Source: Maridesulfovibrio sp.
Lineage (GTDB): Bacteria; Desulfobacterota; Desulfovibrionia; Desulfovibrionales; Desulfovibrionaceae
Reading direction: 5' to 3'
Length of the DNA: 64,000 bases
NCBI RefSeq assembly: GCF_963676065.1
Contig: NZ_OY780933.1
Coordinates: 1,178,001 to 1,242,000, forward strand
Part shown: positions 1-64,000 of the stretch, piece by piece
How positions within the stretch are numbered: position 1 is the stretch's first letter
Layout: every line of letters begins with the position of its first letter
The notes under the pieces: model-generated
Seen by the model: only the letters and a program-made list of their open reading frames with translations
What the model was told of the DNA's origin: nothing
Databases searched by the model: none
Made by a program: the position numbers and the translations under genes

Positions 1-1
1 T

Positions 2-85
2 CCGGGAGGGGGCCGTATTGAAGATGAAATACACCTGAAAGAGCTTAGTGACGCTCTGGAGTATACCCTCACCGGCAACGGTTAA
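2..85 (+). CDS. C-terminal end of an unidentified protein (5' truncated)
   Basis: The frame is open from the window edge to a TAA at 83-85 and encodes about 27 residues, ending EYTLTGNG. A helical, acidic stretch ([15 protein letters not shown]) can be read, but that is too little to name a family. The chemoreceptor start follows 56 bases later with its own ribosome binding site, so this is probably the last codons of an upstream gene on the same strand. It could be a chance open frame; the only support is its position and the lack of any other reading. Confidence 0.4.
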
Positions 86-141
86 GGTTTAAGCTGCTGT
101 TTTTGGAGTTATTTTCAAGACTAAAATTTAAAGGAGTTGTT

Positions 142-1812
142 ATGTCTGGCAGGATTATCGTTCATGTTGTTTTAAATGTTCTGGTTCTGCTGGGGCTTTG
201 CGTTGCTTTTGTTTTTGTGCCGGAAACTTTTATCGGAAAGAGTCTGCTCCCTCTGCTGGCTCTTTTCGGCGCAGCAGTGATTGTGGTCGGTGTGTCCGGA
301 TTCCTGCTTGCGGTCAAGGTCAAGGACAGCTGGAATAAGGTCAATCGCTGGATGGGCGGCCTTGTTTCCGGTTCGGGAATTGATTTAGATATTTCTTCAG
401 ATATGTTGCCTTCCGCAGTTGTCCTGCAGGATCATATTCACGATCTGGCCGTTAAACTTGATGAAGCTGATAAGCAGTGCAAAGTTGAAATTTCACGTCA
501 GCTTGATGCTTATAAAATGGCAGAAAAAGCACGCGCGCAAGGCGAACAGGCCCGCAGTAAGGGGCTTCTTTCCGCAGCCGGCACCCTTGAAAGTGCAGTG
601 GAGGGAATCCGTACCAGCTCCAACATGCTGGGGGAGTCTTCTGCCCGGGCCAGCGAAGGAGCGGAGAAGCAGCTTCAATACATATCTTCAGTAGTCACCT
701 CCATGGAACAGATTGATGTCTCCATCAAACATTCAGTCGATCAGGCCGAATCCGCTGCGGTGGACGCAGAATCTGCTGCAGACCGGGCCCGCTCAGGTGA
801 AACAGTACTGGATGAGACCATTGATTCCATCAAAACGGTCATGAATAATACCAATGAATTGAACGGACGTGTGGAGGCTCTCGGTAAACAGGCTGAATCC
901 ATCGGCAGTATCATGTCCGTAATTTCCGATATCGCCGACCAGACCAACCTGTTGGCGCTGAATGCGGCTATTGAGGCCGCCCGCGCTGGTGATGCCGGGC
1001 GCGGATTTGCCGTTGTCGCTGATGAAGTACGGAACCTTGCGGAAAAAACCATGGATGCCACTCGTGATGTCGGTACCGAAATCGGCAGAATTCAGGAACA
1101 TGTGGAAATGACCGTTGCCGGGGTCAACCACATTAACGATCTGGCCGGTAATGCCTCAGGGCTGGCCAGCAGTTCCGGAGAAGCACTAGGTGAGATTGTG
1201 AATCTGGCCGAGAAGAGCTCTCACAGGGTGCGGCTTGTTGCCGAGGAAATCGCACAGCAGGCCGAGGCCAGTAATAATGTGCGCGATGCTGTTACCGAAG
1301 TCCATTCCATTTCAAATGAAACCGGAGAAGCCATGACCGGGGCTGGTGAAGCTGTTTCCGTTCTTGGTGGACGCGTTGCGGACCTTGATGATATGATCGG
1401 TGTGTTCAAACTGATCGGTAACGGTAAGGTGCAGGAGGTGATTGATTCGCTTGCCAAATCTTCCGATGTGCGCTCCATGAATAGGGGATTGCAGGAAAGG
1501 GCGATGCACGCTGCTTTGAGGAACAACAGCTTTCTTGAACTGCTTTATATCACCGACCATAAAGGAATCCAGACAGTAAGTAACATCAGCGGTCAGTGGC
1601 AGAGCTTTTCTGAAGACTCTTCCGCTTGCGGAAAAAACTGGTCCGACCGGGAGTGGTTCAGCGCAGTTATTGAAGATCAAACACTGTATGTGTCTGATGT
1701 TTATGAGTCTTCCGCTACAGGTGAAAATTGTATCACTGTATCCGGGCCGTTTTTTGATTCCAAAGGCAAGGCCCTTGGCGTTATCGCCGCTGATGTGAAG
1801 GTGAATGGATAA
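142..1812 (+). CDS. Methyl-accepting chemotaxis protein with C-terminal Cache-like domain
   Basis: Chemoreceptor of 556 residues. ATG 142 is preferred over an upstream TTG at 103 because AAAGGAG lies 6-7 bases before it and the protein then begins with a hydrophobic segment. Two membrane helices (about 5-27 and 36-58) are separated by only a few residues, so there is almost no periplasmic sensor. A long helical region follows, with the conserved hairpin-tip signalling sequence at about 258-300 ([18 protein letters not shown], then [18 protein letters not shown]). After the signalling domain, residues about 435-556 form an alpha/beta segment with [13 protein letters not shown] and [16 protein letters not shown], which resembles a Cache/PDC ligand-binding domain. 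Its natural reading is a receptor that senses a cytoplasmic signal through its C-terminus. No cheA, cheW or cheR is adjacent; a cheD lies at 20.4-20.9 kb. Confidence 0.9.
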
Positions 1813-1943
1813 ATATTTTAGAAGGGCTCATTTTCTTGCCAAATCAGCAATATTTATCTAAGTGATCCTTGCTGCCAAACTAACTGTCAGGGTGTTTTAT
1901 CGCCCTCAGGTCATATCAGTTCAATCCGAAGAGGAATTATTTC

Positions 1944-3215
1944 ATGAAAATACTTGTCGTAGGTTCAGGCGGAAGAGAACACGCTCTGGCTTGGAAAATT
2001 AACCAGAGTCCCAAGGTTTCTGAAATTTTTATCGCACCGGGTAACGGCGGGACCCGGCTTGAAGGGACCAACGTTCCCATCAAAGATGACGACCTGCCCG
2101 GACTGGTCAATTTTGCCAAGGAAAATAAAATTGATCTCGTAATTGCCGGACCGGAGCTGCCTCTTGTGCTGGGAATCAAAGAAGCTCTAGCCAAAGAAAA
2201 TATCCCCTGTTTCGGTCCCGGAGCCTATGCCGCCAATCTTGAAGGCAGCAAAGCTTTTTCCAAGATAACCATGCGTGATGCCGGCGTACCTACCGCTCCT
2301 TTTCAGGTCTTTGATGAATTTGAACAGGCCAAGAGATTTGTAGAGGAAAAGGGAGCTCCCATCGTGGTTAAGGCTGACGGTCTTGCCGCGGGTAAGGGGG
2401 TTGTTGTGGCTTCAACCGTTGAAGAGGCAGTCGAAGCCCTTGACGATATGATGGTCAAAAGCGTCTTCGGTACTGCCGGGGAACGTGTGGTGGTAGAAGA
2501 AGCCCTAAAGGGTGAAGAAGCCTCCTTCCTCGCTTTCTGCGCCGGAGAAGATTATGCCCTGCTGCCTTCAGCACAGGATCACAAGGCTGTCGGTGAAGGA
2601 GATACCGGACCCAATACCGGCGGTATGGGTGCCTATAGCCCGGCCCCGATCCTTCCCCGTGAGAAGTACGCTGAAACCGCAGAACTGGTGATCAAACCGA
2701 TCCTCAAACTGCTTGCCGAGCGCGGCGAGCCTTTCACCGGAATTCTGTATGCCGGACTCATGTATACTGAAAACGGTCCTTCCGTTCTTGAATATAATGT
2801 CCGTTTCGGCGATCCCGAATGTCAGCCGCTCTTGATGCGTCTGGATTGTGATCTGCTTGAAATTATGCTGGCATGTGTTGAGAATCGTCTTCCTGAAGTG
2901 GAAGTGAAACTTAAGGATGAGACTTCTCTTTGCGTTGTCATGGCAGCCGGAGGTTATCCCGGCGCTTACGGAAAGGGAGAGGAAATTACCGGTTTTGAGG
3001 ACGCTGAGAAGATTGAAGGTGTTAAAGTATTTCAGGCCGGGACAAAATATGAAGATGGTAAAACATTAACCAGCGGCGGACGTGTGCTGGGTGTTACCGC
3101 TCTGGGGGCGGATCTCGGAGCAGCTCAGAAGAAGGCTTACGAAGCAGTGGCTCACCTCTCTTTTAATAAAGCCTATTTTCGTCGCGACATAGGTGACAAG
3201 GGTCTTAAAAAATGA
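1944..3215 (+). CDS. purD: Phosphoribosylamine-glycine ligase (GAR synthetase)
   Basis: Cytoplasmic ATP-grasp enzyme that joins glycine to 5-phosphoribosylamine in de novo purine synthesis. The 423-residue length is normal for the family. It begins with the typical MKILVVGSGGREHALAWK. The ATP-grasp centre includes VKADGLAAGKGVVVA, GPNTGGMGAYSP and the late motif LEYNVRFGDPECQ. AGAGGAA lies about 8 bases before the ATG. It overlaps purE by four bases (ATGA), so the two are translationally coupled. The 131 bases upstream hold no gene; a short AGGG/CCCT hairpin near 1890-1907 is the only structure seen there. Confidence 0.97.
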   Translation: MKILVVGSGGREHALAWKINQSPKVSEIFIAPGNGGTRLEGTNVPIKDDDLPGLVNFAKENKIDLVIAGPELPLVLGIKEALAKENIPCFGPGAYAANLEGSKAFSKITMRDAGVPTAPFQVFDEFEQAKRFVEEKGAPIVVKADGLAAGKGVVVASTVEEAVEALDDMMVKSVFGTAGERVVVEEALKGEEASFLAFCAGEDYALLPSAQDHKAVGEGDTGPNTGGMGAYSPAPILPREKYAETAELVIKPILKLLAERGEPFTGILYAGLMYTENGPSVLEYNVRFGDPECQPLLMRLDCDLLEIMLACVENRLPEVEVKLKDETSLCVVMAAGGYPGAYGKGEEITGFEDAEKIEGVKVFQAGTKYEDGKTLTSGGRVLGVTALGADLGAAQKKAYEAVAHLSFNKAYFRRDIGDKGLKK

Positions 3216-3703
3216 GTGCAAAAGTAGCTATTTTTATGGGGTCCATTTCGGATAAGGACACAATGCAGCCTTGTTCCGATCTGTTGACCAAGCTTGGTAT
3301 CCCCCATGTTTTCACAGTGTCCTCTGCCCATCGTACTCCGGAAAGGACTGCGAATCTGGTTATGGAGCTGGAAGAAAACGGCTGTGAAATCTTTATATGT
3401 GCCGCAGGGCTTGCCGCGCATCTTGCTGGCGCTGTGGCCGCTAAGACCATCCGCCCTGTGCTGGGTGTGCCCATCTGCGGTTCCGCTCTTGGCGGTATGG
3501 ACGCATTGCTGGCAACCGTGCAGATGCCTCCGGGATTTCCTGTTGGAACTGTCGCTCTTGATAAAGTCGGCGCTAAGAACTCCGCATGGATGGCCGCTCA
3601 GATTCTGGCTCTTCATGACGAAGATCTGGCCGAAAAGATCAGGGAAGCACGTCAGGGATTTATTGAATCCGTAGAAAAAGCTGCTGCTGAGCTTGAAGGC
3701 TAG
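3212..3703 (+). CDS. purE: 5-(carboxyamino)imidazole ribonucleotide mutase (PurE)
   Basis: Purine pathway enzyme that makes 4-carboxy-5-aminoimidazole ribonucleotide; 163 residues. The family motifs are GSISDKDTM near the N-terminus, SSAHRTPER, and the glycine-rich AAGLAAHLAGAVAAKT followed by a VLGVPICGSALGGMDALL segment. Its ATG lies within the purD stop (ATGA overlap). A rho-independent terminator follows 28 bases after the stop, so purD-purE looks like a complete two-gene unit. No purK is adjacent, so whether it uses N5-CAIR (class I) or AIR plus CO2 (class II) cannot be settled from context; the overall motif pattern looks closer to class I. Confidence 0.95.
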   Translation: MSAKVAIFMGSISDKDTMQPCSDLLTKLGIPHVFTVSSAHRTPERTANLVMELEENGCEIFICAAGLAAHLAGAVAAKTIRPVLGVPICGSALGGMDALLATVQMPPGFPVGTVALDKVGAKNSAWMAAQILALHDEDLAEKIREARQGFIESVEKAAAELEG

Positions 3704-3730
3704 CTGTCTGATTATGAATTGATATCAAAT

Positions 3731-3770
3731 GGCCGTACCTGATATTTGTCGGGTACGGCCTTATTCTTTT
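3731..3770 (+). terminator. Rho-independent terminator after purE
   Basis: GGCCGTACC pairs with GGTACGGCC across a loop of about 11 bases and is followed by TTATTCTTTT. It separates purDE from the exporter gene downstream. Confidence 0.85.
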
Positions 3771-3784
3771 AAGGGAGTGGGCAT

Positions 3785-4411
3785 ATGTCCTTTGAATTCT
3801 GGTCTGTTTACGTCATAACAGTTTTTCTGGCTTCCATAATTCCGGGACCGAGTATGATTCTGGCTTTGAGCCATGGAATTAAATATGGAGCCAAGCGCAC
3901 ACTTTATACTGCCTTGGGAAATTCTGCCGCCTCATTTTTGCAGGCCGTAGTTTCCATCGCCGGACTCGGAGCTTTACTTGTCGCGTCTAATACAGCTTTC
4001 ATGCTGGTTAAGTTCGCCGGGGCTGCTTATCTGGTTTGGCTTGGTCTCATGGTTCTTTTCTCCGGTGAGATGAGCTTAGAAGATGATAATGCAGATGCAG
4101 GCAGGAACGTCTCAAACAAGAAACTTTTTCTTCAAGGGTTCTGGGTGGCGGCTGGTAACCCCAAGGCAATCATTTTTTTCAGCGCCTTGTTCCCTCAGTT
4201 TATCAGCAGCGGACAGGCTTCCGTACAGCATTTTGCTATGCTTTTGATTTTGCTTACCGCCATCGCTTTCGGGTGCATGATGATTTATGCCTGCGGGGGT
4301 GAAAAAGTGAAGGGAATTATTAAGGAAACTGCGGTTTGCAAATGTATTAATAAAGTTTTGGGAGCAACTTTCGTGGGGTTGGGAGTGACTCTGGCCTGTT
4401 CGAGGCGATAG
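3785..4411 (+). CDS. LysE/RhtB-family amino-acid exporter
   Basis: Inner-membrane exporter of 208 residues with about six hydrophobic helices. The N-terminal FLASIIPGPSMILALSHGIKYG matches the PGP-containing signature of the LysE/RhtB family, and GNPKAIIFFSALFPQF in the middle is also typical. The ATG is preceded by AAGGGAGTGG. These carriers expel amino acids or their analogues by proton antiport; the substrate cannot be read from sequence. It stands alone between the purE terminator and a convergent receiver gene whose end is only 20 bases away. Confidence 0.9.
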   Translation: MSFEFWSVYVITVFLASIIPGPSMILALSHGIKYGAKRTLYTALGNSAASFLQAVVSIAGLGALLVASNTAFMLVKFAGAAYLVWLGLMVLFSGEMSLEDDNADAGRNVSNKKLFLQGFWVAAGNPKAIIFFSALFPQFISSGQASVQHFAMLLILLTAIAFGCMMIYACGGEKVKGIIKETAVCKCINKVLGATFVGLGVTLACSRR

Positions 4412-4431
4412 TTTTCAGAGCGAGAATAGTA

Positions 4432-4797
4432 CTAAGCAAGCATTACGCGCACAGTGTTCAGAAAATCATCCTGAGTGAACGGTTTGACTAGCGCTTCGTT
4501 AGCCCCGAGGGCTTTAGCCTGCTTCAAATATTCCAGCCCGGTGAATTCGCCGCCGCCGGAGATTACCAGAATTTTACAGTCCTTTTGTTTCTGCTTTATT
4601 TCAAGGATGGTTTGTATCCCGTCCATGTTGGGCATGAAAATATCGATGATGACCAGATCGACGGAAGTGCCATTGAACAATGACAAGCCTTCCTCGCCGT
4701 CGGATGCGGTCAGTGCTGAAACCTCTTCTTTTCTGAGGTAGTGCTTGAGGAGCTCAAGCATTCTGGGGTCGTCATCGACAATAAGGATTGTTTTCAT
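4432..4797 (-). CDS. Single-domain response regulator (CheY-like receiver)
   Basis: 121-residue receiver with no output domain. All key residues are present: the acidic cluster VDDDP at the N-terminus, the phosphoacceptor Asp in VIIDIFMPNMDG, and Lys in ALVKPF near the C-terminus. It must act through protein contacts. The next gene upstream on the same strand (4897-5262) encodes a free Hpt domain, so the two may be phosphotransfer partners. The 99 bases between them hold no gene or clear terminator. Partner kinase unknown. Confidence 0.92.
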   Translation of the reverse strand: MKTILIVDDDPRMLELLKHYLRKEEVSALTASDGEEGLSLFNGTSVDLVIIDIFMPNMDGIQTILEIKQKQKDCKILVISGGGEFTGLEYLKQAKALGANEALVKPFTQDDFLNTVRVMLA

Positions 4798-4896
4798 TTT
4801 TCTGTAATATTTGAATAAAAAGTTTATTATGCCTACTCTATTGAAGTTTAAAACGGAAGAGGTGTATATGTTACAATGCTAATAACTCGGGTGCCG

Positions 4897-5262
4897 CTAT
4901 GACATTATATCTTTAATGGCATCAGGTAGAAGTTTTATAGCTATGCCGATTTCCCTTTCCAGTTCCGGGAGAAGCTCACGGCTGGTTGCGTAGTCTCCCA
5001 GCGCAGCCGCTTTTTCTATAGATTGGCTCAATGCCTGAGCTTTAATCGCTCCTACTGCACCACATTCTCCTTTTAAGGTGTGTGAATCTTTAGAGGCTTC
5101 TTTAAGTTTCTTCAGGTCGATATTTTTATTGATTTCGGCAAGATGTTTTACCGCTTCCTCTTCGAAAATGGAGATGGCTTCTGCCAGTAATTCACTATCG
5201 CCTGAAAATCTGTCCAGAGCACTTTGCAGGTCAAAATGCCCGTTTTTCTCAATTAAATTCAT
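4897..5262 (-). CDS. Free-standing Hpt (histidine phosphotransfer) domain protein
   Basis: About 121 residues, all helical, with the Hpt phosphorylation motif SHTLKGECGAVGA; the His accepts a phosphoryl group from a receiver. The ATG at 5262 is chosen because GGAGAAGG lies directly before it; a TTG four codons upstream falls inside that ribosome binding site. Carriers of this kind pass phosphate between a hybrid kinase and a response regulator; none is encoded next door except the receiver at 4432-4797. A second Hpt protein lies at 19218-19532. Confidence 0.88.
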   Translation of the reverse strand: MNLIEKNGHFDLQSALDRFSGDSELLAEAISIFEEEAVKHLAEINKNIDLKKLKEASKDSHTLKGECGAVGAIKAQALSQSIEKAAALGDYATSRELLPELEREIGIAIKLLPDAIKDIMS

Positions 5263-5377
5263 ATCCTTCTCCAAGTGGCAGAACTGGCAGAAAGCAGTCC
5301 TGTGCGGCTTTTTCTGCAGAATTATTATTTATTTTATCTTAAGCGCGCACAGGCAGCAACATTGTTTTTTAAATATT

Positions 5378-5413
5378 TAAAAGCCCCGGTTGCCAAGGCT
5401 TCCGGGGCTTTTA
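5378..5413 (-). terminator. Terminator after htpG
   Basis: AAAAGCCCCGG and CCGGGGCTTTT form an 11-bp stem around a 12-base loop, with A and T runs on both sides. It can stop transcription from htpG on the minus strand. Confidence 0.85.
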
Positions 5414-5432
5414 AAGTTAAGTAGACCGTGGT

Positions 5433-7331
5433 TTAATCTTTCTTTTCCAATTCGGCATACCATCCGCCGGCCTTGGTCAGCAGACTCTGGATTCGGCCCA
5501 CAAGTGCGTGGGGATCGTTCAGGTAGCCTTCAAGAAGCAGCGCTGATTCGAGCAGTTGGTTGGATGAAAGGGCGATGAACTCGTCCTCGGGATTTACCTT
5601 GAAAATCTCAAGCATGGAACGCAGAAGCGGATGATCGGCATTCACTTCCATGGTTTTGGTGGGGATGGAGCTATCCTTGTTCATGGCTTTCATGATTTTT
5701 TCCATAGAAGAAGTCATGGCTCCGTCAGGATTTACCAGTCGACAGGGAGAATCAGAAAGTCTTTCGGAAACTTTCACTTCTGCGACCTGTTCGCCCAGAA
5801 CTTCCTTCATCTTGGCGATGAGGGCGTCCATGTCTTTTTCCTGATCTTCGGAAAGCGGCTCCGGTTCATTTTCTTTTTTAGCGGATTCAAATTTATCCAG
5901 CTTTTCAAGGTCGGCGTACTCGGCGGCTACGAAACTGAAGCCATCGTGTTCTCGGATGGATTCCATGACGAATTCATCGATGGGATCGTAAAGATAGAGT
6001 ACCTCGATATCTTTATTGCGGAATATTTCAAGGTGCGGGTTGAGATTCGCGGCTTCGCGGCTGGCAACAAAGGAGTAGTATATCTCTTTCTGGTCTTCCT
6101 TAGCCCGCTCAATGTAATCCGCAAAAGAGACCAGAGTGTTGTCCCCGGCTTTTGAAGAATCAAAGCGGAGCAGATTGGCGTATTTTTCGCGGTTGACGAA
6201 ATCCATGTGTCCGGCTTTGAAGATCTTGGAATGGGCTTTCCAGAATTTAGCATATTTTTCCGCGTCATCTTTGGCCAGTTTTTCCAGCTGTCCCAGAACC
6301 TGTTTGGTCAGGGTTGCGCTGATTTTGCCTATGAGCAGATTGTCCTGCAGGGTCTCGCGGGAGATGTTCAGGGGCAGGTCTTCAGTGTCGACCACACCTT
6401 TAATGAAGCTCAGGTATTCGGGGAGCAGGTTTTTGTTCTGCTTTTCGATGAGCACGCGGCGGACGTAGAGGTCGAGGCCCCAGTTGTCGCGGTCCATACC
6501 GAAGATGTCGAGATCCTTTTCCGGGATGAAGAGCAGGGAGTTGAACTGCACCGGAGCGTCAACAGAGAAGTGCAGGGTATCGATCGGGGGCTGCACGTCG
6601 TAGGTCAGGAATTTATAGAACTCTTCGTACTGCTCCTGCTTGATCTGGAATTTGGGTTCACGCCAGAGGGCGGTCACGGTGTTAACACGTTCACCGCCGA
6701 TCATGATCGGGAAAGATACGAAATTGGAGTGGCGTTTGACGATGTCTTTGAGCTTGTCATCGGAGCCGAAGCGTTCGACATTCTCTTCATTCAAGAAAAT
6801 TTCAATGCTGGTTCCGTGATCCATTTCCGCTTCGATCTCGGTCAGTTCGTAAGCGTTTTTACCGTCGGAAACCCACTGGATTGCCGGCTCATCCTTTTTG
6901 TAGGAGTTGGTGCGGACAACAACATGATCGGAAACCATGAAGATAGAATAGAAGCCGACACCGAAACGGCCGATGAGAGAATCGAGGCTTTCCTTGGACT
7001 CGGCAGCCTGTTTGACGAATTCAGCGGAACCTGAATGGGCGATGGTTCCGATGTTGGCCATCACTTCATCGCGGGTCATGCCGATACCGGTATCGGTCAC
7101 GGTTACGCTTTTTTTCTCTTCATCATAGGCAATTAAAATTTCAGGTTCCACTTCATCGTCCAGCTCGGGGTTGCTGTTGATGGCGAAACGCATTTTATCA
7201 AGAGCGTCCGAAGCGTTGGAAACCAGTTCGCGCAGGAAAATTTCGCGGTTGGTGTAAAGTGAGTGGACCAGTATGTCCAGCAGCTGATTTACTTCAGCCT
7301 TGAATTCGAATTTTTCTGTCTGTGCAGTCAT
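5433..7331 (-). CDS. htpG: Molecular chaperone HtpG (bacterial Hsp90)
   Basis: ATP-dependent cytosolic chaperone, 632 residues, full length. The N-terminal GHKL ATPase motifs are clear: ELVSNASDALDKMR, VTDTGIGM and GRFGVGFYS. The middle and C-terminal dimerisation regions follow without a break (PLNISRETLQ in the middle domain). GGAGG lies 7 bases before the ATG. It is a single gene between two hairpins and lies 103 bases after the MerR-type gene on the same strand, so it may be read partly from that gene's promoter. No CIRCE-type heat-shock repeat was seen in the gap. Confidence 0.97.
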   Translation of the reverse strand: MTAQTEKFEFKAEVNQLLDILVHSLYTNREIFLRELVSNASDALDKMRFAINSNPELDDEVEPEILIAYDEEKKSVTVTDTGIGMTRDEVMANIGTIAHSGSAEFVKQAAESKESLDSLIGRFGVGFYSIFMVSDHVVVRTNSYKKDEPAIQWVSDGKNAYELTEIEAEMDHGTSIEIFLNEENVERFGSDDKLKDIVKRHSNFVSFPIMIGGERVNTVTALWREPKFQIKQEQYEEFYKFLTYDVQPPIDTLHFSVDAPVQFNSLLFIPEKDLDIFGMDRDNWGLDLYVRRVLIEKQNKNLLPEYLSFIKGVVDTEDLPLNISRETLQDNLLIGKISATLTKQVLGQLEKLAKDDAEKYAKFWKAHSKIFKAGHMDFVNREKYANLLRFDSSKAGDNTLVSFADYIERAKEDQKEIYYSFVASREAANLNPHLEIFRNKDIEVLYLYDPIDEFVMESIREHDGFSFVAAEYADLEKLDKFESAKKENEPEPLSEDQEKDMDALIAKMKEVLGEQVAEVKVSERLSDSPCRLVNPDGAMTSSMEKIMKAMNKDSSIPTKTMEVNADHPLLRSMLEIFKVNPEDEFIALSSNQLLESALLLEGYLNDPHALVGRIQSLLTKAGGWYAELEKKD

Positions 7332-7349
7332 TTAATTCCTCCGTAAACA

Positions 7350-7385
7350 TAAAATTCCTTCCTGCTGTACGTGACAGCCGGAAGG
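7350..7385 (-). terminator. Hairpin between the MerR-type gene and htpG
   Basis: CCTTCC-GCTGT pairs with ACAGC-GGAAGG (7357-7385); on the minus strand it is followed by AATTTTATGTTT. It is probably a terminator for the MerR-type gene but could lie in the htpG leader. A second small CTGTT/AACAG hairpin lies near 7410-7428. Confidence 0.55.
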
Positions 7386-7434
7386 TTATTGATTGTGTCT
7401 TTTGCTTCTCCAACTGTTTTTCAACAGCTTGAGT

Positions 7435-8049
7435 CTATTTAGTTACGGCTTTTAGCTTGTCAAGGAGGAACTTTTCCATTTCCCTACGGTCTTTGCGCAG
7501 ACGGACCAGCTCCGCTTCCATAATAGAAAGTTTTTCCCTGAGCTGGGTGTTCTCGTCTTTTAATCCTTCGATGCTTTCATTCTGGGAATTTAAATCAGCT
7601 GTTGCCTTTGCCATGCATTCTTTTACATCGTCCGTCACACTTCCGGCAGGCATACAGGAGAGCATTCCCTTAAGCCCCTCGTTAATGGATTTTGCTATTT
7701 CCGTGCCCATTGCCGCAGCAAGTTGGATTGCAGGTTCCAGATTGGGCTGCTGCATGTGGGCCGGAGCAACGCACTGAGCATGATCAGGGCCTTGCGGTTC
7801 AATGGCTGCATTAACGGGATATTTGCGGGACAGTTCAGCCATAACGTCGTCGGCTGTATGGCCCTGCTTGAGCATGGAAGCAATAATTTTAAAAATTTCA
7901 ACTGCTTCGGATTTGAACCTTTTCTGCCTATTGCGGCCTGTGCTGGGCAGATACTGCGCAAAGCGGTTTTTCCAGTAATGGAGGGTTGATTCAGGGACTT
8001 CCAGCAGGCGGGAAATTTCCGCAATGGAGAGAAGTTTTTTGTCTGGCAC
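7435..8049 (-). CDS. MerR-type helix-turn-helix protein with C-terminal coiled coil
   Basis: 204 residues. Residues 5-75 form a MerR-like winged helix (LLSIAEISRLLEVPESTLHYWKNRF), followed by a proline/glutamine-containing linker and a long C-terminal coiled coil (about 150-200, heptads in IEGLKDENTQLREKLSIMEAEL split over two halves). No metal-binding cysteine loop is seen, so the signal is unknown. The GTG start at 8049 is chosen because GCGGAG precedes it by 6 bases. A perfect 7-bp inverted repeat about 120 bases upstream (8168-8185) is a possible operator. It may regulate itself, htpG downstream, or genes elsewhere. Confidence 0.85.
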   Translation of the reverse strand: MPDKKLLSIAEISRLLEVPESTLHYWKNRFAQYLPSTGRNRQKRFKSEAVEIFKIIASMLKQGHTADDVMAELSRKYPVNAAIEPQGPDHAQCVAPAHMQQPNLEPAIQLAAAMGTEIAKSINEGLKGMLSCMPAGSVTDDVKECMAKATADLNSQNESIEGLKDENTQLREKLSIMEAELVRLRKDRREMEKFLLDKLKAVTK

Positions 8050-8419
8050 GGCATGCTCCGCATTGGGGTTCGTGTAAAATTATAACTCTTTTGAGGATTA
8101 TTTTTTTTTAATTTTTAATTCAATCCAAGTCAATAAACTATCAAATTATTACATAAATGTTGCATTATGAACATTTTTATGTTCACTTTCGATCAGAAAA
8201 CCATATTGATTCATTTCCTAGAATGGAGTAGGCGGTCATCAATACAGGTTTTAAAAGGCTGGGCGGCATTAACAATCTAATTTGATTTTCATTTTTTGAG
8301 CGTCCTTTGTCGTCAGAGTTGAGGTTGTATCATAATTGTACCGCAATCATGTTTTTAGTTTTTGCGGAATATGGTATTAGACTTTGGAGTATGAATCCAG
8401 CAAGCAGCGGAGACCACTT
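8050..8419. promoter_or_regulatory. Divergent intergenic region with inverted repeat TGAACAT-N4-ATGTTCA
   Basis: This A+T-rich region of about 370 bases separates the MerR-type gene (minus) from coaX (plus) and must carry both promoters. The clearest element is TGAACAT/ATGTTCA at 8168-8185, a perfect dyad with a 4-base spacer typical of a dimeric repressor or activator site. An ATG at 8391 opens a ten-codon frame that ends in TGA at 8421-8423, overlapping the coaX start; it lacks a properly spaced ribosome binding site. No other gene is seen. Confidence 0.45.
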
Positions 8420-9205
8420 TTGAGTTCGGAAACAATTTTACTTTTTGATGTAGGAAATACCAATACAAAAATCGGTTTTTCCACCCGTGATGAAATCGGC
8501 TCCTCCTTCACCCTGCCGACCGATCCCGGCGGCACTGCCGATTCCTGGGGATTGAAGCTCATTGAAATTTGTAGGGTGGCCGGTTTTTCCAATGATGAGA
8601 TCATCGGTGGGGCTGTTTCTTCGGTTGTTCCGCCCATGAATCCGATTCTGAAACGGGCTGTGGAACGGTTTTTCCCCTGCGAGCTCCGCTTTGCACCTGA
8701 CTCAATTCCACTGTCGCTGAATAACAGGTATGAGCGGCCGTGGGAAGTCGGTGCGGATAGACTTGTGACCGCTTTTTCAGGACGCCAGATCAGCGATAGT
8801 AAGAATCTTATTGTTGTTGATTTCGGAACCGCCACCACTTTTGATTGCGTGGTTGGTAATGATTACATGGGCGGGCTGATCTGTCCCGGAGTGCTTTCCT
8901 CCACCAAGGCTCTGGCCTCCGGAACCGCGAAGCTGCCACATATTTCACTCGAGATTGAGTCTGAAACCATCAGGCCCGGTAAAAGCACCGCGGATAGTCT
9001 CAATCAGGGACTTATTTTTGGTTTTGCGGCCATGGTAGAGGGCTTGAGCGAGCGGCTGAGCAACACTCTCGGCGGGGAGGTTGAGCTTATAGCCACCGGA
9101 GGTTTCGCTTCCAAAATTGCTGAAGTCTGCCGTGCGATTGACCGTGTTGAGCCGACTCTCCTTCTGGACGGGTTGCGCATGGGTTGGTTTGGCAGTGAAA
9201 AATAG
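8420..9205 (+). CDS. coaX: Type III pantothenate kinase
   Basis: Catalyses the first step of coenzyme A synthesis, phosphorylation of pantothenate. The N-terminus carries the P-loop-like DVGNTNTKIGFS of the ASKHA fold; VGADRLVTAF and DFGTATTFDCV are the pantothenate and phosphate sites, and IATGGFASKI lies near the C-terminus. I place the start at TTG 8420 (261 residues), because GGAG lies 7 bases before it and the family normally begins a few residues before DVGNTN; the longer frame from TTG 8384 would add 12 residues without family support. It precedes eno by 83 bases. Confidence 0.93.
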   Translation: MSSETILLFDVGNTNTKIGFSTRDEIGSSFTLPTDPGGTADSWGLKLIEICRVAGFSNDEIIGGAVSSVVPPMNPILKRAVERFFPCELRFAPDSIPLSLNNRYERPWEVGADRLVTAFSGRQISDSKNLIVVDFGTATTFDCVVGNDYMGGLICPGVLSSTKALASGTAKLPHISLEIESETIRPGKSTADSLNQGLIFGFAAMVEGLSERLSNTLGGEVELIATGGFASKIAEVCRAIDRVEPTLLLDGLRMGWFGSEK

Positions 9206-9252
9206 TTTAGTGTAGGTTTTTTGCCGGGAATGTGCCCGGTAGTTCAAAGTAA

Positions 9253-10584
<1,332 letters not shown>

Positions 10585-10610
10585 ATACTTTGGCTGCTTA
10601 GCTTACTTAA

Positions 10611-10641
10611 GGGCTGTGGGGTTCTCCCCGCAGCCCTTTTT
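10611..10641 (+). terminator. Rho-independent terminator after eno
   Basis: GGGCTGTGGGG pairs with CCCCGCAGCCC around a TTCT loop and is followed by TTTTTG. Confidence 0.9.
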
Positions 10642-10644
10642 GTG

Positions 10645-10667
10645 TATACTGACATCTTGCCAGTATA
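10645..10667 (+). promoter_or_regulatory. Inverted repeat upstream of folD
   Basis: TATACTG and CAGTATA form a perfect 7-bp dyad with a 9-base spacer, 56 bases before the folD start. It could be an operator or a small leader hairpin; no T-run follows. Confidence 0.35.
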
Positions 10668-10722
10668 AGAAAATTAAAATACAAAATCACCACCCACAGG
10701 CCATAAACAGCGGAGAATTTCA

Positions 10723-11583
10723 ATGCAGATATTGAATGGTAAAGAAACAGCCCTTACTATTCGTGAAGAGCTGAAGGTAGAGATAGACGGACTTAAAGAT
10801 AAACTGGGCCGCGCACCCGGCTTGGCAGTTATTCTTGTAGGCGAGGACCCCGCATCACAGGTTTACGTGCGCAATAAGGAAATAGCCTGCGAAAAAGCGG
10901 GAATAGTTTCCACCGCCCACCGCATCGATGCCTCCGTCGCTCAGGAAGATCTCGAGGCTTTAATTCAGAAGCTTAATGATGACGATACCATCGACGGCAT
11001 TCTCTTGCAGCTGCCCCTGCCTAAAGGTCTGGACAGCCAGCGCTGCCTCGAACTGATCGATCCCGGCAAGGATGTGGACGGTTTCCACCCCATGAACGTA
11101 GGTAAGCTCATGCTCGGCCTGCCCGGTTTTCGTTCCTGCACACCCGCAGGTATTATGACCCTGCTGGAGCGCTACAATCTGCCTACTTCCGGTAAAAAGG
11201 CCGTGGTTGTCGGCCGGTCCAACATCGTGGGCAAGCCCCTAGCCATGATGCTCATGCAGTACGGTGATTTTGCTAACGCTACCGTTACCGTCTGCCATTC
11301 CCGCACTGACAACCTCGCTGAGGAAGTTAAAGCCGCAGATTTCGTTTTTGCCGCCATCGGCATTCCCAAATTTATCAAGAAAGAAATGGTCAAGGATGGC
11401 GCTGTAGTAATCGACGTAGGCATCAACCGTACAGACGAAGGTCTGGTCGGTGACTGCGATTACGCCGCTCTCGAAGACGTAGCCTCCGCCATGACCCCGG
11501 TTCCCGGAGGAGTCGGCCCCATGACCATCGCCCAGCTGCTGATCAATACCGTACAGGCTTATAAGAAGCATTTGGTGGCTTAG
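10723..11583 (+). CDS. folD: Bifunctional methylenetetrahydrofolate dehydrogenase/cyclohydrolase
   Basis: Cytosolic enzyme of one-carbon metabolism that oxidises 5,10-methylene-THF and hydrolyses the product to 10-formyl-THF; 286 residues, normal length. Family motifs: [14 protein letters not shown] with the catalytic Lys region, [24 protein letters not shown], the dinucleotide site [17 protein letters not shown], and [15 protein letters not shown] near the end. GGAG lies about 8 bases before the ATG. It is followed by a bidirectional terminator that also faces the four-gene island downstream. Confidence 0.97.
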
Positions 11584-11613
11584 CAGATCAGCTGCTGATT
11601 TATATTTGGATGT

Positions 11614-11649
11614 AAAAAACTCCCTGTCTTTATGAGGCAGGGAGTTTTT
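11614..11649. terminator. Bidirectional terminator between folD and the GTPase island
   Basis: AAAAAACTCCCTG and CAGGGAGTTTTT pair across the loop TCTTTATGAGG. T-runs on both strands suit the convergent genes folD and 11664-12749. Confidence 0.88.
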
Positions 11650-11663
11650 CATTGATGTCTTTG

Positions 11664-12749
11664 TTAATTCTGAGATGCCTTTTGAGATGTGAAATTGATT
11701 CGAGTACTATGGATATTCCCAACTCCTTTTCGTACTAATATGATCATAAAAAAGAACGGAACCAAGTCTAGTGTCATGCAGAGGGCCCACCAGTGAAGCA
11801 TTTTTAAAATGTTGGCAAAACATAAAGATATGGTCGGTTCACGCGAAGCAGAATCCTTTAAAGGTTTAAGGGTAAAGTTCAAGTGATCAAAAGCCTTTGT
11901 TATTTGATCTGCATTATTGCGAAGTGTTGAAGCTTCGGCTGCGAGGGCTTTTTGCGTGCTTGAGTGTTTGCCTGTAGCAAAGCTACTGATTGCTTTTGAG
12001 GTGGTGATCATGGATTTTGTAAGGGATGAAATTCCGATATTGATACCTGGACTAAGTATCTTTTGAAGGGCTATATTTATGACTCGAACATGATTCGGGT
12101 AGTTTGATTTGCTAAATGCTTCAGGGTCAGTTTCCATGGTGGACATTTCATTTGTAATTTTAGTTTGTGCGTCTTCAATCGCGAGGGTTAACGTTCTAAT
12201 TTTATGACAAGTAGAGTTTGTCTTGCCGTATAGCACTTTGGAAGATTTCCATAATGTGCCCCTCTTGTTTGTGCCCGTATATATCCCCCCTTCAGAATTC
12301 TTCAGCAGTCTGGCTATATCGTTATTCGCGATTTCTACTGATTGTTCGGCTGCTTTATATTTTTGTATTATGTCAGAGGATTGGAATGAGTTAGAAAATA
12401 TTTTGTACTGATCATAGTTGGCTAACCTGTACACTTCGTTTTTTGATAAACCTACGATGGACCACATGGTAGAGCTTGAAAAGATTAAAAAAATTGAAAA
12501 AATAATAAGCAATACTTTGGATGTCTTTTTCTGAGTTCCCTGCAGAAAATTAGCAATAATGTTAGAGAAGTATAACATTAAGAAAAAGCTGGCTATGGCA
12601 ACAGTGCCGGATATATACGAAGACACACTCTCGCTGAGCCCCATATAAGTAGCATAAGCTGATGCGCTTGTGCAGATTAGTATAGTTATTATTAGTCCGG
12701 AATTTGATATGAATTTTATAATATTTTCTCTTTCTCTTTTACTGAGCAT
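11664..12749 (-). CDS. Unknown membrane protein with large soluble helical domain (island gene 4)
   Basis: 361 residues, family not recognised. Three hydrophobic helices crowd the N-terminus (about 17-37, 44-68 and 78-100). A hydrophilic, mostly helical domain of about 210 residues (101-310) follows, rich in Ser, Thr, Lys and Asn, with a coiled-coil-like stretch near 265-300. A fourth membrane helix lies at about 313-339, before a short basic tail. With an even number of helices on each side of the ledger the topology cannot be fixed from sequence. It is the last gene of a four-gene minus-strand run and overlaps the preceding gene by 11 bases. Codon use is A+T-rich, unlike folD next door. The layout of membrane anchor plus long helical domain would suit an effector or scaffold; that is inference. 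Confidence 0.8.
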   Translation of the reverse strand: MLSKRERENIIKFISNSGLIITILICTSASAYATYMGLSESVSSYISGTVAIASFFLMLYFSNIIANFLQGTQKKTSKVLLIIFSIFLIFSSSTMWSIVGLSKNEVYRLANYDQYKIFSNSFQSSDIIQKYKAAEQSVEIANNDIARLLKNSEGGIYTGTNKRGTLWKSSKVLYGKTNSTCHKIRTLTLAIEDAQTKITNEMSTMETDPEAFSKSNYPNHVRVINIALQKILSPGINIGISSLTKSMITTSKAISSFATGKHSSTQKALAAEASTLRNNADQITKAFDHLNFTLKPLKDSASREPTISLCFANILKMLHWWALCMTLDLVPFFFMIILVRKGVGNIHSTRINFTSQKASQN

Positions 12750-13878
12750 TGTGCCCTCCTACTTGTCCGGTGTATTGGGTTCTTAAAGACCACTCCTGCA
12801 TTATTTTTAAAGTGTGTGAATACTGCTTATATAGCGGGGTGCGTTCTTGAGGAATGTCCAGTGTCTCTGTTGGTTCTGCAGGGATAACTGTAGGTGAGTA
12901 GTCTATGAATTTTAGTATGAAATTATTATTTAATATTGAATACAGGGATGCATAATATAGAATCATATTCCAGTCGTCATCCTTGGAATCCCCTGAACAT
13001 TTCGGGTTTGTTTCAGTGATTATTTCGTCGAGCCTTTCCGGTGTTAACCTAAGTTCCCGGCAGACTTCAACAGCTTCAGCTGATATGTAATTTACAACAC
13101 CGTTAAATGTATATTGTCTGGTGCAAATGCTGCCTTGTTCAATACAAATGTCAGGTTCTTGGAGGTTAATTTTTCTATGAATGATATCTATTAGCCTAGA
13201 TAATAGGGCTAAGCGGTGGCATCCACTTGCCCTAGTTTCTATTAAACTCTCTTTAGAGTTTAATACTCTTTCAAATTGTCTGCTGGGAACAATTACGTCA
13301 TATCCATAATCCAATGCATGCTTTATTGTCCGGTTGCTATCGATATTAAGGGGTATTATTACGGGATTCCCCTTGCTGTGTTCTGCTGCGGAAGCTATTA
13401 ATTCGGAAGTCGATACCGACTCAACACAGAGAATGTTTTGCTGCATGTATTTGTTTACGTGGAAATGGATATATTGGTTCAGTATAGAGTCTTGGGACAG
13501 CTCATAAAATGGACTTTGCCATTCACTATTAATTTTTAATAAAATATTGAATCTATCTATCTCCTTTTCAATAGCAGTAGATGAAGTAAATTCGTTTAGT
13601 GTTGTTTTTGTTAGGGGAGTGATCTGCGAAACTTTGGCGAAGAGTTCCTTTATAAATAAATATACAGCAACCGTCTCTTCTCTTTCGGTGTAGTCTACAG
13701 AGAAAATTATTCTTCCATCTCTCCCTTCCAGCCTGCTAAGAGTTTTGCTCCGGTATATTAATGTGTGCTTTTTGTTACTGCTGTCATATATAAGAAATTC
13801 AAATTCTGTATCGATTAAAGGTTGTACAGTTGAATTATATGTAGCAGTTTCCGGACGCATATCTACCCTGGAAATCAT
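12739..13878 (-). CDS. Unknown soluble protein (island gene 3)
   Basis: 379 residues, no family recognised, no membrane helix or signal peptide. The N-terminal 80 residues look like a beta-rich domain (FEFLIYDSSNKKHTLIYRSK, then IIFSVDYTEREETVAVYLF). The middle has alternating strands and helices around VIIPLNIDSNRTIKHALDYG and YDVIVPSRQFERVL. The C-terminal half is helical and ends Gln-rich. It overlaps both the upstream GTPase gene (4 bases) and the downstream membrane-protein gene (11 bases), so the three are made together. By analogy with other GTPase-centred gene sets it could be the GTPase's adaptor or regulator; nothing in the sequence proves it. Confidence 0.8.
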   Translation of the reverse strand: MISRVDMRPETATYNSTVQPLIDTEFEFLIYDSSNKKHTLIYRSKTLSRLEGRDGRIIFSVDYTEREETVAVYLFIKELFAKVSQITPLTKTTLNEFTSSTAIEKEIDRFNILLKINSEWQSPFYELSQDSILNQYIHFHVNKYMQQNILCVESVSTSELIASAAEHSKGNPVIIPLNIDSNRTIKHALDYGYDVIVPSRQFERVLNSKESLIETRASGCHRLALLSRLIDIIHRKINLQEPDICIEQGSICTRQYTFNGVVNYISAEAVEVCRELRLTPERLDEIITETNPKCSGDSKDDDWNMILYYASLYSILNNNFILKFIDYSPTVIPAEPTETLDIPQERTPLYKQYSHTLKIMQEWSLRTQYTGQVGGHNAQ

Positions 13879-14708
13879 ATGGCAATCCTCTCTATAAGCT
13901 CTATAAAGCTTTTAGTGTAGATGTGGCCGTCTATACCTCTAAAGTATGGATAATCCGGTGAGCAAATATTCCCATCCTCTCTTATTACTCTGCCTGTTGT
14001 CGAATGCCATGCATATCTGATGTTTTCAGCTCCAAAACAGTTTATAAGGCTGTTGTTCGCAGTCATCATATGTTCACAAAAGAAATCTTCAGCGCTTTGA
14101 TCCGCAGAGTATTTCTCATTATCGTTTTCGTAACAACAGTCTGATTTGTTTAAAACAACAAGAACTGGAATTTGTATCTGGTGTCCAATGTCCAGTCCGT
14201 TATAAAAAGAAAAAACGGTTGCTAAACGTCTTATGAACTTGCAATCATTTAACTGTTCAGTCTCCAATTCTGAATTTGGTAAATGATAGTCTTCCATGTC
14301 CGTCATTAGAATCAGCCCTCTGGCTTCGCTCAGTCTCAGCAGGAGCTGTTCTGTTTCGTCTTTGGAGTGTTTGAATATTCTTCTCCATGCTGGTAGCGGA
14401 TTCTCAGTAAGCTCCTTCGCTTTCTTGGCGATGTCCTCTAATTGTCCGCCGGAGATGTCCGGCAAGGTGAATAATATTTGCTTCTCGCCATTGCTCAGAG
14501 ACATGGTTATAGATTTTCTAGTCAGCTCTTTGAGGGTTGTTGTCCGTTTACTTCTTGCTATCCATTGTCCATCATCAATGTAGTCCTGAATTTCTGGATC
14601 CTGATCTAGTGTCTGACAGCCAAAAAGTTTTTTTTGTATCATTTTTTCTATCATCAAATATAGATAGCAGGTCTTTCCTGATCTACGTTTTCCCGCAATA
14701 AGTATCAT
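13875..14708 (-). CDS. P-loop GTPase-like protein (island gene 2)
   Basis: 277 residues, cytoplasmic. It begins with strand MILIAG and Walker A GKRRSGKT at residues 6-13. A DISGG at 84-88 follows the hydrophobic strand QILFTLP, giving the DxxG of switch II. NKSD at 187-190 after VLVVLN is the guanine-specificity motif NKxD. RTTTLKEL near 55-62 could be switch I. This order indicates a TRAFAC-type GTPase; the insert between switch II and NKxD (about 90-175, helical) is unusually large. It resembles, in outline, the stand-alone GTPases found in predicted bacterial conflict gene sets, but I cannot confirm a family. Its start overlaps the stop of the membrane-protein gene before it by 4 bases. 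Confidence 0.85.
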   Translation of the reverse strand: MILIAGKRRSGKTCYLYLMIEKMIQKKLFGCQTLDQDPEIQDYIDDGQWIARSKRTTTLKELTRKSITMSLSNGEKQILFTLPDISGGQLEDIAKKAKELTENPLPAWRRIFKHSKDETEQLLLRLSEARGLILMTDMEDYHLPNSELETEQLNDCKFIRRLATVFSFYNGLDIGHQIQIPVLVVLNKSDCCYENDNEKYSADQSAEDFFCEHMMTANNSLINCFGAENIRYAWHSTTGRVIREDGNICSPDYPYFRGIDGHIYTKSFIELIERIAI

Positions 14709-15160
14709 ATTGCCACCTCCCTGATAATTAAAATTATACTTGTTATAGCTGTGAGATAGTTAGCCTCTAATGATATTTTGTTTTTACGTAATTTCTTCAG
14801 TTGTGCGTTTGAGCTGAGCAGGTTGATAAAGAACCATATAATTGTCGAAATGATCAGGAGTTTATTAAAGTTGTTGCTGCTGTTTTTTACGAAATATAGT
14901 GCTGAAATATAGAGGGAAAAGCATAGGCCCTCTACTAGCCATATTGGCGTCGGTGTAGCCGGTATTGCAGCCTTTATGAGAATGTTTTTAGGTATGCAGA
15001 TTAGCAGCCCAAGTATTGCAAAAAATAAATTGCTCACTACCGAATGCGGGAATGAAGGAACTGGGGTTGAATATGATATATTGATTATTATTTGTGAAAT
15101 CCAGTCTATTAAAGCGCAGTTGCTTAATATTTTAATGAGTTGTTCTAATTGTTTCTTCAT
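14705..15160 (-). CDS. Small multi-helix membrane protein (island gene 1)
   Basis: 151 residues, family not recognised. Four hydrophobic segments are visible at about 41-58, 72-90, 100-116 and 134-149, with a short amphipathic N-terminus. It is the first gene of the four-gene run; AAGAGAGAAGAA before the ATG is a weak ribosome binding site. Base composition is strongly A+T-rich. The four-base overlap with the GTPase gene implies coupled translation, so it may anchor the GTPase to the membrane; this is inferred only from position. Confidence 0.75.
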   Translation of the reverse strand: MKKQLEQLIKILSNCALIDWISQIIINISYSTPVPSFPHSVVSNLFFAILGLLICIPKNILIKAAIPATPTPIWLVEGLCFSLYISALYFVKNSSNNFNKLLIISTIIWFFINLLSSNAQLKKLRKNKISLEANYLTAITSIILIIREVAI

Positions 15161-15426
15161 GCTTCTTCTCTCTTTATTTGTTTTCTTGTATTTGTTTGTC
15201 TAAAAAAAATCAATAAAAGAGTATTGATATTTTTAATCCAGATGTCTTCCGTTGAGGTAACTCTCTAAAATTGATACAATTAAAGGCGGAATTGTTTTTT
15301 TTCTGTCGCTTATGGCGTTATTTCACTCATTGCTGTTTTTGGAAAAATTAATTCTGGTCTTTTTTAATTCTACCGAGTTATTTTTTTAAGTAGCTAGTTT
15401 TTCTATCTAACCTTACGGACACTCAC
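15161..15426. promoter_or_regulatory. A+T-rich divergent spacer between the GTPase island and the HD-GYP gene
   Basis: 266 bases with no gene. It must hold the promoter of the four-gene minus-strand run and that of the HD-GYP gene on the plus strand. It contains several T-tracts but no inverted repeat, attachment-site duplication or tRNA end that would mark an integration point. Confidence 0.4.
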
Positions 15427-16257
15427 ATGAAAGGACTCACCGAACTGCTGACCTGCATTCAGGAAATTTCCGGCGGAAATTATTCCAATGACATCATGCA
15501 CCTGACCACCGGGGATTATGATCCTTATGTCAGGGAACTGGCGGAATCCGTGGGTTTGATGATGGTCCGTATTGAGGCTCGTGAGTTTGCGCTTGAGCAG
15601 GCCAATGACGAGCTTAAGTGTAATATCGTCGCAACTATCAAGGCTGTAGCGCGTGGTTTGAGCCTGCGCGATCCTTACACCCGTGGGCATGCGGAAAGGG
15701 TGGGGAACTATTGCGAACGGCTTGCCCGTAAAATGGAGCTTTCCGATGATGAAATATGGACCATGCACGTGGCCGGAACCCTGCACGATATCGGCAAGAT
15801 AGGGTTCAGCGACCGCCTGATTCAGAATGTGGACACCAAGGTGGACGCGGAGATGCTGGCAGAGATCAAGCAGCACCCGGAATGGGGCTTCAAGATGCTC
15901 CGTGGATTGGAATTTCTCGGTCCTGCTTTAGAATATGTGCGCTCGCATCATGAACGGCTGGACGGCACCGGATACCCCAACGGTTTGCAGGGCGATGAAA
16001 TTAAGACCGGATCGCGCATCCTGTCTATTGCAGATGTTTTTGACGCGATAACCACCACCCGAACCTATCAGAATGCCATGGATCTTGAAAAAGCCTTCGG
16101 CATCCTGCGTAAACTGGCTGGGCCTTCGCTTGATCCTGAGTTGGTAGAGTTGTTCATAAGTGATATTATTGAGTTCGGCCTTGAAGATGTGGAAGATAAT
16201 TTCAGCACTTGCGCTACGCCTAATTGCGTTTTTCCAAGTCATGACACAAAAAAATAA
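15427..16257 (+). CDS. HD-GYP domain protein (putative cyclic di-GMP phosphodiesterase)
   Basis: 276 residues. The first 60 residues are a helical region ending in a short coiled coil, with no recognisable receiver or PAS domain. The rest is a complete HD-GYP domain: HDIGK with the catalytic pair H120 D121, later HH at 174-175, and HHERLDGTGYP ending with G182-Y183-P184. SIADVFDAITTTRTYQ is also typical. Family members hydrolyse cyclic di-GMP. The ATG has only a weak ribosome binding site. A diguanylate cyclase lies 25 kb away at 41.4-42.4 kb. Confidence 0.93.
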   Translation: MKGLTELLTCIQEISGGNYSNDIMHLTTGDYDPYVRELAESVGLMMVRIEAREFALEQANDELKCNIVATIKAVARGLSLRDPYTRGHAERVGNYCERLARKMELSDDEIWTMHVAGTLHDIGKIGFSDRLIQNVDTKVDAEMLAEIKQHPEWGFKMLRGLEFLGPALEYVRSHHERLDGTGYPNGLQGDEIKTGSRILSIADVFDAITTTRTYQNAMDLEKAFGILRKLAGPSLDPELVELFISDIIEFGLEDVEDNFSTCATPNCVFPSHDTKK

Positions 16258-16346
16258 TTAATAATCGTTCCTGATAAGCTTGCCTTCTTTTTGAAAATGT
16301 TTATTCTCTCCCTTCGTGTTAATTTTATCTTAACAATCGCATAACG

Positions 16347-16432
16347 CGGCGAAGCCCTAATAACAGTTTTTGGGGTTCTTAAAATCTTTTTACATAAAGG
16401 GTTTAAGGACCCGGTAGGGTAGCCGAAGGCAT
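16347..16432 (+). repeat. 86-base structured repeat, copy 1 (upstream of uvrA)
   Basis: This stretch matches the reverse complement of 38286-38371 over all 86 positions with about 80% identity and one compensating pair of single-base indels. It opens CGGCGAAGCCCTAATAA, continues TTTTTGGGGTTCTTAA and ends GCCGAAGGCAT. A CTTAAA/TTTAAG stem replaces the CTTAACC/GGTTAAG stem of copy 2, a paired change that supports RNA structure. The terminal GAAGG is 9-10 bases before the uvrA ATG and is the only candidate Shine-Dalgarno sequence for that gene. The GC-rich 3' stem is weaker here than in copy 2. Confidence 0.8.
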
Positions 16433-16439
16433 TCAATAC

Positions 16440-19184
16440 ATGAAAAAATCTATCCATATTGAAGGTGCGCGCCAGCACAACCTTAAAAATTTAAATCTTG
16501 ATATTCCGCGTGATCAGCTGGTTGTTGTTTGCGGTCCTTCCGGGTCCGGTAAATCGACCTTGTCTTTTGACATCGTTTATGCCGAGGGACAGCGTCGCTA
16601 CGTGGAATCCCTTTCCGCTTACGCACGGCAGTTTCTTCCCCAGCTGGATAAGCCGCAGGTTGATAAAATCGAGGGCTTATCCCCCGCAATTTCTCTGGAG
16701 CAACAATCCACTTCCCGCAACCCGCGTTCTACCGTGGGTACGGTCACTGAAATTTATGACTTTTTGCGTGTATTCTTTGCGCGGCTTGGTAAATTTCATT
16801 GCCCGGAATGCGGCATACCCATCGCGGCTCAGACTTCAGATGAAATTCTGGAGCGGATCATGGCTCTTGGCGAAGGAACCAAGTTTATGCTGCTGGCTCC
16901 GCTGGTGGATCATCAGAAAGGAACGCACAAGGATTTGTTTAAGAAGCTTAAAAAAGAGGGCTTCGTGCGTGTGCGTGTGGACGGTCAGATCTATACCATT
17001 GATGATGTTCCTGATCTTGAGAAAAACAAGAAGCATAATGTAGATCTGGTTGTGGACCGTCTTGTAATCAAGGGCGACATGAAAAAGAGGCTCGGCGATT
17101 CGCTGGAGCTGGCTCTGCGGTACGGTGATGAATCCATAGTTGTTTCCATAATCGGCGGAGAAGATGTTTATCTTTCGACCATGTCCACCTGTCCTTCGTG
17201 TAAAATAAGCATGCCGAAACTTTCCCCGCAGCTGTTTTCGTTTAACAGTCCGCAAGGTGCGTGTACCCTTTGTTCCGGCATCGGCAGTGTTGAATATTAT
17301 GAGCCGGAACTGCTGGCTCCCAACAAGGGACTTTCGCTTAAAACCGGGGCGGTTATTCCGTGGAAATCCCCGAAGATGTTTGAGCGCTATGAAAAGGATT
17401 TCCGGGCATTAGGCAAGAAGCATGGGTTCAAAGTGGATACGCCGTTAAGTGAATTTTCGGCAGCAGCGCACAAGGCCCTTTTCTATGGTGACAAAGAGCT
17501 GGGCTGGGAAGGTGTAGTCGACCTGCTTGAGGTGGGGCACAACCTTGGACGGATCTGGCGCGATGAACTTTCCCGTTTCCGTCAGTCGCGGCCCTGTCCC
17601 GCTTGTGAAGGAGCTAGACTGCGCCCTGAATCTTTGGCGGTTAAGGTGGAAAATGTTTCAATTTTTGAATTTTGCTCCATGTCCATCAAGAGGGCTTTGG
17701 ATTGGTTGGAAGAGCTTGATTTTTCCGGTCATGAACTGCTTATCGCCGAACCTCTTTTGAAAGAATTGACCCATCGTTTGGGTTTCATGGTCAACGTAGG
17801 GCTTGATTACCTGAATCTCGGCCGCAACATGGCGACTTTGTCCGGTGGTGAGGCCCAGCGTATCAGATTGGCCGGTCAGCTTGGGTCTGGTCTGGTGGGT
17901 GTGACCTACGTGCTTGATGAACCCTCCATCGGTCTTCATCCGCGCGATAATGAGCGTTTGATCGAAACCCTGCGTTCTTTGCAGTCCCGTGGTAATACCG
18001 TGCTGGTTGTGGAGCATGATGAATCCACCATCCGCAATGCCGATCATGTTATTGAGATCGGCCCCGGCTCGGGCATGCTCGGCGGGGAAATTGTCTTTCA
18101 GGGAAGTGTGAAAAAACTGCTCGATAAGGCCCAGACCCTGACCGCCAGATACCTGCGTGGTGAACTGGTTCTTGATAAGCCGGACGAGCGGCGCATTCCA
18201 AAGGATTGGATCAAATTAAAAGGGGTTAATACAAACAACCTCAAGAATCTGGATGTGGATATTCCTCTGGGCGTGCTCTGTTGTTTTACCGGGGTATCCG
18301 GTTCAGGCAAAAGCTCGCTGGTAGTGGATTCCATGTACAAGCACCTTGCCCTTTCGCGTGGGGTGAAAGTGGATCAGCCGGGCCGTATCTCCGGTATTGA
18401 AGGAATCGAGAAGATTGAAAAGGTCATCTCTATCGACCAGTCTCCAATCGGCAGGACTCCAAGGTCCAACCCGGCCACCTACACCAAGATATTTGATGAA
18501 ATTCGTAAGATTTTCTGTGCAACCAAAGAATCCAAGAAGCGCGGCTACAAGCCTGGACGTTTCAGCTTTAACGTGCGCGGCGGTCGCTGCGAAGCCTGTC
18601 GCGGTGATGGTCAGATCAGGGTGGAAATGCATTTCCTGCCCGATGTGTATGTGACCTGTGATGTCTGCAAGGGTAAACGTTACAACAGTCAGACTCTGGA
18701 AGTGGATTACAAAGGCAAGAATATTGCGGAAGTTCTGGATATGACCGTGCGTCAGGCCAAGGCCTTTTTTGAGAACCATCCCACCCTGAATCGCAGACTG
18801 GAAGTGTTGGAGCAGGTGGGTCTTGAATATGTTCAATTGGGCCAGCCGGCTACCACGCTTTCCGGAGGGGAAGCCCAGCGGATCAAGATCTCGCGCGAGC
18901 TTGGTAAACGCAGCCTGCCCGGAACCCTCTACATCCTTGATGAGCCGACGACCGGACTGCATATGCACGAGGTGGGCAAGCTTATTAAGGTCCTACAGCA
19001 GCTAGTGGAAAAAGGCGCTACGGTCATCGTCATCGAGCATAATACTGATGTTATCCGTGCGTCCGATTATGTCTTTGATTTAGGACCCGGAGGAGGAGAG
19101 TCCGGGGGGCGGATAGTGGCTCACGGGACTCCTGAAGAAATCATTGCCAATCCTGATTCTGTTACGGGACAATTTTTGGTCTAA
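16440..19184 (+). CDS. uvrA: Excinuclease ABC subunit A
   Basis: DNA-damage recognition ATPase of nucleotide excision repair, 914 residues. Two ABC modules are visible: Walker A CGPSGSGKST near residue 32 with signature LSGGEAQRIRLAGQL, and GVSGSGKSS with LSGGEAQRIKISREL. Zinc-binding cysteine pairs appear as CPECG, then CPSC with a later CTLC, and CEAC with CDVC in the second half. It ends in the usual FDLGPGGGESGGRIVAHGTP. The start ATG at 16440 lies 8-9 bases after the structured repeat, which supplies its ribosome binding site. A bidirectional terminator follows. Confidence 0.97.
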   Translation: MKKSIHIEGARQHNLKNLNLDIPRDQLVVVCGPSGSGKSTLSFDIVYAEGQRRYVESLSAYARQFLPQLDKPQVDKIEGLSPAISLEQQSTSRNPRSTVGTVTEIYDFLRVFFARLGKFHCPECGIPIAAQTSDEILERIMALGEGTKFMLLAPLVDHQKGTHKDLFKKLKKEGFVRVRVDGQIYTIDDVPDLEKNKKHNVDLVVDRLVIKGDMKKRLGDSLELALRYGDESIVVSIIGGEDVYLSTMSTCPSCKISMPKLSPQLFSFNSPQGACTLCSGIGSVEYYEPELLAPNKGLSLKTGAVIPWKSPKMFERYEKDFRALGKKHGFKVDTPLSEFSAAAHKALFYGDKELGWEGVVDLLEVGHNLGRIWRDELSRFRQSRPCPACEGARLRPESLAVKVENVSIFEFCSMSIKRALDWLEELDFSGHELLIAEPLLKELTHRLGFMVNVGLDYLNLGRNMATLSGGEAQRIRLAGQLGSGLVGVTYVLDEPSIGLHPRDNERLIETLRSLQSRGNTVLVVEHDESTIRNADHVIEIGPGSGMLGGEIVFQGSVKKLLDKAQTLTARYLRGELVLDKPDERRIPKDWIKLKGVNTNNLKNLDVDIPLGVLCCFTGVSGSGKSSLVVDSMYKHLALSRGVKVDQPGRISGIEGIEKIEKVISIDQSPIGRTPRSNPATYTKIFDEIRKIFCATKESKKRGYKPGRFSFNVRGGRCEACRGDGQIRVEMHFLPDVYVTCDVCKGKRYNSQTLEVDYKGKNIAEVLDMTVRQAKAFFENHPTLNRRLEVLEQVGLEYVQLGQPATTLSGGEAQRIKISRELGKRSLPGTLYILDEPTTGLHMHEVGKLIKVLQQLVEKGATVIVIEHNTDVIRASDYVFDLGPGGGESGGRIVAHGTPEEIIANPDSVTGQFLV

Positions 19185-19219
19185 AAAAAACCGGAAGTTT
19201 TAAAACTTCCGGTTTTTTT
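19184..19219. terminator. Bidirectional terminator between uvrA and an Hpt gene
   Basis: CCGGAAGTTTT pairs with AAAACTTCCGG with an A-run before and a T-run after. The stop codon of the convergent Hpt gene lies in the T-run. Confidence 0.9.
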
Positions 19220-19532
19220 ATTCGTCCACTTCAACGTATTTAATGTCGAGATGTTCAAGGAAATGCCTGATTACGGCTGTATGCTTCGATATTGATGTCA
19301 GCTCCTGCTCCAGAGCTTTATCTTCGATTATAGTTCCCAAGCGGGTAAGTTCGTCAAGACCGTACGAAGACCCGGTACCTTTGAGGCGGTGTCCCAGCAA
19401 ACGTATGGTTTCAAAATCTTTTTTCTCAACAGCGTTTTCAAGTTCCGAGAGTTCTCGTTGTCTGATTTCCAGATAGCGAGGCATTATAGCTTCCAGATCT
19501 TCATCCACCGGAATAACAATGCGGTCATTCAT
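19218..19532 (-). CDS. Free-standing Hpt domain protein
   Basis: 104 residues with the phosphotransfer motif GHRLKGTGSSYGLDEL, His at about 47, flanked by helices; this covers a whole Hpt domain and nothing more. GGAG lies 8 bases before the ATG. It is the last gene of a minus-strand series that includes cheD and the acetolactate decarboxylase gene. The kinase and receiver it serves are not next to it. Confidence 0.88.
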   Translation of the reverse strand: MNDRIVIPVDEDLEAIMPRYLEIRQRELSELENAVEKKDFETIRLLGHRLKGTGSSYGLDELTRLGTIIEDKALEQELTSISKHTAVIRHFLEHLDIKYVEVDE

Positions 19533-19594
19533 AATAACATTCTCCCGACTGAGTTGTTTTGATTATACCAGAGCGCAGGTGACTTAGAGTAATA

Positions 19595-20392
19595 TTACTT
19601 CTTCTCTGAAGATTTTTCCACAGCTTTTAATTCTTTTTGCTTATCTTGATTAAATTTAGTCTTCAGAAAGTTTCTGGATTCCGGGAGTTGCAGGGAAACA
19701 TTGTTGTATGCTCCTACCTTGGCTGCCAGATCAGTAAAGGCACAGTCAAGTACGTGCCCTCCGGCTGTACGGTCTTTGGTGATGAAATGCCAGTGAAACC
19801 CCGGAATACCGATTCCTTTCACGTAGGTAGGGCTTTTGATGCCGATAAGTGATCCCGCAACGTCCTTGAACCTGAAGTTTTTCTGCTTTTTTACCACCTC
19901 GATCAGCGGGAGGTATGGTTTGGTCTGGGCAGGTACGCTGCGGGTGCGCATTTTGTGAAAGGTGCCGTCAATTCTGATTATATAAAAAATATTTTCCGAG
20001 CCGATGGCGTTTGAAATTTTTTTGTCGAGTTCAGCCAGTGTCTTTATGGAATCAAGTTTGACGATTGTAGCGGTCTTAAAAAAGGCTGCCGTCGCAAAAG
20101 GGGTGCGCTCGGTATCTTCTATCCTTAGGGCTTTACCCGTGGAGTTTATTTTGTAAATTTCCCCGTCAAGGAAGACCATTTCCCCATCTAGGTGGTTAAA
20201 GGTACCTATCCCGGTGTCTCCATGTCCTTTTAATTCACCGATGGTCAGTTCGCCATCATAGTTCCCCGCTAGCAGTGAATCAATGATCGAGTATTGATAG
20301 ATTGTCTCGCCCGCTTTGGAGATTCCGGGCAGTAAGCACACGGCCAGAGCAAGAAAAAGTATTACAGAAGAAAGCTTATTAGTTATGTTCAT
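19595..20392 (-). CDS. budA: Acetolactate decarboxylase with export signal
   Basis: 265 residues. The body matches acetolactate decarboxylase, which converts acetolactate to acetoin: YQYSIIDSLLAGNYDG, GELKGHGDTGIGTFNHLDGE (in two parts), PFATAAFF, and the zinc-binding set GFHWHFI with H200 and H202, then GGHVLDC with H213. A signal peptide precedes it (charged MNITNK, hydrophobic 8-22, likely cut after SKA27), so the enzyme should be exported. The C-terminal tail is Lys/Glu-rich. It lies 35 bases after cheD on the same strand and 62 bases before an Hpt gene, an odd setting for a fermentation enzyme. No acetolactate synthase is near. Confidence 0.88.
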   Translation of the reverse strand: MNITNKLSSVILFLALAVCLLPGISKAGETIYQYSIIDSLLAGNYDGELTIGELKGHGDTGIGTFNHLDGEMVFLDGEIYKINSTGKALRIEDTERTPFATAAFFKTATIVKLDSIKTLAELDKKISNAIGSENIFYIIRIDGTFHKMRTRSVPAQTKPYLPLIEVVKKQKNFRFKDVAGSLIGIKSPTYVKGIGIPGFHWHFITKDRTAGGHVLDCAFTDLAAKVGAYNNVSLQLPESRNFLKTKFNQDKQKELKAVEKSSEKK

Positions 20393-20427
20393 ATTCTTAA
20401 TCGGTCTTGTCCCGGCTCAAGCGGGCT

Positions 20428-20940
20428 TTAGAGCATTTTTTTTTCAAGTCTTTTGATCCAGACATCGCCGGTGTAAGTGCTGAAGAGCAGTTTTCTGCCC
20501 ACGTTGCCACCCACATCCATGCTGCGGGGGGGCAATCCGTGTGCCTTGAGGTGTTCAAGGGCCGCTTCAACGTTTCTGTTGCCGATGCCCAGCGCGCATG
20601 AAGGTCTAACTTGCGAGTAGGTCAGCCCTGTTGCCCCTCCGAACAGTTTGACCTCAATCTCACTCTTTTTGACTCCCAGACGATTCATACTCTTTAGCAA
20701 ATGGGGTACGGAGGTGTCCACATATCTGCAAATTTGCAGGTAAGGTTCTCTCGAATCTGGGGATTTAACACGTGAAGGGAGAAAAGCATGACATATCGCC
20801 CCTTGTCTGGTGCGCGGACAAAACATGGAAATAGCCACACATGAACCCAGCACCGTGGAGACCAAAGTAGGCGTCACGCCTATGTAAGCGTCTCCGGTAT
20901 GCAGGAAAACCCGGCGTATATCAGAATTGTTCAGGGGCAT
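20428..20940 (-). CDS. cheD: Chemoreceptor glutamine deamidase CheD
   Basis: 170 residues. CheD deamidates glutamines on chemoreceptors and in some bacteria binds CheC. The catalytic segment TLVSTVLGSCVAISMF has C34, and GAICHAFLP has H51; VKLFGGATGL and IGNRNVEAAL are also typical. No cheA, cheB, cheR or cheC is adjacent; the chemoreceptor at 142-1812 is a possible substrate but so are others elsewhere. The ribosome binding site is weak (AAAGA). Confidence 0.94.
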   Translation of the reverse strand: MPLNNSDIRRVFLHTGDAYIGVTPTLVSTVLGSCVAISMFCPRTRQGAICHAFLPSRVKSPDSREPYLQICRYVDTSVPHLLKSMNRLGVKKSEIEVKLFGGATGLTYSQVRPSCALGIGNRNVEAALEHLKAHGLPPRSMDVGGNVGRKLLFSTYTGDVWIKRLEKKML

Positions 20941-21076
20941 TATCTTTGTCTTTCTCGTTGCATTTTTCTGTATATCTTTGGTGACAGTATATGACTATCG
21001 AGTTACTGCCCAGTATAATTGTGCCGTTTTGTATCCTCTTTTGTCAAAAAATATGAGTGAATTATTTAAACAGATT

Positions 21077-21847
21077 TTAATTATTGTGTATCATTTGCAA
21101 AACTTCTTCAAATTCTTCCAGTGGCGGCGCTCCGGTAACGGTAACTCCGTTGATAAGAAAAACCGGGGAGGCGGTGAGGCCGAATTTGCGTGCTTCTTTT
21201 TTGTCCTCGTCAATACGGGCTTTTACCTGCGGAGAGTTTAGTGTTTTATGCAGCTGGTTCATATCCGCTCCGCATTGCTCAGCCAGTTCATCAAGCTTTT
21301 TGCGACCTTCGTTTTTGATTGAGATTCTGTTTCGCAGAATCAGGCCGTTAAGCTTGCGGGCTTTAGCGTGATCCTGCAAGGCTAAGGCTTCGTAATAGCG
21401 GGCTGCAGGCAGGGACATTTTGTGCAGACCCAGCGGGTTGTGCCGGTAGCGGAAGCTTATTTCCGGATGTTTTTGCAAAAGCTTTTGAATGATCCGAATT
21501 GCCTTTGAGCAGCTTGCACTTTGGAAATCGGAAAACATTACGATATTGATTTCCCCGTTTGCGGGACCCCAGACCGGGCGGTCTGCATGCAGAGCCGGGA
21601 TCTTGGGGTTCTTCAGCTGTTTGAGTCTGCCGGCCCGGATACGTGCTTTGTTCTTTTTTTCAAGCCCGATCTGTAAAAGATCGTAAAGTTTTTCTTCGTG
21701 TCCTTTGAGGGCTTCAAAGATCAGGTCGGGATTATTTTTCAGGAGAATGCGGAGCTTTTCTTTGGAAGGAGAATTGTCCGCTGCGGCCGGGAAGCCGAAT
21801 GCTGTCAGCATGGACAGGATGATCAGGACGGACAGTTTTTTCGGCAT
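21077..21847 (-). CDS. DsbA-like thioredoxin-fold protein with SxxC active site
   Basis: 256 residues from the ATG at 21847, chosen because a signal peptide (KKLSVLIILSMLTAFGFPAAA) then starts at once; the longer frame would overlap the STAS gene. The helical region at about 25-75 resembles the N-terminal part of DsbA-family proteins that carry a dimerisation segment. The thioredoxin motif is VMFSDFQSASC, where the usual CPYC has become SASC: the first cysteine is Ser110 and only Cys113 remains. The cis-proline loop TASPVFLING is present. A single cysteine cannot form the normal redox disulfide, so it may act as a monothiol isomerase or have lost redox function. It starts 7 bases after the STAS stop. 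Confidence 0.88.
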   Translation of the reverse strand: MPKKLSVLIILSMLTAFGFPAAADNSPSKEKLRILLKNNPDLIFEALKGHEEKLYDLLQIGLEKKNKARIRAGRLKQLKNPKIPALHADRPVWGPANGEINIVMFSDFQSASCSKAIRIIQKLLQKHPEISFRYRHNPLGLHKMSLPAARYYEALALQDHAKARKLNGLILRNRISIKNEGRKKLDELAEQCGADMNQLHKTLNSPQVKARIDEDKKEARKFGLTASPVFLINGVTVTGAPPLEEFEEVLQMIHNN

Positions 21848-21854
21848 GGTCGGC

Positions 21855-22190
21855 TCAGGATATCTTTTCCACTGCGGTAAGTGCGGAATTGTATATGTTA
21901 AACATTGTTCCGAATCCGGAAATTTCAAAAACTTCACTGATCATGCCGGTTATGCCCGCAAAAGCGATGGCTCCGTCTGATCCTTTCAGCTTTTTGGCGC
22001 AAAAAAGTATCGCCCGCAGCCCTGCACTTGAAATATATTCCAGTTCTCCGAGATCAAATACTACCTTTGTCTCACCCTGATTTATGTACTTGCACAATTC
22101 GTCCTCAAGTTCTGTAGCGGTAAGGGCATCAAGGCGACCTTCAATCTCCATGATCATTACTTCGCCTATTTTTTTACTGTTGATTTTCAT
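21855..22190 (-). CDS. STAS domain protein (anti-sigma factor antagonist type)
   Basis: 111 residues, one STAS domain. The signature DLGELEYISSAGLRAILFC contains the conserved serine pair 54-55; Ser55 is the likely phosphorylation site by comparison with SpoIIAA. It probably works in a partner-switching pathway with a serine kinase and PP2C phosphatase; the receiver-phosphatase protein at 28518-29594 is of the right type but not adjacent. The DsbA-like gene follows after only 7 bases. Confidence 0.9.
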   Translation of the reverse strand: MKINSKKIGEVMIMEIEGRLDALTATELEDELCKYINQGETKVVFDLGELEYISSAGLRAILFCAKKLKGSDGAIAFAGITGMISEVFEISGFGTMFNIYNSALTAVEKIS

Positions 22191-22306
22191 TGCGAATCCT
22201 TAAAAATATATAAATACGGTTGTGTGTTATTTAATGGTATCTAGATATAAACTTCATTCATTTACCGGCGTTTGTAAAGGGTAAGCATGAATGCTTGTGG
22301 ACGTTC

Positions 22307-23023
22307 CTACTGATAATCGACCCATGCAGGGACCAGACGACCGGACTGCGAAAGCTCCTTTTCCAGATTATCAACCTCCGGTTCAACCATTTTGACAAGC
22401 CGCCAGTATTTTGCGGAATGGTTTAGGTGCACAGTGTGGCAGAGTTCGTGGATAAGAACATACCGGACCAGTCGGTAAGGCAGAAACATTAGTTTCATGT
22501 TCAGGTTTATATTACCTTTGGCAGAGCAGCTTCCCCATCGCTTTCGCTGGGCGCGTATGAAGACCTTGTTGAAGGGCAGGTTCAGTTCCTTAGAAATACT
22601 CCTGAGTTCTGCTACAAGAAATTTTTTTGCTTCCTTACGCACAAATCCGGTTAGCAGTTTAAGCTCTTCGTCCAGAGACCAGTCATTTCCGCTGATGAGC
22701 AGTTTGTCCACATTGCGGCGCATGCGCAATTCCTGCTTCTTGTTTCTGACTCTACGCACCGCGAATGTTTTATCGGTGGCGGGAAAATGTATCGCTTCCG
22801 GCAGGTTCAGGTCCGGGGGGTCAAGCGATAAGCCTTTTTCTTCCAGCCTACGGATGTTGCGCTTGATCCACTCCCTCCGTTTTTCCAGAAAACCGGGGAC
22901 ATCCCTGTGGCTTACCCCTTTGGGCAGCACGACCTCAATCCCTTTGTCCGGGATGAGTTTGATGATTACATTTTTTGCCCTCGGGCTGACCCGTACCGAG
23001 TACGGGAGTGGAAAATCTGCCAT
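22307..23023 (-). CDS. YgjP-type zinc metallopeptidase (DUF45/SprT-like)
   Basis: 238 residues, cytoplasmic. The metal site is LIHELCHTVHLNHSAKYW: HExxH plus a third His, as in the YgjP family. GSCSAKGNINLNMKLMFLP before it is also characteristic. The N-terminal half carries the beta-rich portion with FAVRRVRNKKQELRMRRN. The biological role of this family is poorly known. TAGGAAA lies about 8 bases before the ATG. It stands alone; the 116 bases downstream contain only an imperfect inverted repeat near 22257-22302. Confidence 0.88.
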   Translation of the reverse strand: MADFPLPYSVRVSPRAKNVIIKLIPDKGIEVVLPKGVSHRDVPGFLEKRREWIKRNIRRLEEKGLSLDPPDLNLPEAIHFPATDKTFAVRRVRNKKQELRMRRNVDKLLISGNDWSLDEELKLLTGFVRKEAKKFLVAELRSISKELNLPFNKVFIRAQRKRWGSCSAKGNINLNMKLMFLPYRLVRYVLIHELCHTVHLNHSAKYWRLVKMVEPEVDNLEKELSQSGRLVPAWVDYQ

Positions 23024-23133
23024 TTTTTTCCTATCAATTTTTTAACTTGTTTTATGCTGGACGGGGGATTACTTTCACTGTCTCTGCTTGAGTACTTCTT
23101 TCCTCTCACCATACCATTTTCAAGGATCACAGC

Positions 23134-24294
23134 GTGTCTACAACAAATTTTACTTCCCGTAAGATGTATATTTTTCTGCTGGTGTTGACCATCGCCACCA
23201 CTATCGGCTTTCAAGGCTGGAGAACCCTGCTTAACAACTTTGCGGTGGAGGTTGCCGGGCTGGACGGCGGGCAATTCGGTCTGACAGGTTCCATCCGCGA
23301 GATTCCCGGTTTCCTCTCCCTGCTTGTAATCTACGTGCTTATGTTCATCAAGGAGCATCGTCTGGCCGCGCTTTCGGTTGTTGTAATGGGGCTTGGTGTC
23401 TGTATGACCGGTTTTATGCCTTCCTTTGCCGGGTTGGCCTTTACCACTCTGATTATGTCTTTCGGTTTTCATTATTATGAAACCTTGAACCAATCCCTGA
23501 CGCTGCAATATTTCGGTTATTCGGAGGCCCCATTGGTAATGGGCCGGCTGCGCAGTCTTGCGGCTGCGACTAATATCTGTGTGGGAGTAGTGGTTATCTC
23601 CATTTCCGGGTTTATGGGCTATACGGAAATATTTTTGATGGCTGGTACAATCGCGATTCTTGCCGGGCTTTATTGTTTGACCCTTGACCCGTCATCACCG
23701 AACCTGCCTCCCCAGCATAAGAAGATGGTTTTCCGTTCCAAATACTGGCTTTTTTATGCGCTCAGTTTTATGGCCGGTGCGCGCAGGCAGATTTTTGTGG
23801 CCTTCGCAGTTTTTCTGCTGGTTAAGAAGTTCGGCTTTTCATTGCAGCATATTGCCATTTTGTTTGTACTTAACAATGTGATCAACTATTTTGCGAACCC
23901 GATCATAGCCAAGTGCGTAAACAGATTCGGCGAGCGCAAGGTGTTGAGTCTGGAATATGCCAGCCTGGTTCTCATCTTCACGGCCTATGCTTTTACGGAC
24001 AGCCCGCTTGTGGGCGCGCTGCTCTACATACTGGACAATATCTTTTTTAATTTCAGTATGGCCATCAAAACCTTTTTCCAGAAAATTGCGGACAGGCCGG
24101 ACATTGCTCCCAGTATGGCGGTGAGTTTCACCATCAACCACATCGCGGCGGTATTCGTTCCGGTTTTGGGTGGTATCGCCTGGATGCAGGATTATCGCAT
24201 TGTTTTTCTCGGTGCTGCCGGGATGTCGGTGTTTTCTCTTGTGTTGAGCCAGTTTGTGGATCGTGAGTTGCGTCTCAAGGGACAGGCCATATAG
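23134..24294 (+). CDS. Major facilitator superfamily transporter
   Basis: 386 residues, about twelve hydrophobic helices in two halves joined by a loop near residues 185-205 (LPPQHKKMVFRSKYW). Such carriers move small solutes by proton coupling; the substrate is not evident. The start is GTG 23134 with AAGGA about 9 bases before it. The gene is divergent from the YgjP-type gene with 110 bases between them and ends in a pair of hairpins. Confidence 0.85.
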   Translation: MSTTNFTSRKMYIFLLVLTIATTIGFQGWRTLLNNFAVEVAGLDGGQFGLTGSIREIPGFLSLLVIYVLMFIKEHRLAALSVVVMGLGVCMTGFMPSFAGLAFTTLIMSFGFHYYETLNQSLTLQYFGYSEAPLVMGRLRSLAAATNICVGVVVISISGFMGYTEIFLMAGTIAILAGLYCLTLDPSSPNLPPQHKKMVFRSKYWLFYALSFMAGARRQIFVAFAVFLLVKKFGFSLQHIAILFVLNNVINYFANPIIAKCVNRFGERKVLSLEYASLVLIFTAYAFTDSPLVGALLYILDNIFFNFSMAIKTFFQKIADRPDIAPSMAVSFTINHIAAVFVPVLGGIAWMQDYRIVFLGAAGMSVFSLVLSQFVDRELRLKGQAI

Positions 24295-24307
24295 AATCTT
24301 CTGAAAG

Positions 24308-24391
24308 CCATCCGTAATATTCATCTACGGATGGAGTTTGTTGTTAAGAATAAGACCGCAATATCATGGCAGATATTGCGGCCTCATTTTT
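24308..24391 (+). terminator. Two hairpins after the MFS gene, the second a terminator
   Basis: CCATCCGTA/TACGGATGG lies at about 24308-24335 without a T-run. CCGCAATATC/GATATTGCGG at 24356-24381 is followed by CCTCATTTTT and is the better terminator. Confidence 0.75.
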
Positions 24392-24460
24392 AGGTATATT
24401 TTTAGAAACTGAACGGTGAAAGCTCCGATAATTATATAGGAGAACTACCGGAGTCCGTTT

Positions 24461-25651
24461 TTATTTAAATGCTTCTATGGCTTTCTTAAAGCCCTCACGG
24501 GAGCGTTCGATTACTTCAGTGCCAACGCAGAAGGCGAGGCGGAAGTAACCGGGACAACCGAAACCTGTACCGGGAACTGCGAGGATTTTTTCTTCCTGCA
24601 GTGCGGCGCAGAATTTTACGTCATCACCGCCGGGAGCTTCGGGGAAGAAGTAGAAAGCCCCCTTGGGCATGGTGTAGGAGTAGCCTGCTTCTTTGAGCAC
24701 AGAATCCATAACATTGCGGCGTTCAAGGTAAATGTTTTTATCCACCTGTGAGCCGAGGGCCTTTTCAAGAAGTTTCTGGCCGACTGCGGGAGCATTGACA
24801 AAACCGAGGATACGGTTAGTGAGCACCAGCCCGGTCAGGAGCTGTTCTTTCCCCGGCATATCAGGGTTGAGCAGAACGTAACCGATGCGTTCCCCGGCGA
24901 GGGAAAGGTTCTTGGAAAAAGAACTGATCACGATACTGTAAGGATAAAGAGGTAAAACGGAAGGCACATCGACATCGTCAAATGCCAGAAATCTGTAAGG
25001 CTCATCAGCAACGAGGAAGATGGGGCGTTCGCGTTTTTCATTGGCTTTATTGAGAATCGCGGCAAGGCCTTCAAGTTCCTTTTTGGTATAGACGGCACCG
25101 GTGGGGTTGTTCGGCGAGTTTATGAGAACCACACGGGTCTTTTCAGTAATGGCGGCCTCAATGGCTTCAAGGTCCAGCTCAAAGGTCAGCGGTTTGGAAG
25201 GCACAGTGACCAGTTCTCCGTCGGAGTTCTGGGCATAAAAACCGTATTCCACGAAGTAGGGCGCCGGGCAGAGGACCTCTTCGCCGGGTTCAAGGATAGC
25301 CCGGTAGAGAGCGTTGATGCCGCCGGCAGCTCCGCAGGTGATTACAAGGTCGGTACCTGCTACTTTTACACCTTGTTCGGCGGAGACGGTTTCGGCCAGT
25401 TTTTCGCGTACAGCGGGGTAGCCGAAGTTGGGCATATAGCCGAACGCGAATGGTTCATCCGCTGTGTCGGCAAGTTCTCTGAGACCTTTGCCTACTGCTG
25501 CGGGGGCAGGTACATCCGGGTTGCCCAGTGAAAAGTCACAGACTGCATCTTCACCGTACTTTTTCTTCAGCTCCATGCCTGTTTCAAACATCTTGCGGAT
25601 CCAGGATGAGCGATGGATGTATCCTTCTACTTGGTTTGAAAGAAGTTTCAT
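24461..25651 (-). CDS. PLP-dependent aminotransferase (class I/II, aspartate aminotransferase-like)
   Basis: 396 residues, fold type I. The PLP lysine lies in SSFSKNLSLAGERIGY; NSPNNPTGAVY and VADEPYRFLAFD bind the cofactor, and the C-terminal FRLAFCVG holds the substrate-carboxylate arginine. The amino acid used cannot be decided by eye. GGAG precedes the ATG by 7 bases. It starts 17 bases after the stop of the DEAD-box helicase gene, so the two are likely one transcript although their functions seem unrelated. Confidence 0.93.
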   Translation of the reverse strand: MKLLSNQVEGYIHRSSWIRKMFETGMELKKKYGEDAVCDFSLGNPDVPAPAAVGKGLRELADTADEPFAFGYMPNFGYPAVREKLAETVSAEQGVKVAGTDLVITCGAAGGINALYRAILEPGEEVLCPAPYFVEYGFYAQNSDGELVTVPSKPLTFELDLEAIEAAITEKTRVVLINSPNNPTGAVYTKKELEGLAAILNKANEKRERPIFLVADEPYRFLAFDDVDVPSVLPLYPYSIVISSFSKNLSLAGERIGYVLLNPDMPGKEQLLTGLVLTNRILGFVNAPAVGQKLLEKALGSQVDKNIYLERRNVMDSVLKEAGYSYTMPKGAFYFFPEAPGGDDVKFCAALQEEKILAVPGTGFGCPGYFRLAFCVGTEVIERSREGFKKAIEAFK

Positions 25652-25668
25652 TTTAATTCTCCACTTTT

Positions 25669-27213
25669 CTATCTGCGGTTTTTATTTGAATACCCGCTTT
25701 TCCCCTTGTTTTGAGGTTTTCCGCCTTGGTTTGGCTTGCCTCGATAGCTTTTATTGCGGGGACGGGGGTTTCTTTGCGGTTTGGGTTTTGGTGCCGGGGG
25801 CTGTTCCGGGCGGGCGTGCAGGGATTTCTGGTAGAGTTCGTCAAGCAGCATGCCTACCAGCGTGCATTGTTCTTCATCTTCGGCCAGTTGCCGGACCAGA
25901 TCTTTATAGCGTCCGATACGTTCTCTTTCAAGTATTGTCCGTGAACGGAATTGACCTTCAAGGATTGTAGTCAGCCTTTCATTGATGGTCTCCAACACCT
26001 GCTTATCGTCCGGAAGTTCGCGGACTTCAAAATTGATATTGTAGGCTGCGGCGATGCGTTGCAGTTCAATTTTCTGGATCACATCCACGAGGGAAATGGC
26101 CACCCCGGAAGAACCTGCGCGTCCGGTGCGTCCTGCACGGTGGATGTATGATTCTTTGTCCTCGGGAGGCTCATACATAATCACGTGAGAGAGGTCCGGC
26201 ACGTCGATACCGCGAGCTGCAATGTCGGTGGCCACGAGAAAACGTACTTTTCCTGAGCGAAGCTCGGAAAGAACCCGTTCCCGTTTGGACTGTGAAAGGT
26301 CAGAGGTCAGGTCCGCGGCATTGAATCCGAAATTATTAAGTACGGCGGAGACAAATTCAACATTGGCTTTGGTATTGCAAAATATGATGGCAGAAGTCGG
26401 GTTCTCGATCTCCAAAATTCGCATGAGATGACGTTCTTTGCCCATGGATGGAACTTCGTAATAGGCGTGGTCAATCTCGGTAACATGCACCTGTTTGCTG
26501 CTCAGGCTGAGCAACTGCGGCTTGTACATGAATTCTTTGGAGAGCCTGATGACATGTTCGGGAAATGTTGCGGAAAACATGTAAGCGGATATCGGGCGGC
26601 GCGGCAGGTAGGATTTTACTTCGCGCATATCCGGATAGAATCCGATTGAAAGCATGCGGTCGGCTTCGTCGAAAATCAGGGTTTCGAGGTCTTCCAGGTC
26701 GAAGGTGCGTCGCAGCAGGTGATCCAGAATTCTGCCCGGTGTGCCGACAACCATGTGGGCGCCTTTTTCTAATTCTTCCCGCTGGTGTCCATAGCCGACT
26801 CCTCCGTATACGGAAAGAACCCGCAGACCGGAACCCTTAAAAATTAATTCAGCTTCTCGCTCGACCTGTCGCGCAAGTTCGCGGGTAGGCACAAGAATGA
26901 GCGCCTGAGTATAGTTGATATTTGGGTCGAGTTTTTCCAGCAGAGGCAGGACAAACGCGCCTGTTTTTCCGCTTCCGGTCTTGGCCTGAACCATAAGGTC
27001 CCGGTTACTCAGTTGATAGGGGAGTGATTTGGATTGGACCGGGGTGAGTTTGTCCCAGCCTGTTTTGTCAAGCGCGTTAAGTATGGATGGGGGGAGGTCT
27101 TCTACGGTGATTTCCGGCAGGGCTTCTTCTGGCTCCACTACTTTGTCCGGTTCATCATGAACTTTCTCATTATGCATTTTCTTCGCGTCTTGGTCGTCTT
27201 TTGAATTGGTCAT
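25669..27213 (-). CDS. DEAD-box ATP-dependent RNA helicase
   Basis: 514 residues. Core motifs are complete: Q motif region TPVQSKSLPY, Walker A AKTGSGKTGAF, PTRELARQ, FDEADRML, SATFP, and HRAGRTGRAG in the second RecA domain. After about residue 375 comes a helical extension (ERLTTILEGQF, EDEEQCTLVGMLL) and then a basic, Pro/Asn/Gly-rich tail of about 40 residues, typical of RNA-binding tails in the CsdA/DeaD and RhlE groups. Likely roles are ribosome assembly and RNA turnover in the cold. The N-terminus has an acidic extension of about 35 residues. Confidence 0.95.
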   Translation of the reverse strand: MTNSKDDQDAKKMHNEKVHDEPDKVVEPEEALPEITVEDLPPSILNALDKTGWDKLTPVQSKSLPYQLSNRDLMVQAKTGSGKTGAFVLPLLEKLDPNINYTQALILVPTRELARQVEREAELIFKGSGLRVLSVYGGVGYGHQREELEKGAHMVVGTPGRILDHLLRRTFDLEDLETLIFDEADRMLSIGFYPDMREVKSYLPRRPISAYMFSATFPEHVIRLSKEFMYKPQLLSLSSKQVHVTEIDHAYYEVPSMGKERHLMRILEIENPTSAIIFCNTKANVEFVSAVLNNFGFNAADLTSDLSQSKRERVLSELRSGKVRFLVATDIAARGIDVPDLSHVIMYEPPEDKESYIHRAGRTGRAGSSGVAISLVDVIQKIELQRIAAAYNINFEVRELPDDKQVLETINERLTTILEGQFRSRTILERERIGRYKDLVRQLAEDEEQCTLVGMLLDELYQKSLHARPEQPPAPKPKPQRNPRPRNKSYRGKPNQGGKPQNKGKSGYSNKNRR

Positions 27214-27403
27214 AAATGTTTTTCCTATTAAAACTTGAAATATCCCTGAAACACTACGCTATAAGTGTCGGATTTTGCAAAGGGTATTTTGGCAGATGAT
27301 TGTAGCTATAGAGAATACGGATAAAGGCTCTTTGCAGTGATTTAGTTTAACTATTTGATCTAAATATGAAATTGCATGTAACCACAAACTAATAAAATTT
27401 TCT

Positions 27404-27886
27404 ATGGGTGTTGCAATGATTGATAAGCTGATGTCCAGACGGGTCTATTTCATAATCAGGGGAATTCTGGCCTGCGTATTCATGTATGCGGGGGCTGGAA
27501 AGCTTATGGATGTGCAAGGATTCGCTACTGTTATCAGCGGTTATGGATTGCTGCCGGGAGAATTGAATTATGTCGCGGCTCTGCTGCTGCCGCCGGTGGA
27601 GATAGTTATCGCTATCGGATTGCTTTGGGACGTTAAAGGTTCCCTTCTTTCGTATTCGCTGTTGTTGCTGGTTTTTATGGCGGTATTGGGACACGGGATC
27701 AACATGGGGCTTGATGTGGATTGCGGTTGCTTCGCTCCCGGTGATCCGGAAGGGGAAGCTTATCATTCCCTGCGTGAAGCTTTGCTGCGTGATGCATTCC
27801 TGCTGCTTGGCTGCGGCTATCTCTACTTGCTGCGCAGGGTCAAGGGGTACCGTTCCCGTTCTGTACGGTGTCTGGTTGCTGAATAG
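27404..27886 (+). CDS. MauE/DoxX-like four-helix membrane protein
   Basis: 160 residues with four hydrophobic segments. The opening YFIIRGILACVFMYAGAGKL and the DVDCGCF pair in the third loop resemble MauE/DoxX-type proteins, which handle thiol redox or methyl viologen-type electron carriers in the membrane. The first ATG (27404) is listed; a second at 27416 is equally possible because neither has a strong ribosome binding site. The rhodanese lipoprotein gene follows after 26 bases, and the pair is probably an operon for periplasmic sulfur chemistry. Confidence 0.82.
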   Translation: MGVAMIDKLMSRRVYFIIRGILACVFMYAGAGKLMDVQGFATVISGYGLLPGELNYVAALLLPPVEIVIAIGLLWDVKGSLLSYSLLLLVFMAVLGHGINMGLDVDCGCFAPGDPEGEAYHSLREALLRDAFLLLGCGYLYLLRRVKGYRSRSVRCLVAE

Positions 27887-27912
27887 TTTTTTTAAATCTG
27901 GAGGATGAAGGA

Positions 27913-28440
27913 ATGAAACTGATCAAGAATATTTCTGTTATCGCTGTTTTGTGTGCGTTGATGCTGGCCGTGACCGGGTGTCTTGGCTCTGACAAATTCG
28001 CACAGGAAGTTGAGAAAGAAAAAGGCGCGGTTAAACTGGTCAAGGAAGTCCAGCGCGGTGATTATGACGTGATTACCACTACTGAATTGAAGGGGCTGAT
28101 AGATAAAAAAGAAGATATGATTATCATCGATACTATGCCCTATGAAGCCAGTTACAAGAAAGAGCATGTTCCCGGCGCCAAGCAGTTTCTGTTCCCCATT
28201 CCCGATATGGTTGAGTGGGATGTTGCGAAAACCGACGGCAAGACAAAAGAGCAGTTCGTTGAGTTGCTCGGTCCTGATAAAGATAAGCTCATCATTGTCT
28301 ATTGCGGTTTCGTAAAGTGTACCCGTAGTCATAACGGTGCCGCTTGGGCCAAGAAACTCGGCTACACCAACGTAAAAAGATACCCCGGCGGCATTTTCGC
28401 ATGGAAAGGCGCCAAGTATCCTGTTGCTTCAGTAAAATAA
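27913..28440 (+). CDS. Rhodanese-like lipoprotein
   Basis: 175 residues. A lipoprotein signal is clear: MKLIKNISV, hydrophobic core, lipobox AVTGC with Cys23. The rhodanese domain spans about 52-172, with IIDTMPYEASYKKEHVPGAKQF and the active loop VYCGFVKCTRSH, where Cys131 is the catalytic position; a second cysteine, Cys136, sits in the same loop. It could carry sulfane sulfur at the outer or inner membrane. GGAGGATGAAGGA precedes the ATG. Paired with the MauE-like gene upstream and closed by a terminator. Confidence 0.9.
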   Translation: MKLIKNISVIAVLCALMLAVTGCLGSDKFAQEVEKEKGAVKLVKEVQRGDYDVITTTELKGLIDKKEDMIIIDTMPYEASYKKEHVPGAKQFLFPIPDMVEWDVAKTDGKTKEQFVELLGPDKDKLIIVYCGFVKCTRSHNGAAWAKKLGYTNVKRYPGGIFAWKGAKYPVASVK

Positions 28441-28471
28441 TTAGAGCTGGGTATACCGGTTATTTCTCCCT

Positions 28472-28503
28472 GCCCCGGTGCGTTGTGCGCCGGGGCTTTT
28501 TAT
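28472..28503 (+). terminator. Terminator after the rhodanese lipoprotein gene
   Basis: GCCCCGG and CCGGGGC pair around TGCGTTGTGCG, followed by TTTTTATTT. Confidence 0.85.
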
Positions 28504-28517
28504 TTAGGAGCGTCAGC

Positions 28518-29594
28518 TTACAGCTCAATCCCGGACAGAATTCCTTCCAAGGCTCCTTTCTTTAGCAATGCTTTACCTGCATTACGGCAGACTGATTCTA
28601 TATCGTTACCGGTATGGCGCAGGAAGTCATCCTGCAGTTCGCGTATGCCGTCGCCTTCCCAGTCGAAGGAGGACAGTAATCCTCTGCTGAGCATGAAAAT
28701 GCGGTCTCCTTTGCTCGTCTTAAATGTAGAACAGGGTGGGTGGCCGAGGCCAAGACAGCCGAGACTTTCGCTTTGTCTTTCGATAAGTAAAAGAGTTTCT
28801 TCCTTGATCAGGATAACCGGGAGAGCTCCGGCATTGACTACAGTCAGGGTCTCGGTCTCCCTGTCTATTCGGACATAGCTTGCCGTGAGTTGTGTATCTT
28901 TTTTGTAATGTTTATTCAGATCCATGCCGATATTTCGCATTGTTTCGGATGGACTGAAAAGCGGACCGGTGTTTTCCGCCAGCAGAAACCTGATTTTTTC
29001 GTGAATCTCTTCCTCGTTTACCCCTGCACAGTTGAGCAGAAAATGGCTTTCGGTCTTGTTCTCCGTGACAACTGTTTCATAAACAAATGTTCGGGCGGTT
29101 TGCTTAGGCGCGGTGAAAAAAGTTCTGGCTCCGCACGATGGGTAATCGATGCTTTTTATACTGCCGGAATGATGCGGTGTGCCGACTGTCCTTTGGCTGT
29201 CGCAGAAATGTAATTTTAGGTGCAGTCTGATGAGATTGACTACGTTTTTGTATTCAAATGGTTTGACGATGAAATCAACAGCTCCGGCATCATACCCCCT
29301 TGATGTATTATCTTCATCATCCAGTGCGCTTAGAAATATAATCGGTATTTCAGATGTTTCCGGTGATAATCGCAGCACGGTAGCGCACTCAAAGCCGTTT
29401 TCTCCGGGCATCATGATATCCAGAAGAATAAGATCGGGCTGCATCTGTTCCGCCATTTCCCGCCCGGAGCGTCCATCACTTGCCGTAAGTATGTTGTAGC
29501 CCTGTTGTTTCAATACAATTTCAAGGAATTCCAGATTAAAAGGTTCGTCATCTACGATGAGTATCGTCGGTATGTTGTTTGGATATATAGGCAT
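28518..29594 (-). CDS. Response regulator with degenerate PP2C/SpoIIE-type output domain
   Basis: 358 residues. The N-terminal receiver (about 9-125) is intact: VDDEP, Asp59 in LLDIMMPG, and Lys111 in VKPF. The C-terminal part (about 170-350) follows the SpoIIE/RsbU phosphatase plan: SYVRIDRETETLTVVNAGALPVILI, then ESLGCLGLG and KGDRIFMLSRGLL. The metal-binding aspartates seem lost: the usual DVSGHG position reads NCAGVN and the usual TDG reads SRG. It is therefore probably a phosphorylation-controlled binding protein rather than an active phosphatase. Possible partners are STAS proteins such as 21855-22190. Confidence 0.85.
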   Translation of the reverse strand: MPIYPNNIPTILIVDDEPFNLEFLEIVLKQQGYNILTASDGRSGREMAEQMQPDLILLDIMMPGENGFECATVLRLSPETSEIPIIFLSALDDEDNTSRGYDAGAVDFIVKPFEYKNVVNLIRLHLKLHFCDSQRTVGTPHHSGSIKSIDYPSCGARTFFTAPKQTARTFVYETVVTENKTESHFLLNCAGVNEEEIHEKIRFLLAENTGPLFSPSETMRNIGMDLNKHYKKDTQLTASYVRIDRETETLTVVNAGALPVILIKEETLLLIERQSESLGCLGLGHPPCSTFKTSKGDRIFMLSRGLLSSFDWEGDGIRELQDDFLRHTGNDIESVCRNAGKALLKKGALEGILSGIEL

Positions 29595-29792
29595 TTGTCT
29601 GAATCCTTTGCGTTCCGGGGTTCTGCTTTTATTCTATTCTACTTAAGAACTGCATAAAACAGAAATATTGTATTTGTCTTGTGAAATACGCTGCTTTTTA
29701 TTTGTATTTTGCCGTTGCTAAGAAAGTTGCTGTTGCGTTAGGTTGTTGCATCTTTTCTATTCTACAAATTTTTATCAGCAGGAGTTGAAGAT

Positions 29793-30899
29793 ATGCTTAT
29801 TGGTATTCCAAAGGAAGTAAAAACCATGGAAAACAGGGTTTCCATGACTCCCGGTGCGGTTGAAACCCTTGTCCGTCGCGGTCATTCTGTGGTGGTGGAA
29901 AAGGGCGCCGGTGTCGGTTCCGGGCTTTCAGATGATGACTATAGCAATGCGGGAGCAAGGATGGGGTCAGTTGATGACGCATGGGCCGCGGAAATGGTCA
30001 TCAAGGTGAAAGAACCCGTTGCCTCGGAATATAAATATCTTCGCGAAGACCTGCTGCTTTTTACATATTTACATCTTGCTGCGGACGAAGCATTGACTAA
30101 TGCTCTTCTTGAGTCCGGTACCACCGGTGTTGCTTACGAAACAGTTCAGTTGCCTGACGGTTCCCTGCCTCTTTTGACACCCATGAGTGAAGTTGCCGGG
30201 CGTATGGCCGCTCAGGAAGGAGCACTGCATCTGGAAAAGCCTAAGGGCGGTCTGGGGATCCTCGTGGGCGGCGTTCCCGGGGTTGCTCCTGCAAATGTAA
30301 TGGTCATCGGCGGCGGTGTGGTTGGAACCAACGCGGCCAAGATTGCCGCAGGCATGGGCGCGCGAGTCACAATCTTCGACGTTAATCATGCGCGGCTCCA
30401 GTATCTTGATGATATTTTCAAAGGCCGGGTAAGTACCATGACTTCCACTGAGCCGAACATTCGCGCAGCAGTCGCCGAGGCCGATCTGGTCATCGGAGCG
30501 GTGTTGATTCCCGGTGCCAAGGCTCCGAATCTGGTAACACGCGGCATGCTTTCCACTATGAAGGAAGGTGCTGTGATTGTCGATGTCGCTGTTGATCAGG
30601 GCGGCTGCGTTGAAACCATCAAGCCCACTACCCACACTGATCCAACTTATGTTGTGGACGGTGTAGTGCATTACGGTGTCGCCAATATGCCCGGCGCGGT
30701 GCCCAGAACTTCAACTTTCGCCCTTGTGAATCAAACCCTGCCTTATGCGCTGCAGCTTGCTGACAAGGGACTGGACGCATTACGCGATAATCCCTCACTT
30801 AAGCTTGGACTTAACACAATGAAGGGAAGTCTCACTTATCCCGCAGTGGGCGAGGCTTTCGGTCTTGATTTCATCACTCCCGACGAGGCTTTGTCCTAG
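29793..30899 (+). CDS. ald: Alanine dehydrogenase
   Basis: NAD-dependent enzyme that interconverts L-alanine and pyruvate plus ammonia; 368 residues, about the usual length. The family pattern is complete: [20 protein letters not shown] at the N-terminus, [38 protein letters not shown] and the dinucleotide site [26 protein letters not shown] lies 8-9 bases before the ATG. It is a single gene with a hairpin shared with lepB downstream. Confidence 0.97.
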
Positions 30900-30916
30900 A
30901 GCCGGGTGCGCTCCAT

Positions 30917-30956
30917 AAAAAAGAGCCGGGCTGCAGGGGAATCCCCGCAGCCCGGT
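30917..30956 (-). terminator. Terminator shared by ald and lepB
   Basis: CCGGGCTGC and GCAGCCCGG pair around AGGGGAATCCCC, which itself folds. The T-run (CTTTTTT) is on the minus strand, so it mainly serves lepA-lepB. Confidence 0.82.
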
Positions 30957-30988
30957 CATAATCTGATATTTCAACAACTGTAGCCAGT

Positions 30989-31591
30989 TTAATGCAGGAT
31001 GTCTCCGATACGTTCCCAGCGAACGGTATTGGGACCGCCCCAAGACCAGTAGATAATCCACGCCTTTCCTAAGATGTTCTCTCTGGGAACATTGCCCCAG
31101 AATCTGGAATCGTTGGAACCATCGCGGTTGTCGCCCATAACGAAGTATTCGTTTTCGGGAATTACCCGGGGCGGCATGTTGTCACGCAGTGTTGAAATGT
31201 GGGTGCTGTCGGTATACTGCACGTAAGGTTCGACAAGTTCTTTGCCGTTTACGAAGACCTTTTTCTTCTTGATCTCCACAGTGTCTCCGGGAACACCGAT
31301 AACCCTTTTTATGTAATCCTTGCTGGTGTCACCGGGGTATTTGAAGACAATAATGTCCTGATACTTCGGGTCATCCACCGGCAGGATAACTTTTCCGGTA
31401 AACGGAATTCTAACGCCGTATGAAAATTTGTTTACCAGCAGATGGTCTCCGATCTGGAGAGTCTGCAGCATGGAACCGGACGGAATCTTGAATGCCTGCA
31501 CGATAAAGGTTCGGATGAAAAGAGCCAGTATGAGTGCGATAAAAAGAGCTTCAATATATTCCTTTACGGTGCTCTGCCATCTGGGATTCAT
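30989..31591 (-). CDS. lepB: Signal peptidase I
   Basis: Membrane-bound protease that removes signal peptides from exported proteins; 200 residues. One N-terminal membrane helix (about 13-32) precedes the catalytic Ser40 in IPSGSML; the Ser/Lys dyad is completed by Lys95 in DYIKRVIGVPGD. The conserved box GDNRDGSNDSRFWG is present. It lies 73 bases downstream of lepA on the same strand, the same order as in many proteobacteria. Confidence 0.97.
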   Translation of the reverse strand: MNPRWQSTVKEYIEALFIALILALFIRTFIVQAFKIPSGSMLQTLQIGDHLLVNKFSYGVRIPFTGKVILPVDDPKYQDIIVFKYPGDTSKDYIKRVIGVPGDTVEIKKKKVFVNGKELVEPYVQYTDSTHISTLRDNMPPRVIPENEYFVMGDNRDGSNDSRFWGNVPRENILGKAWIIYWSWGGPNTVRWERIGDILH

Positions 31592-31664
31592 AATCTAATG
31601 TCCTTATAGTTTCCTGCCTTTAACGCAGGGCGAGTCGTTTGCAAAATTGAGTGTCTACGCTCAG

Positions 31665-33470
31665 TTAATCTTCGCCGGCTTTGAGTACGGCCATGAACGC
31701 TTCCTGCGGGATTTCAACATTACCCATTTTTTTCATGCGCTTTTTACCTTCCTTCTGTTTTTCCAGAAGTTTACGCTTACGGGTAATGTCTCCGCCGTAA
31801 CACTTGGCGGTAACGTTTTTCCTGAACGGGGCAACTCGTTCCTTGGCAATGATCTTACGACCGATTGCGGCCTGAATGACGATTTCAAACATCTGGCGCG
31901 GGATAGCTCTCTTCAGCTTCAGGGCCAGTGAACGTCCGAACGGATAAGAGGAATCTTTGTGGACAATGGCCGAGAAGGCATCTACCGGATCAGTGTTGAT
32001 CAGGATGTCCAGCTTTACCAGATTTGATTCACGGTAATCAATAACCTCGTAATCAAGGGAGGCATAGCCTTTGGTGTGCGACTTAAGCTTGTCGAAAAAG
32101 TCGTACATGATTTCCGCAAATGGAACCTCATAAGTAATGATAACCCTTGATGATGTCAGATAACGCATGTCTTTCTGTATTCCGCGTTTTTCTTCGCAGA
32201 GCTTGAGCACGGCTCCGACATAATCGTTGGGCACGTGGATTTCAAGACGGCAGAAAGGTTCGGCAAGTGATTCAAGGTCACCTGCATCCGGCATCTTACT
32301 GGGGTTATCAATTTCAAGAATATCACCGTTATTCAGCCTTGCCTGATAGACAACGGAAGGCGCGGTAGCGATGAGTTTTGCCTGAAACTCGCGCTCCAGA
32401 CGTTCCTGAATAATTTCCATATGCAGCAGACCGAGAAAACCGCAGCGGAAACCGAATCCGAGGGCGGTGGATGTTTCCGGCTCAAATGAGAAAGCGGTAT
32501 CGTTGAGCTGCAATTTTTCCAGCGCGGCTTTGAGCGGTTCGTACTCGGCCGGTTCGACCGGGTATAGTCCGCAGAAAACCATGGGTTTGACTTCCTGAAA
32601 ACCGGGAAAAGGAATTTTCACCGGGTCAGCGGCGAGAGTGATTGTATCACCCACCGGCGCGTCATTCAGCTCTTTCATGCTGGCACACAAAAATCCTACT
32701 TCACCGGCGGCAAGTTCTTTGGTGTTCTGCGGTTCAGGAGTGTAAACCCCCAGCGTAGTTACATCGAAGGTACGTCCGGTGGAGAAAATCTGGATTTTGT
32801 CGCCTTTTTTAATGGTACCGTCCAGAATTCTGAACAGAACAACTACACCTTGATAAGAGTCGTACCACGAGTCGAAGATCAGGGCTTTGAGCGGCGCATC
32901 GGGGTCACCAGCCGGCGGCGGCAGTTCGTTGACGATTGCTTCGAGCACGTCTTCCACGTTCAGCCCGGTTTTGGCGCTGATCATAAGCGGATCGGAACAA
33001 TCCAGCCCGATAACTTCCTCGATTTCCTGTCCTACCCGTTCGCAATCGGAGCTGGGCAGGTCCACTTTATTGAGCACGGGCACGATTTCAAGGTCGTGAT
33101 CCAATGCCAGAAAAACGTTGGCAAGAGTCTGTGCTTCCACTCCCTGCGTGGAATCCACCACCAGCAAAGCTCCTTCCGAAGCGGCCAGGCTACGGGAAAC
33201 TTCGTAACTGAAGTCCACGTGTCCGGGGGTATCGATAAGGTTAAGGATGTATTCCTCGCCGTCAGCGGCTTTGTAAGGAATACGCACTGTCTGTGCCTTG
33301 ATGGTAATCCCGCGTTCCTGTTCCAGTTCCATCTTATCAAGGTACTGGTCCTTTTTTTCACGGTCTGAAACCAGTCCGGTGAGTTCAAGGATGCGGTCCG
33401 CCAAGGTGGACTTACCGTGGTCAATGTGCGCAATAATGCTGAAATTTCTTATTTTATCTAATTTAGCCAT
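31665..33470 (-). CDS. lepA: Elongation factor 4 (LepA)
   Basis: Ribosome-associated GTPase of 601 residues from the ATG at 33470, which gives the standard opening [20 protein letters not shown]. An ATG six codons upstream (33488) sits directly against GGAGG, which is too close for normal use, while the same GGAGG is 18 bases from 33470, so the start is not fully settled. G motifs: [17 protein letters not shown] and NKVDLPSS. The C-terminal LepA-specific region with [16 protein letters not shown] ends the protein. Likely co-transcribed with lepB. Confidence 0.96.
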
Positions 33471-33882
33471 ATGTAAAAATGTCGGCATCCTCCAAGGGAC
33501 GTCGGCTTGTAGTTATTTTTGTTTTCCTGTTTCCGCTTGGAAGCAGGGGTAAAGGGACTTCTTATTACGGTATTTGTGAGCCGCTGTCTAATATGTAATT
33601 GCGGCTCCGGCAAGAATAGAAAGCTTTCCACAGTCCGGGAATCGAAATTAATCCCTATACCTGTTTCAATGTTAAATAAATGTATCATTTTTGTTGCGAA
33701 AGCAATTGATTGACCCATCAATTTATATTAAAGATAAGTCCAGCTCTAATGAAAAATGATACTGCTATTGCATTGTTTTCACAGTAATGGGCCAATGATC
33801 CTTCTGGGTTATAGGGAAATTGGATCGCCGTGCGCAGCACAGAAAGCGGCCTTGAATTGTGGAATTGTGAATACTGACGGAA
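33471..33882. other. Intergenic region upstream of lepA, no gene seen
   Basis: About 410 bases between the lepA start and the end of the small unknown gene. It should contain the lepA promoter. Open frames here lack ribosome binding sites and protein-like composition, and no strong hairpin or repeat was found. Confidence 0.4.
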
Positions 33883-34302
33883 TCAGACTTTGCCGAGAGC
33901 GCTGCCCGGAAGCGCGTACTCAAGAGCACGGGACTGTCGGGAATAGGCATTAATTGCTCTGGTCCTCATGTATCCAGTGCTCCCGGGATTGAAAATGGCG
34001 GAATCTTCGGAAAGGGACGTTTGTGTGAGAGCGAGCTGCCGGTGTACATTCTGTACGTGTCGCTCTTCGGTCTGAGTACGTGGATAGGTTTTTGATCGGA
34101 ATTCGCGCGAAGCCTTGCTGGCTTCGTCCGATTCAAATTCGAGGTCCTTCGCAGTGAAATTTATACCGAGCTTACCGATACTGAAGTCGTATTTACGCGT
34201 TGTTACGCGTGCCTTTACCTTTGCTGCTTCAGCGGCAGTCTCTGTGGACCACTTCTTCTTATTATCGGCATATTGGTTTATGCCCTGTGCTGCTATTCTC
34301 AC
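33883..34302 (-). CDS. Small protein of unknown function
   Basis: 139 residues, family not recognised, no signal peptide or membrane helix. I accept it as real because its GTG start (34302) has GGAG exactly 6 bases upstream and because the translation is balanced and polar rather than low-complexity. Residues 1-70 are charged and helical (TETAAEAAKVKARVTTRKYD), and the C-terminal half is rich in Ser, Arg, Gln and Tyr, ending with YALPGSALGKV. It is isolated, with about 300-400 bases free on both sides. Confidence 0.65.
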   Translation of the reverse strand: MRIAAQGINQYADNKKKWSTETAAEAAKVKARVTTRKYDFSIGKLGINFTAKDLEFESDEASKASREFRSKTYPRTQTEERHVQNVHRQLALTQTSLSEDSAIFNPGSTGYMRTRAINAYSRQSRALEYALPGSALGKV

Positions 34303-34615
34303 TTCTCACTCCACCAGAAAAACCGTTCCGCGTAGACAAAAAAGGCCGACTGCCATTGCTGGCAATCCGCCGTACCTGCGATTTTCGCAATCATCCATGA
34401 ATGATACGCGGTGTTTCCGGCTTCCGTCCGTGGAAGCTGATGAAAATAAACATCTGCTAAGATGTATTAATATATAATACGTCAGGGCAGAATTGGCAAG
34501 AGGGCTTCACTACAGGCTGAAAAAGGCGCCGGAGGGTCTTTATAATCAGTCTTGGTCTTGCATTAAGGGGGGCAAAGTTTTAACTTCCCCTGAAACTTAA
34601 GCAGTGTAGGAGATT
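34303..34615 (+). promoter_or_regulatory. Upstream region of nfnAB with candidate -10 elements
   Basis: 313 bases without a gene. TATAAT occurs at 34541-34546, about 75 bases before the nfnA ATG, with only a poor TGAAAA at the -35 distance; another TATAAT lies at 34473-34478. A CATC/GATG hairpin lies near 34452-34465. Confidence 0.4.
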
Positions 34616-35461
34616 ATGAGCAACAAAATTCTGATCAAAAAAGAACTTATCCCCGGCCAGACATCCATGCTGGTCCTTGACTGTCCTCAAATTGCCAAAA
34701 AGGCTAAACCGGGAAATTTTGTAATTCTACGCATCCATGAAAAAGGTGAACGCATCCCTCTCACTATTGCTGACACTGACAAGGAAGCAGGCACAATCAC
34801 CATAGTATACCTTGTTGTAGGTAAAAGTTCAGCCCTGCTTGAAACGTTGAATGAAGGGGATACCGTTCTTGATGTCTGCGGTCCTCTCGGTAAACCGACT
34901 CATATTGAAAAATCCGGCACTGTCATCTGTGTGGGCGGTGGTACCGGGATTGCGGCCATGCATCATATTGCCAAGGGCCACCACTTAGCCGGAAACCATG
35001 TTGTCGCTATTGTCGGCGCACGCAGCGAGAATATGCTCCTTTTCTGTACCGAACTTGGCTATTTTTGCCCTGAACTGCTTATCGCCACTGATGATGGTTC
35101 CAGCGGTCATAAAGGTTTTGTTACCGACCTTCTTCGCGAACGCCTTGAGCAGGATAAAGATGTTGCCGAGGTTGTAGCTATCGGCCCCGTACCCATGATG
35201 GAAGCAGTCGCCAAGGTTACCGAACCCTTCGGCGTTAAAACCACAGTCAGCCTGAACTCCATCATGGTTGACGGTGTGGGTATGTGTGGAGCCTGCCGTT
35301 GCAGCGTAGGCGGTGAAACAAAATTCGCCTGCGTGGACGGCCCTGAATTCGACGGACATGAAGTTGATTTCAACGAGCTGAGAATGCGCCTTACCCAGTA
35401 TAAGGAGCAGGAAGACCTTTCAATGACAATGTTCAGGAGTTGTAGCTGCCATGGTGAATAA
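34616..35461 (+). CDS. nfnA: NfnA-like subunit: ferredoxin-NADP+ reductase subunit alpha
   Basis: 281 residues. FAD/NAD-binding reductase related to dihydroorotate dehydrogenase electron-transfer subunits: FAD segment ERIPLTIADTD, NAD segment CVGGGTGIAAMHHIAKG, and a C-terminal [2Fe-2S] site in GVGMCGACRCSVGGETKFAC. With NfnB it forms a flavin-based electron-bifurcating transhydrogenase that couples NADH, NADPH and ferredoxin; older names are sulfide dehydrogenase or glutamate-synthase-like subunits. TAGGAG lies 6 bases before the ATG. It overlaps nfnB by 11 bases. Confidence 0.92.
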   Translation: MSNKILIKKELIPGQTSMLVLDCPQIAKKAKPGNFVILRIHEKGERIPLTIADTDKEAGTITIVYLVVGKSSALLETLNEGDTVLDVCGPLGKPTHIEKSGTVICVGGGTGIAAMHHIAKGHHLAGNHVVAIVGARSENMLLFCTELGYFCPELLIATDDGSSGHKGFVTDLLRERLEQDKDVAEVVAIGPVPMMEAVAKVTEPFGVKTTVSLNSIMVDGVGMCGACRCSVGGETKFACVDGPEFDGHEVDFNELRMRLTQYKEQEDLSMTMFRSCSCHGE

Positions 35462-36866
35462 ACAGAACTTTACGCCGACCCGTACCCCCATGCCGGAGCA
35501 GCCGGCTGATGTCCGTAACAAAAATTTCAGCGAAGTGGCGCTTGGCTATTCTAAAGAAGAAGCCATGGCCGAAGCCGCTCGCTGCCTACAGTGTAAAAAA
35601 CCGCTTTGCCAGAAGGGCTGTCCGGTTGAAATCGATATTAAAAGTTTCGTTAAGCATCTGGCTGACGGCGATATCCCTTCCGCATACCGGGTAATCAAGG
35701 AAACCAATGCATTGCCGGCTGTCTGTGGCCGGGTCTGTCCGCAGGAATCCCAGTGTGAGGGCTCCTGCATTCTGGGTAAAAAATATGAGCCTGTTGCAAT
35801 TGGCAGGCTGGAAAGATTTGTAGCTGATACTTTTGACAGTGATTCGGCCTGTGAAATGATTACCGGGCATACTGCCTGTTCCCTGCCCAATGATCAGTTC
35901 AAGGTCGCTTGTATCGGTTCCGGGCCTTCCAGTTTGACTGTTGCCGGGTATCTTGCCGCGCGCGGTGTTCCCGTAACCGTATACGAAGCCCTGCACGAAG
36001 TTGGCGGTGTGCTGGTTTACGGTATCCCTGAATTTCGCCTGCCAAAATCCATCGTGGCCCGTGAAGTCGGTGCGCTGTGGTCCAAAGGCGTAACTTTTCA
36101 GCCCAATTATGTGGGCGGTAAAACGGTCACTGTGGAAGATCTTTTTGAAGACGGTTTTGATGCTGTTTTTATCGGTGTCGGAGCGGGACTTCCCTGGTTC
36201 CTGAATATACCCGGCGAAAATCTTGTCGGTGTTTATTCTTCTAATGAGTATCTGACCCGCATTAATCTCGGCAGGGCTTACGATTTTCCCAACTATGACA
36301 CCCCCGCACCAAAGGCCCGCAACGTGGCCGTTGTCGGTGGCGGTAACGTAGCTATGGACGCTGCTCGTACCGCTCTGCGTCTGGGAGCGGAAAATGTTTA
36401 CATCACTTACCGCCGCACTCAGGATGAGATGCCGGCCCGTCTCGAGGAATTGCATCATGCCATTGAGGAGGGCGTTCAGCTTGAGTTGCTCACATCGCCC
36501 ATTTCGCTCAACGGTGACGAAAATTCAAAAGTTAAGTCCATGACATTGCAGGTTATGGAACTTGGTGAACCTGATGAATCAGGTCGCTGCCGTCCTGTTC
36601 CTGTTGAGGGCAAGACCAAAGAGCTGGAAGTGGATATGGTTATCCTCGCAGTCGGAACAGGTGCCAATCCGGTACTGCTCGAAGCTACTCCCGGTCTGGA
36701 ATTAAGCAAGCGGGGTTATATCGTAACCGACCCCGAAAGCGGTGAAACCTCTATTCCCAACGTTTATGCCGGCGGGGACATTGCGGGTGGGTCCGCAACA
36801 GTAATCTCGGCTATGGGCGCAGGACGCCGCGCAGCCAGAACTATAGCTGAAAAGCTTGGTGTGTAA
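35451..36866 (+). CDS. nfnB: NfnB-like subunit: glutamate-synthase-type NADPH oxidoreductase
   Basis: 471 residues. Iron-sulfur cysteines are at ARCLQCKKPLCQKGCPVEI and in CGRVCPQESQCEGSC. An FAD-binding segment, ACIGSGPSSLTVAGYLAARG, and an NADPH-binding segment, VAVVGGGNVAMDAARTALRLG, follow, and the C-terminus has NVYAGGDIAGGSATVISAMGAG. It is a small-subunit-type glutamate synthase homologue; no large glutamate synthase gene is adjacent, and the partner upstream marks it as the NfnB subunit. It ends before a strong terminator shared with the convergent gene. Confidence 0.93.
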   Translation: MVNKQNFTPTRTPMPEQPADVRNKNFSEVALGYSKEEAMAEAARCLQCKKPLCQKGCPVEIDIKSFVKHLADGDIPSAYRVIKETNALPAVCGRVCPQESQCEGSCILGKKYEPVAIGRLERFVADTFDSDSACEMITGHTACSLPNDQFKVACIGSGPSSLTVAGYLAARGVPVTVYEALHEVGGVLVYGIPEFRLPKSIVAREVGALWSKGVTFQPNYVGGKTVTVEDLFEDGFDAVFIGVGAGLPWFLNIPGENLVGVYSSNEYLTRINLGRAYDFPNYDTPAPKARNVAVVGGGNVAMDAARTALRLGAENVYITYRRTQDEMPARLEELHHAIEEGVQLELLTSPISLNGDENSKVKSMTLQVMELGEPDESGRCRPVPVEGKTKELEVDMVILAVGTGANPVLLEATPGLELSKRGYIVTDPESGETSIPNVYAGGDIAGGSATVISAMGAGRRAARTIAEKLGV

Positions 36867-36908
36867 CTCTTAACTATGAGTTAACCACTACTGAAGTTTT
36901 GCTAAAAC

Positions 36909-36943
36909 AAAGCCCCCCTGATGCTGGTCAGGGGGGCTTTTTC
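36909..36943. terminator. Bidirectional terminator between nfnB and the desulfidase-type gene
   Basis: AAAGCCCCCCTG and CAGGGGGGCTTT pair across the loop ATGCTGGT, with T's following on the plus strand. Confidence 0.9.
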
Positions 36944-36983
36944 GTCAAGGAGACGACTTTAAGGGGGTGTAGTGCTGTATAAA

Positions 36984-38279
36984 TTATGCTGCCGGAGCAG
37001 TAGTATGTTTATCGGTCATTATTTTAAGGATGACTTTATCCGTCTGGGCCATACCCACTGAACCCAGCTGCCCCACGTTGCGGATGCAGGCTTCAATGTC
37101 ATCATCGAGGATGCCGTCTTTTCCGGGAATGCAAATCCCTTTCATCGCCAGCAATGCTGAGTTGATGGCTGCTTCAACAGCCGAAGAAACCTTCAGGGCG
37201 CAGGAGGTCTTTGCGCCGTCGCAGATCATTCCGGCAATATCGCCGAGAGTGTTCTTGATGGTGCTTTCCACTTCTTTAAGTCCGCCGCCGAGGATAAGCA
37301 CTATGCCGCAACCGGAAGCTGTGGCGGCAAGGCTTGCTCCGCAGAGAGCGGAAAGCTTACCGAGGTGGCTCTTCATATGCACAGCGGAAAGGTGGCTTAG
37401 AATCAAAGCTCTGACAAGCTGCTCTTCACTTGCGTTACGACGTCTGGCAAAAGCAACAACAGGCAACGTGGCCGTCAGGCCCTGATTGCCGCTGCCGGAG
37501 TTACTCATTACCGGCATCTGAATGCCTTCCATGCGCGCATCAGAAGCTGCTGCGGTAATCTTAATGGCGTAAGAAACTATATCATCGGAACGGATACCGT
37601 CTTCGATATCCTTGGCTATGGATTTACCGACCATAAGTCCCCAATCGGAAGCAAGACCTTCAGCTGCAACCTTCTCATTAAGTTTTACTGCTTCAAGGAT
37701 GAAACTTAAATCTTCCAGCGGGGCTTCGGTGGCGTATTCAAAAATTTCTTTCATGCTCATGGTGCAGCCGGATTCTTTATCCTCGTCGCTGATCAAAGGC
37801 GCTGTGAACAGTTCTTCACCGTTTTTTTCCACCAGCACAATGGCGGAATGCGAGCGTGCAATTACGCAGCGGGCGGAATCTTCACCTTTTTTTACTACAG
37901 CTTCCACGTAGAGTAGTTCTTCCGTATCGGAAAGTTCCACATGGAGCCGGCCGTCCGCGATGAGTTTCTTACCAGCTGCCAGCTGTTCGGCGTTCAGGTC
38001 GCGCAGAACCTCCAGCGCCAGTTCGGATTTACCACCGGTAATACCTACGGCCGCTGCAATGTTCAACCCGGTCATTCCTGTGCCGGGAACGCCTACGCCC
38101 ATTCCGTTTTTGAGCAGGTTGCCGCTGACTTTAACTACAGCGCTTTCAGGCTCGCACCCCAGTGTTTCAGCTGCTTTTGCAGCGGCAAGTGCGATAGCAA
38201 CCGGTTCTGTGCAGCCCAGTGCGGGGACAACTTCACGTTTGAGAATCTCTGCGAATTCAGACCATTTTTTATTTATCAT
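36984..38279 (-). CDS. UPF0597/CyuA-type iron-sulfur L-cysteine desulfidase or serine deaminase
   Basis: 431 residues of the UPF0597 (YhaM/CyuA) family, related to the alpha subunit of iron-sulfur L-serine dehydratase. Conserved cysteines fit a [4Fe-4S] site: LGCTEPVAIALA near the start, then SALCGASLAATASGCGI, and ICDGAKTSC. The glycine-rich MSNSGSGNQGLTATLPVV is also family-typical. The reaction is removal of H2S or water plus ammonia from cysteine or serine through 2-aminoacrylate to pyruvate; which substrate is used here is open. Its SD (GGAGG, 9 bases before the ATG) is the 3' arm of the structured repeat 38286-38371. RidA and a symporter lie upstream on the same strand. Confidence 0.9.
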   Translation of the reverse strand: MINKKWSEFAEILKREVVPALGCTEPVAIALAAAKAAETLGCEPESAVVKVSGNLLKNGMGVGVPGTGMTGLNIAAAVGITGGKSELALEVLRDLNAEQLAAGKKLIADGRLHVELSDTEELLYVEAVVKKGEDSARCVIARSHSAIVLVEKNGEELFTAPLISDEDKESGCTMSMKEIFEYATEAPLEDLSFILEAVKLNEKVAAEGLASDWGLMVGKSIAKDIEDGIRSDDIVSYAIKITAAASDARMEGIQMPVMSNSGSGNQGLTATLPVVAFARRRNASEEQLVRALILSHLSAVHMKSHLGKLSALCGASLAATASGCGIVLILGGGLKEVESTIKNTLGDIAGMICDGAKTSCALKVSSAVEAAINSALLAMKGICIPGKDGILDDDIEACIRNVGQLGSVGMAQTDKVILKIMTDKHTTAPAA

Positions 38280-38285
38280 TATGAT

Positions 38286-38371
38286 ATGCCTCCGGCGGCC
38301 CTGCCGGGGGCCTTAACCTCTTTTTGTAAAAAGGGTTAAGAATCCCAAAAACTATTATTAGGGCTTCGCCG
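38286..38371 (-). repeat. 86-base structured repeat, copy 2 (upstream of the desulfidase-type gene)
   Basis: Read on the minus strand it opens CGGCGAAGCCCTAATAA and ends GCCGGAGGCAT, aligning end to end with 16347-16432. It folds into two hairpins: CTTAACC-CTTTTT against AAAAAG-A-GGTTAAG, a 13-bp stem with one bulge and an ACA loop, and GCCCCCGGC against GCCGGAGGC, with one mismatch. The second stem's 3' arm contains GGAGG, so translation of the next gene could depend on opening this hairpin. This copy is better preserved than copy 1. Confidence 0.85.
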
Positions 38372-38490
38372 TATTCTATGCTGAAAATTTATTTTAAATG
38401 AACACGTACAAATGGATAGATGATAAAGGTTTTAGGCTGCCGGATGCAAAATATTTTATTCAAAAAAGAGCATGGCGTGCCCAATCTAAT

Positions 38491-38518
38491 CCCTGCGGGA
38501 TAATTAAATCCCGCAGGG
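38491..38518 (-). other. Strong hairpin downstream of the DAACS gene
   Basis: CCCTGCGGGAT and ATCCCGCAGGG form a perfect 11-bp stem with loop AATTAA, but without a T-run. It lies between the symporter stop and the structured repeat, so it could limit read-through into, or protect the end of, the symporter message. Confidence 0.6.
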
Positions 38519-38536
38519 TATAATGGAAGACCGGGC

Positions 38537-39733
38537 TTAGGATGCGCGGGCTTTTTCGAGTTCTCCGTTACGGTTGAATATACCTTCCATCATGAGTGCC
38601 AATGCTCCGTCACCAGTGACGTTGCAGGCGGTACCGAAGCTGTCCTGAAGGGCGAAAACCGCCAGCAGCAGGGCAACACCGGCCGGGTCGAAGCCGAGTA
38701 CGCCGACGACGATACCGAGGGAAGCCATAACGGTTCCTCCGGGAACACCGGGCGCGCCGATGGCGAAGATACCGAAAAGCACAATGAACAACGCCATAGT
38801 GCCAACAGAAGGCAGGCTGCCGTAGAGCATCATGGAGATGGTCATGGCAAAAAAGGTTTCAGTGAGCACGGAGCCGCAAAGGTGGATGGTCGCGCCAAGG
38901 GGAACCATGAACTCAACGGTATCCTTGCCGAGGACCTCGGATTTGCTCGCGCATTCAAGAGATACCGGCAGGGTCGCCGCGCTGGACATGGTACCAACGG
39001 CGGTAAGGTATGCCGGTGGATAGTGTTTGAAAACTTCAAGGGGATTACGTTTGGAGATAATGCCCGCAAGAGTATAGAGCAGACTCAGCCAGATGAAGTG
39101 ACCGATAAGGACGATGACAATAACTTCCATAAAAACGGGAAGCTGTTTAGTCAGGCTGCCTTCGTAGGCAAGTCCTGCAAAGGTGGCTGCGATGAAAAAA
39201 GGCAGCACGGGAATAATGATACGGCTGACTACCTGCATCATGATATTTTCAAATTCACCGAGCAGGTTTTCAAAGGTTTTGGCTTTAACCCAGATGGTGG
39301 CAATGCCGAGAATAACGGCGGTAATCAGCGCGGTCATGACTGACATGATCGGCGGAATGGACAATTGGAATACAACCTTGGGCAGTTCACGCAATCCTTC
39401 TATCTGAGTCGCAATGGAAAGATGCGGAATAAGTATATATCCGGCTACAGCTGCCATGGTTGCGGCCCCTGCTGCGGACAAATATGCCAGACTTACGCCG
39501 ACACCGAGCATTTTGGATGCGTTTTGTCCCAGTCGGGTGATCGCGGGTGCGATGAAAGCAAGTATCACGAGGGGAACAGTATAGAAAATGAACTGTCCCA
39601 TTACGTATTTAGCAGTAACTACAACTTCCATTATAGCATGGTTGGCAAAAAGGCCTATGCCGACACCGATGGCGATACCGATAAGCAATTTTATAATCAG
39701 CCCGAATTCTTTTAACTTTGAATCATTCGACAT
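38537..39733 (-). CDS. Dicarboxylate/amino-acid:cation symporter (DAACS family)
   Basis: 398 residues with about eight hydrophobic helices and two re-entrant loop regions. The family's serine-rich loop and the downstream motif appear as AVGTMSSAATLPVSLECA and MVPLGATIHLCGS, with GAPGVPGGTVMASLGIV and a late DSFGTACNVTGDGA. Substrates of the family are glutamate, aspartate, C4-dicarboxylates, serine or threonine with Na+ or H+; with RidA and the desulfidase-type enzyme next door, a neutral amino acid such as cysteine or serine is a reasonable guess. AAGGAG precedes the ATG by 7 bases. Confidence 0.93.
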   Translation of the reverse strand: MSNDSKLKEFGLIIKLLIGIAIGVGIGLFANHAIMEVVVTAKYVMGQFIFYTVPLVILAFIAPAITRLGQNASKMLGVGVSLAYLSAAGAATMAAVAGYILIPHLSIATQIEGLRELPKVVFQLSIPPIMSVMTALITAVILGIATIWVKAKTFENLLGEFENIMMQVVSRIIIPVLPFFIAATFAGLAYEGSLTKQLPVFMEVIVIVLIGHFIWLSLLYTLAGIISKRNPLEVFKHYPPAYLTAVGTMSSAATLPVSLECASKSEVLGKDTVEFMVPLGATIHLCGSVLTETFFAMTISMMLYGSLPSVGTMALFIVLFGIFAIGAPGVPGGTVMASLGIVVGVLGFDPAGVALLLAVFALQDSFGTACNVTGDGALALMMEGIFNRNGELEKARAS

Positions 39734-39803
39734 TTTCCACTCCTTTGTCAGGACCCTGCCGGACCCCTGAAATTATCCGGCAGCACCGTGGTCCGTATTA
39801 AAA

Positions 39804-40178
39804 TTATTTTACCGCAACAGCCTCGATTTCAACCAGAGCACCGAGAGGAAGATTGGCTACCTCAAAGCAGCTTCTTGCCGGGAAAGGTTCCTCAAAATAG
39901 GTTCCGTAGACTTCATTGATAGCGGCGAAATCTTCGATGTTCTGGATGAGAACAGTGGTTTTGACCACATTGTTCATTTCAGAACCGGCTGCTTCGAGTA
40001 CGTATTTGAGATTGTCGAGAGACTGTTTCGCCTGTGCCGCAGGTCCTTCAGGCATTTTGCCGGTTTCGGCGTTAACAGGCAGCTGTCCGGAGGTGAAAAT
40101 CATATTTCCGGCTTCAATGGCGTGTGAGTAACAGCCGACAGCTGCGGGGGCTTTTTCACTTACAACTACTTTTTTCAT
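39804..40178 (-). CDS. ridA: RidA-family enamine/imine deaminase
   Basis: 124 residues, typical RidA: AVGCYSHAIEAGNMIFTSGQ, NLKYVLEAAGSEMNNVVKTTV, PFPARSCFEVANLPLGALVEIE, where the Arg of PARS binds the substrate carboxylate and the Glu in LVEIEAVA completes the site. RidA hydrolyses reactive 2-aminoacrylate, which PLP enzymes and serine or cysteine deaminases release. Its place in front of the symporter and the desulfidase-type gene fits detoxification of that intermediate. GGAG lies 8 bases before the ATG. Confidence 0.95.
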   Translation of the reverse strand: MKKVVVSEKAPAAVGCYSHAIEAGNMIFTSGQLPVNAETGKMPEGPAAQAKQSLDNLKYVLEAAGSEMNNVVKTTVLIQNIEDFAAINEVYGTYFEEPFPARSCFEVANLPLGALVEIEAVAVK

Positions 40179-40412
40179 TGTTAATCTCCTGTATGGTATT
40201 TTTGTATCGGTTTAAAAACATCCTTCATGTTCTGATGGATTTGGATATATCGATAAGAAAATCGCACGTCAATAAAAAATTATTCAAATGCGAAAAAATT
40301 ATTAAAGATAGACTAAAAAATTATCGTTTTTGGGCTTGTTTGTCGTATTAATAAAAATAATGCTCTTAAATTCATGAAAACATAATCATATGTAGTTTGT
40401 TTTGTGTAAACG
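40179..40412 (-). promoter_or_regulatory. A+T-rich promoter region of the ridA transporter-desulfidase genes
   Basis: This region is strongly A+T-rich, with repeated AAAAAATTATT-type tracts near 40275-40325. It lies between ridA and the terminator of the divergent-looking but co-oriented regulator gene upstream, so it should carry the ridA promoter and the likely binding site of that regulator. No clear dyad was found. Confidence 0.4.
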
Positions 40413-40455
40413 AAAAAACCGGACCAAACCCAGGTTGGGTTTGGTCCGGTTTTAA
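40413..40455 (-). terminator. Strong terminator after the YheO-like regulator gene
   Basis: CCGGACCAAACCC pairs with GGGTTTGGTCCGG across AGGTT, flanked by an A-run and a T-run. It separates the regulator from the ridA transcript. Confidence 0.92.
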
Positions 40456-40485
40456 AAAGTACCAGCGACCGCAGAGCGGCTGTTA

Positions 40486-41187
40486 TTACTTGTCGTTTAT
40501 TTTCTGCAGGTAACGGTAGACCGTGGCCTCGGAAACAACCAGATGCTTCGCTACATCTTTTATGGCCCCTTTGAGCATGAAGACTCCACGTTCATTAAGG
40601 GTTGAAACCACATCCATTTTTTCATCGGATGTCATACGTTCCGGCAGGATGTTTGTGTCGGAAATTACGTTCACTATCAGTGATTCCGTAAGATCTTCCA
40701 TGGATTTGGGGAAGGTTTCGCTATGCTCTTCAGTGTGAGCTGTGTTGAAATCTTTTTTCTTAACTGAGTGGTTAAATCCGGAACTGCTGATAACTTTATT
40801 AATCAGATCCCGGGCGGCAAGTATATCGGAAGTGTCCATGTTCAGGCAGAGCATCCCCAGCAGTTCGCCTTCTGAATCCTTGATAAAATATGTTGCGGAA
40901 TGGAGTATGTTTCCGGTCCGTCCTTCGGTGGTGTAGCCCATCACCCAGTCTTTCTCGAGGTAGACCTTCTCCACCAGAAATTTAAGGGCTAAATCCGTAA
41001 GCGGAGCGCCTATCCCGCGCCCTGATATATGCTCGTTTGCAATAGCAAGTACAGATTTTTCCTTACTTGTTGTGTCGTGCAGCACGACTTCACAATTATC
41101 GCCCAGAAATGTTCCCAGAAATTCAACAAAAGGGATATAATGGTCGATTGTGTTTGGCTTAGATTTTGATTTAACGCTTCCCGGCAA
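40486..41187 (-). CDS. YheO/DauR-like PAS-HTH transcriptional regulator
   Basis: 233 residues. Residues about 12-125 match the PAS-like YheO domain (YIPFVEFLGTFLGDNCEVVL, ILHSATYFIKDSEGELLGMLCLN), and the C-terminus (about 185-230) is a helix-turn-helix ending LVVSEATVYRYLQKI. Regulators of this type often control D-amino-acid or cysteine catabolism. Start is TTG 41187, with GGGAG 6 bases upstream; no ATG or GTG fits better. Its position before ridA, the symporter and the desulfidase-type gene suggests it controls them. Confidence 0.88.
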   Translation of the reverse strand: MPGSVKSKSKPNTIDHYIPFVEFLGTFLGDNCEVVLHDTTSKEKSVLAIANEHISGRGIGAPLTDLALKFLVEKVYLEKDWVMGYTTEGRTGNILHSATYFIKDSEGELLGMLCLNMDTSDILAARDLINKVISSSGFNHSVKKKDFNTAHTEEHSETFPKSMEDLTESLIVNVISDTNILPERMTSDEKMDVVSTLNERGVFMLKGAIKDVAKHLVVSEATVYRYLQKINDK

Positions 41188-41383
41188 GATTTTCTCCCAA
41201 GTAATAACTTTTTATCAGCTGCATAATTTTTTGTACTCATGATAAAAAAATTGTCAATCATCCAGTTGTAATTATAAAAAAGGACCGGTTTTTGGCGCAA
41301 ATCTTGTGCTGTATTTTTGCAGGAAGCCACTGTATGTTGTAAATGATCCAGCAACGATTAACACGGACGAGTAGAAATCGAAC

Positions 41384-42385
41384 ATGACCATAGATAAATT
41401 CGACTTTGACGCAACTCTGCTGACTATAAATTTTGCGACCCGGCTTTTGGCCATGGAAGTTGATCCCGATATCTTAACTGACCGGGTTGTTGAAACTTTT
41501 TGCGATCTGGGAAATTGTCAGGACGCGACTTTGATGATGTATGATGAATACCGTGAACTCAAAGGTGTGGCCGCTTCCCTCAAACAACGCAGGGTTATTA
41601 TCAATGAGCATATTCCGCTGAATAAGGCCATGCTGGAAGCAGCTCAATCTTTGAGACCGGTCGTTCGTCCTGTCTGCGATGATTCCATTTACCCCCTGCC
41701 CTCGGAATGCTGTGAAACTGATAAAACCTGCCTGTGTGTTCCGCTGGTGGGATCGCGTGACCGTGTTCGGGGATTTGTGACCCTTTACCGTCCGAAGGAT
41801 CAGCAGTGGGAAGTTTCAGAACTTTTCCAGCTTAGCATTGTTTCCACTGTTGCCGCTATTTCCATCGAAAATTCCAGACTTTTTCGCCAGACCATCGAAG
41901 ACAGTCTGACCGGATTATATATGCGCCGTTACCTGTTCATCCGGTTGCGTGAGGAAGTGCAGCGCTTCAAGCGCAGGGGAGGGCCGCTTTCGGCAATCCT
42001 GATCGATGTGGATAATTTTAAATTGGTAAACGATAATTACGGTCATGCCACCGGGGATGTAGTTCTGCGCGCAGTGGGGCAGATCATGTACGATTGCAGC
42101 AGGCAGGGTGTGGACCTTCCTTGTCGCTATGGCGGGGAAGAATTTGTAATCCTGATGCCCGGATCGGAGAAAAAAGAGGCGGAAATTGTCGCGGAAAGGA
42201 TTAGATCCGCCTGCGCAGTTAAAGAAATTAATACTCAGGAAGGGGCCGTGAATGTAACTCTTAGTTGCGGAGTAGCCTCAATTGAGGAATGTGAGGAACC
42301 CTCCGCCGGAGAACTCCTTAAGATTGCTGATAAACGGCTCTATTGTGCCAAGGAATCAGGACGTAACCGGGTGGTGTGTCAGTAA
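41384..42385 (+). CDS. GAF-GGDEF diguanylate cyclase
   Basis: 333 residues, cytoplasmic. Residues about 25-155 form a GAF-like sensor with several cysteines (CETDKTCLCVPLVGS). The GGDEF domain begins DSLTGLYMRRYLF; the active site reads YGGEEF, a competent variant, and IDVDNFKLVNDNYGHATGD binds metal and nucleotide. The usual RxxD inhibitory site before it is not seen (RQGVD instead), so product inhibition may be absent. It makes cyclic di-GMP. The ribosome binding site is weak. Confidence 0.93.
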   Translation: MTIDKFDFDATLLTINFATRLLAMEVDPDILTDRVVETFCDLGNCQDATLMMYDEYRELKGVAASLKQRRVIINEHIPLNKAMLEAAQSLRPVVRPVCDDSIYPLPSECCETDKTCLCVPLVGSRDRVRGFVTLYRPKDQQWEVSELFQLSIVSTVAAISIENSRLFRQTIEDSLTGLYMRRYLFIRLREEVQRFKRRGGPLSAILIDVDNFKLVNDNYGHATGDVVLRAVGQIMYDCSRQGVDLPCRYGGEEFVILMPGSEKKEAEIVAERIRSACAVKEINTQEGAVNVTLSCGVASIEECEEPSAGELLKIADKRLYCAKESGRNRVVCQ

Positions 42386-42498
42386 CCTGATTATTTAAAA
42401 AGTTTTCCCGCCCACGCTCATTACAAGGCCTACGCCGAGTTGACCGCTTTCAGCGGTTGATGAACTTCTCCTTTTCCGGAAAATCCTTGCGGTCTTTC

Positions 42499-43320
42499 CT
42501 ATAAATTAAAAAAGCGGTGGGCGTTTTCTGAACAGGCTTTCCATAACTCATTTGTTTCCATGCCTTTTAGCTCTGCAACTTTGGCGGCAGTGAAAACGAT
42601 AAACGCCGGTTCGTTGCGTTTCCCGCGCCATGGCTCCGGTGGCAGGAACGGGCAGTCCGTTTCCAGCACCATGCGGTCTAGCGGGATGGATTTCACTGCT
42701 TCCTGTACAAGTTCATTCTTTTTATATGTAACAGGGCCGGGAATGGAAATATACCAGCCGTGTTCAATAATGCGCTGCGCTGTTTCAGTCTCACCACCGA
42801 AGCAATGCCAGAGCAGCGGTTTACCGGACCAGCCGAAATCTTCCAGTACTTCAAGGGTTTCGGCATGGGCATCGCGGCTGTGGATTATTACCGGAAGGTT
42901 CAGCTCTTCCGCCATCTTGAGCTGCTTGCGGAAAACTTCTTTCTGCACATCGTGCGGAACACGTTCCCAGTAAAAATCCAGACCGATCTCGCCTACGCCT
43001 TTCAAACGCGGATCGGCTTTGAACGCTTCACGCATGGATTCGATGTCTTCTTCACAGAATTTGTCGGAATCATTGGGATGTACGCCCATCAGAAAAAATA
43101 TTTCCGGGTGATTTTCGAAAAGATCTTTGTTCGCGTGGTAGGCTTGCGGTCCCAGAAAGACGTTGCCGATTTTATCGACTCCGCATTCTTTGGCTCTTGC
43201 CAGCACTTCCGGCAGGTCTTCACGGAATTCTTCCAGATCCAAATGGGCATGGGTTTCCACACCGGGAATATTGATGCCCACACTTTGGGGCAGGGCTCTT
43301 TTTTTCTTTTTCTTAGCCAT
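42499..43320 (-). CDS. TatD-family metal-dependent hydrolase (nuclease)
   Basis: 273 residues. Metal ligands: THAHLD near residue 25, Glu in GVGEIGLDFYW, His in VIIHSRDAHAETL, HCF and ETDCPFL near the end. TatD enzymes are 3'-5' DNases or deoxyribonuclease-like hydrolases. The N-terminus is extended by about 20 residues and opens with KKKKKR; no ribosome binding site is clear before ATG 43320, and a later start is possible. Confidence 0.92.
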   Translation of the reverse strand: MAKKKKKRALPQSVGINIPGVETHAHLDLEEFREDLPEVLARAKECGVDKIGNVFLGPQAYHANKDLFENHPEIFFLMGVHPNDSDKFCEEDIESMREAFKADPRLKGVGEIGLDFYWERVPHDVQKEVFRKQLKMAEELNLPVIIHSRDAHAETLEVLEDFGWSGKPLLWHCFGGETETAQRIIEHGWYISIPGPVTYKKNELVQEAVKSIPLDRMVLETDCPFLPPEPWRGKRNEPAFIVFTAAKVAELKGMETNELWKACSENAHRFFNL

Positions 43321-43383
43321 ATTTTTTTGGGGTGATGTGTTTGCTTTTTATGATGGAACAGTTTGTTTTTAAGGAGAAAGCTT

Positions 43384-44367
43384 TTAAAAATTGTCCCAGA
43401 TATTCAAAACAGCTTTTTCCTGTTCTTTTATCGTATATGAACGGATGGTCTGTTGCCCTGCTTCCAGAGCGCTGTCAAGAAGGGGGCCGCCGTCGCGCCA
43501 TAGACTGAGGGCTCTTTCCAGATTGAAAGCCGCGTCAAGTACGTCCGCATCCGCAGACCAGAAACCGTTGCCGGACCATGGGACTTCACGCAGCGGCCAC
43601 CATGGCTCGAAGGTAGCTCCTTCAAGCTGGCGCATATAATCCCAGCCGCCGAAACCGGAAAACCCGACAGGTATGCAGCCGGATGCAAGGGCTTCAAGGG
43701 GCGGCAACGAAAAGCCTTCCGGGAAACCTGAGGCAAGGAAGATATGGCAGGAGCGCAGTGTTTGGGCCACGCCTTCGGCATCCATTCCGGCAATTTCCAC
43801 CCACCTGACCGCTGAGCCGGGATTGCGTGATTCAAAAATAGATTTAATCTGGCTGACCATCGCTTTGTTCTTGCGCGGCATGTAGGCGATGCGAATCTTG
43901 CCGGAGGGCTTTTTCTCAGGTGCATGAAACAGATCGGTATCGATGCCCGGACGCAGAATGGGGGAAGTTGTTTTTACTGTTTGCTGCATAAACCATTGTA
44001 CCGGATGGGAAACAGCCAGAAAGGAAACAGGAAGACCTGCCCATGAAACCCCTTCCGGCAGGGAAGAAAACAGATAGGCCCAGTTCTGACAGTAAACGAC
44101 ACATCTTGCCCCGGCGTTAAGCCCCGGTGCCAGACTGTTTACCCACCCCTCGGGTACAAGCCATATATCTTCCGGTTTAAGGCTTACTTCGTCCCAGTGC
44201 ACGGGGGCGGGGTATCCTTCAGCAAGCGTCGGCATCCAACTGCCCTTTTCACGCATGACAAGCTGAACATCCTTACCGTGACGGGCGAGGATTGATGCAA
44301 TCTGACAAAAAACCGTGATTCCCCCGGTCGGTTTGCGAACCGGAGGTATGAATATGTATGTTCTCAT
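43384..44367 (-). CDS. Glycosyltransferase, GT4-like
   Basis: 327 residues from the ATG at 44367, preferred because a GAGGA precedes it and the opening MRTYIFIPPVRKPTGGITVF is a normal first strand with a glycine-rich loop; the longer frame adds 23 unlike residues. The GT-B pattern includes HPVQWFMQQ, RIAYMPRKNKAM and the donor-site SGFPEGFSLPPLEALASGCIPVG. It should transfer a sugar to a cell-surface polysaccharide or lipid acceptor. No other surface-polysaccharide gene is adjacent; the TatD gene lies 63 bases downstream on the same strand. Confidence 0.88.
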   Translation of the reverse strand: MRTYIFIPPVRKPTGGITVFCQIASILARHGKDVQLVMREKGSWMPTLAEGYPAPVHWDEVSLKPEDIWLVPEGWVNSLAPGLNAGARCVVYCQNWAYLFSSLPEGVSWAGLPVSFLAVSHPVQWFMQQTVKTTSPILRPGIDTDLFHAPEKKPSGKIRIAYMPRKNKAMVSQIKSIFESRNPGSAVRWVEIAGMDAEGVAQTLRSCHIFLASGFPEGFSLPPLEALASGCIPVGFSGFGGWDYMRQLEGATFEPWWPLREVPWSGNGFWSADADVLDAAFNLERALSLWRDGGPLLDSALEAGQQTIRSYTIKEQEKAVLNIWDNF

Positions 44368-44534
44368 AATTTGTTTTCCTCGCCGGAACATACAACCGTT
44401 TTCACCGATTGAAAAGCAGACCCCGAAATGCACCATTCCTAACGCAAGAAGCGGCGTAACCTATCATATAAGATAGATTTAAATTCTGAAAAAAGCGCGT
44501 GGCACATCCAATTCATCCATGATAATGAAGTTAT

Positions 44535-45935
44535 GTGACTAACGAATCTCAATATATCATCAACGGCCTGATGGAACAGGAATTTCTGCTGCCGGACCTT
44601 TTGAACAAGGTTCCTGTAGGAGTTGCCGTGCTGGATATCGAGGGTCGGGTAAGGCTGGTCAATCGAGCATGGCAGACCCTGACCGGCGCTGATCCCGATG
44701 CCATGCAGGGGTTGAAATGTTATCTCGGGCTGCGCTGTGATTATTGCTTCAAAGGCTGTCCGGTCATGGCTGATAAGGCCGATTTTCAGACGGTTTCAGT
44801 TGATGCCGATATTATTGACCGCACACGGACTAAAATTCCCATCCGGCTGAATCTTTCGCCTATCGTGAACAGCGACAAGGTTATCTCCGGATATGTGGAA
44901 ACAATTCAGGATATCCGGCAGGTTGCGGAGTTAAGCATCTCGGCCAGCAAGGCATATTCATTGGGAGGCATGATCGGCACAAGCCCGGAAATCGTCAAGG
45001 TTTTCAATATGGTCCCTTCCATAGCGGGGACGGATTCTTCCGTTCTTATCACCGGGGAAACAGGGACCGGTAAAGATGTTCTCGCCGAGGCGATTCATAA
45101 TGCTTCCGACCGTGCAGGAGCGCCGTTTATCAAGGTAAATTGCGGGGCGTTGCCGGAAACACTGCTGGAGTCGGAACTTTTCGGGCATGTTAAGGGCGCC
45201 TTTACCGGAGCCAATGAAGATCGCCCCGGACGGATTAAGCTGGCCCATAACGGCTCTTTCTTCTTGACTGAGATCGGCGATCTGCCGCTGTCTCTACAGG
45301 TAAAATTGCTTTCATTTCTGGATGATAAGATTGTATATCCCCTTGGGAGTACCCGCGGCTTTAATGCTGATGTACGGGTTATTGTCGCTACCCACCGCGA
45401 TCTGAAGAAAATGGTTCAAGAGAAAACATTTCGTTCAGACCTGCTTTTCCGGTTAAACGTGGTGCACTTGCATCTGCCGCCTCTGCGTGAACGTGGCGAG
45501 GACATTCTGCTGCTTAAGAATCATTTCCTTATGAATTACTGCAGTAGGTTCAATAAAAAGATATCAGGATTTTCCAGAAATGCGGCGAAAATATTATCTG
45601 CCTACCACTATCCCGGCAATGTGCGCGAACTGCGTAACATAGTGGAGTATGCCGTTAATTTTTGTGATCGTGATGTTATCCGCTCCAGCCATTTGCCGGC
45701 TTATCTTACAGAGCAGGATATCATGCGTTCGGTTGCGGAAATTCCGCAACCAGAGCGCGAGCGGGCAGCTCCGGCTGAATACAGATCACCGGAAAGCTGG
45801 GGTGAGGCGGAAAAGCAGTTGATCATGGGCGCTTTGGTCAAATGCGCTGGACGTAAAGGAGAAGCGGCTGATCTTCTCGGCTGGTCCCGCTCTACTCTCT
45901 GGCGTAAAATGAATAAACACTCCATCAGTGGATAG
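44535..45935 (+). CDS. Sigma54-dependent transcriptional activator with cysteine-rich PAS domain
   Basis: 466 residues. PAS domain at about 22-130 with four cysteines, C62, C68, C71 and C75, in KCYLGLRCDYCFKGCP, suited to binding a metal or FeS cluster. AAA+ domain at about 145-375: Walker A GETGTGKD 174-181, the sigma54-contact loop GAFTGA at 221-226, and the R-finger segment LLFRLNVVHLHLPPLRERGED. C-terminal Fis-type HTH with AADLLGWSRSTLWRKM. Start is GTG 44535 (an ATG two bases earlier stops at once). The NifX-like gene follows 3 bases after its stop. Confidence 0.93.
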   Translation: MTNESQYIINGLMEQEFLLPDLLNKVPVGVAVLDIEGRVRLVNRAWQTLTGADPDAMQGLKCYLGLRCDYCFKGCPVMADKADFQTVSVDADIIDRTRTKIPIRLNLSPIVNSDKVISGYVETIQDIRQVAELSISASKAYSLGGMIGTSPEIVKVFNMVPSIAGTDSSVLITGETGTGKDVLAEAIHNASDRAGAPFIKVNCGALPETLLESELFGHVKGAFTGANEDRPGRIKLAHNGSFFLTEIGDLPLSLQVKLLSFLDDKIVYPLGSTRGFNADVRVIVATHRDLKKMVQEKTFRSDLLFRLNVVHLHLPPLRERGEDILLLKNHFLMNYCSRFNKKISGFSRNAAKILSAYHYPGNVRELRNIVEYAVNFCDRDVIRSSHLPAYLTEQDIMRSVAEIPQPERERAAPAEYRSPESWGEAEKQLIMGALVKCAGRKGEAADLLGWSRSTLWRKMNKHSISG

Positions 45936-45938
45936 CTA

Positions 45939-46280
45939 ATGCCGCACAAGATAATGATTCCCTTGCATAACGATGAGGTTGCCCCCCGTTTTGATCTGGC
46001 AAAAGATGTCCTGCTGGCTGAATTTCGCGCCGAAGGTGAAGTTGACGAACGTATTATTGTTCTGCCGCAGGCTTCAGCTGATGATCTATGCGCATTGGCT
46101 ACTTCCCATAATACAGATGCGGTTATCTGCGGCGGCGTTGACGATGAGCATTATCAATACCTGAAATGGAAGGGTATAGAGGTTTTTGATGATGTCATCG
46201 GTCCGGTGAAGGCTGTGATGCAGGGCTACAAAGATGGGAAACTCTTCAGCGGCGCTAATTTTTATACACTTCAGTCTTAG
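45939..46280 (+). CDS. NifX/MTH1175-like dinitrogenase iron-molybdenum cofactor-type protein
   Basis: 113 residues: MPHKIMIPLHNDEVAPRFDL is the typical opening, and VICGGVDDEHYQYLKWKGIEVFDDVIG is the conserved core of the NifX/NifY/NafY-like and MTH1175 family. Members bind metal clusters or cofactors; related orange-protein genes in sulfate reducers lie beside sigma54 activators, as this one does. It starts 3 bases after the activator stop and so is co-expressed with it. It may carry the metal or redox signal that the activator's PAS domain reads. Confidence 0.88.
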   Translation: MPHKIMIPLHNDEVAPRFDLAKDVLLAEFRAEGEVDERIIVLPQASADDLCALATSHNTDAVICGGVDDEHYQYLKWKGIEVFDDVIGPVKAVMQGYKDGKLFSGANFYTLQS

Positions 46281-46340
46281 ATATTTATCCTCCAAATATA
46301 AGCATTAATCACAGTGCTTACATTCTTTTTGTTTAAAAAT

Positions 46341-46390
46341 GTTTCATATTGTCTCTTCACTCCAGTTTCAAATTGTTTCAAATTGCTTCA
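46341..46390 (+). promoter_or_regulatory. Phased GTTTCAAATT repeats, possible upstream activator sites
   Basis: GTTTCATATT at 46341, GTTTCAAATT at 46365 and 46375, and GCTTCA at 46385. The last three are spaced by exactly 10 bases, one helical turn. They lie 65-114 bases before the -24 element of the sigma54 promoter at 46455, the usual zone for an enhancer-binding protein. Confidence 0.55.
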
Positions 46391-46454
46391 GACCCTTCGT
46401 TAAAAAAAACTTCATATAAAATTAACGCTCTGTTATACCTGAAATTATTTTATC

Positions 46455-46470
46455 TGGCATGCCCGGTGCT
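46455..46470 (+). promoter_or_regulatory. Sigma54 (-24/-12) promoter upstream of the pseudo-receiver gene
   Basis: TGGCATGCCCGGTGCT fits the consensus TGGCAYR-N4-TTGCW with one change; GG and GC are separated by exactly 10 bases. It lies 62 bases before the ATG of the pseudo-receiver gene. The sigma54 activator gene ends about 520 bases upstream. Confidence 0.75.
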
Positions 46471-46531
46471 TAGTGGAAAAACGTTGTATAGGCTGAATTC
46501 CCAGCCGGCAGCAAAGACAACGTTTTAATAC

Positions 46532-46885
46532 ATGAAAATAATGATTGTTGAAAAAGACTCGGAATTTCGTGAGCACCTTGTTCTGCGCCTCAGGAAGGAA
46601 GGATTGCAGGTGACTGAATCCGGATCACTGGACGAAGCTGAAAAATTAATCAGCGTTGATGGCCTGGACGGTATCGTGCTGGGCCTGTCCGGATTCGGCC
46701 GGAGTTCACTGAAATTCATGAAAGACATTTCAGCAATTGTTCCTGATTTGAAAGTTGTTCTAATCAATAGGCACAATATGATTCCGCTTTCCATAGAGGC
46801 TATGAATCTTGGAGCATGTGCTGAAATTTCAGTTCCGGTGGATATTGCCGCATTGGTCAAAAACCTGCGTAAAGTATGCGCATAG
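46532..46885 (+). CDS. Pseudo-receiver (response-regulator-like) protein
   Basis: 117 residues, receiver fold only. The first strand and the acidic cluster are weakened (VEKDSEF), the phosphoacceptor Asp is replaced by Gly51 in GIVLGLSGFG, and the conserved Lys near the end is replaced by Val101 in ISVPVD. It therefore cannot be phosphorylated in the normal way. No strong ribosome binding site precedes the ATG. It lies 50 bases before the CBS-domain gene and heads the sigma54-driven set. Likely a protein-binding module; the partner is unknown. Confidence 0.82.
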   Translation: MKIMIVEKDSEFREHLVLRLRKEGLQVTESGSLDEAEKLISVDGLDGIVLGLSGFGRSSLKFMKDISAIVPDLKVVLINRHNMIPLSIEAMNLGACAEISVPVDIAALVKNLRKVCA

Positions 46886-46935
46886 GCAAAATAGAGATCA
46901 AAATGTCGACCGGAAAACCTGCATAGGGGGAAAAT

Positions 46936-47490
46936 GTGAAAAATTTTAAAGTTAAAGATTTGATGATCCCTGTTGAAGAATACAACCGGGTTACAAAGAA
47001 AACCACTTTGTTTGAAGCATTGCTGCATCTTGAGCAGCTTGATGAAGAGCAGAAGCAACTGCATCCGCATCGAGATCTGCTGGTGGAGGATGAAGAAGGA
47101 AACATTGTAGGCAAGATCACCATGCTGGATATTTTCAAGCATATGGAGCCGGCTTATTTTAAAATGGATAACAAACACTCTCCCAATTCCTTGAACACGG
47201 ATTTTGTTCAAAAGATTTATCGCGATTTTAACCTTTGGTCCGAGCCTCTAGACAGCTTGTGCCGCAAGAATGCGGTAGCGACAGTTGAAGAGATTATGCA
47301 TAGGCCCGAAGGGGCGGAAATTCTTGATGAAGACGACTCCATCGATAAGGCCCTGCACGCTTTTGTGCTAGGTGTTCACCAGCCCCTGCTGGTCAGGAAA
47401 AATGGTCGTATCACCGGGGTTATTCGCCTCGGCGATGCCTTTGACAAAGTTAGAAGTGCTGTCCTCGCTTGCGAGGGCGATATAGCCTAA
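46936..47490 (+). CDS. Tandem CBS-domain protein
   Basis: 184 residues with two CBS motifs: the first about 5-75 (VKDLMIPVEEYNRV, HRDLLVEDEEGNIVGKITMLDIF) and the second about 115-180 (VEEIMHRPEGAEILDEDDSI, QPLLVRKNGRITGVIRLGDAF). CBS pairs bind adenosine nucleotides and often gate transporters. Start is GTG 46936 with AGGGGG before it. The DASS transporter gene follows after 19 bases, so it could regulate that carrier. Confidence 0.88.
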   Translation: MKNFKVKDLMIPVEEYNRVTKKTTLFEALLHLEQLDEEQKQLHPHRDLLVEDEEGNIVGKITMLDIFKHMEPAYFKMDNKHSPNSLNTDFVQKIYRDFNLWSEPLDSLCRKNAVATVEEIMHRPEGAEILDEDDSIDKALHAFVLGVHQPLLVRKNGRITGVIRLGDAFDKVRSAVLACEGDIA

Positions 47491-47509
47491 TCGTATAGGA
47501 GCGAAACTC

Positions 47510-48979
47510 ATGAGTGCTGAAATTGCAACTAAGCCCGGATTTGATTTCAAGAGGATGTTCTTCCTGCTGCTGGGAATATCCCTTTTCGCCATTGTCTACT
47601 ATTGTCCGGCATGGCCGGATGCAATTGATCCCGGCGGGCAGCATTTTGTTTTATCCAAAGAAGCTAAAGGTGCCATCGGCGTCTTCCTTCTGGCGGGTAC
47701 GTGGTGGGTGTTTGAAGTAGTCCCTATCGGGGTGACCTCCCTGGCCATCGGCGTGTTGCAGGCCATGTTTTTCATCCGTCCGGCCAAGGTGGCCTTTAAG
47801 GATTTTATGGACCCTTCAGTCCTTTTTATCTTTGCTTCCATCATGATCGGTCTTGTCTTCACAAAAACCGGACTGACCAAGCGTCTGGCCTATAAGATGC
47901 TTATTATCGTCGGTGAAAAGACCAGCCGAATTTATCTGGGTGTATTCGTTGTAACCGCACTGTTGACCCATGTTATGGCTCACACCGCTGTTGCTGCGAC
48001 CGTTTACCCGTTGCTGCTGGCCATTTATTCCCTCTACGGGGAAGGTGATAAGCCCACCAAGTTCGGTAAGGGCCTTTTTATCGGCATGGCTTTTGTGGCC
48101 GGTGCCGGATCTATCGTAACCCTGCTCGGAGCAGCGCGCGGAGCAGTAGCTATCGGGTTTTACAACCAGATTCTTGGCAAGGATATCACCTTTTTTGAAC
48201 TCACTTATTATATGGCACCGATAGGCTGGGCCATGGTCTTTCTGCTTTGGGGATTCTTCATGGTTTTTCTGAAGCCGGAAAAGGACGTTATCCCCGGTCT
48301 GCGTGAAAAGGCCAGAGAGCTTAATGATCGGATGGGGCCGCTTTCCCGTGATGAAAAGCTTGCTGCGGTCCTCGTCGGCGGAGTTATCGTGATCATGAGC
48401 CTGCGGTCTTTTATTCCTGAATTGAAGGCCATCGATAAGACTTCCATTATTCTGATCTCATCTATTTCATTCTTTGTTTTCAATATTCTCGACATCAATG
48501 ATCTTGAAGATATTCCCTGGAATATCATTTTGCTCTTCGCGGGTGCCATGTCCATCGGCTTTTGTCTCTGGGATACCGGCGCGGCGAAGTGGATGGCGGT
48601 CAATTGGCTGATCCTTTTTCAGGAATCAAGCGGATTTGTTTTCATTATGTCCATCGCCTTTTTTGTAATGATTATGACCAACTTTATCATGAACGTGGCG
48701 GCGATAGCCATATCGCTCCCGGTGGCTCTGGTTATCGCGCCTTACCTTGGCGTGGCTCCGGAAGTGATCCTCTTTGCAGCCCTTGTTGTTGCCGGTATGC
48801 CCTTCCTTCTCCTTGTCGGTGCGGCTCCCAACGCAATCGCTTACGATTCCAAGCAGTTCACTACCGGGGAGTTCTTTATGTACGGTGTCCCCGCAAGTAT
48901 TCTGCTTATGGTTGTAACCGGCATTTTTGTTAAGTTTATATGGCCCCTTATGGGTATGCCTGTAAGCTTGCCGGGTTAG
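47510..48979 (+). CDS. DASS/SLC13-type sodium:anion symporter
   Basis: 489 residues, about 11-12 hydrophobic helices. The opening segment GTWWVFEVVPIGVTSLAIGVLQAM and VGAAPNAIAYDSKQFTTGEF are typical of the DASS/ArsB-NhaD group that carries dicarboxylates, sulfate or other anions with Na+. MTNFIMNVAAIAISLPVALV supplies a conserved Asn-rich site. AGGAG lies 8 bases before the ATG. It is coupled with the CBS gene; substrate unknown. Confidence 0.9.
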   Translation: MSAEIATKPGFDFKRMFFLLLGISLFAIVYYCPAWPDAIDPGGQHFVLSKEAKGAIGVFLLAGTWWVFEVVPIGVTSLAIGVLQAMFFIRPAKVAFKDFMDPSVLFIFASIMIGLVFTKTGLTKRLAYKMLIIVGEKTSRIYLGVFVVTALLTHVMAHTAVAATVYPLLLAIYSLYGEGDKPTKFGKGLFIGMAFVAGAGSIVTLLGAARGAVAIGFYNQILGKDITFFELTYYMAPIGWAMVFLLWGFFMVFLKPEKDVIPGLREKARELNDRMGPLSRDEKLAAVLVGGVIVIMSLRSFIPELKAIDKTSIILISSISFFVFNILDINDLEDIPWNIILLFAGAMSIGFCLWDTGAAKWMAVNWLILFQESSGFVFIMSIAFFVMIMTNFIMNVAAIAISLPVALVIAPYLGVAPEVILFAALVVAGMPFLLLVGAAPNAIAYDSKQFTTGEFFMYGVPASILLMVVTGIFVKFIWPLMGMPVSLPG

Positions 48980-49014
48980 CTATATACAGGTATAAGGAAA
49001 AATTAAATATAGGG

Positions 49015-49053
49015 GCAGGACGGTTACGGCAAGGCATGCCGGAGCCGTCCTGC
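49015..49053 (+). other. Hairpin between the DASS and beta-helix genes
   Basis: GCAGGACGG and CCGTCCTGC form a 9-bp stem around an inner GGC/GCC pair, with no T-run. It could be an incomplete terminator or an mRNA-stability element inside the transporter cluster. Confidence 0.55.
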
Positions 49054-49121
49054 TTGAATAAACCCTGTTTCCGGTTTCCGCCTACGACTTCCGGTACTTA
49101 ACTAAAAAGCGAGAAGGATTT

Positions 49122-50561
49122 ATGAAACAGCTGAATAAGCTCATTGATCATGTTGCCAATCGTGTGAACATCAATCTGCGCGAGCCCCTCGTGGATGTCC
49201 GTCCTTACATCAAGGATTTGCTCCCCGAGGATAGCTTTGCCCTCTACTACGCATTCTATTCCCTGACCAACACTCATCCGCTTATGTTCAACTTCCGCCA
49301 TTCCAGTATCGGCGGAACTTATTTCCTTGGTAAATGCAAGGTGAACCACTCCATTCTTTATAAGAGTGACATCCGTGGTGACGAGTTGAAGAGGAAAGGG
49401 AGCATTGTCGAGATTAACGGGCAGAAGATCAAACTCCGCGATGATGAAGTCATTAAGATTCGCGACAGTTTTTTGATGAAAACACTTGTCCACAACAACT
49501 CTCATGATCCTGAAAATCTTGAGTGTTTCAAAATCTCAAACACAGTATCCCTGCATTACGCAAACATCCACGGAACTTCAGTTGAAGGCTGCTTTCTTGA
49601 GCCTTTCTCATCTGTGGACCTCTCTATCTGCCACGACTGCGCAGTAGGTGCATACTCCTACGTGCAGGCAGGTGAGCTATCCCATAAACGCATCAAACCA
49701 GGCCGGGTATGGGTCAAGTCCGATGGAGCGTTTGAATTCAATTACCAGTTCCCGAAAGAAGTCCTTTCCAAATACATTCGTATGGAAAACAACAGACCCA
49801 AAGGAATTTTTATGGATTTCTTTGACGAGCGTAAAGAAGACTTCGTGCCCATCTATTCTTCAGTTAAGCCTGAGGCGCTGGTTTTTGTCCCCGACGGAGC
49901 TTCCGTAAGCCCTTACGCAGTTATCAAGGGTAATTGCAAAGTAGCCAAGAATGTTCTCGTGGCTCAAAGGGCCTACATTGAAAACTCCGATCTCGGCCCC
50001 GGTGCGAATGCACAGGAAAACTGTTACATTATCAATTCTGAATACGAAGGCAATGATGTTACCGCCCACGGCGGCAAGGTCATCTACTGCTGTCTCGGCA
50101 AGCAGGTCTTCGTTGGTTTTAATTCTTTTCTCAATGGTAAAGAGAATGCTAAAATTGAAATCGGCTCCGGATCGATTATAATGCCTCACACTATAATCGA
50201 TTCATCAGAGCCTATTAAAATACCGGACAATTCTCTTGTCTGGGGCTATGTAAGCAAACAGGAAGATCTCGAAATGCACTCGATCCTACTTTCTGATTTC
50301 GCTGCCATTAAGGGACAGTTCCGCCTCGGTAATCTGACCTTTGAAGGCATCGGATCCAAGTTTGTTGACGGCTTCAGGCACCGCATCGAACATATTCTGG
50401 AATGCAACGGTGCGTTCTGGGACGGTTCTGAAGAAACAGCGGGCCATTCCCAGCAGACTCAGGACATATCCTTTAATATCCTTCAGCCTTATCCTGAAGG
50501 AGATTTGCAGGGACTTTATCCGGAATTGACAATCGACCCGCTGGTTCCCAGTGATCTTTAA
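49122..50561 (+). CDS. Left-handed beta-helix (hexapeptide-repeat) protein, DUF4954-like
   Basis: 479 residues. The N-terminal 190 residues are unlike known enzymes (YAFYSLTNTHPLMFNFRHSS). Residues about 240-380 carry hexapeptide-type repeats (VFVPDGASVSPYAVIKGNCKVAKNVLV split in two, then IGSGSIIMPHTIIDSS), giving a left-handed beta helix as in acyl- or nucleotidyltransferases. No signal peptide or membrane helix. AGAAGGA precedes the ATG. It lies between two sodium-coupled transporter genes. It could modify a small molecule; no substrate can be assigned. Confidence 0.82.
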   Translation: MKQLNKLIDHVANRVNINLREPLVDVRPYIKDLLPEDSFALYYAFYSLTNTHPLMFNFRHSSIGGTYFLGKCKVNHSILYKSDIRGDELKRKGSIVEINGQKIKLRDDEVIKIRDSFLMKTLVHNNSHDPENLECFKISNTVSLHYANIHGTSVEGCFLEPFSSVDLSICHDCAVGAYSYVQAGELSHKRIKPGRVWVKSDGAFEFNYQFPKEVLSKYIRMENNRPKGIFMDFFDERKEDFVPIYSSVKPEALVFVPDGASVSPYAVIKGNCKVAKNVLVAQRAYIENSDLGPGANAQENCYIINSEYEGNDVTAHGGKVIYCCLGKQVFVGFNSFLNGKENAKIEIGSGSIIMPHTIIDSSEPIKIPDNSLVWGYVSKQEDLEMHSILLSDFAAIKGQFRLGNLTFEGIGSKFVDGFRHRIEHILECNGAFWDGSEETAGHSQQTQDISFNILQPYPEGDLQGLYPELTIDPLVPSDL

Positions 50562-50621
50562 AATTACGTTATAAATTAAAGCTCACAGGTTCCACACACA
50601 AAAGGCAAAAGGAGATAAACC

Positions 50622-52112
50622 GTGCCCAAAACTATGTCACAGGCGTTGCAGAAGAACCTACTTGGTAATTCTCCCGGCTGGTACAAACTGACTATTATCG
50701 GCTTTCTGGTGTTCAACCCCATTCTTCTGGCTACAGCCGGACCGTTTATTACCGGATGGGTGCTGATCGGTGAATTTATTTTCACTCTGGCCATGGCTCT
50801 CAAATGTTATCCTCTGCCCGCAGGCGGGCTGCTCGCCATTGAGGCAGTGGCTCTGGGAATGACTTCCCCGGATACTGTGTACAAGGAAACCCTGCACAAT
50901 TTCCCGGTTATTCTGCTGCTGATGTTCATGGTTGCAGGTATCTATTTTATGAAAGACATGCTGCAGTATGTTTTCACCAAGATACTGACCAAAATTAAAT
51001 CCAAGGTCGTTATTTCTTTACTGTTCTGTTTCGCAGGCGCATTCCTGTCCGCATTCCTTGATGCGTTGACGGTTACAGCGGTTATTATCGCCGTCGCCTA
51101 CGGTTTTTACGGGATTTATCACCGGTTTGCCTCTACGGGTAAATGTACAATTACCGATGATTCATTGCTTAAAGGCGATTGTGTCGATCACCTTGCCGAA
51201 TTCCGCGGTTTCTTAAGAAATCTGCTTATGCACGGCGCTGTTGGTACTGCTCTCGGCGGGGTATGCACCATTGTCGGTGAGCCGCAGAACCTGCTCATCG
51301 GGCACGTAATGGAATGGCACTTTATGGAATTCTTCCTTAAAGTCGCCCCTGTTTCCATGCCCGTTCTGGCCGTAGGATTACTGACCTGTCTCATGCTGGA
51401 AGTCACCGGTATTTTCGGGTACGGTTTTCAGCTGCCGCAGAATGTAAGAGAAATTCTTGAAGAAGAGGCTCGCAAAAACGATGAGGAAATGAGCCTGAAG
51501 AAAAAGGCGGCCCTGTTTACTCAGGCCTGTGCTGCTGTCTTTCTGATTCTCGCACTGGCTCTGCATCTCGCAGAGGTCGGGCTGATCGGTCTGGCTATCA
51601 TCGTTGCCCTGACCGCGCTTAACGGCATCACCGAAGAGCATCAGATCGGTCATGCATTTGAAGAGGCTCTGCCTTTTACCGCTTTGCTGGTTGTTTTCTT
51701 CGCTATTGTGGCGGTAATTCACGATCAGCATCTTTTCGCCCCGATCATTCACTATGTGCTTGCTTTGGAAGGTAAAGTTCAGCTGGCGGCATACTACCTT
51801 GCCAACGGCGTGCTTTCCATGATTTCGGATAATGTGTTCGTCGCAACCGTATATATTTCCGAAACCCTGAAGGCATTTCAGGAAGGCATTATCGACCGTC
51901 AGCAGTTCGATCTGCTCGCAGTTGCCATTAACACCGGAACCAATATCCCCAGTGTCGCAACTCCTAACGGTCAGGCCGCATTCCTGTTCCTGCTGACTTC
52001 CGCCATTGCGCCTCTGATCAGGCTTTCATATGGCGAAATGGTCAAGCTGGCCTTTCCCTACACGGTCACCATGTCTATTACCGGTCTTGCCGCTGTGTGG
52101 TACTTCCTGTAG
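50622..52112 (+). CDS. nhaB: Sodium/proton antiporter NhaB
   Basis: 496 residues, about 12 hydrophobic helices. NhaB pattern: [20 protein letters not shown] near the start, [20 protein letters not shown], and [20 protein letters not shown] near the end. It expels Na+ in exchange for protons. Start GTG 50622, with AAAAGGAG 7 bases upstream. A terminator-like hairpin follows the stop. Its presence with the DASS carrier fits a sodium-rich habitat. Confidence 0.95.
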
Positions 52113-52142
52113 CGATCAGCTTACTAAATCCTAACAGATTAA

Positions 52143-52176
52143 ATCCCCCTGCCGTATTTTCGGCGGGGGGATCTTT
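52143..52176 (+). terminator. Terminator after nhaB
   Basis: ATCCCCCTGCCG and CGGCGGGGGGAT pair across TATTTT, with ATCTTTAATT after; the T-run is short. Confidence 0.7.
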
Positions 52177-52330
52177 AATTATGTATGGTGAACGAAAAAA
52201 AAATAACATATAATAAAAATAGGATTAGCGTCATTGTCCTTGCCGTCAAGGTGCCAGTCCTCTGTTCGGGGAAAAGCTATTCTCTGGAGCAGGATGTTTT
52301 TTCGCTCAAGAGGAGATTTAAGGAGTTGTG

Positions 52331-52879
52331 ATGTCTGAAAGCGGGCAGGTCATATTAGAAAATATAGCCGTGGCGGCAGTATATTGGGGAATATCATACC
52401 TTAACTGGCTGATTTTCCGCGGTGTAGGTGTTTTGCCTATGCCGGTATGGCCGGCGGCCGCAATCGCGATTATTGCCGCTTTATATCGAGGCTGGGCCAT
52501 TGCTCCGGGCATTGCAGTCGGCACCATTCTGGCCAATCATTTTTTATTGGGTGCTTCGTGGCCTTTCTCTTGCTGCATCTCGATTATGAATACCTTGGGA
52601 CCGATTCTGGGAGCAATGTTGATTAAAAGGAAAAGCGGCGGAAGGGTCTTTTTCGGAACCCCCGGAAATATTGCTTTCGGAATAGTTGTCGGGATTGTGT
52701 TTGTTCCGTTGCTGACGGCATTCGGCGGCGTGGGCAGCAAATATATGTTTGGTCTGGTCACTGATGATAAAGTCTTCACTTCAATCATCCGCTGGGCGAT
52801 GGCTCATGGTTTGGGGACCTTCTTTTTCGGTATTCCCGTTTTAGCCTGGCTGCAAAGCAGAGGTAGACATGAATTATAG
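52331..52879 (+). CDS. MASE1-like membrane sensor protein, separate from its kinase
   Basis: 182 residues with five or six hydrophobic helices, carrying the MASE1-like features WPAAAIAIIAALYRGWAIAPGI and an Asn/His-containing loop. MASE1 normally forms the N-terminal sensor of histidine kinases or diguanylate cyclases. Here it ends early and the kinase gene begins in another frame, overlapping by 11 bases. The ATG at 52331 is preferred over the GTG one codon earlier because GGAG lies 6 bases upstream. The signal is unknown. Confidence 0.8.
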   Translation: MSESGQVILENIAVAAVYWGISYLNWLIFRGVGVLPMPVWPAAAIAIIAALYRGWAIAPGIAVGTILANHFLLGASWPFSCCISIMNTLGPILGAMLIKRKSGGRVFFGTPGNIAFGIVVGIVFVPLLTAFGGVGSKYMFGLVTDDKVFTSIIRWAMAHGLGTFFFGIPVLAWLQSRGRHEL

Positions 52880-54677
52880 CAAAAAGCCCGGACGATCCAT
52901 GTTGCTGACTTTTGTTATGCTTGCTGTTGCTCTTTGGTGTGTGGAAGCCTTTTTTGATTTTACCTGGTTTGAGGCTGAACCAAATAGCTTATTCCATAGT
53001 TTTTTTCCTGCGGATGATCCTCATGAAATGTTTGTACGCACGCTGATGGTTAGTGCGGTCATTTTTTGCGGAGCGATAGTTTCTTTTCTGTATGGCCGTG
53101 CTGTTCATTCTGAGAAAGAGGCTTTGGAAAGTGAAGAAAACCTGAAGACTCTGTTTAATTCCATCGGAGATGCCGTTATCGCCACTGATAGGCAGGGAAT
53201 TGTGGTCAGGATGAATCCGGTGGCCGAAAAACTTACCGGGTGGACCATAGAAGAAAGCAGGGGGACAGCCCTGACCGATATTTTTAACATTGTACATTCC
53301 GTGACCAAGCATCCGTGCGAGAATCCCGTGGATAAGGTTCTCAAATATAAAAAGGTGGTAGAACTCACTGATCACACCACTCTGATATCCAAAAACGGAG
53401 AGCATTATCATATTGCCGATTCCGCAGCTCCGGTCTTAGATGAAGAGGGCAGCATAACAGGTACGGTTCTTGTCTTCAGGGATGTGTCAGATGAATATCT
53501 GCGCCGTGAAGAATTGCGTAAGTTGCGTAATTACCTTTCAAATATAATAGATTCCATGCCGTCAATCCTTGTCGGGGTGGATGCTGAAGGCAAGGTTACG
53601 CAATGGAATATGACTGCGGAAAAAATTACCGGGGTTTCATCTGCCGACGCGTATGGCAAATCTCTTGTTTCCGTGTTTCCGCGCATGAGTTCCGAGATGG
53701 ATAAGATAAGAAAAAGTATCCAAACTCGCCGTGCCATGAGCGAAGAGCGTAAACTCAGACATGTTGACAGTGATGTCCGTTATGAAGATCTGACGATTTT
53801 TCCGCTTGTGGCTAACGGTGTTGAGGGTGCGGTTATCCAGATTGATGACGTCACTGAACGTTGCAATATGGAGCAGATGATGATTCAGACTGAGAAAATG
53901 ATGTCCGTGGGAGGTTTGGCTGCCGGGATGGCTCATGAGATAAACAATCCTCTTGCGGCGATTTCCGGCAATGCCCAGAATATTGTCAACCGTATCTATA
54001 AAGATCTGGACATGAATCGTCTCGTTGCCGCTGAATGCAACGTTGAGCTGGAGAATTTACGGGACTACCTTTCCCGCAGGGAAATTCCCAAGATGCTGAA
54101 CGGTATATCCGACTCATGTAACCGCGCAGCTTCCATTGTGACCAATATGCTTCGGTTCAGCCGTAAAAGCAAAAAGAGATTTACTAAATGCAATCTGCCG
54201 GAATTGCTGGATAACACTATCGATCTGGCGGCTAATGACTATGACCTCAAAAAGGAATATGATTTCAGGAAGATTAAAATCATTAAAGAGTACAGCCCCG
54301 ATCTTCCAAGAGTGCTTTGCGAAGAAAACGAAATTCAGCAGGTTTTCCTGAATCTCTTGAAGAACGGCGCACAGGCTATGATGGAAAAGGATTATGTTGA
54401 TGACACTTCCCGTTTTATCCTCCGGCTAAAACAGGAAGACCAGATGGCAGTTCTGGAAGTAGAGGATAATGGACCGGGTATGGAAGAGGATGTGCGTAAA
54501 AGGGTTTTTGAGCCTTTTTTTTCCACAAAAGGCGTCGGGCAGGGAACGGGTCTTGGACTTTCAGTGTCTTTTTTCATTATAACAGATCAGCATAACGGGG
54601 AAATGGAAGTGAATTCTGTTCCGGGGAAATGGACCCGTTTCGTAGTTAAAATACCCATCTCTGGTAGGGAGGCATAG
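52869..54677 (+). CDS. PAS-PAS sensor histidine kinase
   Basis: 602 residues. Two hydrophobic helices at about 12-28 and 62-78 flank a short periplasmic loop. Two PAS domains follow: NSIGDAVIATDRQGIVVRMN and DSMPSILVGVDAEGKVTQWN. The HisKA box is AAGMAHEINNPLAAISGNAQ, and the ATPase boxes are NLLKNGAQAM, VEDNGPGME and GTGLGLSVSF. Its gene overlaps the MASE1-like gene, which probably supplies the membrane sensor. The receiver gene starts 2 bases after its stop. Confidence 0.94.
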   Translation: MNYSKKPGRSMLLTFVMLAVALWCVEAFFDFTWFEAEPNSLFHSFFPADDPHEMFVRTLMVSAVIFCGAIVSFLYGRAVHSEKEALESEENLKTLFNSIGDAVIATDRQGIVVRMNPVAEKLTGWTIEESRGTALTDIFNIVHSVTKHPCENPVDKVLKYKKVVELTDHTTLISKNGEHYHIADSAAPVLDEEGSITGTVLVFRDVSDEYLRREELRKLRNYLSNIIDSMPSILVGVDAEGKVTQWNMTAEKITGVSSADAYGKSLVSVFPRMSSEMDKIRKSIQTRRAMSEERKLRHVDSDVRYEDLTIFPLVANGVEGAVIQIDDVTERCNMEQMMIQTEKMMSVGGLAAGMAHEINNPLAAISGNAQNIVNRIYKDLDMNRLVAAECNVELENLRDYLSRREIPKMLNGISDSCNRAASIVTNMLRFSRKSKKRFTKCNLPELLDNTIDLAANDYDLKKEYDFRKIKIIKEYSPDLPRVLCEENEIQQVFLNLLKNGAQAMMEKDYVDDTSRFILRLKQEDQMAVLEVEDNGPGMEEDVRKRVFEPFFSTKGVGQGTGLGLSVSFFIITDQHNGEMEVNSVPGKWTRFVVKIPISGREA

Positions 54678-54679
54678 CC

Positions 54680-55048
54680 ATGTCGAATATAATTCTGGTT
54701 CTGGATGATGACGTACATGTTAGGGAAAGTCTTGCCATAAGCCTTGAAGATGAGGAATTTCACGTCTATCAGGCAGGAAGTTCCGAAGAAGCAATGGCCT
54801 TTTTAGATAAAGAAAAAGTGGATATGGTCATCGTAGATCTCAGGCTTCCGGGGATGAATGGGACAGATTTTATCAAGGAAGCCCGTAAAAAATGGACAGA
54901 ACTGAAATTCATTATATATACCGGATCGCCCGAGTTCAGCATCCCGGTGGATCTGGCTGAGGTTTCCAGTGTTTCAAATTCCATATTTTTGAAGCCGCTG
55001 CCTACTTGCGAAGGTATGGTCAGTGAAATAAAACGCATGCTGAATTAA
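54680..55048 (+). CDS. Single-domain response regulator, partner of the PAS kinase
   Basis: 122 residues, receiver only: VLDDDV, the phosphoacceptor in VIVDLRLPGMNG, and Lys in FLKPLP. Starts 2 bases after the kinase stop, so it is its natural acceptor. Without an output domain the pathway must continue by protein contact; the MotB-like gene follows 78 bases later and a motor-related target is conceivable. Confidence 0.93.
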   Translation: MSNIILVLDDDVHVRESLAISLEDEEFHVYQAGSSEEAMAFLDKEKVDMVIVDLRLPGMNGTDFIKEARKKWTELKFIIYTGSPEFSIPVDLAEVSSVSNSIFLKPLPTCEGMVSEIKRMLN

Positions 55049-55126
55049 TAACCTACCATATTTGCAATAATGGCGGGGTGGCGCTATCAGGTTAACTGAA
55101 TAACGCTTTTCCCGGAGAATATTTTT

Positions 55127-55879
55127 GTGCCCCCGAAAAAAGAAGAAATAATATATATAGAAGCCAAGGCTCCTGCTGAACCTCCTCCGGAAGAGGGATT
55201 GCCCCCGTGGATGGCCACCTTCGCGGATATGGTAACCCTGCTGCTGTGCTTCTTTGTTCTGCTGCTTTCTTTCGCAAATCAGGATGTCGCGAACTTTGAA
55301 ACTCTGAAAGGATCGATGAAGGATGCTTTCGGTGTGCAGACCAAGGACAAGACCGGTAAGCACATGGCTTTTTCCAAAAGTCCGCATACCGCATCTTCAA
55401 TGAGCGCCAAGGCCAAAAAATCGATGCAGGCGCTTGAAGTTGATGTCAGAGCCTTTATAGCTGCCGGTAAAATGAATAAGCTGATGGCAGTTAATAGTGA
55501 TCAGCAGGGGGTTCTGGTCAGGGTGCCCTCCCGTGCTATTTTTATGCCCGGAACAGCTACTATTAATCCTAAGGTGGCAAAAATACTGGATAAGGTCGCC
55601 GGGATTATGAAAAAGAAAAATTTTAACCTGGTTGTGCGCGGACATACTGATGACCGGGCCACGAGAAATAATATCTACAGTTCCAACTGGGAGCTGTCCG
55701 CTGCAAGGGCTGCTTCCTGCCTGCGATATGTACTCAAAAAATCAGGGATTTCTTCAAAACGGGTTAAGGCTGTAGGGTACGCCGGAACTAAACCGCTGGT
55801 CCCGAATACTTCTGACCGGAACAGGGCCATCAACCGCAGGGTTGAATTTTATTACCAGCCTCCTTCGGATAGATGGTAA
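55127..55879 (+). CDS. MotB/OmpA-like stator-type protein
   Basis: 250 residues. One membrane helix at about 33-50 begins with the proton- or sodium-pathway Asp34 in WMATFADMVTLLL, preceded by the PEEGLPPW segment usual in MotB. The C-terminal OmpA-like peptidoglycan-binding domain (about 125-245) has VVRGHTDDRATRN and GYAGTKPLVPNTSDRNRAINRRVE. Start is GTG 55127 with GGAG about 9 bases upstream. No motA is adjacent. Sequence and pathway residues fit PomB/MotB of a stator. Confidence 0.9.
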   Translation: MPPKKEEIIYIEAKAPAEPPPEEGLPPWMATFADMVTLLLCFFVLLLSFANQDVANFETLKGSMKDAFGVQTKDKTGKHMAFSKSPHTASSMSAKAKKSMQALEVDVRAFIAAGKMNKLMAVNSDQQGVLVRVPSRAIFMPGTATINPKVAKILDKVAGIMKKKNFNLVVRGHTDDRATRNNIYSSNWELSAARAASCLRYVLKKSGISSKRVKAVGYAGTKPLVPNTSDRNRAINRRVEFYYQPPSDRW

Positions 55880-55900
55880 TTGGTGTCTGTGGACTGATTA

Positions 55901-55946
55901 AAAAAAATCCCGGCATTCCTTATGTGGAAGTGCCGGGATTTTTTTG
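55901..55946. terminator. Bidirectional terminator between the MotB-like gene and mucR
   Basis: AAAAAAATCCCGGCA pairs with TGCCGGGATTTTTTT across TTCCTTATGTGGAAG, with T-runs on both strands. Confidence 0.92.
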
Positions 55947-55960
55947 ATGAAAAATATGGT

Positions 55961-56356
55961 TTATTGTTTTTTACGTTTTTCCCAGAGTTTCATTTCTTTC
56001 ATCTTTTTGCGTCGTTCACGCTGCAGGGATTTGCAGACCAAAGGTGTTTTCTTCGCGTATCCCCATTTCTCCCGATATTCTTCCGGAGTAAGGCCGTATT
56101 TTGCAAGGTGACGCTTAGTCAGTACCTTGAAAGACTTGCCCGATTCCAGACAGATGATGCTCTTTTCTCTGATGGCTTTTTTAGGATCTACCGGCGGGGT
56201 CGGTTCCTGAGAACCGTTATCGAACATGCCGTCACTGATTTTTTTGATTCCTGCAGACAATTTCTGCACCATGGAGGTGATTTCCTCTTCAGTCATGGTT
56301 CTTACGCTGGCCTGAGCTTTAACAATTTCAAGGGCCTCTTTCAGATGATCTTCCAT
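55961..56356 (-). CDS. MucR/Ros-family zinc-finger-type regulator
   Basis: 131 residues. The family DNA-binding core is IICLESGKSFKVLTKRHLAKYGLTPEEYREKWGY (read as two parts, 69-102), followed by TPLVCKSLQRERRK. One cysteine and His residues are present, but the second cysteine of the classic finger is not at the usual place (CLESG instead of Cx2C). The C-terminus is very basic. These proteins bind A+T-rich promoters and silence exopolysaccharide, motility or virulence genes. GGGGAG precedes the ATG by 5 bases. Confidence 0.9.
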   Translation of the reverse strand: MEDHLKEALEIVKAQASVRTMTEEEITSMVQKLSAGIKKISDGMFDNGSQEPTPPVDPKKAIREKSIICLESGKSFKVLTKRHLAKYGLTPEEYREKWGYAKKTPLVCKSLQRERRKKMKEMKLWEKRKKQ

Positions 56357-56786
56357 ATTATCTCCCCTTATTCTGTTGTTATTTTCTATGTGTTATAAAT
56401 TAATGAAAAATTATGTTCGGCAGTTACTGCTTGGTCTGTTTATGTCTCTCTTTATTGTAAACCTTGCATGCAACTGATCATTACCAATAACACTATCTGT
56501 GGATAAAGGTGAAGTAGAATGTTAAATTCTGATTATTCTTTGTGAGTATTGCACGTGAGTTATAGTACGTGTCCATGTCTGTGTTACTCAAATTGATCAT
56601 TGAGGCGGACTAAGCAGTTGGATGTTATATGTTCGGATGTTTGACTTTGTAATCTTTAAAAAAAAGTTTGCATTACTTTTTTAAGGTAGTTGAGTTATAA
56701 CTTTGCTGTAACTGTTTTTTCTGTGGGGGAGTTGTTTTCTTTTTTAAGTGAATTAAATCATTTCTTATAGCTAGAGAGGTCTTTCT
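56357..56786. promoter_or_regulatory. A+T-rich divergent region between mucR and glgP
   Basis: 430 bases with no gene. It should contain both promoters. Long A/T tracts (for example near 56655-56690) are the type MucR-family proteins prefer, so autoregulation is possible. No strong hairpin or repeat was seen. Confidence 0.4.
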
Positions 56787-59264
56787 ATGCCTAAAGATAT
56801 TAAAGATTTTTTAAATGAAATAGGTGGAATGGATGTTGATTCTCTTGAAAACTGCGTCTGCCGCCATCATCTTTCCAATCTGGGGCGTGATTATGGCCGC
56901 ACGGATATTTTCTCTCTCTATCAGGCTCTTGCTTATACTTTGCGGGACCGTCTGGTCGGTAATTGGATTAAAACCCAGCAGTCTTATTATAATCAGCGAG
57001 CCAAAAGCGTTTATTATCTTTCACTTGAGTTTTTGACCGGTAAATCTCTGGCCAGCAATACCTTGAGCCTTGGGGTGGAAAAGGAAGTGGTTGAGGTCCT
57101 CGATAGGTTCGGGGTTTCCCTTGAGGAAACTGAAAACGCGGAAGCGGATGCCGGGCTGGGGAATGGCGGATTGGGGCGTCTTGCATCGTGTTTTCTCGAT
57201 TCCATGGCCAGTCTTGGAATTTCCGGTTACGGTTACGGAATCAGGTACGAGTACGGAATTTTCAAACAGGCAATTGAAAACGGTGAGCAGGTTGAAGCCC
57301 CGGACGATTGGCTGCATACCGGTAATCCCTGGGAATTCAACCGCAAAGGTTTCATGTTTACGGTCCGGCTCTATGGACGTGAGGAACAGTTCACACACGA
57401 GGATGGATCTATCCGGCACCGGTGGGCGGACAGCGCCAAGGTCATGGCTGTCCCGGTGGATATGCTTATTCCGGGATACAGAAACGAAAATGTGATCAAT
57501 ATGCGACTCTGGGAGGCCCAGCCTGCAAGGCGTTTTAATTTCGACCTCTTCAACAGCGGTGATTACATTCGGTCCATGGAAGACGCGGTTCGTTCCCAGA
57601 CGATTTCCAAGGTGCTCTATCCTAATGACCGGCTGAGTGAAGGGCGAGAGCTACGTCTTGTGCAGCAGTATTTTTTCGTCTCGGCTACGATTCAGGATAT
57701 GATGCGCCGGTTTAAAAAACTGAAGCTTGATTTTTCCGAGCTGCCCAACCGGGCGGTAGTTCAGCTTAATGAAACCCATCCGGCTATCGCCATCCCGGAA
57801 CTTATGCGTATCCTCATCGATGAAAAAATGCTGAACTGGGATCAGGCATGGCGCATCTGCCGCAGAACATTTGCCTACACCAATCACACGGTAATGCCTG
57901 AAGCCCTTGAAAAATGGCCTTTGGACATGATGCGGAATGTGTTGCCGCGTCATGTTTCCATTATTTTTGAAATTAATCGCCGTTTTATGGAAGATGTGAA
58001 AGCCCGTTTTCCCGGTGATGAAGATCGTCTGAAACGTATGTCAATTATCGAGGACTGCGAGTTTCCTCAGGTTCGTATGGCGTGGCTGGCTGTGGTAGGC
58101 AGTTTCACCGTGAACGGGGTTTCCTCCCTGCACGGGGAGTTGATTAAGAAGAATATTTTTCAGGATTTTGTGGAAATGTTCCCCGGCAGGTTCATTTCGG
58201 TAACCAACGGGATAACTCCGCGCAGGTGGCTTAGACAGTGTAATCAGTCACTTTCGAAGCTCATTACCGAAACGATAGGGGAGGAGTGGGTTACAGATCT
58301 TGACCAGCTGAGCAAGCTTGCTCCTCTGGCCGATGACCCTGATTTTCAGAAGCGCTGGTATGAATGCAAGCTCAAGGAAAAGAAGCGTCTCGTTGACTAT
58401 GCCCGCAATGAATACGGACTTTATATGCCTGCGGACTGGATGTATGATGTGCATGTAAAGCGCATCCATGAATACAAACGCCAGCTGCTTAACGTGCTGC
58501 ACGCAATAACTCTCTACTGCCGTTTGAAGCGCAACCCGAACAGCGTTGCCGTGCCGAGGCTTAAGATTTTCGCAGGTAAAGCGGCCCCCGGCTATTTTTT
58601 GGCAAAGCGCATCATCAGGTTGATCAATGCGGTGGGGGCTGTTGTCAATTCAGACCCTGCGGTAAATCATAAGCTGCGCATCGTTTTTATGCCCAACTAT
58701 AGAGTTTCACAGGCGGAACGCATTATTCCCGCAACCGATCTTTCCGAGCAGATTTCATTGGCCGGGACGGAAGCTTCCGGAACCGGAAATATGAAGTTCG
58801 CCCTGAACGGTGCCTTAACCATCGGTACTCTTGATGGTGCCAATATTGAGATTATGGAAGAAGTCGGCCGGGAGCACATGTTCATTTTCGGTATGGATGC
58901 GGATGAAGTGGAAACGCGTAAACAGAACGGCTATAACCCTTCGGAAATTGCTTCAGCGGATCAGGAACTGGGCGAGGTTTTGCATTATATCGGCGATGGT
59001 ACTTTTTCGGAAGGGGACCGCGAGCTTTTCCGACCGATTCTGGACGCCCTTTTTAACGGCGGGGATCAGTACATGGTTCTTGCCGATTATCGGGATTATG
59101 TCGACGCGCAGGACCGGGTGGATAAATTATGGCTGGATCGCAGCGGATGGCTACGCAGTTCCATCCTCAATACCGCCGGTTCCGGGTATTTTTCCAGTGA
59201 TCGGGCTATAATGGATTACGCCCGTAATGTATGGGGAATCCGGCCCATGGATATGGAAAAATAG
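56787..59264 (+). CDS. glgP: Glycogen/starch phosphorylase
   Basis: 825 residues, full length. Releases glucose 1-phosphate from glycogen. Family landmarks: VYYLSLEFLTGKSLASN, DAGLGNGGLGRLASCFLDS, NETHPAIAIPELMRIL, NGITPRRWL and the PLP site EASGTGNMKFALNGALTIGT with the cofactor lysine. GAGAGG precedes the ATG. It stands alone, with a hairpin after it. Confidence 0.97.
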   Translation: MPKDIKDFLNEIGGMDVDSLENCVCRHHLSNLGRDYGRTDIFSLYQALAYTLRDRLVGNWIKTQQSYYNQRAKSVYYLSLEFLTGKSLASNTLSLGVEKEVVEVLDRFGVSLEETENAEADAGLGNGGLGRLASCFLDSMASLGISGYGYGIRYEYGIFKQAIENGEQVEAPDDWLHTGNPWEFNRKGFMFTVRLYGREEQFTHEDGSIRHRWADSAKVMAVPVDMLIPGYRNENVINMRLWEAQPARRFNFDLFNSGDYIRSMEDAVRSQTISKVLYPNDRLSEGRELRLVQQYFFVSATIQDMMRRFKKLKLDFSELPNRAVVQLNETHPAIAIPELMRILIDEKMLNWDQAWRICRRTFAYTNHTVMPEALEKWPLDMMRNVLPRHVSIIFEINRRFMEDVKARFPGDEDRLKRMSIIEDCEFPQVRMAWLAVVGSFTVNGVSSLHGELIKKNIFQDFVEMFPGRFISVTNGITPRRWLRQCNQSLSKLITETIGEEWVTDLDQLSKLAPLADDPDFQKRWYECKLKEKKRLVDYARNEYGLYMPADWMYDVHVKRIHEYKRQLLNVLHAITLYCRLKRNPNSVAVPRLKIFAGKAAPGYFLAKRIIRLINAVGAVVNSDPAVNHKLRIVFMPNYRVSQAERIIPATDLSEQISLAGTEASGTGNMKFALNGALTIGTLDGANIEIMEEVGREHMFIFGMDADEVETRKQNGYNPSEIASADQELGEVLHYIGDGTFSEGDRELFRPILDALFNGGDQYMVLADYRDYVDAQDRVDKLWLDRSGWLRSSILNTAGSGYFSSDRAIMDYARNVWGIRPMDMEK

Positions 59265-59286
59265 CCTGATTTTAACCCGACCTTAA

Positions 59287-59322
59287 CATAACCGCCTGTT
59301 CCTCGTGGAATAGGCGGTTATG
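59287..59322 (+). terminator. Hairpin after glgP
   Basis: CATAACCGCCT and AGGCGGTTATG pair, extended by GTTCC/GGAAT around TCGT. The T-run is short (CAGTTTAAG), so termination strength is uncertain. Confidence 0.6.
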
Positions 59323-59488
59323 CAGTTTAAGAGGGTGTTAACCATATGATATCTGCCGATTAGTTATGTGTGCCGGAGGAGATTAAGCTCATCCCAGACA
59401 TTTCGCGGGGTGCGGGAGGTTTTGCTTTCAGCGGGAAATTTACATATATTGTAGCTCCAGAACTGATTATAAGAATGGATACCAGATA

Positions 59489-60265
59489 ATGAAAATGAAA
59501 TTTCGTCCTTTTACGGCTTTCCTGCTGATTCTCCTGCTGCTTGCGGGAGTCTGCACGTCCCTTTTTCATATGGGGTTTTTCGATGCTTTTTTTACTGATG
59601 AAGTAGCAGAAATTCAGCAGCAGGGAGAAGGTCCGGTTGTCCGGCGCGAGGTGAGCAATCTTGTTTTGCCGTTGGAGGATTCTGGAGATGAGACTGTTCA
59701 GGATGAGAGCGGTCTTAAAGAGACCGACATAAAGACTGAAAACAAGCCTGCGGAAGAATATACAGCGGAAAAGAAAGAGCAGGAAAAGGCCGATATAGTC
59801 GTTCCTGCTGTGGTAGATGAAAAGGCTGCCCCGGAAGATAAGTCTGCCCCGGGAGATAAGTCTGCCCCGGAAGATAAGCCTGCTTCCAAGCCGGAGTCTG
59901 TGAACCGGGAGAAGGCTGATTCCCCAAAACCCTTATCTGCCAAAGGTTTTGTAAAAGGATTGAGCTCTGTCTGTAACATGCCAAAAGTCGAAATAAAGAT
60001 TGCGCTTTCTTCGGCTGCGGGAAAAATAAACTGGTTCAATCTTGATAAGCCGCGCCGACTGGTAGTGGATCTGTATGGGAAATGGGAGAACAAGACTAAG
60101 TCCCTGTATCGCATAAAGAATTGCCCGATTCAGAAGGTCGTCCTAGGCGAACACCCTGATAAATTGCGTCTGGTTATCTATCTTGACCATGAGAGCCTCT
60201 CTGCAAAGCTCAAGCCGGTAATCCAAAGGCATGATAAAGAGGTTGTCCTACGCCTTGATTTTTGA
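59489..60265 (+). CDS. AMIN-domain protein with Pro/Lys-rich linker
   Basis: 258 residues. A membrane anchor or signal helix lies at about 8-27. A charged linker, rich in Glu, Lys, Ala and Pro, runs to residue about 150 and includes three tandem SAPEDK-type hexapeptides. The C-terminal 100 residues match an AMIN domain (VEIKIALSSAAGKINWFNLD, LVVDLYGKWENK, VVLGEHPDKLRLVIYLD), which binds peptidoglycan or targets secretion and division proteins. No amidase domain follows, so it would act as a periplasmic scaffold. No strong ribosome binding site precedes the ATG. Confidence 0.82.
   Translation: MKMKFRPFTAFLLILLLLAGVCTSLFHMGFFDAFFTDEVAEIQQQGEGPVVRREVSNLVLPLEDSGDETVQDESGLKETDIKTENKPAEEYTAEKKEQEKADIVVPAVVDEKAAPEDKSAPGDKSAPEDKPASKPESVNREKADSPKPLSAKGFVKGLSSVCNMPKVEIKIALSSAAGKINWFNLDKPRRLVVDLYGKWENKTKSLYRIKNCPIQKVVLGEHPDKLRLVIYLDHESLSAKLKPVIQRHDKEVVLRLDF
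59828..59881 (+). repeat. Three tandem 18-bp repeats in the AMIN-protein linker
   Basis: Unit GCCCCGGAAGATAAGTCT, repeated at 59828, 59846 and 59864 with one or two base changes each, encoding Ala-Pro-(Glu/Gly)-Asp-Lys-(Ser/Pro). Copy number may vary between strains. Confidence 0.9.
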
Positions 60266-60293
60266 TTCATACCTGCTGAAAATTTAAATTTAA

Positions 60294-60329
60294 CGCCCTG
60301 TGGAGCTTGATGCCCGCAGGGCTTTTTTT
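60294..60329 (+). terminator. Terminator after the AMIN-domain gene
   Basis: GCCCTG and CAGGGC pair, with inner GG/CC, followed by TTTTTTT. Confidence 0.8.
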
Positions 60330-60396
60330 ATGGTCATAAATAAAAATGTCTGATTTTAACATATTGAAATATAAGTTTTTAATAGTGCGATGTTGC

Positions 60397-60442
60397 GCGT
60401 AACATAAACGTAACGACCGGGTCATTGCCCTGTAACCCGTGG
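60397..60442 (+). promoter_or_regulatory. Phased Pho-box array upstream of pstB
   Basis: GTAAC at 60399, GTAAC at 60410, GTCAT at 60421 and GTAAC at 60432 are spaced by exactly 11 bases, the direct-repeat period of PhoB binding sites (core TGTNA). The array lies 120-165 bases before the pstB start, and a candidate -10 (TTAATT) follows near 60450. This predicts phosphate-starvation control of pstB-phoU. Confidence 0.7.
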
Positions 60443-60562
60443 CAGATAGTTAATTCATGTCACTTAAGAATGGTGGCAATCTTTATGATGTGTACCAATT
60501 AAGATCGGGATCGGACGAACCTGGTCCTATTTTATTTTATATAAATTTATGGAGACAATGTA

Positions 60563-61324
60563 ATGGGGCAAGCTGTTAAAATCGCTTCCAAAAATCTTGA
60601 CTTTTATTATGGTGACTTCAAGGCTCTTGAAGATATTTCCATGGATTTCGAAGAAAACAGGGTTACCGCGCTTATCGGCCCTTCCGGTTGCGGTAAAAGT
60701 ACTTTTCTACGTTGTCTGAACAGAATGAATGATCTTATTCCCGGAACACGTGTAGACGGCGATCTCACCCTAGATGATGAAGATATTTACGCTCAGGGAT
60801 TGGACGTGGTTACTCTCAGAAGGCGTGTGGGCATGGTTTTTCAGAAGCCCAACCCCTTTCCTAAATCCATATTTGAAAATGTCGCTTACGGTCTGCGTGT
60901 GAATGGCATTAAAGATAAAGAGTTCGTAGCCCACAAGGTAGAGGAAAGTCTCAAGGGCGGCGCTCTTTGGGATGAAGTGAAAGACCGCCTGCATGCTTCC
61001 GCGCTCGGACTTTCCGGCGGTCAGCAGCAGAGGCTGTGTATTGCCCGCGCTCTTGCAGTTGAGCCTGAAATCCTGCTCATGGATGAGCCCGCTTCAGCCC
61101 TTGATCCCATTGCGACCCAGAAGATTGAGGACTTGATTCACGAACTTAAAAAGAATTTTACCATTATTATTGTGACCCATTCCATGCAGCAGGCTGCGCG
61201 TGTGTCCGATCAGACCGCATTCTTTTATATGGGGCGCCTCATCGAAACCGGTAAGACGGAAACCATGTTTACCAAGCCTAAAAACAAGCAGACTGAAGAT
61301 TATATCACAGGTAGATTCGGTTAA
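60563..61324 (+). CDS. pstB: Phosphate ABC transporter ATP-binding protein
   Basis: 253 residues. Walker [11 protein letters not shown]-loop [18 protein letters not shown], signature [16 protein letters not shown] and Walker [13 protein letters not shown] are all present. It energises uptake of inorganic phosphate through PstC and PstA, and with PhoU takes part in signalling to the PhoR kinase. pstS, pstC and pstA are not in this window, so this is a separate pstB-phoU unit. The ATG has a GGAG about 8 bases upstream. Confidence 0.97.
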
Positions 61325-61384
61325 GGGTTGCGTTGTCACTGTAACTGGTCCGAATTGACGGATCTCAAGTTGAGGAGTTTTCAT

Positions 61385-62050
61385 ATGGAGCAGCGTGCCC
61401 ACTTTGTTAAAAAAATGGATGACCTGAAAGTTCAGGTCCTCAGGATGTCCAGCATGGCAGAAACGGCTCTGCAAAATTCAGTAAAAGCTTTGGCGGAAAG
61501 TAATGCCGAACTGGCTGAAGACATCATCATGAATGATATCAAAATCAATGAGCTTGAGTATGAGCTTGATGAATATAATCTGGGACTGCTGGCTCTTGAT
61601 CAGCCCATGGCCCGGGATTTGCGTTTTATCGTAGGGTCCATGCGTATCAGCAGCAATCTCGAGCGGATAGGTGATCAGGCGGTTAATCTTTCACACCGGG
61701 CGGTTTTTTTGAGCACTCGCCCTCCGCTCCCATTTAACCAGTTGCTGGACCGCATGAGCACCATTGCGATTGAAATGGTTTCCAAGGCGGTTAAAGCTTT
61801 CGCGGATGAAGATCACGTACTTGCTGCAGAAGTATGCGGCATGGATAATGAGGCAGATGGTCTCAGTGTTCGGATTCTTAAGGGACTTATCGAGAACATG
61901 GTCTCTGAAACAAGAATTGTTGAGCGTGGTGTCCATTTGATCATGGCTGCCAGCCATCTGGAGCGTATTGCGGACCAGGCTACCAATATTGCCGAATCAG
62001 TTATTTTTATTACTCAGGGCGTCAATATCAAGCATCAATGCAAAGGCTAA
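61385..62050 (+). CDS. phoU: Phosphate-specific transport regulator PhoU
   Basis: 221 residues from the ATG at 61385 (GAGGAG 8 bases upstream); a longer frame from 61328 adds 19 residues without family support. It has two three-helix repeats; the conserved acidic patches are ELEYELDEYNLGLLALDQPMA region (about 55-80) and EADGLSVRILKG (second repeat), and RDLRFIVGSMRISSNLERIGDQAVN is a family signature. PhoU links the Pst transporter to PhoR. It is followed by a strong terminator. Confidence 0.96.
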   Translation: MEQRAHFVKKMDDLKVQVLRMSSMAETALQNSVKALAESNAELAEDIIMNDIKINELEYELDEYNLGLLALDQPMARDLRFIVGSMRISSNLERIGDQAVNLSHRAVFLSTRPPLPFNQLLDRMSTIAIEMVSKAVKAFADEDHVLAAEVCGMDNEADGLSVRILKGLIENMVSETRIVERGVHLIMAASHLERIADQATNIAESVIFITQGVNIKHQCKG

Positions 62051-62078
62051 ACCTAAGCTGTCTTGATTTATTTTTTTG

Positions 62079-62111
62079 AATGAGCCGGATTTATTCCGGC
62101 TCATTTTTTCG
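62079..62111 (+). terminator. Terminator after phoU
   Basis: ATGAGCCGGA and TCCGGCTCAT pair around TTTAT, followed by TTTTTT. Confidence 0.9.
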
Positions 62112-62437
62112 TTTAAGCATTGAGCGCAAACGATTTCGGACAGCTGGAGCATATTTAATCCGGTTTACATAAGTCCTTTTTTAGGATAGAAGCAGTTCTC
62201 TTAATCTCAAGTCGGAATTTCGTAACCGGGGATATTAAAAATCGCAGGTGTATGATTTTTCGTCAGTATTGAGGTTTTCCCTTAACGGGCATTAGGGATA
62301 AATTGCGGCCTTTCAGGCCAACGGACAATCTGGGCCTCGGCTGCCTCGGAACGCGTGAACAGATTGTTTCCAATGCATTTCTCCCATAACATATGTGCCG
62401 AAATTTTGTCCGAGGACATCGTTGTTGGAGGTAACCC
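62112..62437 (+). promoter_or_regulatory. rpsA promoter and leader region
   Basis: About 325 bases with no gene, holding the rpsA promoter and a probable long leader. Small hairpins are visible (GGCC/GGCC near 62308-62322 and CCTCGG-containing repeats near 62334-62350). The strong GGAGG at 62428 lies 6 bases before the ATG. A leader of this size is in keeping with S1 autoregulation in other bacteria, but no known motif was recognised. Confidence 0.4.
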
Positions 62438-64000
62438 ATGGAAAACAATGAAAACATGAACGCCGAAATGGAAATGGACTTTGAGGCTGCCCTTGAAGAT
62501 TACCTAAATGCCGATTTCGGAAATCTGGACGAAGGAAGCATCGTTTCCGGTGAAGTAGTTAAAGTTGATAAAGATTTCGTTCTTATCGACGTTAACTTCA
62601 AATCTGAAGGCCAGATTGCAGTATCTGAATTTTTGGATGCTGACGGTGAAGTGACTGTAGCAGTCGGTGACAAAGTAGACGTATTTGTTGCAAACAAAAA
62701 CGAAAACGAAGGCACTATTCACCTTTCCCGTGACAAAGCCAAACGCATGCAGCTCTTCGACAAACTCGAAGAAGTGCAGGAAAAAGAAGGCGTTGTCGAA
62801 GGCAGAATCATCCGCCGCATCAAAGGTGGTTACACCGTTGATCTTGGTGGCGTAGAAGCATTCCTGCCTGGTTCTCACGTTGATCTTCGTCCCGTTCCTG
62901 ATATGGACGCTCTCGTTGATCAGACTTACGAATTCAAGATCCTTAAAATTAACCGTCGCCGCAGCAACGTTATCGTTTCCCGCCGCGTTCTTCTCGAAGA
63001 ACAGCGCAACGAAATGCGTTCTCAGTTGCTTGAAACTCTTGAAGAAGAGCAGACCGTTAAAGGTAAAGTCAAAAATATCACTGAATACGGTGTATTTATT
63101 GACCTCGGCGGTCTCGACGGTCTTCTGCATATCACAGACATGTCCTGGAAGCGCATCAAGCATCCTAAGGAAATGGTCGCACTCGGTGATGAGCTCGAAC
63201 TGAAAGTTCTGAACTTCGATAAAGAAGGCCAGAAAGTTTCTCTCGGTCTGAAACAGCTCGTTCCTGATCCGTGGGAAGATATTTCCGGCAAGTACCCCGA
63301 AGGTGCCAAGTACACCGGTAAGGTTACCAACCTCGCCGATTACGGTGCATTCGTTGAGCTGGAAGCAGGTGTTGAAGGTCTGGTTCACATTTCTGAAATG
63401 TCCTGGACCCGTAAACTGCGTCATCCCTCCCAGATGGTACGCGTTGGCGATGAAGTCGACGTAGTTGTTCTGGGTGTAGATCCTGACAAAAAACGCATCT
63501 CCCTCGGTATGAAGCAGGTTAAGCCGAATCCTTGGGATGTTGTTGCTGAGAAATTCCCCGAAGGTACTATCCTTGAAGGCCAGATCAAAAACATCACCGA
63601 ATTCGGTGTGTTCATCGGCATCGAAGACGGCATTGACGGCCTGATTCACGTTTCCGATATCTCCTGGACCCGCAAGGTTCGTCATCCTTCAGAAGTTTAC
63701 AGCGTGGGCGATTCCGTACAGGCAAAAGTCCTCACTGTTGATAAAGAAAACGAGAAGTTCACCCTCGGTGTTAAACAGCTCTCCGAAGACCCCTGGTCTC
63801 AGGTACCCTCTAAGTACCCCGTTGGCTGTACCCTCGAAGGTCTCGTTACCAACATCACCGACTTCGGCCTCTTTGTAGAAGTTGAAGAAGGTATTGAAGG
63901 TCTGGTTCACGTTTCTGAAATCTCTCATAAGAAGATCAAGAATCCTTCTGAGATGTTTAAAGAAGGCGTTACCATCCAGGCTAAAGTCATCCACGTATCT
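62438..64000 (+). CDS. rpsA: 30S ribosomal protein S1 (3' end outside the window)
   Basis: 521 codons are present and the frame is still open at the window edge. The opening is MENNENMNAEMEMDFEAALE. At least five S1 (OB-fold) repeats can be read, each with a GxVxxI..(Y/F)G(V/A)F(I/V) core: about residues 35-100, 115-185, 205-275, 290-365 and 375-450, and a sixth has begun near 460. Repeat three onward share the phrases LHITDMSW, VHISEMSW and IHVSDISW. It recruits mRNA to the ribosome. GGAGG lies 6 bases before the ATG. Codon use is strongly biased, as in eno. Confidence 0.97.
   Translation, partial: MENNENMNAEMEMDFEAALEDYLNADFGNLDEGSIVSGEVVKVDKDFVLIDVNFKSEGQIAVSEFLDADGEVTVAVGDKVDVFVANKNENEGTIHLSRDKAKRMQLFDKLEEVQEKEGVVEGRIIRRIKGGYTVDLGGVEAFLPGSHVDLRPVPDMDALVDQTYEFKILKINRRRSNVIVSRRVLLEEQRNEMRSQLLETLEEEQTVKGKVKNITEYGVFIDLGGLDGLLHITDMSWKRIKHPKEMVALGDELELKVLNFDKEGQKVSLGLKQLVPDPWEDISGKYPEGAKYTGKVTNLADYGAFVELEAGVEGLVHISEMSWTRKLRHPSQMVRVGDEVDVVVLGVDPDKKRISLGMKQVKPNPWDVVAEKFPEGTILEGQIKNITEFGVFIGIEDGIDGLIHVSDISWTRKVRHPSEVYSVGDSVQAKVLTVDKENEKFTLGVKQLSEDPWSQVPSKYPVGCTLEGLVTNITDFGLFVEVEEGIEGLVHVSEISHKKIKNPSEMFKEGVTIQAKVIHVS

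Follow-up and report, generated by a model that had tools for sequence, protein, structure and literature searches.

The two 86-base repeats found in the window, a stretch of 64,000 nucleotides from the genome of a Maridesulfovibrio species, are members of a large dispersed repeat family. We consider it likely that they are copies of a dispersed, probably mobile DNA element with a variable stem, which would fold as a triplex, have its ends read by an enzyme and serve genes as a Shine-Dalgarno (SD) sequence by exaptation.

Copy 1 (16347..16432, plus strand; stem type A, degenerate) is located upstream of uvrA, and copy 2 (38286..38371, minus strand; stem type A) upstream of a cysteine desulfidase-like gene of the SDH_alpha family, as determined from the sequence, its alignment and BLAST. 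The initial annotation had placed the copies at these positions and described them as aligning end to end, which was confirmed, the alignment being gapless across the 86 bases. BLAST with copy 1 against the whole 4.23 Mb genome gave 84% identity between the two copies with E = 1.3e-18; together with the gapless alignment, this rules out a chance match. The first gene (16440..19184, plus strand, 914 aa) was named uvrA correctly, according to NCBIfam models TIGR00630 and NF001503. The second (36984..38279, minus strand, 431 aa), previously called desulfidase-type, fits this name by its domain match to PF03313 (SDH_alpha). The distance from the end of the copy to the start codon, given as 7–8 bases in the initial annotation, is 7 bases for copy 1 and 6 bases for copy 2. 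The SD of copy 1, GAAGG (16425-16429, plus strand), ends 10 bases before the uvrA ATG (16440), and in copy 2, 9 bases separate GGAGG (38293-38289, minus strand) from the ATG at 38279. Judged by eye, these terminal sequences are the sole good ribosome binding sites of both genes, in agreement with the initial annotation.

On one strand, the element has two constant parts, the left motif AAAAGTTTT and the right end GCCGCCGGAGGC(A), which enclose a third-strand segment followed by a hairpin with a variable stem. Its length is 52–84 bases by the strict pattern, defined as AAAGTTTTN{30,60}GCCGCCGRAGGC and used with the reversed pattern as control. Copy 1 starts with the mini-hairpin CGGCGAAGCCC, with a GAA triloop (16347..16357, plus strand; read from the sequence, with the boundary taken from the comparison of copies), followed by AACAG and the third-strand segment TTTTTGGGGTT (16362..16377, plus strand; read from the sequence, with the register taken from the mutual-information contacts). 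The variable hairpin comes next (16378..16407, plus strand; 5' arm 16378-16391, 3' arm 16396-16407; sequence and RNA fold), then an optional mini-hairpin GACCCGGTAGGGT (16408..16420, plus strand), of which other copies have alternative versions, and the right end GTAGCCGAAGGCAT (16419..16432, plus strand), with two mismatches to the family end GCCGCCGRAGGC. In copy 2, on the minus strand, the corresponding parts are the same mini-hairpin CGGCGAAGCCC (38361..38371), AATAG and the third-strand segment TTTTTGGGATT (38341..38356; read and registered in the same way), the variable hairpin CTTAACCC.../...GGTTAAG (38312..38340; sequence and RNA fold) and the right end GCCGCCGGAGGCAT (38286..38299).

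Reading of the copies of the same genome revealed a single chassis with at least four stem types, namely that of the window copies (CTTAAACCC/GGGTTTAAG), a second (CCAGAGAAAC/GTTTCTCTGG), a third (CTGGGGAAGGGAAAC/GTTTCCCTTCCCCAG) and a further class of short forms. The optional mini-hairpin that may follow the 3' arm, ahead of the end motif, also occurs with several sequences (CCCCGAAGGG, CCCTCGGAGAG, CCCGGCAGGG and CGCTGAAAGCG). The boundaries were read in genome G334, whose copies are nearly identical: similarity ends straight after GGAGGC in 10 of the 10 copies read and, on the left, before (A)AAAG, barring shared extras in some of these ten (the mini-hairpin GCGAAGCGCG in 4/10 and another palindrome in 2/10). 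The CGGCGAAGCCC mini-hairpin with which both window copies begin seems to be a module of its own, frequently found before the element, and GCGnAGC lies 25 bases or less to the left in 42 of 77 copies from the genus.

Additionally, a second small repeat, GCGC-GAA/GTA/GAT-GCGC followed by ATCAAA, was observed within 45 bases 3' of the element in 15/77 genus copies, for example at the right flanks of L200, L346, L360, L361 and several others, and also before the start codons in some uvrA leaders. The GNA triloop of this repeat recalls GCGAAGC, a very stable DNA mini-hairpin. In G093, a distant member of the Desulfobacterota (L261, L265 and L274), the right end GCCGCCGGAGGCA is repeated at least once after the element, with short spacers.

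BLAST with copy 1 gave 21 matches in its own genome, including the query and two matches that overlap on opposite strands, and the end motif GCCGCCGRAGGCA was present there, with one mismatch at most, 57 + 49 times, versus 4 + 8 for the reversed control. The strict pattern was present in 18 of 58 genomes, the own genome included, and the reversed control in 0/58. Across 17 genomes of the genus, the number of strict-pattern copies ranged from 0 to 114 (G002, 114; G016, 46; G012, 29; G010, 24; another high-copy congener, 78; G001, zero). The 46 copies of G016 (contig G016:C1) are mostly on the plus strand before ~2.19 Mb and mostly on the minus strand after it (33/46 by hand count, the break being chosen afterwards), which may be mere gene orientation.

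When 297 genomes drawn from the phylum were searched, 7 had the strict pattern, the own genome included, and 5 the reversed control; the matches of G178, G180 and G204, three of these seven, are without a hairpin and look like chance. A wider genome scan matched at least 118 stretches, mostly in MAGs of Aminicenantes/Acidobacteriota, and other taxa among the matches listed were Pseudodesulfovibrio, Halodesulfovibrio, Desulfovibrio, Desulfoluna and several Clostridia/Oscillospiraceae. Matches in Flagellimonas, Saprospiraceae and Polaromonas were discarded, as they look like chance. Copy numbers were high in two Aminicenantes MAGs (151 and 157) and reached 57 and 38 in two other Aminicenantes/Acidobacteriota MAGs and 11 in a Clostridia MAG; the phylum of the first Aminicenantes MAG was sampled with 246 further genomes, none of which had a copy. 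The initial annotation had reckoned with the possibility of few copies elsewhere, and many were found instead, both in the genus and beyond it.

In the copies aligned, the arms of the hairpin co-vary as Watson–Crick pairs, although the stem sequence differs greatly between copies. A gapless alignment was prepared with 34 of the 37 distinct 56-base copies, the three left out being near-duplicates or having a damaged arm. The 13-pair stem was paired in 97.1% of cells, compared with 80.9% after shuffling (0/500 shuffles as high), and its covariation score was 0.508, compared with 0.212 after shuffling (0/500 as high), falling to 0.24 or less when the partner was shifted by one column. Two-sided changes in 8/13 stem pairs (6.3 shuffled; 40/500 shuffles as high) and 18 further pair types (16.7 shuffled; 118/500 as high) were unremarkable. 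Over 92 distinct 5' arms, 94.7% of the positions were paired, versus 64.1% with shuffled partners, and part of the former value is built in because the stems were chosen by a pairing search. Paired stem substitutions had been proposed to reflect a conserved RNA structure; strong covariation of stem pairs is indeed present, but only between subtypes, and within stem type A RNAalifold detected a two-sided change in 1 of 15 pairs among 14 copies.

The segment between AAAAG and the stem mirrors the 5' arm, with one base skipped and with C faced by G. As judged from the copies compared, this third strand co-varies with the arms in the same mirror register, and the coupling signal is present in Desulfovibrionales, Aminicenantes/Acidobacteriota and, with few copies, Clostridia. 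Nine third-strand rules were compared on 83 nonredundant pairs. The mirror rule with C to G was the best (z = 10.7; 0/2000 permutations), followed by the plain mirror rule (z = 9.6). With C to G, z values of 6 to 8 were also reached by the direct-repeat and complement rules, owing to the composition common to the third strand and the arm. Both the reverse complement rule and the complement rule without C to G were rejected, with z near zero. In a letter-order test of 73 copies, 60 copies scored higher and 11 lower by the mirror rule than their own letters after shuffling (p = 2.6e-9), versus 31 higher and 40 lower by the direct-repeat rule. By groups, the mirror order test gave 34/2 for Desulfovibrionales, 7/0 for Clostridia and a modest 20/8 (p = 0.036) for Aminicenantes and others.

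The same register was obtained from mutual information, which was calculated for all 37 distinct 56-base copies. The best antidiagonal exceeded the best diagonal in the 56-base copies (0.36 vs 0.25) and in those of 59 bases (0.46 vs 0.27). The contacts of the 56-base set were 9-25, 10-24 and 11-23, and then 12-21, 13-20 and 14-19, with one arm base skipped. These six contacts, which were defined after viewing the same matrix, had a mean of 0.73 (n = 37), compared with 0.14 for the other cells and 0.07 for permuted rows (maximum of 1000 permutations, 0.13), and in subgroups, which are subsets of the same copies, the mean was 0.41 for Desulfovibrionales (permuted maximum 0.34; n = 11) and 0.66 for Aminicenantes/Acidobacteriota (permuted maximum 0.23; n = 25). 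The contact 13/20 was A.A in 22 copies and G.G in 15, with zero exceptions. The best partner was located at the contact in 5/6 columns, column 10 preferring 25; in the 59-base copies (contact mean 0.69; n = 33) this was so in 5/7 columns, columns 10 and 13 deviating. Copies within a group are related, and thus the permutation figures are not strict probabilities.

Most contact pairs are T/T (with A in the 3' arm), G/C, A/A or G/G, which implies the triads T.A-T, G.G-C, A.A-T and G.G-C, the purine strand passing from the 3' arm to the 5' arm at the skipped base. A skipped or shifted base at the strand switch has been described for alternate-strand triple helices, and the mirror-with-skip pattern would be expected for an intrastrand 'alternate-strand' DNA triplex. 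Canonical triads accounted for 91% of the third-strand letters of 81 copies; shuffling the letters left 85% and permuting the partners 80%, and part of this fit is therefore due to shared composition. The third strand is longer where the arms are longer: the hairpin span minus twice the third-strand length equals 8 in 52 of 73 copies without the mini-hairpin, and the copy lengths belong to one residue class modulo 3 in 53/73. Purine third strands are unfavourable in RNA and many copies are located outside leaders, so a DNA triplex is favoured over an RNA triplex.

With respect to genes, the GGAGGC end faces them in the genus. The right end of 77 genus copies had a same-strand ATG within 15 bases in 26 cases and an opposing stop codon in 23, and the left end in 1 and 2, respectively, considering that ORFs of at least 100 codons stand in for genes and that a copy may count twice. 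A start codon was present 3–13 bases after GGAGG in 9/21 copies of G016, 5/23 of G007, 9/28 of G000 and 3/11 of G334 (the samples of G016 and G007 were 20 stretches each, hand-picked from the copy list and thus non-random), and also in 10/31 first copies of relatives, some G000 copies included; in these samples, 22–43% of the copies of the family had a start codon at SD distance. Such start codons were rare in the other groups (1/12 in Aminicenantes/Acidobacteriota and 0/9 in Clostridia), and random positions in the loci gave 8–9% in a similar test. These values supersede an earlier count (25/68 in the genus, 15/135 elsewhere), which was biased by loci chosen for uvrA and the desulfidase. The placement in the genus is therefore oriented and not random, and the claim that the element inserts upstream of start codons is right for the copies next to an ATG, but does not describe those beside an opposing stop codon or those of the other groups.

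Additionally, 35 of 221 distinct copies from all groups lie in a reading frame that stays open for 50 codons in either direction, with some spurious frames and two chance matches among them. The convincing in-frame copies are those in the linkers of NRPS adenylation domains, before YKTGDLARW (4/13 sites), and of ketosynthase domains, after HVVLEE (4/6 sites); of the remaining NRPS/PKS linker sites, some are without the element and some look like decayed copies. From their motifs, we take the domains of these in-frame Aminicenantes copies to be A and KS domains. The loci, from Aminicenantes/Acidobacteriota MAGs, are L061, L079, L135 and L308 for A domains and L080, L089, L116 and L118 for KS domains, and the copies are read as peptides such as ASGGQGAFLKNRPLDPQKTF.

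Eleven flank groups were compared, and two of them, sharing only a repeated mini-hairpin flank, were left out as orthologous sites. Upstream of the same gene in G334 and G369 (AhbC/D-like, after a hemB-like gene, by reading), the elements show a one-base difference in each of the three segments at once. At a def-like site of G000 and G016, the arms, the third strand and the mini-hairpin differ and the flanks and the SD agree, and at the L033/L175 site the entire stem type differs. The uvrA leader was compared in 17 genomes: type A occupies the site in G000, and type B occupies it in G007 with the same junctions; in G010 another mini-hairpin comes after type B, and the element is therefore not the uvrA SD there; G002 has CGGCGAAGGCAT only, the single 'empty' site, which may be a deletion product; and G003, G009 and G016 have a longer relative of ~190 bases (L203, L217 and L201). 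Nothing recognisable was found in the uvrA leaders of the remaining genomes read, which were all but G008. The longer relative of G003 begins with GTGAAGACCTAATAAAAGGTTTTG and ends with CGCCGGAGGTAAA.

The leader of the desulfidase-like gene, compared in ten genomes, has the element in six, the copy of G009 being internally deleted, and only the outer stem and the right end in G016; these seven leaders retain the SD at the right end, and those of G008, G013 and G014 have no element. At the L037/L375 site, G000 is without the hairpin yet retains GCCGCCGGAGGCA as SD. A convergent site between a uvrC-like and a metallo-beta-lactamase-like gene (named by eye) has one stem type in G014 and G004, half of it in G005, another stem type in G010 and a remnant in G000; the copies of G016 and G002 are in the opposite orientation, beside the stop codon of the other gene, and no element was present in the stretch read for G006 and G012. 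At this site, G008 (L383) has a long plain hairpin, CGGAGACTTAGG.../...CCTAAGTCTCCG, as if the element had decayed to a simple palindrome.

The simplest reading of the aligned sites is that gains, losses and exchanges of the element all occurred; by eye, no target-site duplication was apparent at them. The initial proposal of a mobile palindromic element is thus supported by the many copies, from 0 to 114 per genome within the genus, by the different stem types at the same orthologous sites, by the presence of both orientations at one intergenic site and by the in-frame copies inside genes of another phylum.

With regard to a mobiliser, matches to Y1_Tnp (PF01797), some of them fragments, were found in 5/18 genomes, namely the high-copy G003 and G007, G334, G093 and the zero-copy G001 (7 matches), and none was found in the own genome or in G002, G010, G012 and G016. 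The presence of Y1 does not track the copy number, since it is absent from high-copy genomes and G001 has 7 matches. No transposase was evident by eye among the 25 largest protein clusters near the copies (118 stretches), which are NRPS/PKS-type and other ordinary genes. A transposon bounded by the ends was also considered and rejected, as the ORFs between inverted copies in L051 and L088 read as ordinary genes. With one copy of one stem type as query, no phage match was found, and the plasmid search gave one weak match to an Enterococcus plasmid (E = 1e-3).

The position of the window copies could also indicate a cis-acting RNA leader, in which an mRNA hairpin would control how uvrA, the desulfidase-like gene and further genes are translated or how stable their transcripts are. 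Start codons at SD distance in the sampled copies (9/21, 5/23, 9/28 and 10/31, in partly overlapping sets) are in accordance with it, as are the stable predicted folds of both leaders: that of copy 1 beats 200/200 shuffles (z -3.7) and that of copy 2 is only moderate, with 7/200 shuffles equally good (z -2.0). However, in either leader the minimum-energy RNA fold is predicted to leave the final 17 of 96 bases single-stranded, and with them four of the five SD bases; the SD would thus sit after the hairpin rather than buried within it, and its description as hairpin-embedded was overstated. Opposing stop codons adjoin nearly as many copies (23/77), other copies are read in frame within coding genes, start-codon placement falls to 1/12 and 0/9 in the Aminicenantes/Acidobacteriota and Clostridia samples, and one orthologous site without the hairpin still keeps the right end. 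Rfam gave no match above the gathering score in the window or in 8 loci, and a permissive scan of 361 bases gave nothing better than E = 2. We therefore regard an RNA leader as very improbable. The proposed post-transcriptional control by a conserved RNA structure is likewise not supported, as most of the SD is predicted to be free, the genes next to the copies have no relationship to each other and DNA base triads better explain how the three strands co-vary. On the other hand, the opposing stop codons and the convergent pair of which both genes are abutted, in different species, could suggest a hairpin of gene ends, working in both directions like a terminator or by stabilising mRNA, that selection would have produced again and again. 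Such an origin is hardly credible in view of the identical ends across different phyla, the near-identical copies of G334 and the copies within coding sequences; in addition, no T run was seen by eye after the element, unlike in intrinsic terminators.

The element could also be of the REP/REPIN type, with a Y1 (RAYT) transposase as its mobiliser; REPs are likewise small, palindromic and gene-flanking, with patchy high copy numbers and sometimes inverted pairs, according to the sections of PMC2817692 considered here. The Y1_Tnp matches of G003, G007 and G334 agree with this possibility, and a cognate Y1 gene could have been lost elsewhere, but the own genome and four others with copies (G002, G010, G012 and G016) have no PF01797 match, no GT(A/G)G head was seen, the copies read running AAAAG...GGAGGC, and a greater length and a third strand set the element apart. 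We thus give this origin very little weight. A less remote alternative, still unlikely in our opinion, is that the coupling of the three segments is real and no triplex is formed, either because a protein reads a purine code flanking the stem or because composition and shared ancestral stem types produce the signal. The 80% of canonical triads with permuted partners, the z of 6–8 retained by several wrong rules and the existence of stem families of shared descent point in this direction. Against it, the antidiagonal with a one-base skip appears in two length classes and two distant groups, most of the signal is gone after letter-order shuffles, and the third strand and the arms have changed jointly at orthologous sites; moreover, strand-switch duplication does not, to our knowledge, yield a mirror copy.

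For the reading preferred here, that of a mobile triplex-folding element, the following course may be proposed. The element would have spread among several bacterial groups and, when single-stranded, would fold into an intramolecular alternate-strand DNA triplex; a putative enzyme acting in trans would recognise this fold and the constant ends, and copy or move the element. In the genus, it would often come to rest with the GGAGGC end beside a gene boundary, and where this boundary is a start codon, GGAGG or GAAGG would be left at SD distance and probably kept by selection, even after loss of the hairpin. The donation of ribosome sites looks like exaptation. Accordingly, the common leader of uvrA and the desulfidase-like gene comes from the presence of the element in front of both, and not from co-regulation.

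More tentatively, it is quite possible that this mobile family, which record titles place in at least three phyla, needs the intramolecular alternate-strand triplex for its life cycle. The stem would be free to vary because recognition by the machinery would depend on the three-stranded shape and on the constant ends, the covariation of all three segments would be an evolutionary record of the triplex in cells, and the constant end would give new genes a ribosome binding site. Triplex formation by DNA in living cells is an old question, and three segments changing together at mirror positions in unrelated bacteria would constitute an evolutionary test of it that is independent of in vitro conditions. 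The family would also represent a new kind of small mobile element to be traced to its enzyme, a natural case of ribosome binding sites handed out by an element and a supply of in-frame insertions in NRPS/PKS linkers.

No description of this element family was found in the open-licence literature searched. MITEs such as BOX, RUP and ERIC are non-autonomous small repeats, sometimes near or within genes. The element resembles them in being non-autonomous, small and sometimes near or in genes (in the portion of the review PMC10969869 considered), and may differ from them, as no autonomous partner was found for it among the 25 largest ORF clusters and no target-site duplication was seen by eye. 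According to the same portion of that review, the Rickettsia palindromic elements (RPE) are about 150 bp long, form several families and are inserted in frame in protein-coding genes. They are thus similar to the element as short palindromic repeats in frame in coding genes (here 4/13 A-domain and 4/6 KS sites), and differ, by description only, in their length of ~150 bp and in that the portion considered mentions neither a third-strand pattern nor a constant GCCGCCGGAGGCA end (PMC10969869).

TMECO, an intrastrand-triplex repeat of E. coli, folds in vitro, no stable triplex having been seen in vivo; its consensus is CCCTCNCCC-GGGNGAGGG-GGGNGAGGG, G/C-rich (CCCTC.../GGG...), and in E. coli it is always intergenic, with no fixed distance to ORFs, as stated in the sections considered of the PIT/TMECO paper (Holder et al. 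2015; PMC4666352), from the main text of which 'Desulfo' is absent. As described there, PIT/TMECO and the element are both short dispersed repeats with a hairpin and a potential third-strand segment and a high copy number in some genomes, and, by sequence, a single strand of the element also contains three segments with the capacity for base triads. On the other hand, the TMECO consensus was not matched by the copies read. In those sections TMECO has one consensus, whereas the element has constant ends and a hypervariable stem with a co-varying third strand; unlike TMECO, its third strand switches duplex sides with a one-base skip and its right end hugs gene boundaries in the genus.

REPs have a GT(A/G)G head followed by a palindrome (PMC2817692, in the sections considered), and REP/BIME are like the element in being palindromic, gene-flanking, mosaic with other small hairpins and patchy in copy number. 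In contrast with that partial description, the element has no GT(A/G)G head, is longer, includes a third strand and is abundant in several genomes without a Y1 transposase. Intrastrand-triplex (PIT/TMECO) repeats, RPE and REPs are thus closest to the element in kind, but it lacks a tested defining feature of TMECO and one of REPs, and is set apart from RPE by comparison of the descriptions only.
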